Shown here: positions 1 through 54,276 of the stretch, one piece after another | Layout of the letters: each line of letters opens with the position of its first letter | Position numbering within the stretch: the stretch's first letter is position 1 | Translations under genes and position numbers: made by a program | From: a virus | Direction: 5' to 3' (one strand) | IMG/VR virus record: IMGVR_UViG_3300020172_002575 | Span: 1 to 54,276 of that record | Length of the DNA: 54,276 nucleotides | The notes under the pieces: generated by a model | Database searches by the model: none | The model's input: the letters and a program-made list of their open reading frames with translations, nothing else | Told to the model about the DNA's origin: nothing

Positions 1-111
1 AATGTGTCTTATACTCTTGCCAATGGAACACATTGGTTAACTACAGTATCTAATGTGGCTGCGGCACTAGACCAAATTGCTGCAAGATTGTACGCACTTG
101 AGAACCCATAA
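1..111 (+). CDS. C-terminal end of a virion/tail protein (partial)
   Basis: Frame 1 is open from the first base to a TAA at 109-111 and gives 36 residues ending in LDQIAARLYALENP. The start lies outside the window. The tail is short and resembles the C-terminal helix of phage structural proteins. The role as a tail or fibre component is inferred only from the fibre genes that follow. No domain can be named. Confidence 0.6.
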   Translation, partial: NVSYTLANGTHWLTTVSNVAAALDQIAARLYALENP

Positions 112-117
112 AATTGA

Positions 118-124
118 GTAAATA
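118..124 (+). promoter_or_regulatory. Candidate T4-type late promoter box (GTAAATA)
   Basis: GTAAATA lies 18 nt before the ATG of the collar-domain fibre gene. T4 late promoters are TATAAATA at -10 without a -35 element. The same spacing recurs before several other genes in this window. The first base differs from the more common A or C. Confidence 0.4.
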
Positions 125-142
125 TAGAATAACGGAATAAAA

Positions 143-2563
143 ATGGCATATACATCAATTAACATCGGAATTGAACCAAATGACGGTACAGGTAGTCCGC
201 TTCGAACAGCATTTGATGCGGTAAATGATAACTTTCAAATTATCAACGACGGCCTGTACGCTGGCACTAGGCAAACTATTATCAGTGCTCTAAGTGCTCA
301 GAGTGAATATTTTCTTTCAAACACTTACATTTTAGCAAATACATACGTCAGTGCGAACAGTCTGATTGGTAATAGTGTCACTAGTAATGGTAATCTTTTT
401 GTTAGTCAAGGTGGTGCATTTATCTATGGTAATGTTAATATTGTTGGTAATTTGACTGTAACAGGATCACAGCAATCTACACAAACTTCAAGTGCAACTT
501 CGCCTATTATTTTAATTCATGCCAATGCTGCTCCGTATACATCAAATGATAATAAAGATATTGGATTAGAATGGCAGTATTTTGATACAACCGACAAGTA
601 TGCTTTTTTAGGTTGGCAAAACACTTCAGGCAGTTTAGTCTATTTAGATAATATAACCGATACTGCTAATATTATTACTAGTGGCTCGTTTGGTAATGTG
701 CAATTTGGTCAGCTATTATTAAGTAATACCACAGCAGCAACTAGCAATATTACAGGTGCCTTGCAAGTGGCCGGTGGTGCAGGAATCCAAGGCAATGTTT
801 ATGTACAGAGCAATGTGTTTGTAGGCAATAATGCCAACGTAGCCAATCTCACAGTAAGAGGATTCCATGTAGGAAGTCTAAGATTTTCCGGAGCTGATAC
901 TGTTTTAATTAACGGTAGCCCGGTGCAGACTGCTGCACAAGCATTCAATGGCGGTACAATTGGATTACAAACCATTTTTGCCGACTTAACAACATCAACT
1001 GGACTGGGTACAGGTGCGGTAAGGATTGCAGGAGGATTTAGTGCTAACGGTAATGTATTTGTCAGCAACTTACACACAATCGCCGGTGGTAATATTAGAT
1101 CAAATATTCTTGGTAATGTCATTACCAGTAATCAGCCGTTTATAACAACTCTAGGAACCCTAGCAACTCTAAACGTTTCAGGACAAACCTCAACAGCAAA
1201 TATTATACCCAACACAGATAATCAACGTTGGTTGGGTACTCCAGGTAGTAGATGGCAACAGGCCCATATTTTTAATTTAACACCTGCTCAAATTACCGGT
1301 ACTGTCAGTTTTACCGGCGTACCAAATTTTGGATCAAATATTTTAGCTACCGCTGGTACAGATAGTACAGATAAAACATCTGGCGCAGTTGTAATTACAG
1401 GATTTGGTGGACTTGGAGTAGGAGGCACTATTCATGTTGGTGGTAATATTTACATTGACAACATCAATGATGCATCTGGTTTAATTGCTTCAACTACCAA
1501 CGCATATGTATTCAACGAAGTTGCTAAGGAAATTTATATTGGCCAAGCCGGTGTTACTAGATTTGGTAATACCACCAAAGCAACTGCATTGTCTACAGGT
1601 GCAGTACAAGTTACATCGGGTGGTATGAGTATTAACTCGGGTAATTTATATATTGGAGGCTCAGCCGGCAATGCTATTATTGCTACTGGTAATATTAGTG
1701 CAACCGGAAATATTGTAGCTTCTACTAATTTATTTTCGCACGGTAATATCATTGGCGGATTAGGAACTAGAGGGTTCCTGGGAAATATTTATGGTTCTCC
1801 TACAACAGGCAACACTCATGTGGGATCACATTTCCGACCTACTGCAAACGTTACTCTGAATCTTGGTGAGTTTTTCCTAAGATACAATACTGTCTACGCC
1901 AATGTTGTTAACTCTTATTTTGTATCTGCAGCCAACGTTATTACATCTAACGTAGAAACACAAAATCTAACAACAGGTAGTATTGTGGCCGGTGGTGGCA
2001 TGTTCACTGGAGCAGTAAATGCCCCAACTGCTGCTCCAGGCACTAGTACAGGACAGCTGGCTACTACAGAATTTGTTATTAACAACACACTACCAGCTGG
2101 CGCATTAATTATGTGGTCAACTGGATCAGCACCAGTAGGATGGTTGTTGTGTCAGGGCCAAGCTGTTTCACGTTCAACATATTCGACCTTGTTTGGAGCA
2201 ATTGGTACTACATTTGGGTCAGGCGATGGATCTAGTACATTTAACCTACCAGATTATAGAAATCGAATGCCAGTTGGCGCCGGAACTTTGTATTCAGTTG
2301 GTTCAACAGGTGGTAGCAAAGATGCTGTTGTAGTTGATCACTCGCATAGTTTAAGCGGTGGTGGTGTCAGTGGAACTTTTGTCACTGGAATCTCCACATC
2401 GAGTTCTAGCTTTGATACCCTTGGTTCAAGTGCAATTACCAATATATTCACTTCAACTGGATCTCCAAGTTATACGAATCCTACAGTACAATCTACTGGA
2501 TCATCGGGGACCAATGCAAACATGCCACCGTACTTGGGTATACAGTTTATTATAAAAACATAA
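143..2563 (+). CDS. Tail fibre protein with phage tail collar domain
   Basis: An 806-residue fibre that probably contacts the host surface. The body (about residues 50-640) is rich in G, N, S and T and carries imperfect repeats of the form TGALQVAGGAGIQGNVYV followed by GN-rich beta segments, typical of trimeric beta-helical fibres. Residues about 653-714 form a tail collar domain (GALIMWSTGSAPVGWLLCQG, then FNLPDYRNRMPVGAG). A VDHSHSL segment follows, with an H-x-H pair like the metal-binding pairs of T4 gp12/gp37, and the C terminus MPPYLGIQFIIKT is the usual end of this family. A late promoter-like box lies upstream. The TAA overlaps the next ATG by one base, so the two genes are probably co-transcribed. 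Long versus short fibre cannot be decided. Confidence 0.85.
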   Translation: MAYTSINIGIEPNDGTGSPLRTAFDAVNDNFQIINDGLYAGTRQTIISALSAQSEYFLSNTYILANTYVSANSLIGNSVTSNGNLFVSQGGAFIYGNVNIVGNLTVTGSQQSTQTSSATSPIILIHANAAPYTSNDNKDIGLEWQYFDTTDKYAFLGWQNTSGSLVYLDNITDTANIITSGSFGNVQFGQLLLSNTTAATSNITGALQVAGGAGIQGNVYVQSNVFVGNNANVANLTVRGFHVGSLRFSGADTVLINGSPVQTAAQAFNGGTIGLQTIFADLTTSTGLGTGAVRIAGGFSANGNVFVSNLHTIAGGNIRSNILGNVITSNQPFITTLGTLATLNVSGQTSTANIIPNTDNQRWLGTPGSRWQQAHIFNLTPAQITGTVSFTGVPNFGSNILATAGTDSTDKTSGAVVITGFGGLGVGGTIHVGGNIYIDNINDASGLIASTTNAYVFNEVAKEIYIGQAGVTRFGNTTKATALSTGAVQVTSGGMSINSGNLYIGGSAGNAIIATGNISATGNIVASTNLFSHGNIIGGLGTRGFLGNIYGSPTTGNTHVGSHFRPTANVTLNLGEFFLRYNTVYANVVNSYFVSAANVITSNVETQNLTTGSIVAGGGMFTGAVNAPTAAPGTSTGQLATTEFVINNTLPAGALIMWSTGSAPVGWLLCQGQAVSRSTYSTLFGAIGTTFGSGDGSSTFNLPDYRNRMPVGAGTLYSVGSTGGSKDAVVVDHSHSLSGGGVSGTFVTGISTSSSSFDTLGSSAITNIFTSTGSPSYTNPTVQSTGSSGTNANMPPYLGIQFIIKT
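748..1700 (+). repeat. Imperfect protein-level repeats in the fibre body
   Basis: The fibre gene encodes repeated units beginning TGA(L/V)(Q/R/V) and ending in a GN(V/I/L)(Y/F/H)(V/I) strand: TGALQVAGGAGIQGNVYV, TGAVRIAGGFSANGNVFV, SGAVVITGFGGLGVGGTIHV and TGAVQVTSGGMSINSGNLYI. A fifth copy, TGALVVRGGVGIAGNTFV, lies in the separate gene at 6316. Nucleotide identity among copies is low, so they are old repeats of a structural unit. Confidence 0.6.
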
Positions 2564-5500
2564 TGAGTACAATTAATTGGATTACTAAAAAAGGCGATTT
2601 AGGTACTGTACCAGAATCGCAGTTTTTCTCTCAACAGTTCGAAGCTGTTGACAGTGATGCACAACCTTTAATTTACAGTTTTATCAGCGGTGAATTGCCC
2701 GGTGGAATGTATATAACCAGAACCGGGGAATTACGCGGAGTACCAACAATCTTAAGTTCTGTATCTCAAACTGCGGTTTATGCATTTACAGTAAGAGCAA
2801 TTAACCCGCAAGGCAAGGTAGCAGATAGATCGTTTTCTATTAGTGTTAGTAATGTAGCAGGTCCTCAAATATTTCCTAGACCCAATCTTGTTGGAGCTTT
2901 TTTTGATGGAGAATATTTAGAATATCAATTCTCATCTATAAATGATAACCCTGCTGCTACACAAACATGGAGTGTGCTAACAGGAAATTTACCTCCAGGA
3001 ACTACTTTATCAGCTGATGGTAAACTATCTGGTTATCTTGAGGTTGTTGCATCAAATACAGACTTATTGGGATTCGAAGCAACAGGTATAGAATCTGTTG
3101 TTTATGATGTTCTACCTGAAAGTACAGATCGAAACTATAATTTTACTTTACAAGTTAGTGATGGTTCTAAATTTGACACTCTTAATGTAAGAGTTTTAGT
3201 TGTTAGTAAAGGAAATTTTACTGGTGATAATGATATTACATTAATTAACAATACTTTTTTAACCATTGACCAAGACAATCGTTATCGCCCAATTATTCTA
3301 AACGCACCAGATTCTTTGCCAATTAGAGTGGTAGGAGATACATTTGCCTACAAATTTTTAGCATATGACCCTGAGGACGAGGACATTTCCTGGAAAGTAG
3401 ACGAATTGGCATTTAGTGGTATGGATGACCTAGATGCTGCTGTTGATCAGATTATAACTGGTGCAGGCAATGCAGGTCCGTATACATTAGACGAACCCAG
3501 CGGAGCAAGTGAAATATGTGTTAGAGTCAATGATGTTTTATTAACTCCTCTTAAAGATTATAATACCGCACTTAATCAATTGACTTTTACTAATTATTCA
3601 ATTACTAGTGTAGTCAGAACAAACGACGAAGTTGTAGCAACATTATCAACTCCTCATGCATACGTAGCAGGGGATATAATTGATGTATATGGAGTTACCA
3701 ATACAACGTTTAACGGAAGATTTATTGTTAAAGAAGCTGTTTCAGATTATGTACTAAAATATAATCAAGGAGCAACTGACGCCACTTCTTCAAACGGCAC
3801 GTTAGCAACAAGAGCTCCTAATGCTACAGACGTAGTCGAAGTTCTTTATATCAGCAGTACAACCGGCTTTGATACAATTTTATTTGATCAAGGACAGGAA
3901 GGAATATCAGCACTTGGATTACAAATTAGTCAAGACACTGGATGGTTATATGGTACTCTGCCACCTCAGGTTGGTGATTTAGAAACGTATTCTATTGTTG
4001 TTCGAGCATATCGTAGTCTGAACGTTGATTATTTAAGTGATCCGGTCGCTTTCAGATTAACAGTCAAACGAACCAGAAATGAAGAAATCATATGGAACAC
4101 TCCGCCTGATCTAGGCTACATCGATAACGGGTCAATCAGTGAAGTGACCATTAGTGCCACAAACACTGTAGGCAAAGAACTAGAATATAGTTTAGTATAT
4201 GAACCGTATCGCAGGGTTCCCCAAGGTCTTCGAATGTTAAGATCCGGGCAGTTTGTTGGCAAAGTTACTTTTAGATATTTTAGTTTAGACAGTGCAAGAG
4301 GCTTCTTGCCAATGACAACCGTCGAAGGTATAGAAGTAGGAATGAGTGTTCAAGGAGTTGGTGTTGCTGCAGGCTGTGAAGTGGCTGATATTCTTGAAGA
4401 CAATATCATTGAAGTTCGCCCGGCAATTTATGTTGTACAAGGCTCTCCTCTAACTTTTAGTAACGATGAAAATACCATTGTTATAAACACTATAGCAAAC
4501 GCTATTTCTACTGTCATTGACGGCGGAGACACTACCTTTGACCAAGATTGTAGATTTAGTGTCAAGGCAGAAGCCATTGACAAGTCTATATCATCTGTTA
4601 ATAATTTTGTTATTCATGTAAGGCCGCGTAATCTTGCACCTTTTGAAAATTTATATTTAAAAGCTCTTCCAAAAGAAGAGCAAAGACTAGCCTTAAAGAA
4701 TATACTAGAAGATACCAATATTGTTCCAAGAGAATTGTTGTATAGACCAGACGATGCCTTTTTTGGTTTACAAAAGAACTTAAAGTTTTTATTTTTACCC
4801 GGACTAAGTGCTTCAAAAGCGGGTGTTGTTATTAATTCTATTGCACTAAATCATTATACTAAATCTCTAAATTTTGGTAATATAAGAACAGCACGGGCAG
4901 TTAATAATAACGGTACAATTGACTACGAAGTGGTTTATGCTGATGTAATTGACAATCAACAATTTGATACTGTAGGTCCACCATTAAGTGTAAATCTTAC
5001 AAATAAAAATAAGTTTAAATTTGGAACATCAGAATACAACACAATATATCCTAACAGTTTTAACAACATGCAAAATCGTTTAGAAGAAGGCCTAGGATAC
5101 TCTAATAGAGGAGCTTTGCCTAGATGGATGACTAGCGTACAGGAAGATGGTCGAGTATTAGGTTTAACTAGAGCAGTAGTATTAGCTTATACTAAACCAG
5201 GAGCATCAAAGTTAATTGCTTATAGATTAAAAAATAGTGGCTATAAATTAAACTCAATTGATTTTGTAGTTGACAGATATCAATGGGATAACTATCTGTC
5301 AAAATTCTATGACACTGATACAAATAGATTTTTACCAAGTAGAGACACAACTTTTGACAAATATCCTAATTTGGGTGTGGGCAGTGATGTTATTGTTGGT
5401 AGTGTCATATTTCCAGTTAATAACTCCAATACACTTGTTATTACAGATAATTTAAAAATTGGATATGGATGGATTTGTGGACCCACAGACACGCTAGCAG

Positions 5501-6315
5501 AAGTTTCTGCAAATACAGCGGTCAGATCTGTTGAACTTACATCAGTCAATGGGCAACGGGCTTTAAACATGGTGCTATCATCTAATATCACTGCATCGGT
5601 GGGTGCCGTATTAAAATTTGATGGATCTGCTCGAGTTGACTATGCTGTTTCTGGACCATTTAGTCAGATTAATGGTAATACAGTTGAAAATGTAAAACGA
5701 CTTGGGTTAATTGATGGAATAACAAATTTTGTAGAAAACGAATTAATCATTTTTGCCAATCAGGCAAATTTTGGCGATGACTATTATAATGATGGGTGGG
5801 TTTTAACTGACGGAATTACTACTGTGCCTGGATACTTGGATAAACTTTCAGGATTAAGTACAGTTAATCAGCGCGGGGGTGTATGGCAAATGACATGGGA
5901 GTCAATGGTACCGCTAGGGTTTGACAATCCTACCGTTGGGTTTGACGAAGCTAGCCCGGGTTTTGCATATTCAAGGTTTGATCAAGGTGATGACGCAGAA
6001 ATTAAACTAGTATTCCAAAATGAGTGTAATTTAGCCCAGACAGTCAAAGTCAGAACTGGTAAAAGTTATCCCTCAAGTACCCTACAATATAGACAGTCTG
6101 CTGGCGAAGTTGTTCCAAGATACAGAATATTTACAGGTTCGTTAGCTAGCGAAGAAACAACTTTTGACGGGGGCAGTTGTCAGTGCCGCGAAGGCGACCC
6201 AGGAAAAGGCGGTGTACGTGGTGGTACAGCCTTTAGTAATAACAGAGACAAATATATCATTCCAGAATCTGAGGATAAATATATCAAGTTCCCACAAAAT
6301 GGAGTATTCGTATAA
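2563..6315 (+). CDS. Large virion structural protein with Ig/cadherin-like repeats
   Basis: A 1250-residue protein, probably a tail, baseplate or fibre-associated component. The N-terminal third has at least two putative-Ig (He_PIG) signatures: SGELPGGMYITRTGELRGVP near residue 40 and GNLPPGTTLSADGKLSGYL near residue 140. A weaker match (PQGLRMLRSGQFVGKV) lies further on. There is no signal peptide or membrane segment. The C terminus is unusual: CQCREGDPGKGGVRGG, a Cys pair followed by a short collagen-like GxxGKGG stretch, then a Tyr/Lys-rich tail. The start ATG overlaps the TAA of the fibre gene and its TAA abuts the next ATG, so the three genes form one late operon. The exact virion location is not resolvable from sequence. 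Confidence 0.7.
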   Translation: MSTINWITKKGDLGTVPESQFFSQQFEAVDSDAQPLIYSFISGELPGGMYITRTGELRGVPTILSSVSQTAVYAFTVRAINPQGKVADRSFSISVSNVAGPQIFPRPNLVGAFFDGEYLEYQFSSINDNPAATQTWSVLTGNLPPGTTLSADGKLSGYLEVVASNTDLLGFEATGIESVVYDVLPESTDRNYNFTLQVSDGSKFDTLNVRVLVVSKGNFTGDNDITLINNTFLTIDQDNRYRPIILNAPDSLPIRVVGDTFAYKFLAYDPEDEDISWKVDELAFSGMDDLDAAVDQIITGAGNAGPYTLDEPSGASEICVRVNDVLLTPLKDYNTALNQLTFTNYSITSVVRTNDEVVATLSTPHAYVAGDIIDVYGVTNTTFNGRFIVKEAVSDYVLKYNQGATDATSSNGTLATRAPNATDVVEVLYISSTTGFDTILFDQGQEGISALGLQISQDTGWLYGTLPPQVGDLETYSIVVRAYRSLNVDYLSDPVAFRLTVKRTRNEEIIWNTPPDLGYIDNGSISEVTISATNTVGKELEYSLVYEPYRRVPQGLRMLRSGQFVGKVTFRYFSLDSARGFLPMTTVEGIEVGMSVQGVGVAAGCEVADILEDNIIEVRPAIYVVQGSPLTFSNDENTIVINTIANAISTVIDGGDTTFDQDCRFSVKAEAIDKSISSVNNFVIHVRPRNLAPFENLYLKALPKEEQRLALKNILEDTNIVPRELLYRPDDAFFGLQKNLKFLFLPGLSASKAGVVINSIALNHYTKSLNFGNIRTARAVNNNGTIDYEVVYADVIDNQQFDTVGPPLSVNLTNKNKFKFGTSEYNTIYPNSFNNMQNRLEEGLGYSNRGALPRWMTSVQEDGRVLGLTRAVVLAYTKPGASKLIAYRLKNSGYKLNSIDFVVDRYQWDNYLSKFYDTDTNRFLPSRDTTFDKYPNLGVGSDVIVGSVIFPVNNSNTLVITDNLKIGYGWICGPTDTLAEVSANTAVRSVELTSVNGQRALNMVLSSNITASVGAVLKFDGSARVDYAVSGPFSQINGNTVENVKRLGLIDGITNFVENELIIFANQANFGDDYYNDGWVLTDGITTVPGYLDKLSGLSTVNQRGGVWQMTWESMVPLGFDNPTVGFDEASPGFAYSRFDQGDDAEIKLVFQNECNLAQTVKVRTGKSYPSSTLQYRQSAGEVVPRYRIFTGSLASEETTFDGGSCQCREGDPGKGGVRGGTAFSNNRDKYIIPESEDKYIKFPQNGVFV

Positions 6316-7404
6316 ATGACAAGCCAAGTAAATCCAAATAATATTGACGGTACATATCCCGTTGCAGGCCAAGACAACGACAGTCAAGGTTTCCGTGATA
6401 ATTTTACCAACATTCGTAATAATTTTACCTATGTAAAAGCCGAACTTGAAGACATTCAAAATAAGTCTGTTTTTAAATCTGCTCTGAGCAATACCACGCT
6501 GGAAAACGACCTATTGGGTAATGCCATTGTAGGTGCAAGTTTAACCAGCTACAGAGAAACTTACAACAACATTGGTGCTGTAGGAGGAGCGTTTACAGTA
6601 GATTTTGCCAGAGGTAATTTCCAAAAAATTACTATTTCTTCGCCCGGCGCAGCAATACTGTCGTTGGACTTTCCAAGTAATGCAGCAAATCAGAATGCCA
6701 AAGTGGTACTTTGGGTAAATGTAAGCACTCCTGGATATTCATTGACTGTTCCTGGTACCGTATCTTTGGGTGATAAAGATACTATTGCTGGAATGGTTGG
6801 TAATACAATTACTTTTAGTGCAATTGAATTAGCCAATACCAATGATTTTTTCTTTGAGTTTAGCACTGTTGATTATGGATCAACTATTGCAATTAAAGAT
6901 TTAACTAGAAACAGAGCGTACAATTTTAGTGGATTAACGGTTTCTGGAGGCAACATTGTTGCTAATAGCACTACAGTTTCCACTTCTGCCACTACTGGTG
7001 CATTAGTTGTTAGAGGTGGCGTTGGTATTGCCGGTAATACTTTTGTAAACGGTAATTTAATAATTAATAATGGTATAATTAACCCAGATTATTTCATTGC
7101 CAATGTTGTAACTGATCAAAATCTTGTTGCCAATGTTGACTACAACAGATTTATTGCCAACTGTAGTCCAACTGGTACTGTTGCCAATTTGTTTATTACT
7201 TTACCTAATTCAGCCGAAGATGGTAGGATTCTAGATATTACTTCAATGACCGCCATTACCAGTTGCTTTGTTTCTAACATGACTCCAGCAGTTACTTCCG
7301 TCTATGGGTTAGCAAACAATTGGTCTGCTACTGCAAGCCTGACTAATTCTGTTTCTGTTAAACTCATGTACAGTTCTTCTGTGGCACGTTGGTTTAAAAT
7401 TTAA
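6316..7404 (+). CDS. Fibre-like virion structural protein
   Basis: A 362-residue protein that starts directly after the previous stop. Residues about 1-45 (NNIDGTYPVAGQDNDSQGFR, then DNFTNIRNNFTYVKAEL) match the N-terminal pattern shared by T4-like marine phage structural proteins. The upstream fibre has a similar start (NDGTGSPLRTAFDAVNDNF), which suggests a common attachment segment. The middle is beta-rich. Near residue 226 lies TGALVVRGGVGIAGNTFV, the same repeat unit as in the 806-residue fibre. There is no collar domain. A hairpin terminator follows 16 nt after the stop, so this is the last gene of the fibre operon. The virion role is inferred from neighbours and repeat type. Confidence 0.65.
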   Translation: MTSQVNPNNIDGTYPVAGQDNDSQGFRDNFTNIRNNFTYVKAELEDIQNKSVFKSALSNTTLENDLLGNAIVGASLTSYRETYNNIGAVGGAFTVDFARGNFQKITISSPGAAILSLDFPSNAANQNAKVVLWVNVSTPGYSLTVPGTVSLGDKDTIAGMVGNTITFSAIELANTNDFFFEFSTVDYGSTIAIKDLTRNRAYNFSGLTVSGGNIVANSTTVSTSATTGALVVRGGVGIAGNTFVNGNLIINNGIINPDYFIANVVTDQNLVANVDYNRFIANCSPTGTVANLFITLPNSAEDGRILDITSMTAITSCFVSNMTPAVTSVYGLANNWSATASLTNSVSVKLMYSSSVARWFKI

Positions 7405-7419
7405 TAATCTAAATCATTG

Positions 7420-7466
7420 ACTCCTAGATTTGCATAGTTTATAATTGTGCAAACTAGGAGTTTTTT
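7420..7466 (+). terminator. Rho-independent terminator whose 3' arm holds the next gene's RBS
   Basis: ACTCCTAG (7420-7427) pairs with CTAGGAGT (7454-7461). After a one-base bulge, TTTGCA (7429-7434) pairs with TGCAAA (7448-7453). A six-T run (7461-7466) follows directly. AGGAG at 7456-7460, in the 3' arm, is also the Shine-Dalgarno of the ATG at 7467 (6 nt spacing). The hairpin can therefore both end fibre transcription and hide the ribosome site of the MazG-like gene. Confidence 0.8.
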
Positions 7467-7901
7467 ATGACCGTAGATTTAAATAGATACTCAGAATTTG
7501 TAAAAGCAGTAACTTCTAAACCGTCAAATGATCTGACCACTTTTATGAACCGTTTAGACGAACTAGACGGTAATTGGGATAGCGAAAAACAAGCACACGG
7601 TCCGGACATCAATGTACCGCTATTGCTTACAGCAGCACTAGGACTCGCTGCCGAAACTGGCGAGTTTTGTGAAATTCCAAAAAAGATTTATTTTCAAGGT
7701 AAACCATTAAATGAAGAAAATCTATTCCATATGAAACGCGAGCTAGGCGATATTATGTGGTACTGGATTAATGCTTGCAGAGCTTTAAATATAGATCCAA
7801 ATGATGTCATTGAAGAAAATGTAAATAAACTAAAAGCTAGATATCCAGGAGGCGAATTTGATGTGCATCGCTCTGAGAATAGACAAACTGGAGACATTTA
7901 G
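7467..7901 (+). CDS. mazG: MazG-like nucleotide pyrophosphohydrolase
   Basis: A 144-residue all-alpha NTP pyrophosphohydrolase, cytoplasmic. The helix pair with the metal-binding acidic signature is clear: LGLAAETGEFCEIPKK (about residues 57-72) and MKRELGDIMWYWINAC (about 90-105), giving the ExxE...ExxD arrangement of the MazG family. The C-terminal RSENRQTGDI also occurs in phage members of the family. These enzymes hydrolyse (d)NTPs or ppGpp-like nucleotides to monophosphates; which substrate applies here is unknown. The start is fixed by AGGAG 6 nt upstream, inside the terminator hairpin. The single-domain length matches phage MazG rather than two-domain bacterial MazG. Confidence 0.85.
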   Translation: MTVDLNRYSEFVKAVTSKPSNDLTTFMNRLDELDGNWDSEKQAHGPDINVPLLLTAALGLAAETGEFCEIPKKIYFQGKPLNEENLFHMKRELGDIMWYWINACRALNIDPNDVIEENVNKLKARYPGGEFDVHRSENRQTGDI

Positions 7902-7972
7902 TGCAGGCCTGGGTCAATGATTTTCCTCCGTTAAATTTATGGAATTGGCCTAGTTTTAATATAGGAGATCTT

Positions 7973-8212
7973 ATGCACCCACTTGTTCCAAATTTATCTG
8001 AGTTGTCAAACGAAGATCTACATAAGAAATACAATGAATTAATGCAAAAAATGAATCAGGCCTATCGTTTTGGTCCTACCAGCGTTATTCCTCAAATGCA
8101 AATGATATTAGAAAATTACAAGCACGAAATGGATACACGTAATCGTAAGGTTATGGAAGAAATGGAAGCCAAAGCTGATAAATTTAAAGGTTTAATAGAT
8201 ATTCAAAAATGA
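7973..8212 (+). CDS. Conserved small phage protein, helical
   Basis: 79 residues, mostly helical (NEDLHKKYNELMQKMNQAYR, then MQMILENYKHEMDTRNRKVM). A longer frame can begin at a GTG at 7901 that overlaps the previous stop. I chose ATG 7973 because AGGAG at 7963-7967 sits 5 nt before it and the upstream 24 residues (Trp/Pro-rich) look non-conserved. The pattern resembles a small protein seen in T4-like marine phages, but I know no function. It overlaps the next start by ATGA. Confidence 0.65.
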   Translation: MHPLVPNLSELSNEDLHKKYNELMQKMNQAYRFGPTSVIPQMQMILENYKHEMDTRNRKVMEEMEAKADKFKGLIDIQK

Positions 8213-8721
8213 ATTACAATAAGTTTGGCGTAGCTCATGCTACTACCGATGAAATTTGCGATCTACTCTATCAAAATCCAGAGGTAGATATTTCTAAAAT
8301 TTTAGTCGATGATCCTTACGTGTATAACAATGCTGTAAAAGATTTTTATGCCGATCTTCCTGTTTTGAAATTGTATAATTTAGACACAGCTGACATTAAA
8401 AAATATGACACAGTGAATCAGAGCTTATGGTTTATGTCAGAAGAATATCTTAATTTAGACATTGCACAGTGGCTATTAGATCAATGTAAAACACAAGATG
8501 AAATGCAACGTGTTGGTAAAGAGTTATTGTTATATCAAGAAAGAGATCTGTTTCCTTTACTAAAACAACTCAAATATATAATTGACACCTGGCGTGCCAA
8601 TAACATTGTATGGGGAGTCGGTAGAGGATCCAGTGTTGCTAGTTATGTTTTATATCTAATAGGTGTACATAAAATTAACAGTATGTATTATGATTTAGAT
8701 ATAGAAGAATTCTTACGATAA
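8209..8721 (+). CDS. DnaE-like fragment (bacterial PolIII alpha palm region), no catalytic Asp
   Basis: 170 residues. The C-terminal part, WGVGRGSSVASYVLYLIGV then YYDLDIEEFLR (about 137-170), aligns with the palm entry of bacterial replicative polymerase PolIII alpha (GPGRGSxxGSLVxYxLxI...LxFERFL). In true DnaE the catalytic Asp residues (PDxDxDF) come a few residues later; here the protein stops at FLR. It therefore lacks the metal-binding active site and cannot polymerise. The N-terminal 120 residues are helical. It may interfere with or mimic host replicase, or be an interaction module. The phage has its own gp43 polymerase. It is too intact, and begins with a clean ATGA overlap, to look like random decay. 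Confidence 0.6.
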   Translation: MNYNKFGVAHATTDEICDLLYQNPEVDISKILVDDPYVYNNAVKDFYADLPVLKLYNLDTADIKKYDTVNQSLWFMSEEYLNLDIAQWLLDQCKTQDEMQRVGKELLLYQERDLFPLLKQLKYIIDTWRANNIVWGVGRGSSVASYVLYLIGVHKINSMYYDLDIEEFLR

Positions 8722-8724
8722 ATA
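8718..8724 (+). promoter_or_regulatory. Candidate late promoter box (ATAAATA)
   Basis: ATAAATA overlaps the stop codon of the DnaE-like gene and ends 18 nt before the ATG at 8743. AAGGAG lies between it and that start. It fits the T4 late box and the spacing seen elsewhere in this window. Confidence 0.5.
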
Positions 8725-8742
8725 CCGCACAAGGAGACATCA

Positions 8743-9144
8743 ATGAATAAAAGAGTTTATACCACAGCAAATGGTAAACGAATCAATATAGATGCAATTA
8801 TTGCTCAAAATGAAAGCACAATTGCAGTTGGTAATATGAAAGTAAATGCTCGTGGAGATCAATTGGGCCCTGGTGGCAAAGTAGAATTGACTAGGGACAA
8901 GGTTATGCAAGACCACTATAAATTAAATAATCAAATAGCGGTAGATGATCCGCCGCAACCAAGAAAACGCGAAGTTAAAAAAGACATGGTCGACGAATGG
9001 GTAGAACCAATTAATGAAGAAATACCCGAAGTGCCACAAACTTCTGTTCAACCAAAGCTACGAGGCAGTTTGGCTGACTCAGTAGCAAAAAATCAACCAA
9101 TCATAAAAGCCCCTGTAAAACGTTCAGGGCCTTCAAGAATTTAA
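8743..9144 (+). CDS. Conserved T4-like phage protein, possible virion component
   Basis: 133 residues with a conserved-looking N terminus (TTANGKRINIDAIIAQNEST, then AVGNMKVNARGD) and a low-complexity, charged, Pro-rich C-terminal half with no hydrophobic segment. Family members in T4-like phages have the same NARGD block, from memory; function is unknown to me. A late-type box and AAGGAG (8731-8736) precede it, favouring a late, perhaps structural, role. Confidence 0.6.
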   Translation: MNKRVYTTANGKRINIDAIIAQNESTIAVGNMKVNARGDQLGPGGKVELTRDKVMQDHYKLNNQIAVDDPPQPRKREVKKDMVDEWVEPINEEIPEVPQTSVQPKLRGSLADSVAKNQPIIKAPVKRSGPSRI

Positions 9145-9153
9145 GGAGTAATC

Positions 9154-9576
9154 ATGGCAGTTTCAAATCCGTTTGATCAAAAACGAGGATATCAATTTGA
9201 AATAGAAATTGATGGTGAAATCAGGCCACTACATGACAGTGTTATTGTTACTGAAATGGATTTTAGTGGCCGACAACTAGCTAGTGGAGTAATATTACTT
9301 AATGACGACGGTAAAACAGATGGTATTCGTCCGCGATGGGCAAGAGTATATGCTACTGGGCCAGAACAACGCGACGTTAGTGTGGGTCAATGGGTGCTTG
9401 TTGAACACGGAAGATGGAGCCGCGGTCTTAGAATTGTTAAAGACGGAGAAGAAATCGTCATACGTAGAGCGGATCCTAACGCAATTATTTTTGCCACAGA
9501 CACCCAACCAGATGATATAAACACTATTTCAACCGCAGTACATGCCGAGCGTAAAACTCGCGAACAGTACGAATGA
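9154..9576 (+). CDS. GroES-like cochaperonin (gp31 analogue)
   Basis: 140 residues with the Cpn10 fold pattern. IRPLHDSVIV (about 22-31) matches the GroES start IRPLHDRVIV. ASGVILLNDD corresponds to the GroES segment just after the mobile loop, and RVYATGP plus VSVGQWVLVEHG match the following strands (V..VG....V..GD.VL). T4 gp31 replaces GroES on GroEL for capsid protein folding; by analogy this could cap host GroEL. It has extra N- and C-terminal tails. The segment between the first strand and ASG (TEMDFSGRQL) is where the GroEL-binding loop would be, and it is short. GGAG 7 nt upstream supports the start. A shadow frame inside is not used. Confidence 0.7.
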   Translation: MAVSNPFDQKRGYQFEIEIDGEIRPLHDSVIVTEMDFSGRQLASGVILLNDDGKTDGIRPRWARVYATGPEQRDVSVGQWVLVEHGRWSRGLRIVKDGEEIVIRRADPNAIIFATDTQPDDINTISTAVHAERKTREQYE

Positions 9577-9803
9577 TCAAAAACTGGAACATAGATAACA
9601 TTGTCAGTCAATTACATTCATGCAATTACGCCATGACAGATCCTCGTATGGATGGTTTTGTAACTTGGGGTTGCAAACAAGACCTTTATACTGTAAAATT
9701 TATACTAGATGAAATGTTAGAGAATTCTCCAACATACGTGGGCGAACAAGAATGGCTCGAAGAAAGAGCCAAAGAAAAAACCTGGAAAATTATATCACGA
9801 TAA
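9573..9803 (+). CDS. Conserved small phage protein
   Basis: 76 residues, ATGA overlap with the cochaperonin gene. Distinct motif DGFVTWGCKQDLYTVKFILD (about 27-46), then a C-terminal acidic/basic helix (EQEWLEERAKEKTWKII). This resembles a short conserved protein of T4-like phages, but I know no function. One Trp-Gly-Cys site is unpaired, and no metal motif is evident. Confidence 0.6.
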   Translation: MIKNWNIDNIVSQLHSCNYAMTDPRMDGFVTWGCKQDLYTVKFILDEMLENSPTYVGEQEWLEERAKEKTWKIISR

Positions 9804-10591
9804 TGCAAACTTCTGTAAAATTACGAACCGGACATAGACTTGATCTAGACGATGGCGCAAGCTGCTATTGGTTTGAAATGGACCATCCTAGAGAAAAAGT
9901 ACCTGATTTTAAAACTATCTACGATTACTATATTGAAAAAAACTTTTGGAAACAGTGGATTAAACCTGGCATGACCTGTATTGACATTGGCGGTCATTCA
10001 GGAGATACAGCGATTCCAATGATGACGCAATGTAGAGCTACGGTGTTGTCTGTGGAACCCAATCCTGTGATTCGCCCTTATTTGCAATTCAATTGCGAAG
10101 TCAATAAGCATCTAGGTCGATTTGTTATTGCATCAGAAGCAGTAACCAATCAAAATGCCGATAATCTTACTTTTAAAGATCATCAAAACAGTATGTGTAA
10201 TGGTGGTCTAGTTGGTGAGACCTGGGATGCAGAAACTGCCGCTAGAGTAGCAGGTATGAGTGGAGAAAGTATTACTGTGTCTGGACTGACATTAGAGGAC
10301 ATGTGCAAAAAGTATTTGACCAATGATGAAATGGAAAAGATTGGTTTTGTTAAAACAGATACCGAAGGACATGATATAGAAATCATTAGGAGTTCTAGAG
10401 ATATTCTTGTAAAATATAAACCTGTACTATTCACCGAGTGGTTTGTTGCATACAGTCAAGCCGATACCAATGAACTGTTTCGAGTCATTGACCAGGCAGG
10501 ATATGTGGCATTTTACCCTGAAACCATGCAAGAAGCACACCCCGATCAAAGAAGCGAAGATTTAGTTTGCCTACACAAGGACAATTTATGA
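9803..10591 (+). CDS. FkbM-family methyltransferase
   Basis: 262 residues, SAM-dependent O-methyltransferase of the FkbM (Methyltransf_21) type. CIDIGGHSGDTAIP is motif I for SAM binding, LSVEPNPVIRPYL is motif II, and FVKTDTEGHDIEII carries the conserved KxDxEGxE-like segment of the family. A frame open from 9752 includes 17 extra residues, but the ATG at 9803 overlaps the previous TAA (TAATG), the junction style used throughout this genome. FkbM enzymes usually methylate sugar hydroxyls, so a glycan substrate on virion or host is plausible. No membrane segment. Confidence 0.8.
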   Translation: MQTSVKLRTGHRLDLDDGASCYWFEMDHPREKVPDFKTIYDYYIEKNFWKQWIKPGMTCIDIGGHSGDTAIPMMTQCRATVLSVEPNPVIRPYLQFNCEVNKHLGRFVIASEAVTNQNADNLTFKDHQNSMCNGGLVGETWDAETAARVAGMSGESITVSGLTLEDMCKKYLTNDEMEKIGFVKTDTEGHDIEIIRSSRDILVKYKPVLFTEWFVAYSQADTNELFRVIDQAGYVAFYPETMQEAHPDQRSEDLVCLHKDNL

Positions 10592-10785
10592 AAGTAGAAC
10601 TAAGCAATGTTGATGGCTATCATACTTACGGGTATTTTGAGCCAATGAATCATCCAGAAGGCTATTGTGCCTTAAAAATTACCAGTCAATTGGAGACTGC
10701 CAAAAATCCTGAAGCAGAACAGACTAGATTTACTATGATACTGTCTCCTGATGCCCTCAACAATTTACGCACACTAATTAAATGA
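10588..10785 (+). CDS. Small hypothetical protein
   Basis: 65 residues, begins MKVELSNVDGYHTYGYFEP. I chose the ATG at 10588, which overlaps the methyltransferase stop as ATGA, over an ATG seven codons upstream. Beta-strand then helix pattern, ending with LSPDALNNLRTLIK. No recognised family. It overlaps the gp44 start by ATGA, so it is translationally linked to replication genes. Confidence 0.55.
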   Translation: MKVELSNVDGYHTYGYFEPMNHPEGYCALKITSQLETAKNPEAEQTRFTMILSPDALNNLRTLIK

Positions 10786-11702
10786 AAGAACTTTGGACTG
10801 AAAAATATCGCCCACAATCAATTGATGGGTATGTATTCACTGACCCCACACAGCGAGAACAAATTGAATATTTTATAAAAGAAAAATCAATCCCGCATTT
10901 GCTATTCACCGGCCCAGCGGGCACTGGCAAAACAACACTGGCAAAAATTCTTGTTAATAGTTTGGACATTGATCCTTATGATTTTTTGCAAGTTAATGCG
11001 TCTAGAGATAACGGTGTAGATTTTCTTAAAACTAAAATCGAAGGCTTTGTAAGTACAATGCCGTTTGGTGATTTAAAAATTGTATTGCTAGATGAAGCTG
11101 ACTATTTGAGTCATAATGCACAGGCTATCTTGCGTGGATTAATGGAGACTTATGCTAGCCAAGCTAGATTTATTCTCACTTGCAATCTAGCGCACAAGAT
11201 TATCAATCCACTCAAAAGTCGTTGTCAACAGTTTGTTATTGACAAAACTGATACAACGGAATTTACCACTAGAGTTGCCACTGTATTAATTACAGAAGGT
11301 GCAGAATTTGACATCGACACTTTAGACAGTTATGTCAAAGCCACTTATCCGGACTTACGTAAATGTTTAAATCTATTACAAAGCAATAGTGTAAGCGGCA
11401 AACTATCTATATCTAAAGGTAGTGATTCTAGCACTACAGACTACAAACTAGACGTGGTGAACTTGTTCAAGCAAGGAAAGATACGTGAAGCAAGAACACT
11501 GTTTTGTTCACACACTTCTGCCGATGAATGCGAGAACGCATTTACTTGGATGCATCAGAATCTGGACTTGTGGTCAGGTACTCTTGAAGGTCAGGACGAA
11601 GCAATTAAAATTATACGCAAAGGTGCAGCTACACATTCACTGGTAGCCGATCACGAAATTAATCTTTCAGCAACATTTGTGGAACTCAGTCAAATATCAT
11701 GA
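10782..11702 (+). CDS. 44: Clamp-loader ATPase subunit gp44
   Basis: 306 residues, AAA+ ATPase that loads the sliding clamp (gene at 37636) onto primer-template DNA. It opens with ELWTEKYRPQSID, the RFC box II sequence. Walker A is GPAGTGKT (44-51), Walker B is VLLDEADYL with D104-E105, and the SRC arginine-finger motif is at 146-148. Length matches T4 gp44 (319). In T4, gene 62 (small loader subunit) follows; the next ORF here is not recognisably gp62. Start ATG overlaps the upstream stop by four bases. Confidence 0.93.
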   Translation: MKELWTEKYRPQSIDGYVFTDPTQREQIEYFIKEKSIPHLLFTGPAGTGKTTLAKILVNSLDIDPYDFLQVNASRDNGVDFLKTKIEGFVSTMPFGDLKIVLLDEADYLSHNAQAILRGLMETYASQARFILTCNLAHKIINPLKSRCQQFVIDKTDTTEFTTRVATVLITEGAEFDIDTLDSYVKATYPDLRKCLNLLQSNSVSGKLSISKGSDSSTTDYKLDVVNLFKQGKIREARTLFCSHTSADECENAFTWMHQNLDLWSGTLEGQDEAIKIIRKGAATHSLVADHEINLSATFVELSQIS

Positions 11703-12073
11703 AAAAACAAAACATCTATCTTGTAGCTCACTACTCAACCAGACCACGAGACCCAAAGAAAACACGCATACCGGGTTATATGAAAGATCCTGCTAATCAT
11801 CAGATCGACGAACAGGTTCAAATCAGTACAAGATTACGCAAGCAAGACGTTAATGCTAAAATTATTATTAATCTTACTGATAAAAAAGTTGAACAAAACA
11901 GCTTCAATGGCAAAAAAGACTTCAATGAACTATTCAAATACTTTTTTAAAGGGTATCACAAATACGTAACTGAAGTTATGTCCAAGTTGGATCCTGAATA
12001 TTTTAATTCTATGCTCGACGAAATGCAAGCAGAGCTAGACTCAGAAAAGAAAAATGAAGAAATTCCAGCTTAG
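11699..12073 (+). CDS. Conserved phage protein next to gp44
   Basis: 124 residues, ATGA overlap with gp44. N-terminal strand IYLVAHYSTRPRDP, then PGYMKDPANHQIDEQVQIST, a helix FNELFKYFFKGYHKYVTEVM and a charged Glu/Lys-rich C-terminal tail. No family with known function is recognised. The position is that of T4 gene 62, and translational coupling suggests a partner of the clamp loader, but sequence likeness to gp62 is not visible to me. Confidence 0.6.
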   Translation: MKKQNIYLVAHYSTRPRDPKKTRIPGYMKDPANHQIDEQVQISTRLRKQDVNAKIIINLTDKKVEQNSFNGKKDFNELFKYFFKGYHKYVTEVMSKLDPEYFNSMLDEMQAELDSEKKNEEIPA

Positions 12074-12377
12074 TGAAGCAGGTGCTAGAGGTTGGTTTGT
12101 AGGGGACTTTCCTGAAGCAATACATCGCACTAAAGATTTTGAAACTTGCTACCAAACTAATTTAGCTGGTACAGTTTACGAACGACATTATCATAAGATC
12201 GTTACCGAAATACAGTTAATCACACGTGGATGCATGGTACTTAACGATGTTGAATATCGCACCGGAGATATTGTAATTGTAGAGCCCGGAGATATAGTTG
12301 GTGGTTATTATCCCGAAGATACTGACACTGTAGCAGTTAAATTTCCTAGTGTACCCGACGATAAATATTATGTATGA
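12054..12377 (+). CDS. Small cupin-fold protein
   Basis: 107 residues, single conserved cupin barrel. ERHYHKIVTEIQLITRG (about 43-59) carries the HxH...E of cupin motif 1, and GDIVIVEPGDIVGGYYP (about 71-87) is motif 2 with the PGD turn. The usual second-motif His is not obvious, so metal binding may be partial. The start lies 20 nt inside the previous gene. Cupins bind sugars or metals or act as epimerases or dioxygenases; no substrate can be assigned. Confidence 0.65.
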   Translation: MKKFQLSEAGARGWFVGDFPEAIHRTKDFETCYQTNLAGTVYERHYHKIVTEIQLITRGCMVLNDVEYRTGDIVIVEPGDIVGGYYPEDTDTVAVKFPSVPDDKYYV

Positions 12378-12613
12378 GTAATATCTTTAAAGTAATGAAG
12401 GCGAAAAAGAAGAGGGCAGCAAATCCTGATGCTCCGCCACGTCCTAATTTAATGACTCATGATGTAAAACTGCGGGATCAAGAACTTACAGTCAATAATC
12501 TGATGTCATCTGTTGCATATCTCAGAGATCGTGTGCATAATCTAGAATCAAAATTACGTAATCAAACAACTTATCTGCAAGCTCTGCATAACAAAATTAT
12601 CAAAAATAAATAA
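12374..12613 (+). CDS. Small coiled-coil protein
   Basis: 79 residues. Basic N terminus (KVMKAKKKRAANPDAPPRPN), then a heptad-rich helix from about residue 35 to the end (LTVNNLMSSVAYLRDRVHNL, then ESKLRNQTTYLQALHNKI), shaped like SlyX-type coiled coils. ATGA overlap upstream and TAATG downstream. Function unknown. Confidence 0.55.
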   Translation: MSNIFKVMKAKKKRAANPDAPPRPNLMTHDVKLRDQELTVNNLMSSVAYLRDRVHNLESKLRNQTTYLQALHNKIIKNK

Positions 12614-13116
12614 TGACAACTTTATATTTAGACATGGACGGCGTAGTTGCCGACTTTGACGAGTACGCCGCACGTACTTTAGGAATACCACCATCAAGCG
12701 GAATCTATCCTGACGAGGTATGGTACAAACTGGCTTCAAATGCTAGACTGTATAGAGACTTGATTAAAACATCGTACGCAGACCAATTGGTATTTGAATG
12801 TAGTAAATTTGCTAAACAACACAATTACGAATTAATGTTTTTGACTGCCGTTCCCAAGGGCAATGACGTTCCTTGGGCATTTTATGACAAAGTCTATTGG
12901 GCCAGACACAACTTTCCTACTATTCCGGTTATGTTTGGACCGTTTAGTAAAGACAAACACCAGCACTGTAAACCCGGAGATATTTTAATTGATGATCGTG
13001 CCAGCAACATTGAAGAATGGCGTGCTGCGAGTGGCCTAGCAATACTACACAAAGATTACAACGATACTATGACTCAATTAAATCAATTGATTCCACAAGT
13101 TTCGTTGCAAGTGTAA
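12613..13116 (+). CDS. 5'(3')-deoxyribonucleotidase, HAD superfamily
   Basis: 167 residues. YLDMDGVVADFDEYA (5-19) is HAD motif I with the DxDG nucleophile and acid/base Asp residues, FLTAVPKG is motif II, and ILIDDRASNIEEW (about 131-143) is motif IV with paired Asp. This layout is that of the NT5C deoxyribonucleotidase family, which dephosphorylates dNMPs. In a phage it may trim unwanted dNMPs or handle modified ones. The last 34 nt overlap the convergent radical SAM gene. The start overlaps the previous stop (TAATG). Confidence 0.8.
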   Translation: MTTLYLDMDGVVADFDEYAARTLGIPPSSGIYPDEVWYKLASNARLYRDLIKTSYADQLVFECSKFAKQHNYELMFLTAVPKGNDVPWAFYDKVYWARHNFPTIPVMFGPFSKDKHQHCKPGDILIDDRASNIEEWRAASGLAILHKDYNDTMTQLNQLIPQVSLQV

Positions 13117-14078
13117 ATTTTACCTTGTGCAACAGAGTCTTGATTCCAAGACTCTTCAATTTTATTAAACCATTCCACAGCATGTTCAATGCTGTATTCC
13201 AAAGCATTATTGTTCTTGATAATAGGTCGTAGCTGCATATTACTAGGATTACCTGTTTCTTGCATGGGATAAAATCCCAACCAACAGCAAGGATATACTT
13301 CTCCATTGGCTGTGATGTATATTTCTTTTTGTTTTTTAGCATAACAGTCAATTTTTCTATTAGGATGTTCGGTCTGTAGTATTGTAATCTCAGGCTTGTC
13401 TACATAATGTAAATGAAATGTAAACAACTCATCAAAATTTTTACTACCAGCGTAATTTCCTAAACTATGGCTGTAATTGCCATCTCTTGTAAAAACAGGA
13501 CCTGTATTGCGTCCAGCATCCACCACATGAAATTCTTGAAATCCTAATTGTTTAGATAATTCCCTAGCTTGATCAATTTGATGTTCATTATGAGCAAAAG
13601 GTATAAATGCCCATATTGCATATCCGCCTGCCGCAATAAACTTACAGGCATTTTCTATAATCAAATCAAAGTTGGTATATTGACGATATAGATGATGTGT
13701 GTCGTTGAGTCCATCTAATCTAAAATGCACTCGAGTTTTTAATTCTCCCAGTCTGGTCCAAATGTTAGGACGTCCACTGGCGTTGGTACTGATTTCAATT
13801 GCCAAATTAGGATTCACACTTTTAAAATATTCCACTATTTCCAATCCATCACGAGCAGTTATGAAATCTCCATAATTGCCGTTTATTAAAATATGATTTA
13901 TTTGTGTAAGAAAGGAAGATGTGAATATTTTTTGCGCCTGCTCTAAAGACATGTCGCAGACAGGATAGGAATCAATTGTGTCAACGCCGCGAAAATTTCT
14001 TGGACATTCAGGACAAGCAGCATTGCATCTAGTTGAAATCTCCAAATGAACGCTGCTTATGTCGTTGTATTTTAGCAT
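13083..14078 (-). CDS. Radical SAM protein with SPASM-like C terminus
   Basis: 331 residues. EISTRCNAACPECPRN (about 13-28) contains CxxxCxxC for the [4Fe-4S]-SAM cluster. The C-terminal region has further cysteines (DCYAKKQKEIYITANGEVYP, then CCWLGFYP, and terminal TCNETCGIN) like SPASM/twitch auxiliary-cluster domains. The family includes peptide- and cofactor-modifying enzymes, and many phages carry such genes with unknown substrate. It is transcribed opposite to neighbours, downstream of PhoH, and overlaps the 3' end of the nucleotidase gene by 34 nt. Confidence 0.75.
   Translation of the reverse strand: MLKYNDISSVHLEISTRCNAACPECPRNFRGVDTIDSYPVCDMSLEQAQKIFTSSFLTQINHILINGNYGDFITARDGLEIVEYFKSVNPNLAIEISTNASGRPNIWTRLGELKTRVHFRLDGLNDTHHLYRQYTNFDLIIENACKFIAAGGYAIWAFIPFAHNEHQIDQARELSKQLGFQEFHVVDAGRNTGPVFTRDGNYSHSLGNYAGSKNFDELFTFHLHYVDKPEITILQTEHPNRKIDCYAKKQKEIYITANGEVYPCCWLGFYPMQETGNPSNMQLRPIIKNNNALEYSIEHAVEWFNKIEESWNQDSVAQGKIYTCNETCGIN
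13134..13155 (+). terminator. Perfect hairpin near converging gene ends
   Basis: AGAGTCTTG (13134-13142) and CAAGACTCT (13147-13155) form a perfect 9-bp stem with an ATTC loop, 17 nt after the stop of the nucleotidase gene. It lies inside the 3' end of the opposing radical SAM gene. The following T-run is poor (TCAATTTTATT), so it is only a candidate terminator for the + strand operon. Confidence 0.4.
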
Positions 14079-14094
14079 TCAGTATTTAACTACA

Positions 14095-14847
14095 TTATTC
14101 CTCCCCGTATAGTTTAAGAACTTCAGCTACAGCAGGATGTCGTCTGACGTCCTTGACTGCAAATTCTACACCAGCAATGTATTGGCTGTCAAAGTTTGTC
14201 ATCAAACTTTGGAAGTCCAATAGTCCGTTGTCCTTGGCCCTACGGTCGGCCTGCTGTGTATCACCTGTAATAACCATCTTGGAGTTTTCACCTAAACGAG
14301 TTAGCAGCATCTTCATCTGACTTGGTGTCGCGTTTTGCATTTCATCTGCAATAATCCACGAGTTTTTAAATGTCCGCCCTCGCATGTATGCTAGTGGAGC
14401 AATCTCTATATATTTTTCTTCTAGCAGACGTAGTACCTCCTGTGGTTTGTAATACTCCTCTATAATATCAAAGATGGGTCTAGTCCACGGCTCCATCTTT
14501 TGATTCAGTGTGCCCGGTAAAAATCCATGTTGCTCGTCATCAACACCTACTGCGGGCCTAGTAATAACAATCTTAGAGCATTCGCCTGCTCTAAATGCTT
14601 TTAGCGCGGCCAACACAGCCAGCATAGTTTTGCCTGTTCCTGCCGGGCCTGCGGCATATACTATTAAGCGTTGGGGATTTTCTAGTAGATCAATGTAAGT
14701 TTCTTGGTTTAAGCTTTTTGGGATCAGTTGAATGGTACGGCGTTGTTTTTGATAGGAATCAATGTTGCTAACTACTGTTAATTGTGCTACTTCATTGCGA
14801 CGGCGTTTGCTCAAGACTGCCTCCTTTATGTTTGGTGGATCTAACAT
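14095..14847 (-). CDS. phoH: PhoH-like ATPase
   Basis: 250 residues, P-loop NTPase of the PhoH family. Walker A is AGPAGTGKTM (about 66-75), Walker B is SWIIADEMQNA with D168-E169, and ITGDTQQADRR plus GVEFAVKDVRRHP are the conserved C-terminal motifs. A TTG-initiated extension of 22 codons is possible from 14913, but ATG 14847 has AAGGAG (14855-14860, minus strand) 7 nt upstream and is preferred. PhoH is widespread in marine phages; the biochemical role (RNA helicase/RNase-associated ATPase or phosphate stress) is unsettled. It leads a minus-strand pair with the radical SAM gene. Confidence 0.9.
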   Translation of the reverse strand: MLDPPNIKEAVLSKRRRNEVAQLTVVSNIDSYQKQRRTIQLIPKSLNQETYIDLLENPQRLIVYAAGPAGTGKTMLAVLAALKAFRAGECSKIVITRPAVGVDDEQHGFLPGTLNQKMEPWTRPIFDIIEEYYKPQEVLRLLEEKYIEIAPLAYMRGRTFKNSWIIADEMQNATPSQMKMLLTRLGENSKMVITGDTQQADRRAKDNGLLDFQSLMTNFDSQYIAGVEFAVKDVRRHPAVAEVLKLYGEE

Positions 14848-15013
14848 AGCCGAGCTCCTTAAAGTGGGCTTGGCCTCTTCTTTATCAAGTCCACGCAAAT
14901 ATTTAAGAAACAAAATTTATATTGAAAACTGTGTGTTTATTAATATTTTTCCGGGCTAAGTATTAGACCGTACTCAAGCAAATTATTCATAAAACTATTA
15001 GAACAAATATTGG

Positions 15014-15020
15014 CTAAATA
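15014..15020 (+). promoter_or_regulatory. Candidate late promoter box (CTAAATA)
   Basis: CTAAATA ends 21 nt before the ATG at 15042 and lies in the divergent gap between PhoH and the next + strand genes. No clear Shine-Dalgarno follows. Confidence 0.45.
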
Positions 15021-15041
15021 ACTAATATTGAAATAAATTTT

Positions 15042-15620
15042 ATGCCAACAGATATAAAAGACGTATTAGAAAACACAAAAACCATATCCATGACAGATAG
15101 TGCAGTTAATACCCTCTTGGATTTTGAGCGTGTTGTTGACGAGCTGGATGTATATACTTTTGCTAATTGGAAAAAAGGCGAACTTGTTGTTGGACCAAAA
15201 TACGAAAAATATTTCGTAACTTGTACTTTTATGTGGCCACACAAACTAATGCCTGATCCACGAGGTGGGGAACGCCTATTAGATTATGGGTGTGAAATAA
15301 GATATAAAAAAGATCATCTACAATACCCAGTTAAAGTAAAAGATCCAGAAGATTTTAAACCTGGTACTAAAGTACCAAAAATGGCCAGAGTTCCTGTTTG
15401 GCTAGTAGAAATTGTTATGCCCAAGCAGTTGATGCAAGAAATTAATCAAGGTAGCGTGGAACTAGAAGCTGGCAAAGTCGATGCCGAAGACATTGAACAA
15501 AGCTACGAAGAAGGCTTAGACGATAACATGTACAAGACCGAAGCAGAAGCGCCTACATCGGCTAGTCAGGGCCAAGAAAATACACCACAAGGACAACAAA
15601 ATGGACCAGCACCTTATTAA
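15042..15620 (+). CDS. Conserved T4-like phage protein
   Basis: 192 residues. A mixed alpha/beta core (about 10-130) contains FANWKKGELVVGPKYEKYFV and MARVPVWLVEIVMPKQLM. It is followed by an acidic helix and a Gln/Pro-rich disordered tail (QGQENTPQGQQNGPAPY). The family is familiar from T4-like marine phages but has no function I can name. Its last 20 nt overlap the next gene, and the late-type box upstream suggests late expression. Confidence 0.6.
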   Translation: MPTDIKDVLENTKTISMTDSAVNTLLDFERVVDELDVYTFANWKKGELVVGPKYEKYFVTCTFMWPHKLMPDPRGGERLLDYGCEIRYKKDHLQYPVKVKDPEDFKPGTKVPKMARVPVWLVEIVMPKQLMQEINQGSVELEAGKVDAEDIEQSYEEGLDDNMYKTEAEAPTSASQGQENTPQGQQNGPAPY

Positions 15621-16158
15621 TGTTACCGAAGGGTTAGAAGCAAATGACCTAAAACGTTTAGTTCATAACGAATTGCATATTGACGAATACAAGAGCAAGA
15701 TGGGCAAGGACGAGGATGTTGCAGTTATGAGTTTCAAGGTCAACGGAAAAGAGCCAGCATCAGATTTAGTTAACTTTATCGAAAAAGGCTATGATTGGGT
15801 AATCGATGCTGATATAAGTGCTGGCGAACTAGACGATGGCGATTTTATCGTATTTGTCGAAACCGATCGTGTTCCTGCTTTGGCTGAAAATATTATTCTC
15901 ATGATGGAAGATGTTATGAGGTTGACAAATCAGAAGTTGTCTGAGTGGAGACTATTAACTAGATCTAGTCCAGAAGAGCATGAGTTAACTGCGGACAATA
16001 TTAAAATGCTAGTTCCTCTTACCACAGAAGATTATCTACGTAGATTTGGAGAAAAGGCATTAGATGAGATGCGTGCCGCAGCAGGCGTTAATATTCACAC
16101 CAAGGCTCCAAAAAATGATCATACACAATCATTGAGATCGTTGGCAGGTATTCTTTAA
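15601..16158 (+). CDS. Conserved T4-like phage protein
   Basis: 185 residues, soluble and acidic. Features: LVHNELHIDEYKSKMGKDED near the N terminus, then VINFIEKGYDWVIDAD-like and DFIVFVETDRVPALAENIIL strands, and a C-terminal LVPLTTEDYLRRFGEKALDE helix. It resembles a conserved partner of the preceding gene in related phages. Function unknown. Translational overlap with the previous gene suggests the two products act together. Confidence 0.6.
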   Translation: MDQHLINVTEGLEANDLKRLVHNELHIDEYKSKMGKDEDVAVMSFKVNGKEPASDLVNFIEKGYDWVIDADISAGELDDGDFIVFVETDRVPALAENIILMMEDVMRLTNQKLSEWRLLTRSSPEEHELTADNIKMLVPLTTEDYLRRFGEKALDEMRAAAGVNIHTKAPKNDHTQSLRSLAGIL

Positions 16159-16167
16159 CTTTTTTAC

Positions 16168-17049
16168 ATGTTAGATCTGATAACGGTAGTATTTCAGCCT
16201 GAAATACCTTACCTTGAAATTCAAGCTAAATCTATAGATCAAAACTTTGATGAAGATCAAATAAAAAACATTTATATAGTTGTAAATGATCAAGACTCAA
16301 TTGTTGATTTAATACCTAAATCCTGGTGGGGAAAATTCGCTGATCGAGTAATTATCTATCCATATTCTACATTTGGTTATGTTAATAGGGTAGGCGGCTG
16401 GGACAATCAACAATTGTGTAAATTGTTAGCCGCAGCCAGATCTACATGTGAGTGGAGTGTGGTATTAGATGCCAAAACTTTCTTTGTCAAACCATTTAAA
16501 ATAGAACTATTCTTAGATTCCGATAATCATGCCTGTACTGCCAAACTATTACCACAACCTGTTTTTGAATCAGCAAAACTCTTTGTTGAGAGTCTCTATA
16601 ACATTGAGCTTGATTATATAATTGGTCCAGGAGGTGTGCCTTTTTTATTTCACACTCAAACTGTTAATTTTTTAATACAGGATACAGAAGAATTAACTAA
16701 AAAACCTTTCATTGAGTTTTTTCTTGACAATGTTTGCTATCCTAATTTGATCACTGAATTTTATCTTTATTCTGCATATGTCAAATATAAGTATGGTAAT
16801 TTTGACAAATTGTATGTAGAAAAACAAAGATGGAATTGCGTCAATATTGCAGAATGGGAAGCTGATAATTTTGACGAGCTTTTTTTAAGTATGCAAAAAT
16901 TTCTTACTTTAACTGTTAGTATTGCTTCTAAAACTTGGGTTTTATTAAGCGAGGAAAAGAAAACTGCTTACCTAGAATTTCTAAATAAGCGAAATCTAAT
17001 CACTGACACCCAAAATACCCAAAAAAAGCTAAATACTGTTATCAATTAA
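16168..17049 (+). CDS. Putative glycosyltransferase-like protein (DUF6492-type)
   Basis: 293 residues, GT-A-like layout. DLITVVFQPEIPYLEIQAKS is a Rossmann-like first strand and helix, NIYIVVND the second, and WSVVLDAKTFFVKPF (about 95-109) sits where GT-A enzymes have the metal-binding DxD, here as DAK. Later, GPGGVPFLFHTQT resembles an acceptor-side loop. The weak DxD makes activity uncertain. It is AT-rich compared with neighbours and ends in the stem that forms the terminator before the spanin gene, suggesting an inserted accessory gene. Confidence 0.5.
   Translation: MLDLITVVFQPEIPYLEIQAKSIDQNFDEDQIKNIYIVVNDQDSIVDLIPKSWWGKFADRVIIYPYSTFGYVNRVGGWDNQQLCKLLAAARSTCEWSVVLDAKTFFVKPFKIELFLDSDNHACTAKLLPQPVFESAKLFVESLYNIELDYIIGPGGVPFLFHTQTVNFLIQDTEELTKKPFIEFFLDNVCYPNLITEFYLYSAYVKYKYGNFDKLYVEKQRWNCVNIAEWEADNFDELFLSMQKFLTLTVSIASKTWVLLSEEKKTAYLEFLNKRNLITDTQNTQKKLNTVIN
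17029..17035 (+). promoter_or_regulatory. Candidate late promoter box (CTAAATA) inside a hairpin
   Basis: CTAAATA ends 24 nt before the i-spanin ATG at 17060 and overlaps the 5' arm of the hairpin at 17031-17057. Transcripts starting a few bases downstream would lack the 5' arm. Confidence 0.5.
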
Positions 17050-17059
17050 CAGTATTTTT
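17031..17059 (+). terminator. Hairpin with T-run over the i-spanin start
   Basis: AAATACTGTT (17031-17040) pairs perfectly with AACAGTATTT (17048-17057) around the loop ATCAATT, followed by Ts up to the ATG at 17060. It can serve as a terminator for the upstream gene, whose stop lies in the loop and 3' arm. No Shine-Dalgarno is seen between the hairpin and the start codon. Confidence 0.6.
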
Positions 17060-17575
17060 ATGTGGCTATTACATCTATTACCTGACAGTTTAATTCTTTT
17101 CTTTACCTATTGCTTAATAGGTGCCGGCGCAGTTGGCTTAATAGCCAGTTGGTTGATTACATTCATTCCTTTCCTTAATATCTATAGAAAATGGATCCAG
17201 ATAGCAAGCGTGCTACTGCTCATTGCCGGTATCTACTGGTATGGTGGTTATAGCAACGAAATGCTCTGGAGAGCCCGTGTAGCAGAAATGGAAGAAAAAG
17301 TAAGATTGGCTGAACAAAAATCACAGCAGGCAAACACAGAAATCGAAACTCGAGTAGTTGAAAAGACCAAGGTTATCAGAGAAAAAGGCAAATTACAAAT
17401 TGAATATGTTAACCGTTTAGTCAAAGGCGACACCGTTGAAATAGTTAAAGATATGAGCGAAGAAGAACGTAAAGCGTTCCTAGCAAAACAACAAGAATTA
17501 CAGGATGCACTAAAAAATTGTCCTGTTCCACGAATTATAGTTGAAGAACACAATAAAGCAGCGGAGAAAAAATGA
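17060..17575 (+). CDS. Inner-membrane spanin (Rz-like)
   Basis: 171 residues. Two hydrophobic segments at about 10-35 and 45-62, then a long charged periplasmic coiled coil (ARVAEMEEKVRLAEQKSQQA, then EERKAFLAKQQELQDALKNC). The gene is followed, with ATGA overlap, by a small lipoprotein gene, the classic Rz/Rz1 two-component arrangement. Spanins fuse inner and outer membranes after endolysin action. The two N-terminal membrane segments differ from the single one in lambda Rz. Expression is probably late, through the box at 17029. Confidence 0.8.
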   Translation: MWLLHLLPDSLILFFTYCLIGAGAVGLIASWLITFIPFLNIYRKWIQIASVLLLIAGIYWYGGYSNEMLWRARVAEMEEKVRLAEQKSQQANTEIETRVVEKTKVIREKGKLQIEYVNRLVKGDTVEIVKDMSEEERKAFLAKQQELQDALKNCPVPRIIVEEHNKAAEKK

Positions 17576-17838
17576 AAATTATTTACGCAATTGTATTAGC
17601 TTTGTTGGCAGGTTGTTCAACTACTGTACCAGTTACAGCAAAATTTCCTCAGGCTCCAAAATCTCTTACAGAACAATGTGCAGAGTTAAAAAAAATTAAC
17701 AGTGAACAAGTATCAATAGTTGAATTACATACTACCGTTGTTGAAAATTACACCCACTATTATGAGTGTGCGTTAAAAGTAGAAGAATGGAATACATGGT
17801 ATGCAAAACAGAAAAAAATATTTGAAGAGGTAAAATAA
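17572..17838 (+). CDS. Outer-membrane spanin lipoprotein (Rz1-like)
   Basis: 88 residues with a lipoprotein signal: MKIIYAIVLALLAGC, lipobox LAGC with Cys15. The mature chain (SVVELHTT-type helix region and two further Cys) is about 74 residues, a bit long for Rz1. It directly follows the i-spanin with an ATGA overlap and precedes the endolysin. Together they would bridge the periplasm at the final lysis step of a Gram-negative host. Confidence 0.75.
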   Translation: MKIIYAIVLALLAGCSTTVPVTAKFPQAPKSLTEQCAELKKINSEQVSIVELHTTVVENYTHYYECALKVEEWNTWYAKQKKIFEEVK

Positions 17839-17888
17839 TGCAGCAAGAGGAAGCCTGCCCTATATGTGGCGGAAAACATAACAAATAA
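17838..17888 (+). CDS. Possible 16-residue mini-protein MQQEEACPICGGKHNK
   Basis: An ATG overlapping the o-spanin TAA (TAATG) opens a 16-codon frame with a CxxC and a nearby His, reminiscent of half a zinc knuckle. The genome uses TAATG junctions for real genes, which argues for translation, but the length is at the limit of what can be called. Confidence 0.3.
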   Translation: MQQEEACPICGGKHNK

Positions 17889-17899
17889 AAGGAGCTATT

Positions 17900-18517
17900 A
17901 TGGAATTATCAAAAGATCAATTAAAACAATTACTACCAAAGAACCCATATATTGACCACTGGCATAAAGCTTTGAGTCAATTGTTGCCAGATTATGAAAT
18001 CAATACTCCTCAACGTATTGCATCATTTATTGCTCAATGTGCTCATGAGTCTGGTAGTTTTGTTTTCCTAACAGAAAATTTAAATTACAAAGCTGAAAGT
18101 CTTATGAAAGTATTTCCAAAATACTTCACAGAAATGAGTGTCGCAAAAGCTTACGAAAAGAAGCCAGAAAAAATCGCCAACAAAATTTATGCAAATCGCA
18201 TGGGCAACGGCGACGAAGCGTCAGGCGACGGATACAAGTATCGCGGTCGTGGACTTATTCAATTGACTGGCAAAACAAACTACACTTGGTTTGCTGCCAG
18301 CTTGGAAATTGGTGCCGAGGAAGCAGCAGAATATACACAGACCTTCGAAGGCGCGGCACAGAGTGCCTGCTGGTTCTGGGAAACAAATAAGTTAAACAAT
18401 GAAGCCGACAAAGGCGACATTAAAACAATGACTAGAAAAATTAATGGCGGGTTTATTGGACTAGATGATCGCATCAAGCATTACAACCATGCGCTTCATG
18501 TATTAGGAGTACATTAA
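17900..18517 (+). CDS. GH19-family endolysin (chitinase-like muramidase)
   Basis: 205 residues. The glycoside hydrolase 19 signature is clear: FIAQCAHESGSFVFLTENLN with the catalytic Glu at residue 50, KIYANRMGNGDEASGDGYKY, then RGRGLIQLTGKTNY and a C-terminal KINGGFIGLDDR. Phage GH19 enzymes cleave the peptidoglycan glycan backbone. There is no signal peptide or SAR segment, so release needs a holin, probably one of the downstream membrane proteins. AGGAG 7 nt before the ATG. Confidence 0.9.
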   Translation: MELSKDQLKQLLPKNPYIDHWHKALSQLLPDYEINTPQRIASFIAQCAHESGSFVFLTENLNYKAESLMKVFPKYFTEMSVAKAYEKKPEKIANKIYANRMGNGDEASGDGYKYRGRGLIQLTGKTNYTWFAASLEIGAEEAAEYTQTFEGAAQSACWFWETNKLNNEADKGDIKTMTRKINGGFIGLDDRIKHYNHALHVLGVH

Positions 18518-18756
18518 TGAAATATCTATTATTATTAATTCCTTTGGTTTTATTGGGATGCGATGAAAGATATAGATATCCCTGCCAAGACCCAGAGAAC
18601 TGGGAATTAAAGGAATGTAAAAAACCTTATTGTAGTGCAAATGGCACATGCCCTGAGGATTTAACTCCATACGAAAAAGATAAAGTGGGAGGAATGCCCG
18701 GAAACCCAAACTTACAGCCTGCACCACAGGCACCTAAAAAAGGAGATTGTAAATGA
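18517..18756 (+). CDS. Small Cys-rich lipoprotein in the lysis module
   Basis: 79 residues: MKYLLLLIPLVLLGC is a lipoprotein signal with lipobox LLGC (Cys15). The mature part has five more cysteines in a compact block (YPCQDPENWELKECKKPYCS, NGTCPEDL, terminal DCK) and a Pro-rich end. It overlaps the endolysin stop (TAATG) and the next gene start (ATGA). It could be a second spanin-like or superinfection-related lipoprotein; no family is recognised. Confidence 0.6.
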   Translation: MKYLLLLIPLVLLGCDERYRYPCQDPENWELKECKKPYCSANGTCPEDLTPYEKDKVGGMPGNPNLQPAPQAPKKGDCK

Positions 18757-19232
18757 TTAATGAATTATTCAACCAAGAAAGATATACCACGGAAGAATTA
18801 AATGCCAGACTAAAATTCTTTATTGGTATTGTATTAGGATTAACATTGTTTGGTATTGTATTTGTTGTACTATACAGTCTAATTTTTGTTACGCAACCAA
18901 TGAACGGAATGAGCCCAGTGGATAACAAGTTCTTTGAACTCATTATTCCTATTGCTACATTCTTAACTGGTACGTTATCGGGTATTATGTTGGCTGGTGA
19001 TGACAAGGAATTAAGAGCAAAAGCATTAGATGCTGCTAATAAACCTTACACTCCTCCACCAGCACCACCAGCACCTGCACCATCAGGGGGCGGCCTTGGC
19101 GCATCATTCTCGTTCACTAGTGCAGCAGTAGCGGCAGCACCAATTGGCGATGTTCCAAGTTTTGCTGCAAGTGTAGCACCAGGCTTTGGTGGCAAAGAAT
19201 CTCCATTCCAACCTGATCATCCGGAACGATAA
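18753..19232 (+). CDS. Two-TM membrane protein with Pro/Ala-rich tail
   Basis: 159 residues. Hydrophobic segments at about 20-47 and 62-84, preceded by a helical N terminus, then a PPPAPPAPAPSGGG linker and an Ala/Gly/Phe-rich tail of about 50 residues. It lies in the lysis operon between a lipoprotein gene and a second small membrane protein gene, so a holin or holin-regulator role is possible. The long low-complexity tail is unusual for a holin. Confidence 0.55.
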   Translation: MINELFNQERYTTEELNARLKFFIGIVLGLTLFGIVFVVLYSLIFVTQPMNGMSPVDNKFFELIIPIATFLTGTLSGIMLAGDDKELRAKALDAANKPYTPPPAPPAPAPSGGGLGASFSFTSAAVAAAPIGDVPSFAASVAPGFGGKESPFQPDHPER

Positions 19233-19459
19233 TGAACTTTATTGTTCGAATGCTTTCAGGCGAAAGCGAGAGTAATCCTAGCAGCAAGAGAACCATTACA
19301 TTTTTGGCTTTCTTGCTGCTAGCGGTTGGATTTATAGCGGAAATGTTTTTTGAAAAGAAAGTTAATCCTACCACTTATGAATATATGATGTATATTGTTG
19401 TTGGTGGCTTGGGATTTACAGCATCAGAAAAATTTGTTAAAAAGGATAATACAAAATGA
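19232..19459 (+). CDS. Small two-TM protein, holin candidate
   Basis: 75 residues: charged N terminus, TM at about 21-39 (TITFLAFLLLAVGFIAEMFF), short polar loop, second TM at about 50-65 (YMMYIVVGGLGFTA) and a charged C terminus (KFVKKDNTK). Size, two hairpin TM segments and basic tail match class II holins. It is overlapped on both sides by lysis-module genes. It is the best holin candidate in the cluster, though not proven by homology. Confidence 0.55.
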   Translation: MNFIVRMLSGESESNPSSKRTITFLAFLLLAVGFIAEMFFEKKVNPTTYEYMMYIVVGGLGFTASEKFVKKDNTK

Positions 19460-19650
19460 ATTATTTTATAGCATTAATGATTGGCGTACTTGCACTAACC
19501 AGTGTTTATGCAGCCGAAGAAAAGAAGGTCTGTGTTAAAGAATTTGATAACAAGACCAAGAAAGAAAAAGAAGTTTGCAAAACAATCAAGGTTCACAAGA
19601 AACTAGAAGGAACCAAAATTGAAGATGCAAAAAAAGACTCAAAGAAATAA
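19456..19650 (+). CDS. Small secreted/periplasmic basic protein
   Basis: 64 residues with an apparent signal peptide (MNYFIALMIGVLALTSVYA, likely cleavage before AEEKK). The mature 45 residues are Lys-rich with two cysteines (KVCVKEFD, EVCKTIKV). It is the last gene of the lysis operon, followed by a strong terminator. A periplasmic role at lysis or as an antiholin-like factor is possible; no family recognised. Confidence 0.55.
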   Translation: MNYFIALMIGVLALTSVYAAEEKKVCVKEFDNKTKKEKEVCKTIKVHKKLEGTKIEDAKKDSKK

Positions 19651-19668
19651 TCAGTAATACAACAAATT

Positions 19669-19701
19669 AACGGTCAATGCTCTAAAGTGTTGACCGTTTT
19701 T
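19669..19701 (+). terminator. Rho-independent terminator after the lysis operon
   Basis: AACGGTCAA (19669-19677) pairs with TTGACCGTT (19690-19698), followed by a T-run to 19701. The 3' arm also contains TTGACC, usable as a -35 element for the next promoter. Confidence 0.8.
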
Positions 19702-19718
19702 CTTTTGTAGTGTATACT
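19690..19718 (+). promoter_or_regulatory. Sigma70-like promoter for dnaJ-clpA
   Basis: TTGACC (19690-19695), 17-nt spacer, TATACT (19713-19718). The -35 hexamer lies in the 3' arm of the preceding terminator. The predicted start of transcription (about 19725) is almost at the ATG at 19727, giving a leaderless or nearly leaderless mRNA. Confidence 0.6.
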
Positions 19719-19726
19719 AACTGTCT

Positions 19727-20593
19727 ATGACCCATTACGCAACCTTAGGTGTAGTCGAGAATGCTACCCAGGATGAAATTAAAAAGGCCTATCGCAAGTT
19801 GGCCATGCAACATCATCCTGACAAAGGTGGAGATACTAACAAGTTCCAAGAAATCCAATCAGCCTACGATACTATAGGCGATGAACAGAAACGAGCCCAA
19901 TACGATGCAGAACGTAGAGGCGGTGGTGTTAGATTTAATGTCAATGGCCAAGATTTTGGTGGCGGTATGCCACCGGGCATGGAAGATATGTTGCGTAATT
20001 TTGGATTTGCGTTTGGTCCTGGTTTTGCCGGACAAAATGGAGATCCGTTTGGGGCTTTTAGGCAACCAAGGCGTAATAAAGATATTCAAGTTGATATTGT
20101 GGTTCCGCTTTCAACTACACTAAGTGATCAACAAAAAACAATAAGCATACAAACAACAAACGGTGGTCGGCAAGCAGTTGATGTACGAATTCCACGGGGC
20201 GTAAGATCAAATACTACTATCAAATATCCCAATTTGGGCGACAACTTTTTTGAAAGTTTACCTAGAGGAGATTTATTTGTACGAGTACATGTTGAAAATG
20301 ATCCAAAGTTTCAGACTGAAAACTTAGATCTAATTTACTCTATAGATATAGATTGCATACGTGCAATAGTAGGTGATCAAATTACAGTAATTGGTATAGA
20401 TGGCAAACAATTTGAATTAACTATCCCTCCGGGCACTCAACCAGGTACTAAATTTAGAATAGCAAATCAAGGACTATATGCAATGAACCAAAATATTAGG
20501 GGTTCATTGCTGATATCTGTTAAAATAACTATACCAACTCATTTTACTGATGAGCAAAAACAAACTCTTAAAGATCTATTTTTCATTCACTAA
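19727..20593 (+). CDS. dnaJ: DnaJ-type (class B, CbpA-like) co-chaperone
   Basis: 288 residues. J domain at 1-65 with the HPD motif at H30-P31-D32 (AMQHHPDKGGDTNKFQEIQ), a G/F-rich linker (about 70-118), then two C-terminal beta domains (VDIVVPLSTTLSDQQKTISI, GDLFVRVHVENDP). There is no zinc-finger CxxCxGxG region, so it is the CbpA/DnaJB type. It would recruit host DnaK. It starts right after a sigma70-like promoter with no visible RBS and is followed two bases later by a ClpA-type gene, suggesting joint action in host protein turnover or virion protein folding. Confidence 0.9.
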   Translation: MTHYATLGVVENATQDEIKKAYRKLAMQHHPDKGGDTNKFQEIQSAYDTIGDEQKRAQYDAERRGGGVRFNVNGQDFGGGMPPGMEDMLRNFGFAFGPGFAGQNGDPFGAFRQPRRNKDIQVDIVVPLSTTLSDQQKTISIQTTNGGRQAVDVRIPRGVRSNTTIKYPNLGDNFFESLPRGDLFVRVHVENDPKFQTENLDLIYSIDIDCIRAIVGDQITVIGIDGKQFELTIPPGTQPGTKFRIANQGLYAMNQNIRGSLLISVKITIPTHFTDEQKQTLKDLFFIH

Positions 20594-20595
20594 AT

Positions 20596-22890
20596 ATGGA
20601 TATGCTACAGACCAATCCCGAAATTGATCATGTTATCGAAGAAGCAACACAGTTGGCCATCAAGTTAAGCCATGAATATGTAACGCTCGAACATGTATTT
20701 TTGTCAATGGTTAGATATGAACCATTTAAAGATTTACTTGTTAACTATGGCACAGATGTAGATGCCTTAGAAAATGATTTAGATGCATATCTTCTTTCTC
20801 AAATTGATTTGATTAGTGGCGAAGGAGACCCTAAAAAAACACATGCATTGGAACGTGTTTTTAATAGAGCGTTTACTCAAGTACTATTCAGCGCACGTAC
20901 TCACATAACTTTGATTGACTTGTTTTTAAGTATACATGCCGAAAACAACAGTTATGCACATTATTTTATGATCAAATATGGTCTTGAACGTGCTAAACTT
21001 GTTGAATTATATAATAAATCTTACAAGAATGATAGTAATAAAACCATTACAGATACATCCAGGGCAGATAAAGTACTAGAGCATTTTTGTACCAATCTTA
21101 ATAGGTTAGCTACAGAAGGAAAAATTGATCCTGTCATTGGTAGAAATTTTGAAACAAATGAAATCGTTGAAGTACTTGCACGTAGAAATAAAAATAATGT
21201 ATTGTTAATCGGCGACCCGGGAGTTGGTAAGACTGCTATTGCCGAAGGCCTAGCTTTGTCAATTACACTAAAAACTGTACCCGACTATTTGCATGACTAT
21301 ACTGTTTATAATCTTGACATTGGTACAATACTTGCAGGCAGCAAGTATAGAGGAGATTTTGAAGAAAAAATTCAAGAGATCATTACTGCACTGACAGTAA
21401 AAGGTAAAGCAATATTGTTTATTGACGAGGCACATCAGATGCGTGGAGCCGGATCTGGAAGTCAGAGTGGTCCGGACTTTAGCAACATGATCAAACCAGC
21501 CTTGGCCAAAGGACGTATCAAAGTAATTGCCAGTACAACCTGGGAAGAGTATACACAGACCTTTGAGAAAGATCGTGCTCTAATGCGCCGATTCCAACGT
21601 ATTACTGTTGATGAGCCAAGTCCTGCTGTGGCCAAAGATATTCTACACGGATTGCGATCTCACTTTGAAAAATTCCATAATGGAACAATAACTGATGGTG
21701 CAATTGAAGCCGCAGTTGACCTTAGTGTACGATACCAAACTGATAAAAAACTTCCTGACAAAGCTATTGATTTAATTGACATTTGCTGTGCTAGACACAA
21801 AATTAATTCCGCCGACTGGACAATTGTGCGAAATGATATTGTCAGTGCAATTAGCAAAATGACTAAAATTCCTGTAGAACAAATTGGTACAACAGAAAAT
21901 TCCAAAGGAATAGAAAATTTAGAAACAAAAATAAAAGACAAACTGTTTGGACAGGATCAAGCAATCGAATCTGTTCTGGAAAAAATCTATGTCAGCAGAG
22001 CAGGGTTAAAAGCAATTAACAAACCAGTTGGCAACTTCTTGTTCCTGGGTCCAACTGGTACTGGTAAAACAGAACTGGCTAAATTACTGGCAGAAAATCT
22101 TGGCATGAAGCTGATGCGGTATGACATGAGCGAATATCAGGAGCGACATGCTGTAGCAAAACTGATTGGTGCTCCACCCGGCTATGTAGGCTATGATGAT
22201 GGTAATCTTGGCGGCGGATTGTTAATTAGTGATATTGAAAAAAATCCCAACTCAATTATATTAATGGATGAAATTGAAAAAGCACATCCTGACGTGAGTA
22301 ATATTTTATTGCAGATGATGGATGAAGGTACTATTACATCATCTAATGGTAAAAAAGCAGATTGCAGAAACTCTATAATTGTGTTAACATCTAACCTAGG
22401 CGCAGCAGACAATGAAAAACACACTATTGGTTTTACCACTGCATTAGAAAAAAGCGGCGAAGATGACAAAGCAGTCAAAGACTTCTTTAAACCAGAATTT
22501 AGAAATAGACTAGATGGTGTTGTTAAGTTTAACAAGCTTGATCAATTGAGTATGAGAAAAATTGTTAACAAATTTGTTAGCGACCTCAATGATCTGTTGC
22601 AGGATAAACAGCTACGAGTCAGACTGACAGAAAAAGCAGTCGATGAACTGGTAGTAAATGGATTTGATACTAAAATGGGCGCAAGACCGCTACAAAGAAA
22701 AATCAACGATGTCATAAAAGTTCCATTGAGTAAAAAAATATTGTTTGAAAATATAGCATCAGGAACAACTATAATTGTAGATTTTGCCAATAAAGAATTT
22801 GTTTTTCAACCGGTAGAAACCTCAAACCTTCAACATAGAATAGACGAAAATGGATACATTGTTCTGGAAGAACCTATCTCCGAATATTGA
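20596..22890 (+). CDS. clpA: ClpA-type AAA+ unfoldase
   Basis: 764 residues, close to E. coli ClpA (758). Clp N domain at about 1-145. First AAA module: Walker A GDPGVGKT (206-213), Walker B D277-E278. Second module: Walker A GPTGTGKT (485-492), Walker B D558-E559, sensor region FKPEFRNRLDGVV and C-terminal MGARPLQRKIND. There is no ClpB-type middle coiled coil between the modules. An IGF tripeptide (611-613) stands where ClpA has its IGL ClpP-docking loop, so binding to host ClpP is plausible. No ClpP or ClpS is in the window. Operon with dnaJ. Confidence 0.9.
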   Translation: MDMLQTNPEIDHVIEEATQLAIKLSHEYVTLEHVFLSMVRYEPFKDLLVNYGTDVDALENDLDAYLLSQIDLISGEGDPKKTHALERVFNRAFTQVLFSARTHITLIDLFLSIHAENNSYAHYFMIKYGLERAKLVELYNKSYKNDSNKTITDTSRADKVLEHFCTNLNRLATEGKIDPVIGRNFETNEIVEVLARRNKNNVLLIGDPGVGKTAIAEGLALSITLKTVPDYLHDYTVYNLDIGTILAGSKYRGDFEEKIQEIITALTVKGKAILFIDEAHQMRGAGSGSQSGPDFSNMIKPALAKGRIKVIASTTWEEYTQTFEKDRALMRRFQRITVDEPSPAVAKDILHGLRSHFEKFHNGTITDGAIEAAVDLSVRYQTDKKLPDKAIDLIDICCARHKINSADWTIVRNDIVSAISKMTKIPVEQIGTTENSKGIENLETKIKDKLFGQDQAIESVLEKIYVSRAGLKAINKPVGNFLFLGPTGTGKTELAKLLAENLGMKLMRYDMSEYQERHAVAKLIGAPPGYVGYDDGNLGGGLLISDIEKNPNSIILMDEIEKAHPDVSNILLQMMDEGTITSSNGKKADCRNSIIVLTSNLGAADNEKHTIGFTTALEKSGEDDKAVKDFFKPEFRNRLDGVVKFNKLDQLSMRKIVNKFVSDLNDLLQDKQLRVRLTEKAVDELVVNGFDTKMGARPLQRKINDVIKVPLSKKILFENIASGTTIIVDFANKEFVFQPVETSNLQHRIDENGYIVLEEPISEY

Positions 22891-23572
22891 AATTTTATCA
22901 TCATCTAAACAGTTTTATAATCAATATTACTATAGACTTAATGTGTATGCGCCTGGCTGTAAAAGTATTAAGTGCGAGAATGTAGCTCTTGATATTGATA
23001 AACGCAAAGACTGGGTACGAGATTACAAACGTCAGGGTTCGTGGTATAATAAACAGTTATACAATCATCTCAAACAAGCAGATATTGGATTTTTAAGTAG
23101 TCTTAAAGACCTTTATTATGAATATCCTGATATTAAAATACGTACAGAAGAACCAAAAATTTCTATATATGCTACTGATGAGTTAATGATTCAATCAGTG
23201 GCACGATCAATTGATGCTGATTATAGAGATAAAATTATCGATATTACTGGCCCTGAAAATGAGGAAGTTAAAGCGATCTTAGACAAAAATGTTATTTTGG
23301 TTAAAAAGCCTCCAAAATATCGATATAGAATTTGGTTTAAAGAAAAACAGTTCACGTTTGATACTAGGACTCAAATACTTGCTTACTTAGAGAGTTTGGG
23401 CGATCTAGTCAGGGTCAACAATCATACTCAAGAAAGTTTGAGCAGGCCTCATGACTGGATGTGGGGCGGCTATTTTTATTCAAATGACAAACATGTGGCT
23501 ACATTTATTACCCTTATTAACCCAGACATAATTAGAGAAGTTTCAGAGCTGGTTTGCTTGGATAATAAATAA
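22850..23572 (+). CDS. Conserved T4-like phage protein
   Basis: 240 residues. Starts 41 nt inside clpA. Segments IEILSSSKQFYNQYYYRLNV, KPPKYRYRIWFKEKQFTFDT and LAYLESLGDLVRVN suggest an alpha/beta protein; C-terminal FITLINPDIIREVSELVCL. I recall related proteins in T4-like marine phages but no function. No membrane segment. No alternative later Met is well placed, so the overlapping ATG is kept. Confidence 0.6.
   Translation: MDTLFWKNLSPNIEILSSSKQFYNQYYYRLNVYAPGCKSIKCENVALDIDKRKDWVRDYKRQGSWYNKQLYNHLKQADIGFLSSLKDLYYEYPDIKIRTEEPKISIYATDELMIQSVARSIDADYRDKIIDITGPENEEVKAILDKNVILVKKPPKYRYRIWFKEKQFTFDTRTQILAYLESLGDLVRVNNHTQESLSRPHDWMWGGYFYSNDKHVATFITLINPDIIREVSELVCLDNK
23565..23571 (+). promoter_or_regulatory. 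Candidate late promoter box (ATAAATA)
   Basis: ATAAATA overlaps the stop region of the previous gene and ends 24 nt before ATG 23596. Confidence 0.45.
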
Positions 23573-23595
23573 TACTATTATTCAAGGAAGCCCAA

Positions 23596-23766
23596 ATGGC
23601 CAAGATACATGAAGAGGTAATTGTTATTACCATAAGCAAACTAGTAAAAGACTCTGATGCGACAGATGCACCTGACCTTGCCAACAGCGAGATCATTGCA
23701 GCTTTAGGATCAGTAGCAGAAGAATTATTTGGCAACGGTGTTGTTGTCGAAGTAAACAAAGCTTAA
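23596..23766 (+). CDS. Small conserved phage protein, 56 residues
   Basis: Frame from ATG 23596 to TAA 23764-23766: starts MAKIHEEVIVITISKLVKDS and ends EELFGNGVVVEVNKA. A strand-helix-strand pattern with an acidic surface. A late-type box and AAGGAAG-like sequence lie upstream, and the next gene starts 26 nt later after an AGAGAGA stretch. Codon pattern and position support a real gene; function unknown. Confidence 0.6.
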   Translation: MAKIHEEVIVITISKLVKDSDATDAPDLANSEIIAALGSVAEELFGNGVVVEVNKA

Positions 23767-23792
23767 TCAAAATTTAACCAAGAGAGAAATCA

Positions 23793-24731
23793 ATGACTAA
23801 AAAAGTAATTGGAGACAATGCGTCCACACAAGCCGATGCTGTAGCTGCAATCAAAGCAGCAGCAGAACAGAGACAACAATCCACGCCGCAACAGGATGCT
23901 GTTTCGTTAATCAAACAAGCGGCTGCACAACGAGCCAATCAACAGGCTCAGCCACAAGGTACACCGTTTGATTTTACCAAATGTCATTTGCACATTGGTA
24001 TGCCTTGCTATGGTGGCAATGTCAGTGAGCCAACAATGACTTCGTTGTTGCGTTTTATCTTGATGGCCCAACAAGTAGGTTTGAACTGGTCGCTAGATAC
24101 CATGGTCAATGAAAGCTTGGTTACACGAGCTCGTAATAATCTTATGGCCAAGATGATGACCAATCAGGCAGCTACACATTTTATGTTTATTGATGCAGAT
24201 ATTCGATTCCAACCAGAATCAATTTTGCAAATGATGGCCTGTGATAAGGATGTTATTGGTGGTCTATATCCTAAAAAAGCACTGCCGGTCAACTATGTTA
24301 TTAATTTAAAGCCTGAAACCAAAGTACAAGGTGATATCTTTACAGTAGATACTATGGGCACTGGCTTCTTGATGTTTAAACGAGATGTATATGTAAAATT
24401 GTGTGCTGCACATCCTGAATGCAAATACGTGGATGATGTAGGTTTAGGTAAACAGTACGAACCTACTATGTATAGTATTTTTGATGTTGCCATCGATGCC
24501 AAGGGACATTATCTAAGCGAAGATTGGTTGTTCTGTCGTAGATGGAGTGCGCTAGGTGGCGAGATCTGGGCACACGGTAAAGTACTATTGAATCACATTG
24601 GGCATTATGAATTTGTTGGTGATCTCGCTAAGATGCCACAATTTGGGCAACCAGTTAATCCGGACGCTGCTCCTGGTGCCCCACGTGCTCTTCAAGATGC
24701 AATTCAAATGGCACAAAAGGCTCCGGCATGA
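23793..24731 (+). CDS. GT-A-type glycosyltransferase
   Basis: 312 residues. Two 15-residue Ala/Gln-rich repeats at the N terminus (QADAVAAIKAAAEQR at 13-27, QQDAVSLIKQAAAQR at 33-47). The catalytic domain from about residue 65 has HLHIGMPCYGGNVSEPTMTS, a MFIDADIRFQPESIL segment with the DxD metal motif, GGLYPKK, and a late SEDWLFCRRW acidic site typical of GT2/GT-A folds. It probably transfers a sugar to a virion protein, DNA or host glycan. It sits at the start of the late internal-protein block. The N-terminal repeats may be a targeting segment. Confidence 0.7.
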   Translation: MTKKVIGDNASTQADAVAAIKAAAEQRQQSTPQQDAVSLIKQAAAQRANQQAQPQGTPFDFTKCHLHIGMPCYGGNVSEPTMTSLLRFILMAQQVGLNWSLDTMVNESLVTRARNNLMAKMMTNQAATHFMFIDADIRFQPESILQMMACDKDVIGGLYPKKALPVNYVINLKPETKVQGDIFTVDTMGTGFLMFKRDVYVKLCAAHPECKYVDDVGLGKQYEPTMYSIFDVAIDAKGHYLSEDWLFCRRWSALGGEIWAHGKVLLNHIGHYEFVGDLAKMPQFGQPVNPDAAPGAPRALQDAIQMAQKAPA

Positions 24732-24740
24732 GGATGAATT

Positions 24741-25223
24741 ATGGATGAAAAAGAAATATTAGCCTTTAAAATAGGACTAAGTGGAACTTCTGATAAAAAA
24801 CAAACAGAATTTAAAATAAGTATCAACGGAGATACGGTTGTACATAGTAAATTAACTAAACAGCCAAACGAAACCGAATATTTTGAATTTACTTACGAAA
24901 TATCAGAAGGCGACAACAACTTAGAAATTAGTCTACTTAACAAGGGATTTGGTGATACTGTAATCGACAACGAAGGAAACATCGTTGGTGATATGTTATT
25001 AAATATTGATTCAATTGAAATTGATGAGATTGATTTAGGATCACTTAAATGGACTCTAAGCGAATATCACCCTATATATCCTGAACGTTATCGCGCAGAA
25101 GCTAGAAAACGCGGTGATGAATTATCTTCACCTGTTAAAAATTGTGTAAACTTAGGGTGGAATGGTACTTGGAAATTACCGTTTACAAGCCCTTTCTACA
25201 TTTGGTTGCTAGAGAACATTTAA
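24741..25223 (+). CDS. Beta-sandwich carbohydrate-binding-like protein
   Basis: 160 residues. Beta pattern FKISINGDTVVHSKLTK, EFTYEISEGDNNLEISLLNK, then an Ile/Asp-rich strand (LLNIDSIEIDEIDLGSLKW) resembles calcium-dependent xylan-binding CBM folds. The C-terminal block NLGWNGTWKLPFTSPFYIWL is seen in other T4-like phage proteins. Likely a capsid or tail decoration, but this is inference. The gene at 26158 has a similar, shorter pattern. Confidence 0.5.
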   Translation: MDEKEILAFKIGLSGTSDKKQTEFKISINGDTVVHSKLTKQPNETEYFEFTYEISEGDNNLEISLLNKGFGDTVIDNEGNIVGDMLLNIDSIEIDEIDLGSLKWTLSEYHPIYPERYRAEARKRGDELSSPVKNCVNLGWNGTWKLPFTSPFYIWLLENI

Positions 25224-25224
25224 G

Positions 25225-25231
25225 CTAAATA
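25225..25231 (+). promoter_or_regulatory. Candidate late promoter box (CTAAATA)
   Basis: CTAAATA ends 21 nt before ATG 25253, immediately after the previous stop codon. Confidence 0.5.
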
Positions 25232-25252
25232 CAGCAATATAATGGAAAACCC

Positions 25253-26158
25253 ATGTTTATTGCTGATTTATTTGAAAGTTATGTAGCAGAAGCCGGCCCG
25301 CAGTTGGTTGTACTATACCCGGGTCGGTTTCAGCCTTTTCATTTAGGGCACAGAGAAGTATTCCAAAGCCTACAAAGCAAGTTTGGGCGCGATAGTGTCT
25401 ATATTGCAACTAGCAATAAAACCGAACTTCCAAAAAGTCCTTTTAATTTCAGCGACAAATCAGTACTCATGCATGCAGCTGGTATACCCAGTGATCGCAT
25501 AATTGAAGTTACTAATCCTTATAAACTCCCTGAACCTCAGTTTAATCCCGCCAATACTATTTTTATAGCGGCAGTAGGTGCACCTGATAGAGATAGGCTG
25601 CGCCCTGACAGTGTTAAAAAAGATGGTACTCCGGGGTATTTTAAATCATTCGAAAGCTTGGATAAATGTGCCACGGCCGACAAGCATGGTTATGTGATTA
25701 TAGCTGACGAGAGACAAAAAGTAATTACAATAAATGGTCAGCAAATAGATGTAAGTCATGGAACTCCATCAAGAGCAGCATGGAACGCGGTAAGAGACAA
25801 CCCTCAAGGTAGATCAGAATATCTACTACAAATGTACGGTAGAGATGATTCTGAATTGGGCCGTATACTTGATAAAATTCCACAAACTGTCAATGAGGAA
25901 GCAGCCGGAGTTGGCGTAGTTAAAAACAGCAAGGATCCACGTTATGTCATGGCCACAATGGGCAACGACAACGATGTAAATGCTGCTACACTTCCTAAGA
26001 TGATGGCCGGATTTCATTTAACAAAAAAATATAAAAAACTTAAAGAAGAAATGGATGTTTTAAAAGAAAAATGGTCAGCAAAATATAAACGTAGTATCAA
26101 CTGTAATAGTCCCAAAGGATTCAGTCAGAAAGCGCATTGTCAAGGTAGGAAAAAATAA
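25253..26158 (+). CDS. Nucleotidyltransferase with capsid-targeting-like N terminus
   Basis: 301 residues. The N terminus MFIADLFESYVAEAGP resembles T4 capsid-targeting sequences (Alt begins MELITELFDE), with VAE/A at 13/14 like a prohead-protease site. The enzyme core follows at once: LVVLYPGRFQPFHLGH (19-33, HxGH), and HGTPSR corresponds to the late SxTxxR motif of NMN/pantetheine-phosphate adenylyltransferases. The C-terminal tail SAKYKRSINCNSPKGFSQKA with a second Cys is basic and separate from the enzyme. Cleavage would leave the catalytic domain intact, suggesting a packaged, injected enzyme that makes NAD or modifies host molecules. Late-type promoter upstream; TAATG overlap with the next gene. 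Confidence 0.75.
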   Translation: MFIADLFESYVAEAGPQLVVLYPGRFQPFHLGHREVFQSLQSKFGRDSVYIATSNKTELPKSPFNFSDKSVLMHAAGIPSDRIIEVTNPYKLPEPQFNPANTIFIAAVGAPDRDRLRPDSVKKDGTPGYFKSFESLDKCATADKHGYVIIADERQKVITINGQQIDVSHGTPSRAAWNAVRDNPQGRSEYLLQMYGRDDSELGRILDKIPQTVNEEAAGVGVVKNSKDPRYVMATMGNDNDVNAATLPKMMAGFHLTKKYKKLKEEMDVLKEKWSAKYKRSINCNSPKGFSQKAHCQGRKK

Positions 26159-26466
26159 TGTTTCACAGGCAATTACGCTTTGATGTACATTGTCATTGGA
26201 GCGGCGAACCACCTGTGTATAGAATATATGTAGACGATGACTTAATTACCGAACGCACTTTTGGATACGCAGGTTATGACTATTTTATACAAGAAAATGT
26301 AGTGTGCGATTTAGCACCAGGTGTTCATTGTGTTAGACTTGAAAATTGTTCTGATAGTGGTAATTTTCAATTGCTTAAATTAAGAGTAAACAATCAAGAA
26401 ATGCCCAAACAACCAGGCAAAGACGGCTACGACAACAAACAGTGGACCTTTGCTTGCAACTACTAA
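26158..26466 (+). CDS. Small beta-sandwich protein
   Basis: 102 residues, mostly strands: LRFDVHCHWSGEPPVYRIYV, LITERTFGYAGYDYFIQENV, GVHCVRLENCSDSGNFQLL, then KDGYDNKQWTFACNY. The layout resembles a carbohydrate-binding module without the final loop, similar to the gene at 24741. Four cysteines could pair if exported or in the virion. TAATG overlap with the nucleotidyltransferase gene suggests the same late transcript. Confidence 0.5.
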   Translation: MFHRQLRFDVHCHWSGEPPVYRIYVDDDLITERTFGYAGYDYFIQENVVCDLAPGVHCVRLENCSDSGNFQLLKLRVNNQEMPKQPGKDGYDNKQWTFACNY

Positions 26467-26469
26467 ATA
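26463..26469 (+). promoter_or_regulatory. Candidate late promoter box (CTAAATA)
   Basis: CTAAATA overlaps the preceding stop codon and ends 22 nt before ATG 26492. Confidence 0.5.
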
Positions 26470-26491
26470 TTAAATATGGTAAGGTAAAGAT

Positions 26492-27301
26492 ATGAAAACA
26501 ACAGAATTTGTAGTAGAAAACAGTATTATTGCTCAAGAAGCAGATGACATGCATCGTGATCACGAAGTACAAATGGCACGTAGTCAAATGTACAGCGCAG
26601 CACAAGCAGCAATTGAGATCCATCGCTTGTTAAGAGATATCAGCGAGATGGAAGGTCTTGAAGGTTGGGTACAAAGTAAACTAACTCTTGCTAGCCAATA
26701 CTTGGAAAGCGTTAGAGATTACATGAAGTACGAAGATGTCAGTCAAGACACAGAATTGATGCCATTTGCTGAAGGTGCCGCCAATTATGCACTAGACAAA
26801 TTATTAGTCGAAAAGGCAAATAAAAAAATGAAAGAGGCCACTACTGGTCCAACCATTGGCGGCGTTTCACAAACCACAAACGACGACGGTACAACTACCA
26901 CAAATTATAATCAAGGTCCAATGAGTGCGTCAAGTACTAATCGTCCCACTGGCACTGTAAAAACTGCTGCATATGATTTGGGACCTGCGGGTTCAGTTAG
27001 TACTACCACAGGCCCTATGCTTGGTGGAGCACAAGGCAAAGGGAACCAAGTATCAAGCATCACAAATGCACAAGGAAAAACAACAAGCATTGTTGGTAAA
27101 CCCGGTGCACAAGACATCAATCAAGCATTAAATGAAAAAAATAAAAAATTAAAAGAGACGGCCAGTGCTGGTGCAAGTGGTGCCAGTGGTATTGCAACAA
27201 GTGTAGCTGGTCCTGCTAGCAAGCCTGGTACAGGTAAGCCTAAGACTATTGCCAACGCACACAAACCAAAAAAAGTTAGTGTAGGTAAAGGCGTTTACTA
27301 A
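26492..27301 (+). CDS. Putative internal virion protein with capsid-targeting-like start
   Basis: 269 residues. The N terminus MKTTEFVVENSIIAQEADDM resembles T4 internal protein leaders (MKTYQEFIAEA). Residues about 20-110 are helical; FAEGAANYALDKLLVEKANK contains an FAE/G site at 94/95 like prohead-protease sites. The rest (about 115-269) is low complexity, Gly/Thr/Ser/Ala-rich with a basic end (KPKTIANAHKPKKVSVGKGV). Likely packaged in the head; no enzyme domain is visible. Confidence 0.55.
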   Translation: MKTTEFVVENSIIAQEADDMHRDHEVQMARSQMYSAAQAAIEIHRLLRDISEMEGLEGWVQSKLTLASQYLESVRDYMKYEDVSQDTELMPFAEGAANYALDKLLVEKANKKMKEATTGPTIGGVSQTTNDDGTTTTNYNQGPMSASSTNRPTGTVKTAAYDLGPAGSVSTTTGPMLGGAQGKGNQVSSITNAQGKTTSIVGKPGAQDINQALNEKNKKLKETASAGASGASGIATSVAGPASKPGTGKPKTIANAHKPKKVSVGKGVY

Positions 27302-28077
27302 TGAGCAACATGCGTGATCTACTTGAAAAGATGAATACGTTTGCTGGCAAACAAGTTGGTCAAAAACCTGGCGACCAAGTACGTGGCAGCGAGCCTATGC
27401 CCAAGAAGGGCGGTGGTAAAAAGCACCCTTATGCTGGTAGATTGGTTGGCACCGACGAAAGCTCAGACAATTTATTAAAAGAACTAACACAAGTAATCAA
27501 CAGCGATCCTGTCAAAAGAGATCTGTTTAACGAATGGCAAGAGTATAAAGAAGGTTTTGAAGACTCAGTTAAATCCGCAGCTGACAAAATTGTTTCTGCT
27601 GGTAGTGCTACTCGAGATGCACTTGCTGGTGTAGTAAGTACTATCCCTAGTATCCCAAGACCGTTTGACGAAAAAGAAGTAGCCAAAGATCTATCACAAA
27701 TAAAAAGCACACAACCTAAAACTAGCTGGCGCAACACTGATAAAAAAATGCAAGAAGATGATGTAGTAGCCGAGTGGGGTGCAGCCGGTACAGCAGTAGG
27801 TCCAGGCAATGATGATGCTGACCCAGTTGAAATTGCTGCACAACGAGCACAGCAGGTTGCAGGCAAACAAGATCAACAAAATCAAGTCGCCGGATTGATT
27901 GCACAAGTAAATGGTGCTAGATCAGAACTAGCCGGCCTTAACAAACAGTTCCCGCAAGGAGCCAATCCTGTGGAAAAAGCCATGAGTCTACAACAAATGC
28001 AAGGACAACGAGTAGCATTAGGTAGACAAATAGAAGACCTCATGAGTCAAGTAGCATCACTAAGATCACAGGCGTAA
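27301..28077 (+). CDS. Putative internal virion protein, helical
   Basis: 258 residues, TAATG overlap with the previous gene. Starts MSNMRDLLEKMNTFAGKQVG, followed by a basic Gly-rich stretch and KKHPYAGRLVG, a motif that recurs in T4-like marine phage proteins (from memory). The middle is helical with VVAEW near residue 157, and the C-terminal 60 residues form a Gln/Leu coiled coil (LAGLNKQFPQGANPVEKAMS, LGRQIEDLMSQVASLRSQA). No catalytic domain. Virion location is inferred from the leader-like start and neighbours. Confidence 0.5.
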   Translation: MSNMRDLLEKMNTFAGKQVGQKPGDQVRGSEPMPKKGGGKKHPYAGRLVGTDESSDNLLKELTQVINSDPVKRDLFNEWQEYKEGFEDSVKSAADKIVSAGSATRDALAGVVSTIPSIPRPFDEKEVAKDLSQIKSTQPKTSWRNTDKKMQEDDVVAEWGAAGTAVGPGNDDADPVEIAAQRAQQVAGKQDQQNQVAGLIAQVNGARSELAGLNKQFPQGANPVEKAMSLQQMQGQRVALGRQIEDLMSQVASLRSQA

Positions 28078-28079
28078 TT

Positions 28080-29930
28080 ATGTTTATAAACGATATTTTT
28101 AACGATAACAACAAAAAATTAGACGAAGTCAGCAACGAATTGCTAGGTCGTTATAAAAAAGCCGCAGGTGCAGATGCAAGTGCAGCCGACAAGCGTGGCG
28201 ATGTTGAACAAGGTAATAAGAGATTCAAAGGCATTGTTAATGCCACTAAAAAAGAACTAGACAACGATGTCAAGCGTCATAAAAAATCACCCGTAGAAGA
28301 AAATGACCTTACTGTTCCTAAAGGGTGGGAAGCAAAAACTCAAGCAGATGGCAGTACACGCATATCCAAACAAGGTAGTATGTCCAGTGCCGATTATAAA
28401 CAGAACATAGCAGACTATAAAGCCAAGAACTGGACTCCAGAAAAAATAGCCGATTATTCTCAAAGAATGGCATCTGGTCAAGGATACACAGATGCAGAAA
28501 GATCTGCAAACTATCAACAACAACAAAAATCTTTTGGGCAGTATGCCGATACACCGTTAGACGAAGCAGAACCAACACATAATCAGCCGCGCACAGGTCT
28601 TTCTGCCGAACAAAGAGAACAGCTACGCAAAGATATAGATGCAGTTGATTACAATAAACAACAGCAGCCTCCTGCAGCTCCTTCCCGTGAACAAAAAGCA
28701 GACATACGCAAAGCCGTCAAAGCACAAGAAGTTAAAGAGCAAGGTGTGGCGGAAGGCTTGCCACAGACTCTACGCAAGGTTGTTCCAGGATATGCCAAGC
28801 GTGAAATTGATAAAAAGATGGATGCTGAAAAATTTGGTAGGACCGATGTAGATAGAGATGCTAATTACTATCGCTATAAAAAGATTCAAGACAAGATCAA
28901 AGAGCAAGGCATGGCGGAAGGCGGCTTTGATATTCCTGAAATTCCCAGAGCGCCACAACCAAGACCAGAACCCAAGAACAAAGCAGTAGGCGAAGGCTCA
29001 GTACAAGACAAACTACACCGGCGTCATCAAGAACTACGCAAGAAGTCGGGACTACCTGATCCCAACTACTACCAAGAGTTAAAAGCCACATACGATCTTC
29101 CTGATGAAGAAAGATACGCCAAGGCGGCTGAACTTAAAAAGAAATATCAAGTGAAAGAAGCACGCAAGGCTGAGGCCAATTTTGATGTGGAGGATCTAAA
29201 GCGTTTAGAACAAATTCGTGATTTACCTACACTTAAAGCACAGGCCATGGCATTGATCAGCAAACCAAGCGAAAGACCCATGAAGCCAGAAAAAGTTGCC
29301 TGGTTCGATGCTGCATTAGATCGCATGGACAACAGAATGGCCATTATCAAGCTCATGTATGATTTGTTATTAAGCGGCGAAGGACATCAAGTAATTGGTA
29401 GTAAGCGTAGCATGAATCCCAACAGCTACCGTAGCAGATTTGGTGAATCAACTATTACCAACGAAGACGTAGAACGATACGTAGAAGAACTAGAACGTGC
29501 TGGATATAAAATTCTTGAAGAAAAAACTAGATTAGATCCCAGCTGCTGGAAGGGTTATCGTAAGGCCGGCACTAAAATGAAAGGTGGTGTTCGAGTTAAT
29601 AACTGTGTGCCAGTCAAAAAAAAAGTAGATGAGTACGGCGCAGCAAACGGTCCTCCTAATCTAAACAAGTCTGATATCAAGCGCATGATGCCACCTGAGC
29701 CAGTAGCCGAACAAATTCCCACAATCACCGATACTGGGCCAAGAGAACAACCACACCCAGCAGCACAAACTTTAGATCTAGTACGAGGCTTAAAAAGATT
29801 GGCTGGCATTGACAAGTACGATGTTGAAAATGCAGTCAATCAAGAAATAACAAACGTTGTTCGTTCTCCACAAGATGCAAGCAGCAAAAACGTCAGTATT
29901 ATAAATCGTTTGTTTGGACCAAGGCAATAA
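28080..29930 (+). CDS. Modular putative internal virion protein with AEG repeats
   Basis: 616 residues, highly charged. The leader-like start MFINDIFNDNNKKLDEVSNE parallels the nucleotidyltransferase start. Three repeats KEQGVAEG (E225/G226), KEQGMAEG (E280/G281) and KAVGEG (E305/G306) separate short unrelated modules; each has a hydrophobic-Ala/Gly-Glu/Gly pattern like prohead protease sites. A later block DPSCWKGYRKAGTKMKGGVR with a second Cys is a basic Cys-pair motif. The C-terminal part contains AAQTLDLVRGLKRLAGI. Likely disordered modules packaged with DNA, perhaps processed into peptides. Confidence 0.55.
   Translation: MFINDIFNDNNKKLDEVSNELLGRYKKAAGADASAADKRGDVEQGNKRFKGIVNATKKELDNDVKRHKKSPVEENDLTVPKGWEAKTQADGSTRISKQGSMSSADYKQNIADYKAKNWTPEKIADYSQRMASGQGYTDAERSANYQQQQKSFGQYADTPLDEAEPTHNQPRTGLSAEQREQLRKDIDAVDYNKQQQPPAAPSREQKADIRKAVKAQEVKEQGVAEGLPQTLRKVVPGYAKREIDKKMDAEKFGRTDVDRDANYYRYKKIQDKIKEQGMAEGGFDIPEIPRAPQPRPEPKNKAVGEGSVQDKLHRRHQELRKKSGLPDPNYYQELKATYDLPDEERYAKAAELKKKYQVKEARKAEANFDVEDLKRLEQIRDLPTLKAQAMALISKPSERPMKPEKVAWFDAALDRMDNRMAIIKLMYDLLLSGEGHQVIGSKRSMNPNSYRSRFGESTITNEDVERYVEELERAGYKILEEKTRLDPSCWKGYRKAGTKMKGGVRVNNCVPVKKKVDEYGAANGPPNLNKSDIKRMMPPEPVAEQIPTITDTGPREQPHPAAQTLDLVRGLKRLAGIDKYDVENAVNQEITNVVRSPQDASSKNVSIINRLFGPRQ
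28734..28922 (+). repeat. In-frame direct repeat encoding KEQG(V/M)AEG
   Basis: Two 24-nt copies at 28734-28757 and 28899-28922 match at 22 of 24 bases and are exactly 165 nt (55 codons) apart, so frame is kept. A degenerate third copy lies near 28980-28997. The conserved bases are more than protein constraint alone would need at some third positions, suggesting duplication or recombination. Confidence 0.7.
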
Positions 29931-30613
29931 TGAGTTTTTTAGTAGCCAATCTTCCACCGGTGCATTGTTATATACGTAAAGAATTTCTTTATGATTTCAA
30001 AAAAGGACATGGCGAATACGAACCTTGTATATGGGTTTCAATTAAAAGTATTCGTGGCCAAGCTTTTAGAATAGAATCTTACTTACCCAACTATGGCGCA
30101 CTTTATGACAAGCTACCTTTGCATGCGTATGTATCACGCACAGAGAATATTGACCACACAAAGTTTTTATCTCTAGACACATTGCAGATATGGGATTGTT
30201 TTGATTACAATATGGCAGTTATTCAAAAGTCATTTTTGAAAAATCTTTCTTGTAAATTTTATGCCAAAGACAAACAGATGTATTCGGGCAATTATCTGTT
30301 TACTGTGGATAATGCACACCCTGATCACAATCTAATAGATACCGGATACAGCGAATGGCCCGAGGATCATAAAAGTTTCAATTTTATTGAATTAAATAAT
30401 GGACAATATGCAGCACAACCAAACAATCGTTGTTTGTTTTTTGATGCTGCAAGCAATCCTGTTGATATGAAGTTTCCAGATTTTAAAGTAGCAACTAAGA
30501 AATGGGTAGTAGAGCAGAATCCAAAATGGCGTCTAGGTGATACTGATACAGTAATGTACGAGCGATCTGATCCCGACGACGAACATTATGGCAAAAGTCA
30601 AAAGTTTAAATAA
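29930..30613 (+). CDS. Conserved T4-like phage protein, probable virion component
   Basis: 227 residues. Strongly patterned sequence: MSFLVANLPPVHCYIRKEFL, GEYEPCIWVSIKSIRGQAF, then YLPNYGALYDKLPLHAYV, LQIWDCFDYNMAVIQKSFL and FKVATKKWVVEQNPKWRLGD. I recall close relatives across T4-like cyanophages, all without assigned function. The start overlaps the previous stop (TAATG) at the end of the internal-protein block, so a head or neck role is possible. Confidence 0.65.
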   Translation: MSFLVANLPPVHCYIRKEFLYDFKKGHGEYEPCIWVSIKSIRGQAFRIESYLPNYGALYDKLPLHAYVSRTENIDHTKFLSLDTLQIWDCFDYNMAVIQKSFLKNLSCKFYAKDKQMYSGNYLFTVDNAHPDHNLIDTGYSEWPEDHKSFNFIELNNGQYAAQPNNRCLFFDAASNPVDMKFPDFKVATKKWVVEQNPKWRLGDTDTVMYERSDPDDEHYGKSQKFK

Positions 30614-30632
30614 GTTTTCAAGGAGAGCAAAA

Positions 30633-30773
30633 ATGGCAGCAAAAAGCGGATCAAACAACAAAGTCAATTCAGTATTTAAACGTACAAGTCAAGGCGGTAA
30701 TCGTCCAAAAACTTCGTCAATGAGCAAAGTACAAAAACGCAATCACAAGGCTTATCGCGGCCAAGGTAGATAA
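30633..30773 (+). CDS. Small basic phage protein
   Basis: 46 residues, very basic and Ser/Asn/Gly-rich: MAAKSGSNNKVNSVFKRTSQ, ending KRNHKAYRGQGR. A frame open from 30588 adds 15 residues, but AGGAG at 30621-30625 places the real start at ATG 30633. The ending RNHKAYRGQGR recurs in small proteins of related phages (from memory). Possibly DNA- or RNA-binding; no function assigned. Confidence 0.6.
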   Translation: MAAKSGSNNKVNSVFKRTSQGGNRPKTSSMSKVQKRNHKAYRGQGR

Positions 30774-30776
30774 ATA
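30770..30776 (+). promoter_or_regulatory. Candidate late promoter box (ATAAATA)
   Basis: ATAAATA overlaps the stop of the small basic protein and ends 20 nt before ATG 30797 of dps. Confidence 0.5.
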
Positions 30777-30796
30777 CTCTTATTAGGGTATCAGTC

Positions 30797-31231
30797 ATGG
30801 ATGAATTACAAAGAGCACTTAAAATAGCATTTGCAAGCGAGTTTGCTTTCTATTTGAAAGCGCATAACTTTCACTGGAACGTGGAAGGCCCAGCATTTCC
30901 GCAACTGCACGATTTATTTGGCAAAATATACGAAGAAGTATATGGCAGTATAGATATATTTGCTGAAGAAATTCGAGCCACTGGTGCATATACACCAGCA
31001 TCATTTACTAAGTTCAGTATACTGAGTCTAGTAGACGACGAAGTTGAAACTCTACCTGCTGAGTCAATGTTGGTAGAGCTACTAGAAGACAGTACCAAAA
31101 TGGAAGAAATGTTCAAGATAGTTTTTAGAGCAGCCGAGGAACTGGGCTTACACGGGTTGAGTGATTTCTTGGCCAGTCGTCAAGACGCCCACGCAAAACA
31201 TTCCTGGATGCTACGCAGTACACTTAAATAG
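30797..31231 (+). CDS. dps: Dps/ferritin-like protein
   Basis: 144 residues, four-helix ferritin-like. FYLKAHNFHWNVEGPAFPQL (about 18-37) and HDLFGKIYEEVYGSIDIFAE then EIRATG (about 38-63) carry the Dps ferroxidase residues: HxxxHW, then the second-helix D..aE pair. Dps forms a 12-mer shell that oxidises iron and protects DNA. Phage-encoded Dps is uncommon. The late-type box suggests expression at DNA packaging or lysis rather than early. No N-terminal basic DNA-binding tail is present. Confidence 0.8.
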   Translation: MDELQRALKIAFASEFAFYLKAHNFHWNVEGPAFPQLHDLFGKIYEEVYGSIDIFAEEIRATGAYTPASFTKFSILSLVDDEVETLPAESMLVELLEDSTKMEEMFKIVFRAAEELGLHGLSDFLASRQDAHAKHSWMLRSTLK

Positions 31232-31234
31232 TGT

Positions 31235-32389
31235 ATGACTGTTAAACTTGATACGGAGATTGGTTCCAATTTCTGTTATGCTCCGTGGACCAATATTCAC
31301 ATTAATACAACAGGAACTTATAAAACTTGTTGTGCCGGTACTAATGAGATTGGCGATTTACGAATAATTCCAATTCGTGATTTAATGTCAAAACAAAATC
31401 TAATAGATATTAAAAAATCAGTATATAATAATCAGCATCATAATAATTGTGCCATATGTGCAAGGCAAGAACAACATAGTTCGAACAGCGAACGTTCTTG
31501 GTATAACAACATAGCCAATAACGAATCAATTGAACTGAACAATATAGATCAAGCCAAACTTCAAAATCTTGACATTCGTTGGTCAAACACTTGTAATCTC
31601 AGTTGTGTGTATTGCGATCACGAAGCCAGTAGTCAATGGGCTAATCTTAAAAAACAACCAATTGATAGACTGGATTATTCAAACACTCTAACTGACATAC
31701 TTAATTTTATTGATGCTAATAAATCTACAATAAAAAATCTTGCTCTATTGGGCGGAGAACCATTATTACAAAAAGAAAATAGTCATCTATTAGACGTCAT
31801 TGACTCAAAGGTACACATTAATGTTATAACTAATTTAAGCGTTCCTCTTGAGAATAATAAAATATTCCATAAGTTATTAACTAAAGATAATGTTATGTGG
31901 GACATTAGTTTTGAAACTGTTGAAGATAAATTTGAATATGTAAGACATGGAAGCAGTTGGGATCTAATATTTAAAAACATAAAATTTTTAACTAATTCTA
32001 TTAAAGATAAACCACATCATTCAATAGGTATTACCAGTCAGTACAGTATATACAATGCTTTAACTTTATCAAGTTTACATGAATATTTCATTGATAATCA
32101 ACTTCCTACCATTCGTTGGAATGAACTTCATTACCCTAATATTTTAAGTGTTTCTAGTTTACCAAGACATCTATTAGAAGTAGCCAGATCTGAACTTTTT
32201 AAATCTGTTAAATATCATACTATGCCTGTTCAGAAAAAATTTCTGCAGGATATGGCCAATAGTTTAGAATTCATTCAATCAAGCAATACAGATTGCAAAG
32301 ATCTTTATGAATGGCACGAAATTCAGGAAAAAACTTATTGGCCGGATTCAAGATTAAAGTTTGCCAATTTATGGTCGGAGTTTAGATAA
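31235..32389 (+). CDS. Radical SAM protein with N-terminal Cys domain
   Basis: 384 residues. The N terminus NFCYAPWTNIHINTTGTYKT followed by CCAG and later CAICARQE resembles a SPASM/twitch cysteine domain, but it comes before the radical SAM core: LDIRWSNTCNLSCVYCDHEA (CxxxCxxC, about 110-130), then LALLGGEPLLQKE with the GGE SAM motif. This is a permuted order relative to the radical SAM gene at 13083. Substrate unknown; this architecture occurs in phage and peptide-modification genes. It is AT-rich and joined by TAATG to the hydrolase gene. Confidence 0.7.
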   Translation: MTVKLDTEIGSNFCYAPWTNIHINTTGTYKTCCAGTNEIGDLRIIPIRDLMSKQNLIDIKKSVYNNQHHNNCAICARQEQHSSNSERSWYNNIANNESIELNNIDQAKLQNLDIRWSNTCNLSCVYCDHEASSQWANLKKQPIDRLDYSNTLTDILNFIDANKSTIKNLALLGGEPLLQKENSHLLDVIDSKVHINVITNLSVPLENNKIFHKLLTKDNVMWDISFETVEDKFEYVRHGSSWDLIFKNIKFLTNSIKDKPHHSIGITSQYSIYNALTLSSLHEYFIDNQLPTIRWNELHYPNILSVSSLPRHLLEVARSELFKSVKYHTMPVQKKFLQDMANSLEFIQSSNTDCKDLYEWHEIQEKTYWPDSRLKFANLWSEFR

Positions 32390-32961
32390 TGATATTGGTT
32401 TATATTCATGGAGCAAATGCTACTAGTGAAAGTTTTAATTATATAAGAAAACACATTGGTGGTAATGACTTTATTATAAATTATGATAGTCGTAATGGAT
32501 TTCAGAAAAACTTAGAAGATATAGCAGATCAAATAAAAGACTTTGATAAAGTATTCTTTATATGTCATAGTCTAGGAGGTATCTATGCGTTGCATCTTGC
32601 AAACAAATTTCCCAAAATTGTAATTGGTGCGATTACTCTTAGTACGCCGTATGGCGGAGCAGAAGTTGCTGATGTAGCCAAATATTTTCTTCCATATAGT
32701 AGACTACTCAAAGACATTGGTCCTAATAGTTGGGCCATGCGAGAAGCAAGTAAAATTCATGTCCAACATCCTTGGTGCAATATTGTAACTGTAAAAGGAG
32801 ACACTCCCTGGGTAATGGGGAAAAACGACGGAGTAGTAACAATTTCAAGTCAAAAGCATCACGGTGAGGACATGGATCTAATAGACGTAGAATATAATCA
32901 TTATGAAGTGGTATTAAGTGATCAAGTTATTAAAATTATTCAAGAAAGATTACCAAAATGA
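32389..32961 (+). CDS. Alpha/beta hydrolase (lipase/esterase-like)
   Basis: 190 residues. YIHGANATSESF holds the HG oxyanion site (7-8). VFFICHSLGGIYALHLAN contains the GxSxG-like elbow, here C-H-S-L-G with nucleophile Ser61. An acidic site (GKNDGVVTISSQ) and a late His (YNHYEVV) complete a plausible triad. It is shorter than typical lipases, with no signal peptide, so it is cytoplasmic or released at lysis. It forms an operon with the radical SAM gene and a small membrane protein gene. Confidence 0.75.
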   Translation: MILVYIHGANATSESFNYIRKHIGGNDFIINYDSRNGFQKNLEDIADQIKDFDKVFFICHSLGGIYALHLANKFPKIVIGAITLSTPYGGAEVADVAKYFLPYSRLLKDIGPNSWAMREASKIHVQHPWCNIVTVKGDTPWVMGKNDGVVTISSQKHHGEDMDLIDVEYNHYEVVLSDQVIKIIQERLPK

Positions 32962-33137
32962 TAGGCGAAATGTTAGTATGGGGGTTTTTCAGTGCAATGG
33001 GTTGGATGACTGCCAATTGGGCTGTAGATAAAGTTATGCCGGAAAAGACAGAAACACAAGTGTGCAGCGAATGGCGAGAAGAACGTCAACCAGATGGCAC
33101 AGTACAACGGACTAGAACTTGTGAAACAAAAAAATAA
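32958..33137 (+). CDS. Small single-TM protein
   Basis: 59 residues, ATGA overlap with the hydrolase gene. Hydrophobic, Trp/Met-rich segment at 1-25 (MIGEMLVWGFFSAMGWMTAN), then a charged tail with two cysteines (TQVCSEWREERQPDGTVQRT, CETKK). The pattern occurs in small conserved proteins of T4-like marine phages. Probably membrane-anchored; function unknown. Confidence 0.6.
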   Translation: MIGEMLVWGFFSAMGWMTANWAVDKVMPEKTETQVCSEWREERQPDGTVQRTRTCETKK

Positions 33138-33138
33138 G

Positions 33139-33210
33139 TCTTCACCTTAGGACCGTGAGGGCGCGGCTGCTGCGCTATCCAAAGGAGTCGTGCCCAGAGG
33201 ATTAAAGTGA
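33139..33210 (+). ncRNA. Candidate structured RNA before a terminator
   Basis: A locally GC-rich stretch without an ORF. GGGCGCG (33159-33165) pairs with CGTGCCC (33189-33195, one G-U). An outer helix TCACCTTA (33142-33149) pairs with TAAAGTGA (33203-33210) with one mismatch. TCC/GGA can close a small inner hairpin. A terminator-like hairpin follows at once. No tRNA cloverleaf is present. It could be a small RNA or 5' leader element; no known family was matched. Confidence 0.35.
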
Positions 33211-33231
33211 GCAAATTTTATTTGCATTTTT
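33211..33231 (+). terminator. Short terminator hairpin overlapping a -35 element
   Basis: GCAAAT (33211-33216), TTT loop, ATTTGC (33220-33225), then TTTTT at 33227-33231. The 3' arm contains TTGCAT, the -35 of the promoter for the next gene. Confidence 0.5.
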
Positions 33232-33250
33232 CTAATTTATAGTTTATACT
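33222..33250 (+). promoter_or_regulatory. Sigma70-like promoter for dsbA-like gene
   Basis: TTGCAT (33222-33227), 17-nt spacer, TATACT (33245-33250). It is followed by a leader with CAGGAG before ATG 33275. The -10 region TATACTAAT matches the one before dnaJ (TATACTAAC). Confidence 0.6.
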
Positions 33251-33274
33251 AATCAAACTTATTCAGGAGATGTT

Positions 33275-33535
33275 ATGAGTTCAAGAATGTTCAGTTCAGA
33301 ACAAAAAGCCAAACTAACACAAATCATCAATGAAGGCATGACTATCATGCAAGAAGTTGAAGATCTCAATGCAGGTTTAAGTGATACTATCAAAGCAGTT
33401 GCAGAAGAAATGGAAATTAAACCGGCTATTCTAAAAAAAGCAATCAAGATTGCACATAAATCCAAACTAGGCGACGAAAACGCTGACAATGAAGAATTGA
33501 ATACTATTCTTCAAACCGTAGGCAAAACTCTTTGA
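33275..33535 (+). CDS. dsbA: DsbA-like dsDNA-binding protein (late transcription)
   Basis: 86 residues, helical: SEQKAKLTQIINEGMTIMQE, DTIKAVAEEMEIKPAILKKA, IKIAHKSKLGDEN. The size and the IKPAILKKAIKIAHK-like segment match proteins annotated as T4 DsbA in related phages (the assignment is from memory of the family). T4 DsbA binds late promoter regions and aids late transcription. CAGGAG 5-6 nt upstream of the ATG. It overlaps the next gene by TTGA. Confidence 0.65.
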   Translation: MSSRMFSSEQKAKLTQIINEGMTIMQEVEDLNAGLSDTIKAVAEEMEIKPAILKKAIKIAHKSKLGDENADNEELNTILQTVGKTL

Positions 33536-33825
33536 TTGATGCTGTATCTGGTATACTATCATGGATAAAAGATGATTGGCGTAGTCATCCTTTGCGCTTT
33601 GTTGCCGAGCTGGTTGCTTGGAGTATTAGTCTTGGGTGTAGCATTATCATGGCTATCACCGTACCAGACCCTCCCTTCATGGTTCTTTATCCTATGTGGA
33701 TTACTGGCTGCGCTATCTATAGTTGGGCAGCTTATAGTCGTGGTAGTTTTGGGATGTTGGCTAACTACCTCTTGCTTACTGCCATCGATACTGTTGGCTT
33801 TATAAGAATACTTGGTAATGCTTGA
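33532..33825 (+). CDS. Small multi-TM protein
   Basis: 97 residues with TTG start overlapping the previous TGA (TTGA). Hydrophobic segments at about 24-44 (VAELVAWSISLGCSIIMAIT), 49-66 and 73-92. No in-frame ATG near the beginning. The pattern resembles small membrane proteins found next to DNA polymerase in T4-like phages. Function unknown. Confidence 0.55.
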   Translation: MIDAVSGILSWIKDDWRSHPLRFVAELVAWSISLGCSIIMAITVPDPPFMVLYPMWITGCAIYSWAAYSRGSFGMLANYLLLTAIDTVGFIRILGNA

Positions 33826-33952
33826 TATCTTTTTATCTATAATTGGCTATTGGGTAAGCGCAGGTATGTTCATTGCTGGGTTAATGTGGTTGGCGCTACG
33901 ATTTGCAATTGTTTGCGAGCAAATAGTTGACTTCTTCTTTACAAAAAAATAA
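33818..33952 (+). CDS. 44-residue membrane peptide
   Basis: ATG 33818 overlaps the previous gene by 8 nt and runs to TAA 33950-33952. The product MLDIFLSIIGYWVSAGMFIA continues as one long hydrophobic stretch to about residue 33 and ends DFFFTKK. A single- or double-pass membrane peptide, probably translationally coupled to the gene before it. Confidence 0.5.
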   Translation: MLDIFLSIIGYWVSAGMFIAGLMWLALRFAIVCEQIVDFFFTKK

Positions 33953-33961
33953 AATATATCT

Positions 33962-36625
33962 ATGAGCTATGTTGACGCATTATATGACCGTAATCAGGAT
34001 CGTATCCACATTGTTGAACGTGTCGGTGGTGAACGTGTATACAAGGAATACCCTGCCAACTATATCTTTTACTATGATGACCCTCGCGGTAAGTTCCGTA
34101 CTGTGTACGGTACTCCTGTTGCTAGGTTTTCAAGTCGCTCGAATAAAGAGTTTCAAAAAGAACTACGTATTAACTCTAACAAGCGTCTTTGGGAATCGGA
34201 TATCAATCCTGTATTCAGATGTTTGGAAGAGCACTACATTGGTGCCACCTCGCCTAAACTACAAACGGCATTTTTCGACATTGAGGTTGACTTTGACCCG
34301 GTAAGAGGCTTTAGTAAGCCAGAAGACCCTTTTAATCCTATCACTGCTATTTCGGTCTATCTTGATTGGATGGATAGGATGATTACCCTAGTAGTGCCAC
34401 CAAAGAGTTATAGTTGGGAAACTGCACAAGAAATTTGCAATCAATATGATAATTGTTTTTTATTTGAACGCGAAGAAGATCTACTCAGCACTTTTTTAGA
34501 TTTAATCGACGATGCGGACATATTAAGTGGTTGGAACTCAGAAGGATTTGATATTCCTTACATGGTCATGCGTATAACACGAGTATTGAACAAAGACGAT
34601 ACACGTAGATTTTGTCTTTGGGGGCAACTGCCCAAGCAAAGAACATTTGAACGCTTTGGTGCAGAAAACTTGACATTTGACTTGATTGGTCGTGTGCATA
34701 TGGACTATATGCAACTGTACCGCAAATACACCTATGAAGAACGCCACAGCTACAGCTTGGATGCCATTGGCGAATATGAACTAGATGAGCGTAAAACACA
34801 ATACGAAGGCACACTAGATCAGCTATACAACAAAGACTTTCCTAAGTTCATTGACTACAACAGGCAAGATACCATGCTTGTTGCTAAATTAGATAAGAAA
34901 CTGCGTTTCTTGGATCTAGCCAATGAACTTGCACACGATAATACTGTGCTGCTTCCTACTACAATGGGAGCAGTGGCAGTGACAGAGCAAGCAATTATTA
35001 ATGAAGCCCATCAACGTGGAATGGTAGTACCTAATAGGAAAGGAAGAGATGATCAAGGAGACACACAAGCAGCAGGTGCCTATGTTGCTTTCCCCAAAAA
35101 AGGCATGCACGACTGGATCGGAGCGATTGACATCAACTCGCTCTACCCGTCAGCGATCCGCGCTCTTAACATGGCACAAGAGTCAATCATCGGCCAACTT
35201 AGGCCAATAATGACCGATAGGTATATTCAAGACAAAATGACCGCAGGCAGCAGTTTTGCAGATGCATGGGAAAACATGTTTGGTAGTCTTGAATATACCG
35301 CTGTAATGAATGGTGAGCCAGGTACTGAAATTACAGTGGACTGGGAAGCTGATGGTCGCAGTGATGTTATGAGTGCAGCTGATGTATGGCGTATGATTTT
35401 TGACAGCAATCAACCTTGGATGCTAAGTGCCAACGGTACTATATTCAGTTATGAACAGAAGGCCGTTGTGCCTGGATTATTGGAGCGTTGGTATGCGGAA
35501 CGTAAGGAACTGCAAGCAAAGAAAAAAGAAGCAGCCACTGACGAGGACAAGGCCTTTTGGGACAAACGACAACTGGTCAAGAAAATTAACCTTAACAGCC
35601 TCTACGGGGCGATCCTTAACCCTGGATGTAGATTCTTCGACAAAAGGATTGGTCAAAGCACTACTCTTACTGGACGTATCATTGCTAGACACATGGATGC
35701 ATATATCAATGAGTGTATCTTCGGTGAGTATGACCATGTGGGTAAAAGTATTATCTATGGAGACACTGATAGCTGTTATTTCACAGCTTGGCCGGCAGTT
35801 AGAGATGAAGTTGAAGCAGGCCGTATGGAATGGAACAAAGACATCTGTGCCCAGCTCTACGATAGTATAGCAGATCAAGTCAATGACAGCTTTCCGGCTT
35901 TTATGGAACGAGCCTGTCATGTGCCAAGAGTCAATGGTGAACTTATCAAAGGCGGACGAGAACTGGTAGCCAGCAAAGGTTTGTTTATTAAAAAGAAACG
36001 CTATGCAGTTCTTATCTATGACTTAGAAGGCAATAGATTGGATACACATGGCAAGCCTGGTAAAGTCAAAGCCATGGGTCTTGACCTAAAGCGTAGTGAT
36101 ACTCCCAAGGTTGTGCAAGACTTCTTGAGTGAATTATTAACTGCTGTGCTAACTGGTGCCGCAAAGGAAGAAATATATGATCGAGTACGTGAGTTTAAAA
36201 TTGCATTCCAAGACAGACCTGCTTGGGAAAAAGGTACTCCTAAACGTGTGAACAACTTGACCAAGTATGGCAAGGAAGAAGAACGTCTAGGTCGTGCCAA
36301 CATGCCTGGACATGTACGTGCTGCACTTAATTGGAATAACTTACGTAGGATGCATGGTGATCAGTACAGCATGGCCATTGTTGATGGTATGAAAACCATT
36401 GTATGTAAACTAAAAGATAATGCACTTGGTTATACCAGTGTAGGCTATCCCACAGACGAAAGTCATATTCCAAATTGGTTTAAAGAATTACCATTTGATG
36501 ACAGTTTGATGGAAGCTACCATTGTGGATCAAAAGGTAGAAAACTTACTAGGTGTGTTGGAGTGGGATATTCCAAGTTATACCGATATCAAAACAACATT
36601 TGACAGCTTGTTTACGTTTGAATAA
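33962..36625 (+). CDS. 43: DNA polymerase gp43, family B
   Basis: 887 residues (T4 gp43 is 898). Proofreading exonuclease motifs: FFDIEVDFD with D106, DILSGWNSEGFDIPYM and YNRQDTMLVAKLD. Polymerase motif A AIDINSLYPSAI with D390, motif B KKINLNSLYGA near 540, motif C IYGDTDS with D601 and D603. All catalytic residues are present and the gene is uninterrupted by intron or intein. It replicates the phage genome with gp44 and gp45 encoded nearby. The C terminus lacks an obvious PIP-like clamp-binding peptide beyond the final LFTFE. Confidence 0.96.
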   Translation: MSYVDALYDRNQDRIHIVERVGGERVYKEYPANYIFYYDDPRGKFRTVYGTPVARFSSRSNKEFQKELRINSNKRLWESDINPVFRCLEEHYIGATSPKLQTAFFDIEVDFDPVRGFSKPEDPFNPITAISVYLDWMDRMITLVVPPKSYSWETAQEICNQYDNCFLFEREEDLLSTFLDLIDDADILSGWNSEGFDIPYMVMRITRVLNKDDTRRFCLWGQLPKQRTFERFGAENLTFDLIGRVHMDYMQLYRKYTYEERHSYSLDAIGEYELDERKTQYEGTLDQLYNKDFPKFIDYNRQDTMLVAKLDKKLRFLDLANELAHDNTVLLPTTMGAVAVTEQAIINEAHQRGMVVPNRKGRDDQGDTQAAGAYVAFPKKGMHDWIGAIDINSLYPSAIRALNMAQESIIGQLRPIMTDRYIQDKMTAGSSFADAWENMFGSLEYTAVMNGEPGTEITVDWEADGRSDVMSAADVWRMIFDSNQPWMLSANGTIFSYEQKAVVPGLLERWYAERKELQAKKKEAATDEDKAFWDKRQLVKKINLNSLYGAILNPGCRFFDKRIGQSTTLTGRIIARHMDAYINECIFGEYDHVGKSIIYGDTDSCYFTAWPAVRDEVEAGRMEWNKDICAQLYDSIADQVNDSFPAFMERACHVPRVNGELIKGGRELVASKGLFIKKKRYAVLIYDLEGNRLDTHGKPGKVKAMGLDLKRSDTPKVVQDFLSELLTAVLTGAAKEEIYDRVREFKIAFQDRPAWEKGTPKRVNNLTKYGKEEERLGRANMPGHVRAALNWNNLRRMHGDQYSMAIVDGMKTIVCKLKDNALGYTSVGYPTDESHIPNWFKELPFDDSLMEATIVDQKVENLLGVLEWDIPSYTDIKTTFDSLFTFE

Positions 36626-36628
36626 ATA
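36622..36628 (+). promoter_or_regulatory. Candidate late promoter box (ATAAATA)
   Basis: ATAAATA overlaps the gp43 stop codon and ends 23 nt before ATG 36652. Confidence 0.45.
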
Positions 36629-36651
36629 TATGCACATAATGGTGCTTTTCG

Positions 36652-37584
36652 ATGAACTTGTCCGAGCTTGTAAACTTACGCAACCAACTAGCCAAAGTGT
36701 TAGATATCTCGATTATTCAAAACGAAATTGAAGCAAATTATTTACGTCTACAAAGACTATCAACTGGTATAGACCAAGATATTTCAAATAAAATCGTCGA
36801 AGTAGCACAAGATCACAGAAATAAGCAAATCTTTTTCGCTCAGGATACAGAAAAACTTTTATCTATATACAACGAAGTTCAAGAAAAAATTACATTACTA
36901 TCAAGTAAATTTTTTCAAGAAAATTATCAATTTGAACTAAAGCATGTTAGCCCAGAGTTTATTCGTAAAGTAAGAGTAATGCCCCACAGTGAGGAATTTG
37001 TTGAGTTAATACGCCAAAAAATTAACTTATATAGTAATTGGAAATATCCTGCTTTAGAAATTGGATGTAGAGATGGCGAATGGACAAAATTATTAGTCGC
37101 AAGTGATCCCCTTTACATAGCAGATGTATTTCCTGAATTTTTAAACTCAGCCGTTAGTCAATTTCCAGAATCGTATCAAGGGCGAGTCAGGAAGTATCTT
37201 ATAAATGATTTTTATAAAATCAACAATCTTCCAAAAAATCAATTTGGGTTAATTTTTAGTTTTAATTTTTTCAATTATCTCAGTGTTGACAGTATTAAAC
37301 AACTTTTAATTAAAGCCATGGAATGGTTAAGACCAGGCGGAACCATTATTTTTACTTACAACAATGCTGATATTTCAATGTCAGCAGGATTGGCCGAAAG
37401 TTATTTTATGACTTATGTGCCCGAGTCTATTCTTGTTCCGATGGCTGAAAGCATAGGATTTGAAACAATTGCTACCCATAATATGGAACCATCACATTCT
37501 TTTGTCGAATTTAAAAAACGCGGTACTTTAAATTCTGTCAAAGCTTCTCAAGCACTTGGTGAAATAAAAAATATTATCCATTGA
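36652..37584 (+). CDS. Class I SAM-dependent methyltransferase with coiled-coil N terminus
   Basis: 310 residues. Residues 1-95 are a helical, heptad-rich region (MNLSELVNLRNQLAKVLDIS). The methyltransferase core has ALEIGCRDGEWTKLL (motif I), YIADVFPEFL (acidic residue at the end of the second strand), FGLIFSFNFFNYL (motif IV position) and WLRPGGTIIFTYNN. The N-terminal helix type is found in several marine phage methyltransferases (from memory). Substrate unknown: protein, sugar or small molecule. It is inserted between polymerase and clamp genes and is AT-rich. Confidence 0.75.
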   Translation: MNLSELVNLRNQLAKVLDISIIQNEIEANYLRLQRLSTGIDQDISNKIVEVAQDHRNKQIFFAQDTEKLLSIYNEVQEKITLLSSKFFQENYQFELKHVSPEFIRKVRVMPHSEEFVELIRQKINLYSNWKYPALEIGCRDGEWTKLLVASDPLYIADVFPEFLNSAVSQFPESYQGRVRKYLINDFYKINNLPKNQFGLIFSFNFFNYLSVDSIKQLLIKAMEWLRPGGTIIFTYNNADISMSAGLAESYFMTYVPESILVPMAESIGFETIATHNMEPSHSFVEFKKRGTLNSVKASQALGEIKNIIH

Positions 37585-37589
37585 CTTGT

Positions 37590-37596
37590 CTAAATA
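37590..37596 (+). promoter_or_regulatory. Candidate late promoter box (CTAAATA)
   Basis: CTAAATA lies 39 nt before the sliding clamp ATG at 37636, farther than in the other sites. GGAG precedes the start. Confidence 0.35.
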
Positions 37597-37635
37597 GATT
37601 TGTTAAACTAACAATCATTAATATTGGAGATCTAA

Positions 37636-38358
37636 ATGAAAGATTATTTACACGACATCGTGCAACATACGCACAGCCTTGGCTTTATTGACTTGGTAAA
37701 AATCACAGGCACCGACTCATCTACTGCAATCGAAGCAGTAAGCGAAGACCGTATTGCTATTATTCAAGCTCAGTTTCACAATCCGGTTCCTGAATTTATT
37801 GGTACTTTTGGTATGCCTAGTCTAGGCAAACTTAATACAATTCTAAACATTCCCGAGTACAAAGAAGATGCAGCCATTGTAATGACTCAAAAAACCAGTG
37901 GCGAGCCAGATGGTATTTCTTTTAAAAACAAAAACGGTGATTTTAAAAACGATTATCGTTTAATGACTGCTAATGTGGTCAATGACAAGTTAAAAACTGT
38001 AAAGTTTAAAGGTGTCAAATGGGGAGTAGAAATTGAGCCAAGTGTAGCAGCAATTCAAAGACTCAAATTTCAATCGCAAGCCAACAGTGAAGAAACTACA
38101 TTTATTGCCAAAGTCGAAAACGGCAACTTGGTCTTTTATTTTGGAGACCACTCAAGTCATGCTGGTAATTTTGTATTTGCACATGATGTCGCAGGAACCT
38201 TGACCAAAGCATGGAATTGGCCAGTGGCTGCTGTTATTAGTATCCTAGGTCTACCAGGTGATAAGATGATTCGCTTTAGTGATGAAGGTGCAGCACAGAT
38301 CACTGTTGATTCAGGCCTTGCTGTATATAACTATATTCTACCTGCACAAACCAAGTGA
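37636..38358 (+). CDS. 45: Sliding clamp gp45
   Basis: 240 residues (T4 gp45 is 228), all-around alpha/beta clamp pattern: FIDLVKITGTDSSTAIEAVS, FGMPSLGKLNTILNIPEY, LKTVKFKGVKWGVEIEPSV and the C-terminal AVYNYILPAQTK. T4 gp45 is a trimeric ring that tethers gp43 and activates late transcription. TTGGAGATCTAA provides the RBS. The stop overlaps a GTG start of the next gene. Confidence 0.9.
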   Translation: MKDYLHDIVQHTHSLGFIDLVKITGTDSSTAIEAVSEDRIAIIQAQFHNPVPEFIGTFGMPSLGKLNTILNIPEYKEDAAIVMTQKTSGEPDGISFKNKNGDFKNDYRLMTANVVNDKLKTVKFKGVKWGVEIEPSVAAIQRLKFQSQANSEETTFIAKVENGNLVFYFGDHSSHAGNFVFAHDVAGTLTKAWNWPVAAVISILGLPGDKMIRFSDEGAAQITVDSGLAVYNYILPAQTK

Positions 38359-39008
38359 TTAGATACCCGTTGAGAAACAACTATTGGCAACGTAGAGGTT
38401 ATCTAACGGGTACGTGCATGTATCATAAAGAAAGTAAACACTGCTATACCAGTATTCCAAAAAATGCAAGCAGTTTTCTAAGAGAATATTTTACAAAATT
38501 TAATTGGCAACATGCCCATATTGATTCAATATCGGATATAAAGGCCAATTTAATAATACTTAGAGATCCAATTGATAGATGGATTACTGGTATGGCGCAA
38601 CACATTACTACAAACATTCTTGGTGAAAATTTTGGTAGTACTCATTATTTAGAATTAGACAATGAGTTAACCCACAGGATAATATTTGATCAAATTGCGT
38701 TCGACGATCACACTGAACAACAATCATGGTTTGTTGAACCATTCAATTTAGATCATGCTGTGTTTTTTTATTTAGATTCTAATTTGGCATCTAACCTAGA
38801 CAATTATTTTTCGCATCTTAATTTAAATTACAATCTTAATTTAAAATCTTTTGTGAACGAAAGCAAAAATAATTTTGACAACAATAATTTAGTTGAACAT
38901 TTTAGAAAATTAGTTTATAATAATGAAAAATATCACACTCAACTAAAATCATATTTTGCTAAAGATTATGATTTAATCTCATCGGTAAAGTTTTATGACC
39001 CAAGATAA
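38355..39008 (+). CDS. Sulfotransferase-like protein
   Basis: 217 residues, GTG start overlapping the clamp stop (GTGA). HCYTSIPKNASSFLREYF (about 29-46) matches the PAPS-binding loop PKxGxxxLR of sulfotransferases, and LIILRDPIDRWITGM (about 70-84) is the 3'-phosphate motif RDPxxRxxS-like. The C-terminal half is Asn/Lys-rich and less typical. It may sulfate a glycan or act on another nucleotide donor. AT-rich, overlaps the DpdA gene by 14 nt. Confidence 0.65.
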   Translation: MIRYPLRNNYWQRRGYLTGTCMYHKESKHCYTSIPKNASSFLREYFTKFNWQHAHIDSISDIKANLIILRDPIDRWITGMAQHITTNILGENFGSTHYLELDNELTHRIIFDQIAFDDHTEQQSWFVEPFNLDHAVFFYLDSNLASNLDNYFSHLNLNYNLNLKSFVNESKNNFDNNNLVEHFRKLVYNNEKYHTQLKSYFAKDYDLISSVKFYDPR

Positions 39009-40560
39009 CTTAACAGCAAAACAATCAGACTATGCAGTGTTTTTACCTGCCATCTCTGGTTTCTATGCAACCTTTATAGGAAAACAACGTGTTAACAATG
39101 ATTATGTTGATCCTGCTCGTATGCCGCAGGCATTACACGACATGGAGCAAATGAACTGGCTAAACAGTCAAAAAGGTTTGTTTCCTTATAAGTGGAGTCT
39201 GTACTCAGGTGGTCATGCCAACCTAGATCTCAACAAAGATGACGCCAGCGAAGATATGGTTCGCAAACGTGAGCCGGGTACGTTCATGCTGGGCGACTCT
39301 GGTGGATTCCAGATTGCCAAGGGTTTGTGGGAAGGTGATTGGCGTGCCAATAGCGGATGCCCTAAAGCACAAAAGAAAAGAGAACTTGTACTAAAATGGC
39401 TAGACGGCATTGCCGACTATGGCATGATTCTAGATATTCCAACTTGGGTTATCCATGATAAAAAAGCCAGTGCAGCATGTCAAATTACTACATTACAAGA
39501 AGCAGTTGACGCCACTAAGTTTAATAACTTATACTTTATGCAGCACCGTAAAGGTAAGAATGCAGGCGGTGCTAAGTTCTTAAATGTATTACAAGGAGAT
39601 AATCATACTTCAGCAGAAGAATGGTATCAAGAAATGAAAGAGTTTTGTGATCCTACAAAATATCCTGATACACATTTTGATGGTTGGGCCATGGGCGGTC
39701 AGAACATGTGTGATATACATCTTATTCTGAAACGTCTTATTACCCTACGCTACGATAATTTATTACAAGAGGGTGTACACGATTGGATGCACTTTTTAGG
39801 TACCAGTAAGTTAGAGTGGGCAGTATTACTTACAGTGATACAAAGAGCTGTAAGGAAGTATGTAAATCCAAATTTTACAATTAGTTTTGATTGTGCTAGT
39901 CCATTCTTGGCTACAGCTAACGGACAGGTTTACCATCACATTGATTTACCACACGAAGGCAAATGGTGCTACAGAATGAGTCCGATTGTAGACGATAAAA
40001 AGTATGCAACAGATACTCGCAGTTATAGAGATGCCATTTTACAAGATAAATTAATCGATCATTTTGATGAATCACCAATTAGTGCTCTGTGTCAAATGAA
40101 AGATATATGTGTGTACAAGCCTGGCGACCTAAATAAGAATGGTAAGGAAGGTAAGACTAGTTGGGACAGTTTTAGTTATGCACTACTAATGGGGCATAAC
40201 GTATGGATGCATATAGAAAGTGTGCAACGAGCCAATAGAGAATTTGATAACGGAAACTATCCTTACATGATGCGACATGATCACATTGACGCTGAATATT
40301 TTGCAGATATTGTTGATAGAATATTTGCCGCTCCTACAAAAGAAGAAGCACTAGCTATTGTTAACGAAGAAAAGTATGCTAGGCCAAAAGGTTATTGGGA
40401 GCAAATCATCGGTACTCGTGGATTTAAAGGCGAAAAGACAACAAACTCAAATACACAATTTAACAATCACTTTGAACTCGAGGGATCCGTAAAGGTTGAA
40501 AAGATTAAAAAAGAGCAACCTAAACCAGTTTTATTACCAAGTATATTTGAGGAGGAGTAA
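38995..40560 (+). CDS. dpdA: DpdA-like DNA guanine transglycosylase (TGT superfamily)
   Basis: 521 residues. TGT active-site signatures are present: FMLGDSGGFQIAKG with D101 as the general base, GWAMGGQ matching the substrate loop AxGG, DWMHFLGTSKLEWAVLL resembling xxLGxGxPxDLL, and SFDCASPFLA with D299 corresponding to the nucleophilic Asp in FDCVxPxR. The tRNA-binding C-terminal zinc site of bacterial TGT is not evident. FolE, QueD and QueE genes lie within 13 kb. DpdA enzymes exchange guanine in DNA for 7-deazaguanine bases, protecting phage DNA. Longer than tRNA TGT (about 375). The start lies 14 nt inside the preceding gene. Confidence 0.8.
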   Translation: MTQDNLTAKQSDYAVFLPAISGFYATFIGKQRVNNDYVDPARMPQALHDMEQMNWLNSQKGLFPYKWSLYSGGHANLDLNKDDASEDMVRKREPGTFMLGDSGGFQIAKGLWEGDWRANSGCPKAQKKRELVLKWLDGIADYGMILDIPTWVIHDKKASAACQITTLQEAVDATKFNNLYFMQHRKGKNAGGAKFLNVLQGDNHTSAEEWYQEMKEFCDPTKYPDTHFDGWAMGGQNMCDIHLILKRLITLRYDNLLQEGVHDWMHFLGTSKLEWAVLLTVIQRAVRKYVNPNFTISFDCASPFLATANGQVYHHIDLPHEGKWCYRMSPIVDDKKYATDTRSYRDAILQDKLIDHFDESPISALCQMKDICVYKPGDLNKNGKEGKTSWDSFSYALLMGHNVWMHIESVQRANREFDNGNYPYMMRHDHIDAEYFADIVDRIFAAPTKEEALAIVNEEKYARPKGYWEQIIGTRGFKGEKTTNSNTQFNNHFELEGSVKVEKIKKEQPKPVLLPSIFEEE

Positions 40561-40562
40561 TA

Positions 40563-40775
40563 ATGTCATACAAGGGACGTATTCAACATTTAGAAGAAAT
40601 GCATAAATTACTTGACAAACAAATTAATGAAATGCAAACCAATCATCCTGGTGTGGATGTAGAACATCTCGCAGAATTAAAAAAGAAAAAGTTGCAATTA
40701 AAGGATGAAATCACTAGACTTAATCGATTGCAATGGGATGAAGATAACGAACGTATAGGATACGGAGACGAATAA
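40563..40775 (+). CDS. DUF465-like small helical protein
   Basis: 70 residues: GRIQHLEEMHKLLDKQINEM, then LAELKKKKLQLKDEITRLNR, the two-helix pattern of DUF465 (YdcH) with the conserved LKKxKLxLKDEI block. GGAGGAG just upstream of the dpdA stop supplies the RBS. Role unknown; co-transcribed with dpdA. Confidence 0.65.
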   Translation: MSYKGRIQHLEEMHKLLDKQINEMQTNHPGVDVEHLAELKKKKLQLKDEITRLNRLQWDEDNERIGYGDE

Positions 40776-41290
40776 TGAATAGAAACGGACACGATAATAC
40801 CAGTTTGTTTGCAGGCACTGAAGTAGAACATACTCCGGCATACGGACAAAAAACATTGTTTGTGGTTGGAATTCAGCCACAAGAGTTAATTGAAGCGGCA
40901 TTTATCGTACACAAGTGTACTCACATCTACTTCGGAGCCAATCAAAGTTTTCCAAATATTGGTACAAACAGTTCTGTGTGGACCGAGTGGGAAAATATGA
41001 TTTTTCCTTTCTTGTCAAGAGGATATTGGTGTACGTTGGATATTGATGTAAATCAAGTTGAAGGCCTGTTAGAAAGTGGTTTAACCGAACATAATCAATT
41101 TATTCCCATGATATCGGTTAAATTGCCCTATTTACAACAACTAGGATATAATGCTACAATTAAGCTAGATGACAAAGACTTTGCTGCTACCAATCCAGGA
41201 GTATGGTGTCATAGTTTACACAGTTTAACTAAACGCGAAGGTGTGTTCACTGATTGGTCCAAATATACTAAAGATGAAATAATAAGATGA
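40775..41290 (+). CDS. Conserved protein of the dpdA operon
   Basis: 171 residues with marked motifs: TLFVVGIQPQELIEAAF, THIYFGANQSFPNIG, YWCTLDIDVNQVEGLLESGL, FIPMISVKLPYLQQLGYNA, TIKLDDKDFAATNPGVWCHS and FTDWSKYTKDEI. The fold looks alpha/beta. I recall related proteins in marine phages without function. Overlap by one base upstream and four bases downstream (ATGA) places it tightly between dpdA-DUF465 and the T-fold gene, so a role in base modification is possible. Confidence 0.6.
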   Translation: MNRNGHDNTSLFAGTEVEHTPAYGQKTLFVVGIQPQELIEAAFIVHKCTHIYFGANQSFPNIGTNSSVWTEWENMIFPFLSRGYWCTLDIDVNQVEGLLESGLTEHNQFIPMISVKLPYLQQLGYNATIKLDDKDFAATNPGVWCHSLHSLTKREGVFTDWSKYTKDEIIR

Positions 41291-41736
41291 ACAATGAACA
41301 AAGAGAGACTGTGGATAGAATTGTATCCAATGCCCAAAGACAGATTTGGGTGAAATTTTCAAAAGAAGGTATTCACTGCTATCCAGCAGCAGCTACTGAC
41401 CCGCAACTTGCCACCGGAGATCAATATGATGTTTCGTTTCTTGCTAATCCACATCGTCATATTTTTCATTTCAGGGTGTCAATTGACGTCTATCACAATG
41501 ACCGTGATATCGAGTTCATCCAATTCAAACGATGGTTGGAATCACTGTATACAGGGGAACAAAATTGTTTGCGACTGGACTACAAAAGCTGTGAAATGAT
41601 CGCAGATGAGTTATATGTCCAAATTGCCAACAGATATCCTGGTCGCGATGTTATAATAAGCGTAAGCGAAGACGATGAAAATGGCTGCACTATCTCTTAC
41701 AACACTCATCAACCACACCTTAAAATTAAAGTATGA
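41287..41736 (+). CDS. QueD-like T-fold protein
   Basis: 149 residues. FLANPHRHIFHFRVSIDVYH (51-70) resembles the HGHxxxVxVxV strand of QueD, with H56, H58 and H61 as possible metal ligands. IEFIQFKRWLESLY matches the VxDFxxLK segment, SCEMIADELYVQIANRYPGR the TxExLAxxI helix, and VISVSEDDENGCTISY the VxExxxxxaxY strand holding the base-binding Glu. The catalytic Cys of QueD is absent. It is probably a T-fold paralog acting on a 7-deazaguanine intermediate, since it shares the dpdA operon; a CDG decarboxylase-type role is conceivable. Confidence 0.6.
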   Translation: MNNEQRETVDRIVSNAQRQIWVKFSKEGIHCYPAAATDPQLATGDQYDVSFLANPHRHIFHFRVSIDVYHNDRDIEFIQFKRWLESLYTGEQNCLRLDYKSCEMIADELYVQIANRYPGRDVIISVSEDDENGCTISYNTHQPHLKIKV

Positions 41737-42389
41737 GTACTAAACATTACCATTACAGTGGAAAAAAAACAAATATTCCAATTGAGATAACAGGAATGGA
41801 ATACTTTGGTTCAGAACAAAACATTGAGGATATAGAAACAATAATAAACAACACTGCCGACCCAATGCATATATTGGGGCGGTTTAATGGCCTATGGGAT
41901 GGCGAGCTTGACGACGCTATTAAAACTGCAACCAAAGTAATTTACGCAGATCATCATGAACTAAAAGATTATCTTTACGAAGTTAATAATTTTACAAATT
42001 ATCCTACGCTTCGAAAAATGCCCGAAAAAATGGGATTCGTAAAAGGTAAAAATCATGCTCAAATCCAATTGCAACGTCCTGGTTGTGTAATGACAAAACA
42101 TTTTGATCCAGAATCTATTTTTAATCCATGGTCAAATGAGAAAGATAAATGTGTGAGAGTGCTTATAGCACTTGCTCCATGGGAGTATGGTCAAATAATA
42201 GGTTTTAATAATCGAGTTCTAACAGGTTGGAATAAAGGAGATATAATTTATTGTGATTTTCCTAACACCTGGCATTACACAGCAAATTGTAGTTGGCATA
42301 GTAGACCTCTTCTTCAGGTATCGGGTGTTGCAAGTGATAGCCTACTAAGATTAGTTCAAAATAAAGAATATAACATTTTTAAAATTTAA
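41733..42389 (+). CDS. 2OG-Fe(II) oxygenase-like protein
   Basis: 218 residues. PGCVMTKHFDPES provides HxD (about 127-129), and PNTWHYTANCSWHSRPLLQV provides the distal His and the Arg for 2-oxoglutarate, in a double-stranded beta-helix pattern (RVLIALAPWEYGQIIGFNN, WNKGDIIYCDF). This matches phage aspartyl/asparaginyl hydroxylase-like oxygenases. Substrate unknown; it could modify a base, protein or glycan. It follows the T-fold gene with an ATGA overlap. Confidence 0.65.
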   Translation: MSTKHYHYSGKKTNIPIEITGMEYFGSEQNIEDIETIINNTADPMHILGRFNGLWDGELDDAIKTATKVIYADHHELKDYLYEVNNFTNYPTLRKMPEKMGFVKGKNHAQIQLQRPGCVMTKHFDPESIFNPWSNEKDKCVRVLIALAPWEYGQIIGFNNRVLTGWNKGDIIYCDFPNTWHYTANCSWHSRPLLQVSGVASDSLLRLVQNKEYNIFKI

Positions 42390-42431
42390 TGTTATCAACC
42401 CTCTTAATCAATAAAATTCAAGGAGATTAAA

Positions 42432-42653
42432 ATGGCCGCAAAATGGCTCAAGAAGTACCTGACTATGAAACCCGAAGTCACTCAAATTTTTGACGAGCTT
42501 GACAAATATCGTGAGTTTTGTGTTCAATATGGCTACCCGTACGATGAACGTCATCTATACAACAACAATACCCCATGGGGCGAATTTGATCGTACTCGCC
42601 GTGGGAAATATCCAAAAATGAATTGGTACGCCAAGAAGGAACGCAACCAATGA
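42432..42653 (+). CDS. Conserved small phage protein
   Basis: 73 residues, RBS AAGGAG 6 nt upstream. Pattern KPEVTQIFDELDKYREFCVQ, YGYPYDERHLYNN, TPWGEFDRTRRGKYPKMNW, aromatic-rich and basic at the end. It resembles a small T4-like phage protein of unknown function. It overlaps the next start by ATGA. Confidence 0.6.
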   Translation: MAAKWLKKYLTMKPEVTQIFDELDKYREFCVQYGYPYDERHLYNNNTPWGEFDRTRRGKYPKMNWYAKKERNQ

Positions 42654-43105
42654 GTGGTGCGTCAAGGGTAAAAGACAGCGCCGATTACGATCTAGAACGT
42701 TTTGTAGAAATGTTCGACCAAGCCATGACCAGCGATGATCCCAGAATCAAAAATGCCTTGCGTCAACTAATGATGATGGTGATTCTTACCGACACCAACA
42801 ATCATGAAGGCGAACAAAAAATTAAACATCATGGGCCGTTACGTAGGATGCAAGAGGATTTGCGTGATCAGTTTAGATGGGTTCAGCGACTCGAACGAGA
42901 AGTCGAAACTTTAAAAAATCAAATGATGTACAACGAAACACAAAGTGAATCTGGATTTAAAGCTCAAGGCGTCTCCCCTAGTGAATACTGGCAAAAAGCT
43001 ATAGCACAAACAAGCATGCTAAGACCACAAGGATTAGAAAATATTCCTGCTAGCACACTACAAGGTCTAAATATCAAGGTCGCTGCAGATACAGGAGAAA
43101 AATAA
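42650..43105 (+). CDS. Helical coiled-coil phage protein
   Basis: 151 residues. I chose ATG 42650 (ATGA overlap) rather than an open frame from 42623. Helical: YDLERFVEMFDQAMTSDD, NALRQLMMMVILTD, then a coiled coil (RMQEDLRDQFRWVQRLEREV) and a Gln/Ser-rich disordered C terminus. Function unknown; shared operon with a glycosyltransferase gene. Confidence 0.55.
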   Translation: MSGASRVKDSADYDLERFVEMFDQAMTSDDPRIKNALRQLMMMVILTDTNNHEGEQKIKHHGPLRRMQEDLRDQFRWVQRLEREVETLKNQMMYNETQSESGFKAQGVSPSEYWQKAIAQTSMLRPQGLENIPASTLQGLNIKVAADTGEK

Positions 43106-44301
43106 TGCGTAAGTTATGGTACATGGGCCTAGAGCCTTATAAAGCAAGATACACTTTGCAACTACAAGAGTGGAACCGTGCTGTGTTTGAACGCAGAGGT
43201 ATTGATTATAGAATCGTATACGGACTCAATCTTGACAACAGTCAAAAGATCAGTGTAGGTCAAGTACTGGATGCCCACGGTCGCACGTACTTTGGTATGA
43301 GTCAATTAATGAATCTTGTTCGCATGATGCAACAAGGAGAAATCAACAATGAAGACGTTATACTCTTTGAGGACATGTTTCAACCCGGCATCGAGAGCTT
43401 ACCTTATATTCTTGATCAAGTGCCTGCTAACATGCGTCCTCGCATTGCCGTTCGTTGTCTTGCACAAACTATTGACCCCGATGACTTTGTTCATGTCTGG
43501 GGCATGCAAGAATGGATGGGGCATTATGAAAAGATGGTAGATAGTTTTGCTGATATTGTTCTTGCTACTAATGAAGAAATGGCCATGCACATGAAAGTGG
43601 CAGGATGGAAGGCTCCCGTCTATAACATCTCAGGACTGGCATTTGGCAAGGATGAAGTTCGCAGTCGAGTGCCTGGTGAACTAAAACGATTTGAAGATCG
43701 AACATATCGTGTAGGTTTCGCTGCACGTTGGGATCAAGAGAAGCAGCCCGACTTCTATATGGACCTAATTGAAGAATATCATAAACTTCAAGCACTACCG
43801 TATAACAATTGGCCCCGGGTAGAGTTTTGTATATTCAGTGGTGCCAAGCTACGCAGCAATAACGACAGCTATATGCAACGTACTCGTGAATTGCAGGCTC
43901 GAGGTTTATTAACAGTATATGAGGATCTTGAAAAGAATGATTACTACGCTTTGCTCAATGATACTCGTGTGTTGTTTAATTGCGCCCTTCAAGATTGGGT
44001 TTCCAACACAGTCAGTGAAGCAGATACTCTTGGGTGTAATGTTCTATACCCTGCTTATAGGTCTTTCCCTGAAACTTTTGCTAATGACCCGGACAGACTT
44101 TACATTCCTTGGTCATTGAATGATGCACTTGGAAAACTTGTACAACTGCTCAAGCTACCGCATCATAATATGGGCAAGATATCTGACTGGAACGATGGTA
44201 CCATTGATCGCACATTGGACATACTAGAAGGTCAAGGCGAACAGTGGCTACGTATGAGTACAGACTATCGTAAACATACACACGAAAGCAAATACAAGTG
44301 A
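43105..44301 (+). CDS. GT-B type glycosyltransferase
   Basis: 398 residues. Two Rossmann-like halves: MRKLWYMGLEPYKARYTLQL at the start, DIVLATNEEMAMHMKVAGW (about 152-170) ending the first domain, then TYRVGFAARWDQEKQPDFYM (donor domain start) and LNDTRVLFNCALQDWVSNTV, SEADTLGCNVLYPAYRS matching the GT4 E-x7-E region that binds the nucleotide sugar. It likely transfers a hexose to a virion or host glycan. TAATG and GTGA junctions place it between a coiled-coil gene and galE. Confidence 0.75.
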   Translation: MRKLWYMGLEPYKARYTLQLQEWNRAVFERRGIDYRIVYGLNLDNSQKISVGQVLDAHGRTYFGMSQLMNLVRMMQQGEINNEDVILFEDMFQPGIESLPYILDQVPANMRPRIAVRCLAQTIDPDDFVHVWGMQEWMGHYEKMVDSFADIVLATNEEMAMHMKVAGWKAPVYNISGLAFGKDEVRSRVPGELKRFEDRTYRVGFAARWDQEKQPDFYMDLIEEYHKLQALPYNNWPRVEFCIFSGAKLRSNNDSYMQRTRELQARGLLTVYEDLEKNDYYALLNDTRVLFNCALQDWVSNTVSEADTLGCNVLYPAYRSFPETFANDPDRLYIPWSLNDALGKLVQLLKLPHHNMGKISDWNDGTIDRTLDILEGQGEQWLRMSTDYRKHTHESKYK

Positions 44302-45263
44302 AAATAGTCGTCACAGGAGGATGTGGCTACATTGGTAGTCATATCTCTCGTTATCTTAAACAGCAAGACAAAAATTACACAGTGTATGTGATCGATCGAG
44401 AACGTAGAGATCATACGCTAAAACATATCGACGGATTTCTACATACCGATTATGTATCACGACAAAGCTTGTTATGGTTAGACGAATTACAACCTGATGT
44501 CATTGTACATTGTGCCGGTGATATCTCTGTCAGAGAAAGTGTTGAAGATCCTGCAAAATATTACGATAACAATGTTGCAAAAACAATCACATTCCTAAAT
44601 CATGTTAAGAATTATAAAAAGAAACCGCTTGTTCTTTTTAGTTCTAGTGCTAGTGTGTACGGCAATCCTGATCATGTTCCATTGGTTGAAACAGATCGGA
44701 TAAAACCTATCAGTCCGTATGGCCATACTAAAGACATTATCGAACAAGTACTACAGAACTACAATCAAGCATACGGATTGCCTGGTGTTTGTTTTAGATA
44801 CTTTAATGCAGCTGGTGCAGAACCCAACACATTTGATCTTGGTCAAGCGCCAGGAGCAGGACACATTATAGCAAGGCTGTTAGAATCTAAAATTCGTGAT
44901 GAATTTTTTACTCTCAACGGTGTAGATTTTGCAACTCCAGATAGAACTTGTATTCGAGATTACATACATGTGTGGGATCTAGCCGATGCACATTATCGTG
45001 CTATTCAATGGAATGTCAATCAACAGTTTGGTGTTTTTAATTTAGGTACCAATAGCGGAATAAGCAATCAAGAAATTGTCGATTACATTACCTTAAAATA
45101 CGGACCATTGAAACTACAAGTAGGACCACGTAGACCGGGCGATCCTGATCGATTGATTGCTGATGCCAGTCTGGCACAAAATGTTCTAAAATGGCGACCT
45201 AACTATTCAACAATCAATCAAATTGTTGATAGTGCATACAAGTGGTACACCCGTGAGCTTTAA
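44298..45263 (+). CDS. galE: UDP-glucose 4-epimerase-like SDR
   Basis: 321 residues, GTG start overlapping the previous stop. VVTGGCGYIGSHISRYL is the NAD-binding GxxGxxG, SSSASVYGNP supplies the Ser, and SPYGHTK gives YxxxK with Y141 and K145. Extended-SDR C terminus with VGPRRPGDPDRLIAD. Most likely GalE (UDP-Glc/Gal or GlcNAc/GalNAc). It feeds activated sugars to the glycosyltransferases encoded alongside. Confidence 0.88.
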   Translation: MKIVVTGGCGYIGSHISRYLKQQDKNYTVYVIDRERRDHTLKHIDGFLHTDYVSRQSLLWLDELQPDVIVHCAGDISVRESVEDPAKYYDNNVAKTITFLNHVKNYKKKPLVLFSSSASVYGNPDHVPLVETDRIKPISPYGHTKDIIEQVLQNYNQAYGLPGVCFRYFNAAGAEPNTFDLGQAPGAGHIIARLLESKIRDEFFTLNGVDFATPDRTCIRDYIHVWDLADAHYRAIQWNVNQQFGVFNLGTNSGISNQEIVDYITLKYGPLKLQVGPRRPGDPDRLIADASLAQNVLKWRPNYSTINQIVDSAYKWYTREL

Positions 45264-45840
45264 CGCAATATTACAATTCGAAAAACAATTGGCTGAATAC
45301 ACAGATGCGCCTTATGCCATCATGACTGACTGTTGTACTCATGCTATCGAACTTTGCTTGCGATATCAACGTGTGGATCAAGTGGCATTTACAGCATGGA
45401 CCTATTTGAGTATTCCCATGCTCATGCACAAATTGGGTATCATGTATATGCATACCGATGAATCATGGATTGGAGAATACCAATTTCATGGAACCACGAT
45501 TTGGGATAGCGCACGTAGACTGGAACGTGGAATGTATAGGTCCGGGCAGATGCAGTGTTTGAGTTTTGGTCATAACAAGCCTTTACAAATAGGCCACGGT
45601 GGTGCTATAATACTAGACAACAAGGAAGCATATGGCTTTTTACTACAGCAGAGATACGATGGCAGGGACTTATCCGTTGCGCCATGGCAAGAACAACGTG
45701 TTTTCAAGGTTGGGTACCATTATAGGCCCTCTATTGAAGACGCACAACATGGTTTGGAAAAACTGCCCTTAGTCAATGAGCAACCTAAATATCACGACTA
45801 TCCGGATCTTAGAGATATCACAATTATTGGAGACACTTAA
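45253..45840 (+). CDS. Short DegT/DnrJ/EryC1 aminotransferase-like protein
   Basis: 195 residues versus about 370 for the family. The start is the GTG at 45253, inside the galE end; an earlier in-frame TTG exists. EYTDAPYAIMTDCCTHAIEL matches the N-terminal cofactor site, and QCLSFGHNKPLQIGHGGAII holds the PLP lysine in the expected SxxxxKxxxxGxGG pattern. The C-terminal dimer domain is mostly missing. It may still bind PLP and act as a sugar aminotransferase or dehydratase with reduced fold, as in other phages. Confidence 0.65.
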   Translation: MSFNAILQFEKQLAEYTDAPYAIMTDCCTHAIELCLRYQRVDQVAFTAWTYLSIPMLMHKLGIMYMHTDESWIGEYQFHGTTIWDSARRLERGMYRSGQMQCLSFGHNKPLQIGHGGAIILDNKEAYGFLLQQRYDGRDLSVAPWQEQRVFKVGYHYRPSIEDAQHGLEKLPLVNEQPKYHDYPDLRDITIIGDT

Positions 45841-46604
45841 TGGTTTATAACAAAGTATACGAAAGCAATGACGAAACAGCATTAGATGCAATGGCAGGCG
45901 ACGGCGGATATAAGGAATCTACCCTATCTGCTGTACTACGTGCTAAAATGAAACGAGAAGGAAAAAGATATTGGGCTGGAGACAATGTCAGTGATTACTT
46001 ACACGAAAGTGATCGAGAACATTTAATCAACGAAGCTACACAAGCATTTGAACAAGTATTAGATACTCTTCTTATTGATAGAGAGACTGATCCTAACAGT
46101 CAAGGTACAGCAAGGCGTCTTGCAAAAATGTATTACAATGAATTAATGGCAGGTAGATATGACCCGACACCGAACGCAACTGCATTTCCAAATGACACTG
46201 ATGGAGCGTACGATGGTATGCTCGTCGTCCGTTCCGAGCTTAAGAGTGTTTGCAGCCATCATCACCAACCTGTATCAGGCGTGGCGTATATTGGCATCAT
46301 TGCTGGTCCAAAACTCATCGGCCTTAGTAAGTATACAAGAATCGCTCAGTGGTGTGCGAGGAGAGGTACATTGCAGGAAGAACTTTGTATGGACATTGCC
46401 CGGGAAATTGAGTTTGCAACTGGGAGTAAGGATGTGGCGGTTTATATACAAGCCACACATGGATGCTGCGAGAATCGTGGCATTATGGCGCACAGTAGTC
46501 TTACCCAGACCACAGTTCTAAGAGGCGCATTTAAAGACGATCAAAGCACTAAGAAAGAGTTCTTTGATAATATCAAACTACAACAGGAGTTTGCCCCAAG
46601 ATGA
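45840..46604 (+). CDS. folE: GTP cyclohydrolase I
   Basis: 254 residues. Zinc site CSHHHQP (C138, H141/H142 region), SKYTRIAQWCARRGTLQEEL and THGCCENRGIMA (C209/C210 near the third zinc ligand) are the FolE motifs. It converts GTP to dihydroneopterin triphosphate, the first step of 7-deazaguanine synthesis via QueD and QueE, encoded 4-5 kb downstream. The N-terminal 75 residues are a helical extension. TAATG overlap with the aminotransferase-like gene. Confidence 0.92.
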   Translation: MVYNKVYESNDETALDAMAGDGGYKESTLSAVLRAKMKREGKRYWAGDNVSDYLHESDREHLINEATQAFEQVLDTLLIDRETDPNSQGTARRLAKMYYNELMAGRYDPTPNATAFPNDTDGAYDGMLVVRSELKSVCSHHHQPVSGVAYIGIIAGPKLIGLSKYTRIAQWCARRGTLQEELCMDIAREIEFATGSKDVAVYIQATHGCCENRGIMAHSSLTQTTVLRGAFKDDQSTKKEFFDNIKLQQEFAPR

Positions 46605-46774
46605 ATGTAGATATTCAACCTAAAGATACCAGCAAGGGACATTTTTATGTTAGCCTTGCTAAAAGTGGGATTAGAATATTTGCCGGCGGTGTATTGATGG
46701 CCGGAAATGTTTGGTTAGCTGGTTTATGTATTGTGCTAGCCGAAGTGTTGGGTGTCGTTGAAGAAATTGTTTAA
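46601..46774 (+). CDS. Small membrane protein, 57 residues
   Basis: ATGA overlap with folE. Polar N terminus (MNVDIQPKDTSKGHFYVSLA), then a hydrophobic segment (about 25-50: IFAGGVLMAGNVWLAGLCIV) and a short acidic end. A one- or two-pass membrane protein, conserved-looking in T4-like phages. Function unknown. Confidence 0.55.
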   Translation: MNVDIQPKDTSKGHFYVSLAKSGIRIFAGGVLMAGNVWLAGLCIVLAEVLGVVEEIV

Positions 46775-46785
46775 AGGAGATAAAA

Positions 46786-47463
46786 ATGAATTACGCTTTG
46801 CCTTATAGAACAGCTACAGAAATTAATGCTGCAATGAGTCGGGTATACGGCAACATGGCCTTGGCTGTGTTTACTAGTATGATTGTGAGTATGTTAGTAG
46901 CATCAAATACTGCCTTGATGGCATTTTTGTTTACTGGCGTTGTGAAATGGATTGTGATATTTGCACCGTTGGCAGCAATTTTTGCAGTGGGGTATGTGTT
47001 AGGAAACAATCCAAGTCGATCCACTGCACAACTGTGTTTGCATGGATTTGCTGCACTAATGGGTCTTAGTTTTGCAACAATTTTTGTTATCTATACCGCA
47101 GGCAGTATTGCCAGTGCTTTCTTGGGCGCAGGCATTCTGTTTTGTGTAATGAGTGTGTATGGATACTTTACCAAAAAAAGTTTGGACAGTGTAGGCAAGT
47201 ATCTTTTTGTTGCGCTAATAGCCATTATTATTACTAGCATCGTAAATATCTTTATAGGATCGTCCTTGCTTCAAACTATAATTAGTGCCGCGGCGGTTGT
47301 AATCTTTTTAGGCCTAACAGCGTATGATACTCAAAAAATTAGAGAGCAATTGATGGAATCGGACGGTCCTGCAATTGAAGTCATGGGTGCTCTTACTCTT
47401 TACTTAGATTTTATTAACTTATTTCTAAGTCTACTTCACTTGTTTGGAGACCGGAAAGAATAA
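46786..47463 (+). CDS. Bax inhibitor-1 (BI-1/YccA) family membrane protein
   Basis: 225 residues, seven hydrophobic segments. The family ending is clear: FLGLTAYDTQKIREQLME followed by GALTLYLDFINLFLSLLHL. Bacterial YccA/BI-1 proteins are membrane calcium-leak channels or modulators of FtsH. In a phage this could alter membrane stress or protease activity during infection. AGGAG 7 nt upstream. It forms a small membrane gene pair with the preceding ORF. Confidence 0.85.
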   Translation: MNYALPYRTATEINAAMSRVYGNMALAVFTSMIVSMLVASNTALMAFLFTGVVKWIVIFAPLAAIFAVGYVLGNNPSRSTAQLCLHGFAALMGLSFATIFVIYTAGSIASAFLGAGILFCVMSVYGYFTKKSLDSVGKYLFVALIAIIITSIVNIFIGSSLLQTIISAAAVVIFLGLTAYDTQKIREQLMESDGPAIEVMGALTLYLDFINLFLSLLHLFGDRKE

Positions 47464-47470
47464 AACGTAA

Positions 47471-47695
47471 ATGTCCGATGAAGAAAAAGATGTTAAAGCA
47501 GAACTAAAAAAATTTAAACAAAAACCAAAATTAACAGTACCAGCTGAGTTTCTTGACAATGCCAAAAGCTACGAAGATAAACTTACATTGGTAAAGATTT
47601 TGACTGAGAAAGAAAAAGGTAGGGTAATGCTAATCATCAAAAAAATGATAGCGCAAGGCATGCAGGAAGACAAAAAAAAGAAAGGTTTAAAATGA
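47471..47695 (+). CDS. Small charged helical protein
   Basis: 74 residues, Lys/Glu-rich: MSDEEKDVKAELKKFKQKPK, then YEDKLTLVKILTEKEKGRVM, LIIKKMIAQG and a poly-Lys end. The middle resembles short helical modules of some ring-assembly proteins, but no family is certain. ATGA overlap with the next gene. No clear RBS. Confidence 0.5.
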   Translation: MSDEEKDVKAELKKFKQKPKLTVPAEFLDNAKSYEDKLTLVKILTEKEKGRVMLIIKKMIAQGMQEDKKKKGLK

Positions 47696-47880
47696 AACTC
47701 AATGACAAGCTAGAAAAAATTAATGATAATTTTAGCGTATACATGTACGATAACGGTTTTATGTTAGAGATTAGCGGCAGAGATGCCGCAGGCGATTGGT
47801 CCACGGCTAAAATTCTTTGTAAAGACATAGACGAGCTTATTAGTCTAGTTAAAGAAGCGACAACAATGGAAAGAGATTAA
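47692..47880 (+). CDS. Small conserved phage protein
   Basis: 62 residues: a beta-hairpin-like start (INDNFSVYMYDNGFMLEISG), then DWSTAKILCKDIDELISLVK as strand and helix. This resembles a small T4-like phage protein of unknown function. Its end overlaps the convergent glycosyltransferase-like gene by 4 nt. Confidence 0.55.
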   Translation: MKLNDKLEKINDNFSVYMYDNGFMLEISGRDAAGDWSTAKILCKDIDELISLVKEATTMERD

Positions 47881-48935
47881 AATTCTTTTTTAATCTCATG
47901 ACGCCAATCGTTGTCAATGAAATGTTTATGATTATATTCTAATATTTTGTTGACGTGAGAATATACAACACAAGGATCCATTTTGCTCAGATGTACTATT
48001 TGATCCCAAGCCATTGACCATCGTTTTGAATTATCTGCTTCTGCATCATATGATTCATCAATGATTTCGCCGAAGGTTTGAAAACCTAGACTACGTAAAT
48101 TACGCAAATAATGTTGTCCGCAAAAGACAATAAATGGTCTTTTTGCAAGTATAGGTTTAGCTATCTTTTCAGTAAATTGGCTATATGAATTAAATGCAGT
48201 TGTTTCTGCTATTATTGAATAATATGATTCGTTATAGATATTATAAGGCAAAATGACAAATCGAGATACTTCGATATTGTTGATTAATGTATTGTATTCA
48301 CGAGAATTAGGATCAACATTGTCGGTCCATACTCCTTTAGTTAAATCATCTTTGTAATATGTATAAAAAATTTTATCTTTAATAGCAGAATTATTGTATA
48401 ATCTTTCAACGAAATCTCTATGATGTCTTTTTGATCCTAACAAACAATCAAACATTTTTTTTCTTTGTAAATCGTGATTAAACGGTTTTAGTTTTGATAG
48501 GATTTCGTCGGCCCAACTAGATTGTAAATAGCTGTTTAAATTATCGTTTTTGCTGTAGTAGTTTGTAGGACCCATAAACCAAGATATATTGGTTTTATAC
48601 GACAATTGATTGTTAGTATTAACTACTATATCTGAAAAAATTTTTAGCTTATCGTTTTTTTTATTTTTTATATAATTCAAAATACTTTGGTCTGTTGGTT
48701 CAGAAAAATTAACAATCAGTTTTTTAGTTTTAGGTAAAATTTGATCTATTACCTTGTCATGTTGACTATAATCATTTGTATAAAAGCTCAATGCAACGAT
48801 ATCACAGTCATCAGGCAGTGAACTGATCCAATTTGTTTTGTTAAACTGACAATAATTAGAAATTTGATTTATGCAGATATTTTTGTTATAATCAAGTAAT
48901 TCAAAAAAATATCCATCGACGTAAATTTTAGACAT
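47877..48935 (-). CDS. Minus-strand GT10-like glycosyltransferase candidate
   Basis: 352 residues. The C-terminal region SQFTEKIAKPILAKRPFIVF, then LRNLRSLGFQTFGEIIDESY matches the donor-binding end of fucosyltransferase-like (GT10/exostosin) families: TEKxxKPI...RPFIVxG...LxxLxxLGFxTF...DESYD. The N-terminal half (DIVALSFYTN, KKLIVNFSEP) is a loose Rossmann pattern. It is very AT-rich and opposite to neighbours, which suggests late acquisition. Function as a sugar transferase is moderately supported. Confidence 0.6.
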   Translation of the reverse strand: MSKIYVDGYFFELLDYNKNICINQISNYCQFNKTNWISSLPDDCDIVALSFYTNDYSQHDKVIDQILPKTKKLIVNFSEPTDQSILNYIKNKKNDKLKIFSDIVVNTNNQLSYKTNISWFMGPTNYYSKNDNLNSYLQSSWADEILSKLKPFNHDLQRKKMFDCLLGSKRHHRDFVERLYNNSAIKDKIFYTYYKDDLTKGVWTDNVDPNSREYNTLINNIEVSRFVILPYNIYNESYYSIIAETTAFNSYSQFTEKIAKPILAKRPFIVFCGQHYLRNLRSLGFQTFGEIIDESYDAEADNSKRWSMAWDQIVHLSKMDPCVVYSHVNKILEYNHKHFIDNDWRHEIKKEF

Positions 48936-48949
48936 TAAAATTATTTATT

Positions 48950-49741
48950 ATGAAAATTGGCATCATCGGAATGGGCTATGTTGGCCGAGCAGTTGCAGCT
49001 AGCTGGCTAGGTTCTCAACATGTGGTAAAATTTTACGATCCGGCAGTAGCAGGATCAACTGACAATATCAACGATATTGTTGCTGATAGACCTGGAGCAA
49101 TTTTTGTATGTGTACCAACACCGCAAAATGAAGACGGGTCATGTGATACTGCTATTATTAAAAACACGCTCGATCAATTGATTGGCAATTATGCTGGCAT
49201 TATTATTGTTAAAAGTACAGTACCACCAGAATTTTGGAAAAGTTATACCCAGCACAGTAATTTATTTCATGTTCCGGAATTTTTAGTTGCCAGTAATGCT
49301 ATACATGACTATCTAAATCCACAATTTATTTTTATCGGTGGGCACAAAAATCAGTCGTATCAAGTTTTACGAATACTGCAAGCAAGCGCAGTTAGACTGG
49401 CTGTGCCTACATATTGCACCGATTTAATCACAGCCAGTCTTGTTAAATATTTTATGAATACATTCTTGGCTACAAAAGTAACGGTATTAAATCAATTTAA
49501 TCAATTGAGCGATGCTATTGGTGCTGATTGGAATGACTTCACCGAAATGTTAACAATGGACGAACGTATGGGCAATAGCCATATTCAGGTGCCCGGACCG
49601 GATGGCAAATATGGTTATGGAGGTGCTTGCTTTCCCAAGGACGTTCGTGCTATAATCAACTCTATACAGGCGCACAATGTCAGTGCAGGTATTATTGAAG
49701 CAGTAGATTCTGCCAACACACAATTTAGAGGTAAACAATGA
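48950..49741 (+). CDS. Short UDP-sugar 6-dehydrogenase-like protein
   Basis: 263 residues versus about 390-450 for the family. GIIGMGYVGRAVAASWL is the NAD-binding motif, VKSTVPPEFW and LVKYFMNTFLATKVT are central motifs, and GYGGACFPKDVRAI carries catalytic Cys227. The C-terminal UDP-binding domain is absent, so either a reduced enzyme or a changed substrate. Such short forms occur in marine phages (from memory). ATGA overlap with the phosphoribosyltransferase gene. Confidence 0.75.
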   Translation: MKIGIIGMGYVGRAVAASWLGSQHVVKFYDPAVAGSTDNINDIVADRPGAIFVCVPTPQNEDGSCDTAIIKNTLDQLIGNYAGIIIVKSTVPPEFWKSYTQHSNLFHVPEFLVASNAIHDYLNPQFIFIGGHKNQSYQVLRILQASAVRLAVPTYCTDLITASLVKYFMNTFLATKVTVLNQFNQLSDAIGADWNDFTEMLTMDERMGNSHIQVPGPDGKYGYGGACFPKDVRAIINSIQAHNVSAGIIEAVDSANTQFRGKQ

Positions 49742-50289
49742 ACAAACTTTATTATTCCGATAAACATATACAATCTTTAGTACAAACAATACTGCGAGAC
49801 ATGTATGCACAAAATTGGCGACCTGATTATGTTGTGGGATTGACACGAGGTGGTTTAATACCTGCTGTCATGATCAGTCAATATTTGGGTGTTCCTATGC
49901 ATACCTTAAATGTCAGTCTTAGAGACAGTGGATCTGGACCAGAGAGTAATTTATGGATGGCCGAGGAAGCTTTTGGATATGTACCAGAAGATGAAAGAAA
50001 CGGTAGTGATACCAAAGTTGATCCAGCATACAGAAAAAAAATCTTAATTGTAGATGACATTAACGACACTGGTGCCACACTAGAATGGATCAAGCAAGAT
50101 TGGGCCAGTGGATGTTTGCCAAATCATAGTGCGTGGGATTCAGTTTGGAACAAAACCACACGCTTTGCAACATTGGTCAACAATGATGCAAGTGGTTTTA
50201 AAAATATTGACTTTGCTGGCGCTCATATAAACAAACATGAAAATCCTTGTTGGGTTGTGTTTCCATGGGAACATTGGTGGGAGCAATGA
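49738..50289 (+). CDS. Phosphoribosyltransferase, type I fold
   Basis: 183 residues. YVVGLTRGGLIPAVMISQYL is the N-terminal hood and first PRTase strand, and KKILIVDDINDTGATLEWI is the PRPP-binding loop (DDxxxTG). Most like xanthine/hypoxanthine-guanine PRTases. It may salvage purine bases, or conceivably act on 7-deazaguanine bases given the QueD/QueE neighbours. A central insertion (GYVPEDERNGSDTKVD) distinguishes it. Confidence 0.8.
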   Translation: MNKLYYSDKHIQSLVQTILRDMYAQNWRPDYVVGLTRGGLIPAVMISQYLGVPMHTLNVSLRDSGSGPESNLWMAEEAFGYVPEDERNGSDTKVDPAYRKKILIVDDINDTGATLEWIKQDWASGCLPNHSAWDSVWNKTTRFATLVNNDASGFKNIDFAGAHINKHENPCWVVFPWEHWWEQ

Positions 50290-50411
50290 TTGCATTGCCA
50301 CCAGAATTTATAATTACTAATAAAATGGAAGAGTTTGCTGAACAAGAAACTATTAAATTTTTAAACAATCAAAAATCTAATTTTAAACGATCACTAGTGA
50401 AAAGATTTTAA
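50286..50411 (+). CDS. 41-residue small protein
   Basis: ATGA overlap with the PRTase gene, TAA at 50409-50411. MIALPPEFIITNKMEEFAEQ then ETIKFLNNQKSNFKRSLVKR F, basic at the end. No family. Supported by the overlapping start and lack of any other use of the interval. Confidence 0.4.
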   Translation: MIALPPEFIITNKMEEFAEQETIKFLNNQKSNFKRSLVKRF

Positions 50412-50425
50412 GAATAAATATCAAC

Positions 50426-50602
50426 ATGTGGACTCTAATTATTATGCTACACGCTGTTTCACCAAACGTTCCACCGTCAAAGGGATCAATTAGTTTTCCT
50501 ACACAAAATATTGAGGAATGTCAAAAAGCCAGAGATCACGTAATAAAAGCATGGGCGTCTGACCGATACCGTGTTACAGCAAACTGTATTCCTTACAAAT
50601 AA
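50426..50602 (+). CDS. 58-residue small protein, possibly exported
   Basis: ATG 50426 to TAA 50600-50602: MWTLIIMLHAVSPNVPPSKG, then NIEECQKARDHVIKAWASDR and TANCIPYK. The hydrophobic start and two Cys flanking a helix resemble short exported proteins of related phages. No RBS is evident. Function unknown. Confidence 0.4.
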   Translation: MWTLIIMLHAVSPNVPPSKGSISFPTQNIEECQKARDHVIKAWASDRYRVTANCIPYK

Positions 50603-50606
50603 ACAA

Positions 50607-50614
50607 TATAAATA
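50607..50614 (+). promoter_or_regulatory. Exact T4 late promoter match (TATAAATA)
   Basis: TATAAATA at 50607-50614 is a full match to the T4 late -10 consensus, 86 nt upstream of the queD start. The transcript leader would contain the hairpin at 50669-50691. Confidence 0.55.
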
Positions 50615-50651
50615 TCATTCTACACAGCGGCCTTTCTGGCATTCATCCCGC

Positions 50652-50693
50652 TTTACAAATTCTGCAAGCCTATGCTAAAATTTAACATAGGAG
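50652..50693 (+). promoter_or_regulatory. Leader hairpin hiding the queD RBS, with possible sigma70-like promoter
   Basis: CCTATG (50669-50674) pairs with CATAGG (50686-50691), and the Shine-Dalgarno AGGAG (50689-50693) begins in the 3' arm. TTTACA (50652-50657) and TAAAAT (50676-50681) are 18 nt apart and could form a weak sigma70-like promoter starting after the 5' arm. Confidence 0.4.
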
Positions 50694-50700
50694 AATCAAA

Positions 50701-51216
50701 TTGGCAAAATTCTACTCAACAAAAACTTACGGCAACGACAGAGGACTTTCATGCTGTTTTAGACAATGGCGTGCTACACATAGCCATTGTTCCACACTAC
50801 ACGGTTATTCAATTGGTATTAAACTTGTATTTGAATGTGATACACTAGATGACAAGAACTGGTGCATGGATTTTGGCGGGCTAAAAGAATTCAAAGCATG
50901 GGCAGACTACATGTTTGATCATACTTTGGTAGTTGCCGAAGATGATCCCATGCTATCATTCTTTCAAGAAATGAATCGTGTTGTAGATATTGGATCGGCA
51001 AATCCAAACAGCGAAGTTCCATATGAACGAGGCGCTTTATGTGATTTGCGTATTGTACCGGGTGTGGGCTGTGAAATGTTTGCCAAGTTGTGTTACGACA
51101 AAATGGCAGAACTGATTGCATCAGGTGCTATGCGTTATCCACTCAATCCCACTGTGCGAGTAAAGTCAGTTGAAGTATTCGAACACGGTGCCAACTCAGC
51201 CACATACGAAGGATAA
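50701..51216 (+). CDS. queD: QueD (6-carboxytetrahydropterin synthase) homologue
   Basis: 171 residues with TTG start, set by AGGAG 7 nt upstream. THSHCSTLHGYSIGIKLVF carries H27/H29, Cys30 and H34; the usual HGH is HGY here (Tyr36), so one zinc ligand differs. CMDFGGLKEFKAWAD and MFDHTLVVAEDD match VxDFxxLK and LDHxxLN, and SVEVFEHGANSATY the VxExxxxxaxY strand. It converts dihydroneopterin triphosphate to 6-carboxytetrahydropterin for QueE. Longer than E. coli QueD (121). Confidence 0.85.
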   Translation: MAKFYSTKTYGNDRGLSCCFRQWRATHSHCSTLHGYSIGIKLVFECDTLDDKNWCMDFGGLKEFKAWADYMFDHTLVVAEDDPMLSFFQEMNRVVDIGSANPNSEVPYERGALCDLRIVPGVGCEMFAKLCYDKMAELIASGAMRYPLNPTVRVKSVEVFEHGANSATYEG

Positions 51217-51218
51217 TA

Positions 51219-52076
51219 ATGAGTAAAATTAAAGTAGCAGAACTGTTTTATAGTATACAAGGAGAAGGACGCTACATGGGTGTACCAAGTGTGTTCTTGC
51301 GTACATTTGGATGTAACTTTAAATGTGCAGGCTTTGGTATGCCGCGTGGTGAGATCAGTATTGAGGCAGATGATGTTGCATACACACATGCAAACATCGA
51401 ATCCTTTATGAAATATGAAGAACTTCCGTTAGTTAAAACAGGCTGTGATAGTTATGCCAGCTGGCATCCGGCATTTAAAGACCTTAGTCCTGTTTTAACT
51501 AGTGATTCTATTGCGGAACGTATTATGGAGATACTGCCGCATGGCAAGTGGCGGGACGAACATTTGGTTATTACTGGTGGAGAACCATTGCTGGGCTGGC
51601 AGCGTAGTTATGAGGACTTGCTTAATCATCCAAGAATGCGTAAGCTCAAAGAAATCACTTTTGAAACAAATGGCACTCAAGAACTGACCAAAGAGTTCAA
51701 ACAATATCTAGACGAGTGGACCGCTGCGTCTCAAGGTAGAGAAATTACTTTTAGTGTTAGTGCTAAATTACCTGCCAGTGGCGAACAGTGGGAAGATGCC
51801 ATCAAGCCCAATATTGTATGTGATTATGCAACTGTTGGGCACACCTATCTTAAATTTGTAGTTGCCACAGAAGCAGATGTAGCTGATGCGTTAAAAGCAA
51901 CAGAGCAATATCGCAATGCGGGCTTTAAAGGATCAGTATATCTAATGCCAGTGGGTGGTGTAGAAAGTGTTTACACATTAAACAATCGACGTGTAGCAGA
52001 TTTAGCAATGAAACACGGACTGCGATACAGTGATAGATTACAAGTGCCGTTATTTAAAAATGAATGGGGAACCTAA
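51219..52076 (+). CDS. queE: QueE (7-carboxy-7-deazaguanine synthase) homologue
   Basis: 285 residues. FYSIQGEGRYMGVPSVFLRT is the QueE substrate motif, GCNFKCAGFGMPRG gives the start of the radical SAM cluster motif (C32, C36), and LVITGGEPLLGWQ the GGE SAM motif. The third Cys expected at position 39-40 is not there; C76 in TGCDSYASW is the nearest candidate. FETNGTQ follows. It makes 7-carboxy-7-deazaguanine. TAATA spacing of 2 nt after queD and TAATG overlap with the next gene show one operon. Confidence 0.87.
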   Translation: MSKIKVAELFYSIQGEGRYMGVPSVFLRTFGCNFKCAGFGMPRGEISIEADDVAYTHANIESFMKYEELPLVKTGCDSYASWHPAFKDLSPVLTSDSIAERIMEILPHGKWRDEHLVITGGEPLLGWQRSYEDLLNHPRMRKLKEITFETNGTQELTKEFKQYLDEWTAASQGREITFSVSAKLPASGEQWEDAIKPNIVCDYATVGHTYLKFVVATEADVADALKATEQYRNAGFKGSVYLMPVGGVESVYTLNNRRVADLAMKHGLRYSDRLQVPLFKNEWGT

Positions 52077-52465
52077 TGTTTGATTGGCTAAAAAAGAAAC
52101 CAGAAGTAAAAGCAGAACCAAAGTCTGAACCTAAAACTAAAAAGAAGTCGGCCAAGGAATTGGCAACTGAGGCCGGAGAACCTTATATTAGTGTCATAAG
52201 TGTTGATCTGGATCCCGACGATGTTGGTAATGGTGCATTTGAATTAGACTGGAACGAAGTATTTGTTGCTAGACTAGTCAAAGCTGGTTTTATGCAGAAA
52301 AAAGACGACAGCGATGCTGAAATAGTTGATCGATGGTTCCAAAGTATCTGTAGAAATATTCTTAACGAAAACTTTGAGCAATGGGAAGCCAATCAACCAA
52401 TTGATACTAGGCCGCGGAGAGTTGACCGTAATGATATTGGAAATGGCAGATCTGAAATATCGTGA
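52076..52465 (+). CDS. Conserved T4-like phage protein
   Basis: 129 residues, ATG overlapping the queE TAA (TAATG); an upstream in-frame ATG exists but is less likely. Basic N terminus (MFDWLKKKPEVKAEPKSEPK), then ISVISVDLDPDDVGNGAFEL, DWNEVFVARLVKAGFMQKKD and IVDRWFQSICRNILNENFEQ, ending DIGNGRSEIS. I recall close relatives in T4-like marine phages, function unknown. Confidence 0.6.
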   Translation: MFDWLKKKPEVKAEPKSEPKTKKKSAKELATEAGEPYISVISVDLDPDDVGNGAFELDWNEVFVARLVKAGFMQKKDDSDAEIVDRWFQSICRNILNENFEQWEANQPIDTRPRRVDRNDIGNGRSEIS

Positions 52466-53145
52466 TACTATATGTAAACGGCGATAGTCATAGTGCCGGT
52501 GCAGAAGCAGTTGTTCCATATTGTTTCGCACAAGATGACTATCTTTATCGAGGGTTAGGAAGAAGGCCTCATCCAGAAAACGAACGTGCCAGTTATGGTT
52601 GTTTAATTGCCAATCAGTTGAATGCTATTTTACACTGCGATGCTGAATCGGCTAGTAGCAATTCTAGAATAATAAGAACAACTAGAGAATATCTTGCTAA
52701 CGAGGGCACACCAGATGCAATCATAATTGGTTGGTCAACTTGGGAACGAGAAGAATGGTTGTATGATAATGTATTTTGGCAAGTTAATGCCGGCGGACTC
52801 AGCAACGATTGGCCTGAAGAAATAAAAGAACGTTATAAAAAATATATTGTTAGTATAAATTGGAATCATTATGAACAAAAAGCACACGAAGAGATTTTTG
52901 CTTTTCATAACGAGCTCCAAAATCTTAATATAAAACACTTGTTTTTTAACTGTTATAGCGATTTTGTTAATCAACCAATGGTTGATTGGAATAACTGTTA
53001 TGTAGAACCATATGATCCTGATATGACCTATTGGCAATGGTTAACTAATAACGGATTTAAGTCCAATGATGCGTATCATTTTAAAGCGGATGCTCATGAA
53101 AAATGGGCAGAATTCCTTTTTCCTTACTTGACACGATTATTATAA
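52462..53145 (+). CDS. SGNH-like hydrolase (phage type)
   Basis: 227 residues, GTG start overlapping the previous TGA. LYVNGDSHSAGAEAV gives the GDSH block I with Ser at position 9, AIIIGWSTWEREEW sits at the GxxD/N position, and DAYHFKADAHEKWAEFL gives the C-terminal DxxH pair. SGNH enzymes are esterases or deacetylases on carbohydrates or lipids. A glycan-linked role fits the nearby sugar genes. Low GC. Confidence 0.65.
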   Translation: MILYVNGDSHSAGAEAVVPYCFAQDDYLYRGLGRRPHPENERASYGCLIANQLNAILHCDAESASSNSRIIRTTREYLANEGTPDAIIIGWSTWEREEWLYDNVFWQVNAGGLSNDWPEEIKERYKKYIVSINWNHYEQKAHEEIFAFHNELQNLNIKHLFFNCYSDFVNQPMVDWNNCYVEPYDPDMTYWQWLTNNGFKSNDAYHFKADAHEKWAEFLFPYLTRLL

Positions 53146-53156
53146 TATGCTAATAT
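53128..53156 (+). promoter_or_regulatory. Sigma70-like promoter before the RNase H gene
   Basis: TTGACA (53128-53133), 17-nt spacer, TAATAT (53151-53156). ATG 53163 is only 6 nt after the -10, so the mRNA would be nearly leaderless, as for dnaJ. The sequence TATGCTAAT at 53146 also matches the TATRCTAA box shared with 19713, 33245 and 50671. Confidence 0.5.
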
Positions 53157-53162
53157 TACTGC

Positions 53163-54152
53163 ATGAGATATCTAATTGTAGACACTGCAAACACATTCTT
53201 TCGCGCCCGTCATTCAGCTCACCGTCAATCGGACACTTGGGATAAGCTAGGGTTCGCTATCCATGTTACCCTTGGTTCGGTTAATAAGGCTTGGCGGGAT
53301 CAGAAAGCCGATCATGTGGTATTCTGTTTGGAAGGACGAAGCTGGCGAAAAGATTATTACGAGCCGTACAAGAAGAATCGTGCTGTTGCTCGTGCGGCCC
53401 TCACTGAAAGCGAGCAGGAAGAGGACCGGCTATTTTGGGAAGCGTTTGATAACCTTAAAACGTTCCTCGCAGAAAAGACTAATTGCACAGTTCTTCAACA
53501 TCCAGAGCTTGAAGCAGATGATCTTATTGCCGGCTTTATACAAGCCCACCCCAATGACAACCATGTTATCATATCCTCAGACACTGACTTCTACCAGCTA
53601 TTAGCGACGAATGTACAGCAATATAACGGTGTTGCCGACGAACTCCACACGCTAGCGGGCATCCTTGACAAAAAAGGCAAACTGGTAATTGATAAAAAGA
53701 CCAAAGAACCCAAAGTCATACCTGATCCGCAATGGATACTCTTTGAAAAATGTATGCGAGGAGATCCAACAGATAATATCTTTTCCGCCTACCCGGGGGT
53801 TAGGACCAAGGGCTCCAAAAACAAAATTGGTCTCACTGAAGCTTTTGCTGACCAACATAAAAAAGGATATGCTTGGAACAATCTCATGCTTCAACGATGG
53901 ACAGACCACAACGGTGTGGAACATCGTGTGCTAGATGATTACGAACGCAATAGAGTGTTAGTGGATCTCACTGCACAGCCAGAAGATATCAAGAACAAAA
54001 TTAACGAAACAATTAGTACAGGTGCAGTTAAAAGAAGCAGACCAATGGTAGGTGCCCAGTTCTTGAAGTTCTGTGGCAAGTATGAACTGAATAGACTCAG
54101 TGAGCATAGTGCAAACTATGCTGAATTGTTGGGGGCGGAGTATCCGGCATGA
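53163..54152 (+). CDS. rnh: RNase H / 5'-3' exonuclease (T4 Rnh type)
   Basis: 329 residues (T4 RNase H is 305). FEN-1/PIN-like nuclease motifs: YLIVDTANTFFRAR with the first metal Asp, VVFCLEGRSWRKDYYEPYK, PELEADDLIAGFIQ, VIISSDTDFYQLLA and MRGDPTDNIFSAYPGV. It removes RNA primers from lagging-strand fragments with gp43/gp45. No RBS is visible upstream, matching the predicted leaderless transcript. ATGA overlap with the next gene. Confidence 0.9.
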   Translation: MRYLIVDTANTFFRARHSAHRQSDTWDKLGFAIHVTLGSVNKAWRDQKADHVVFCLEGRSWRKDYYEPYKKNRAVARAALTESEQEEDRLFWEAFDNLKTFLAEKTNCTVLQHPELEADDLIAGFIQAHPNDNHVIISSDTDFYQLLATNVQQYNGVADELHTLAGILDKKGKLVIDKKTKEPKVIPDPQWILFEKCMRGDPTDNIFSAYPGVRTKGSKNKIGLTEAFADQHKKGYAWNNLMLQRWTDHNGVEHRVLDDYERNRVLVDLTAQPEDIKNKINETISTGAVKRSRPMVGAQFLKFCGKYELNRLSEHSANYAELLGAEYPA

Positions 54153-54276
54153 ACAAACGAATTCAAGAACTTGCTGAACAGGCTGGATTGAGGTTTACCC
54201 AACTAATGAGTAATCCAATGGTTCCTGTTGTAGATGGTAAAGAAACAGATTTGGAAAAGTTCGCCGAGTTGATTGT
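54149..54276 (+). CDS. Partial conserved phage protein (N terminus)
   Basis: ATG 54149 overlaps the rnh TGA and the frame is open to the window edge: MNKRIQELAEQAGLRFTQLM, then VVDGKETDLEKFAELIV. This helical start with LEKFAELIV is common among small T4-like phage proteins. The gene is cut by the end of the window. Confidence 0.55.
   Translation, partial: MNKRIQELAEQAGLRFTQLMSNPMVPVVDGKETDLEKFAELI

Follow-up and report, generated by a model that had tools for sequence, protein, structure and literature searches.

A leader-tagged HxGH nucleotidyltransferase behind a late-type promoter, a probable packaged and ejected enzyme of a freshwater phage

In phage T4, capsid-targeting leaders are propeptides of 10 to 19 residues with conserved targeting and processing positions; in the internal protein IPIII, positions 4 and 7 are important for targeting and positions 8 and 10 for processing, and the prohead protease gp21 cleaves after L/I-x-E (PMC9026906). 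The T4 records give MKTYQEFIAEA as the start of IPII and IPIII and MELITELFDE as that of Alt, in agreement with the comparators cited in an earlier, sequence-only reading of the locus described here; the duplicate alt.-1 starts MELITELFDG. Cyanophage virions contain nucleotidyltransferases: a putative citidylyltransferase (T4-GC190) was detected by mass spectrometry in S-SM1 (PMC3037559), an enzyme of the same type in S-SZBM1 (PMC9146016), an NMNAT in S-SCSM1 (PMC9602691) and a nucleotidyltransferase in S-CREM2 (PMC10665884), and a passage of the S-SCSM1 paper on the virion NMNAT cites S-CBWM1 alongside (PMC9602691). The idea that such enzymes enter the host and act on NAD is already published for cyanophages, as is the authors' caution that virion enzymes could be carry-over or contamination (PMC9602691, PMC10665884). 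Neither virion nucleotidyltransferases nor capsid-targeting sequences are novel in themselves; the connection between leader and nucleotidyltransferase, a MFIADLFE leader class that also serves the head operon, and a putative cut-site repeat appear to be new.

The window analyzed here, the whole 54,276-nucleotide stretch of an IMG/VR virus record, comes from a virus that infects freshwater bacteria; its polymerase is most similar to those of the jumbo phages Phosso (51% identity) and Atu_ph07 (47%). One of its ORFs (Table 1) begins with a T4-like leader, as the sequence-only reading had noticed; the ORF start was confirmed, and since no further in-frame ATG occurs before about residue 73, any translation of the gene would include the leader. 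Residues 7-14 (FESYVAEA) resemble T4 YQEFIAEA, and when the cut sites are aligned, F7, Y10, V11 and E13 occupy functional positions 4, 7, 8 and 10 of IPIII, giving a putative propeptide with the length and the conserved targeting and processing positions of a T4 capsid-targeting sequence. The VAE/A site lies three residues ahead of a predicted strand (17-23), consistent with its earlier placement just before the first strand. All 14 orthologues have L6, F7, E8, Y10 and E13, with V, I or L at residue 11; P3 is V in the focal protein and in 7 of the 14, as against the L/I-x-E known from T4. Candidate cut tripeptides are V-A-E (ending at residue 13) and, as a second possible site, L6-F7-E8 in the focal leader, with I-A-E, I-T-E, L-D-E and V-A-E in the orthologues. 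The core [FYWLM]..[FYW][ILVM].E[AGSTND] is rare: ten related contigs give a frequency of 1.3e-4 per internal position, which corresponds to about 0.002 for the first 24 residues of one ORF. Distant family members keep MFIxDLFE, with its LFE, but not the VAE site, so either L-F-E/x is the older cut or the leader helix alone is what they share; the patterns searched for included the leader, through which several distant members were retrieved, so its invariance among them comes partly from this selection.

Table 1. Features of the focal gene and its surroundings, in window coordinates
Feature	Position	Strand	Remarks
T4-late-type promoter element CTAAATA	25225..25231	+	28 nt upstream of the focal ATG
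Leader-tagged HxGH nucleotidyltransferase ORF	25253..26158	+	301 aa, ATG start, begins MFIADLFESYVAEAGPQLVVLYPGRFQPFHLGH
Capsid-targeting-like leader, residues 1-13, MFIADLFESYVAE	25253..25291	+	candidate cuts after E13 and E8
Nucleotidyltransferase domain, residues 17-210	25301..25882	+	high-confidence AlphaFold2 prediction, Pfam, fold matches
Catalytic motif HLGH, residues 30-33	25340..25351	+	H30, G32 and H33 unchanged in all 19 relatives
Second nucleotide-binding motif SHGTPSR, residues 168-174	25754..25774	+	R174 invariant in 19 relatives
C-terminal module ...KWSAKYKRSINCNSPKGFSQKAHCQGRKK	26057..26155	+	common to otherwise unrelated cyanophage proteins
Neighbor with second leader type, MKTTEFVVE/N	26492..27301	+	late element at 26463
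Neighbor with leader MFINDIF and internal QGVAEG and QGMAEG	28080..29930	+	
In-frame DNA repeat encoding QGVAE/G	28740..28757	+	
Repeat variant encoding QGMAE/G	28905..28922	+	

Behind the leader, Pfam CTP_transf_like (PF01467) matches residues 21-87 (E 2e-6; 28.5 bits against a cut-off of 21), and the HxGH motif, the second nucleotide-binding motif and a Rossmann-like fold place the protein in this superfamily. AlphaFold2, supplied with 19 relatives, models the enzyme domain confidently, with the helix at 3-13 poorly fixed, a disordered linker at 211-252 and then a C-terminal part. The invariance of H30, G32, H33 and R174 suggests that the focal enzyme should be active. The C-terminal module is 57-79% identical to otherwise unrelated cyanophage proteins over residues 262-301, ends an S-SM2 protein of 142 residues that starts MKTLKQFLKE/T, and recurs in loci L005, L044 and L357 and in another leader protein. 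As a separate observation, this module (SINCNSPKGFSQKAHCQGRKK) is a mobile Cys/His-containing tail on unrelated phage proteins, sometimes straight behind a leader, as in L357 (MRITEFINE/GWSQKYKSSINC).

Judged from its promoter-like element, the focal gene would be expressed late. The CTAAATA element stands in the same place upstream of 14 orthologues, one of which (L010) has GTAAATA, and T4 gp20, gp22, gp24 and alt have the same late-element arrangement upstream. Seven window ORFs, including the virion-protein-like one at 15042 and the neighbor at 26492, have [CA]TAAATA 25-31 nt upstream; no late-type element was found upstream of the window's gp44 or polymerase. In ten contigs its distance from the ATG peaks at 25-34 nt upstream, and MFIxDLFE-type leaders are commoner where it is present (7 of 162) than elsewhere (8 of 1544; p 2e-4).

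The same leader also precedes unrelated cargo. Scanning 2.9 million viral contigs for MFIxDLFE yielded 62 stretches, a few plainly not ORF starts, against a chance expectation of fewer than about ten by our own informal estimate. Bearers of at least 70 residues form nine groups with mutually unrelated bodies, as for a modular leader. The commonest bearer is a protein of 74-91 residues (25 loci). Another 18 bearers are nucleotidyltransferases and a single one is an ART-PolyVal protein (PF18760, E 3.6e-18) that recalls the theme of T4 Alt; the rest are hypothetical proteins. In the head clusters of six related contigs, ordered gp20, leader-type protein, gp67-like, gp21, gp22 and gp23, the short protein lies between the portal gp20 and the gp67-like acidic core protein; the head-assembly operon thus itself makes use of the leader. 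Leaders in these clusters vary between MFIVDLFE and MIISELFD, the second of which is close to T4 Alt, and the capsid protein has an LxE site near its N terminus. Our leader score singled out 16 N termini against 3 internal methionines in seven contigs, a comparison that is not independent of these leaders, on which the score was tuned. A gp21-type prohead protease was found in six more distant leader-bearing contigs; by Pfam and phmmer, gp21, gp23 and gp20 were not recognizable in the window or its closest relatives (42-157 kb), which we take to be fragments, given a polymerase that suggests jumbo phages of 350-490 kb.

Because the commonest bearer is a head-operon protein and the leader alone says only prohead core, the focal protein could instead be packaged and cut yet serve as a head or assembly component, or be retained in the empty capsid, rather than act as an injected effector. 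We consider this unlikely: the catalytic residues are invariant in the 19 relatives, as for a working enzyme, and ejection is known for the T4 internal proteins and Alt, whose leaders are of this kind (PMC9026906). By analogy with those T4 proteins, injection of the focal enzyme with the DNA is probable. The likeness to IPII, IPIII and Alt extends to a short leader ending E/A, an aromatic-x-x-aromatic-aliphatic-x-Glu core, apparent late expression and varied cargo behind one leader. The focal case differs in that its cargo is an HxGH nucleotidyltransferase, its leader starts MFIADL, six residues before the T4-like core, half of the orthologues have V at P3, and no protease was recognized in the window.

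The cyanophage virion enzymes (T4-GC190, phrog_395) share with the focal protein the superfamily, a T4-type leader and a late promoter; the virion detections are those of the cyanophages. In contrast, they have GRFNPPxxGH where the focal protein has GRFQPFHLGH, they belong to another leader class with another C terminus, tblastn gives no alignment, and the focal phage is a freshwater one, with jumbo phages nearest by polymerase. The N termini in the records are T4-type in 4 of 4 virion nucleotidyltransferases: MKKFSAFLNE/A in S-SM1, MRFRQFIIE/A in S-SZBM1, MKSFLQFLKE/A in S-SCSM1 and MKNFSSFLTE/A in S-CREM2. Eighty IMG/VR relatives of the S-SM2 protein start MKSFFQFL[SNTGK]E/A or close variants, nearly all with TAAATA upstream. 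In S-CREM2, the motif [FYWLM]..[FYW][ILVMF].E within residues 1-32 marks 6 of 27 extra virion proteins vs 3 of 160 undetected ORFs (Fisher p 3e-4, an exploratory and optimistic value, as the motif was built on T4 positions and chosen after the result of a narrower one) and 1 of 23 tail or structural proteins; virion extras were not enriched in the narrow motif, [LI].E[AGSTND] (3 of 26, as against 13 of 154; p 0.42). The six bearers are a SAM hydrolase (MKDFDSFLEE), a kinase (MKRFDAFLTE), a Cas9-like protein (...FASFMAE/A), the nucleotidyltransferase, gp13 (MKDLHSFLTE) and gp136 (MQTFSMFFSE). Loci L306-L308 comprise S-CREM2 gp6, gp12, gp13, gp14, gp136 and gp154, and the virion SAM hydrolase, Cas9-like nuclease, kinase and nucleotidyltransferase all have a T4-type leader. 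The S-CREM2 authors do not mention a targeting sequence (PMC10665884), and the literature searched contained no earlier report of capsid targeting in connection with cyanophage.

These data also bear on the possibility that the focal protein is a metabolic enzyme that works in the infected cell and is expressed late, its leader a chance N-terminal extension and the virion detections in relatives contamination. The cyanophage virion matches do rest on 2-3 peptides in two studies, and leaderless metabolic nucleotidyltransferases occur in other phages (Atu_ph07 MSTKYLKGQNMDIVIGSGRFNPPTDGH). We nevertheless regard this as very unlikely, since four independent virion studies found nucleotidyltransferases that each have a T4-type leader, the leader motif is enriched among the S-CREM2 virion extras, and MFIxDLFE is also found on unrelated cargo. 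Packaging and processing of the focal enzyme are likely, and the original suggestion of capsid packaging is now well supported by leader anatomy, the late promoter, modular reuse and virion proteomics in relatives that have the same type of leader, which is stronger evidence than was available to that suggestion.

We propose, with good confidence, that the focal gene encodes an internal head protein, expressed late, whose leader is cut by the prohead protease and whose enzyme is ejected with the DNA, with an NMNAT-like action. Leader residues 1-13 would bind the growing prohead core; the prohead protease would then cleave after Glu (E13/A14, perhaps E8/S9), leaving an active HxGH nucleotidyltransferase free inside the head. 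The enzyme would leave with the DNA and act at once in the new host, most likely through an NMN/NaMN adenylyltransferase-like activity that maintains or rebuilds NAD.

This choice of activity reflects the best sequence neighbors, the archaeal NadM-type NMN adenylyltransferases (TIGR01527, E 7e-7, residues 21-105; PDB 1f9a, E 0.0014), with which the focal protein shares the GRFQPFHxGH motif and a Rossmann-like core. Unlike NadM, it has no Nudix domain, contains a family-specific insertion and scores 28.9 bits against the TIGR01527 equivalog cut-off of 181.2. An assignment as NMNAT proper was rejected, the scores being far below the curated family cut-offs; we therefore call the protein NMNAT-like only. 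The earlier proposal of a role in NAD metabolism thus holds as regards the nearest families, which are NadM-type, but not to the point of reaching any curated cut-off; for the other suggested role, nucleotidylation of host targets, the analysis gave neither support nor counter-evidence. The phrog_395 profile matches residues 19-76 only (E 3e-9), phrog_3041 also matches, a fold search of a viral library returned phage cytidyltransferase-like proteins, and NadV is present in 2 of 19 contigs, all of them fragments. A PDB fold search was rejected as a guide to substrate, its matches being weak and mixed.

The enzyme might also be packaged and injected yet act on another substrate, as a pyridine nucleotide variant, by cytidylyl transfer, or in RNA or protein modification. 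This is a serious if lesser possibility, in keeping with the conserved, apparently family-specific stretch at about 108-147 (DRDRLRPDSVKKDGTPGYF...HGY), for which no NadM counterpart was noted, and with PDB fold matches that include CTP:phosphocholine cytidylyltransferase beside NaMN adenylyltransferases, all with weak scores. The combination of GRFQPFHxGH with the S-GT-R motif, however, is most like NadM, and among the candidate substrates an NMNAT-like activity appears to fit the focal enzyme best.

Downstream genes also have leader-type starts, which sets the focal gene within a cluster of probable head-cargo genes. Close relatives of the neighbor at 26492 start MKPTEFIVE/T, MKPAEFIVE/N or MKTTEFIVE/N, and the one in contig G004 starts MKSYDFLTE/G, nearly a T4 leader. 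Several further features were seen in these genomes. A DnaJ-like gene followed by a ClpA/B-like ATPase (19727-22890) is kept beside the focal cluster in relatives G001-G004, and a second mobile Cys motif, CWKGYRKAGTKMKGGVRVNNCVP, occurs in the leader-bearing proteins of 28080-29930, L052 and L066. The 457-kb contig G009 (L313-L321), a jumbo phage, has 11 ART-PolyVal matches; several of these ORFs start MR[IYNL]..[DE]I, possibly a third leader class, and one adjoins the major capsid gene. Another possible leader cargo is a P-loop-kinase-like protein in G010 (95190-95900) starting MFISELFTPTLAE/G.

QGVAEG and QGMAEG occur inside relatives of the focal protein and its neighbors, where G[VMI]AE[GADN] has 27 matches vs 3 in reversed proteins; the string GVAEG had no earlier report in the literature searched. 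The 18-nt copies are nearly identical in DNA (CARGGTGTGGCGGAAGGC). Scans with the CAG form gave 35 stretches, some in GC-rich, unrelated phages that look like chance, and with the CAA form at least 120. With the CAA form, the longest ORF reads 160 of 162 copies in the QGVAEG frame, and flanking conservation ends within one or two bases. Proteins hold one to seven copies, with seven in L338 and L356 (also seen: L329, L335, L361-L440). A leader-type site in the first 22 residues is found in 34 of 54 repeat-bearing proteins, compared with 153 of 777 among the remaining ORFs in these loci (p 4e-11, inflated by relatedness, as the proteins were de-duplicated by their first 24 residues only; control region p 0.3). 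We tentatively suggest, as an idea that may well prove wrong, that T4-like phages of the wider group assemble an injected payload from a kit of leader, enzyme modules and 18-nt cassette, in which the repeat would be a prohead-protease cut splitting polyproteins into effectors in the head and perhaps also, because its copies are nearly identical in DNA, a crossover point for module shuffling.

Leader-tagged polyproteins (L044:5633-8341, L082:1-1332) combine the nucleotidyltransferase either with a cytidine-deaminase-like domain plus a HELVH metallopeptidase-like stretch or with an ART-like stretch. Such fusions to deaminase-, metallopeptidase- or ART-like parts resemble the polyvalent proteins (PMC5512222) as virion-linked multi-enzyme cargo; the focal protein, in contrast, is a single enzyme domain, and the relevant part of PMC5512222 lists the Pol-beta type, not the HxGH type.

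In the cyanophage papers, virions contained nucleotidyltransferases, kinases and SAM hydrolases, with cargo and contamination undistinguished. If a T4-type leader marks such enzymes, packaged effectors could be recognized in the sequences of T4-like phages at large, even where a phage has been met in metagenomes alone, and early control of host NAD or SAM would be tied to virion-delivered enzymes.
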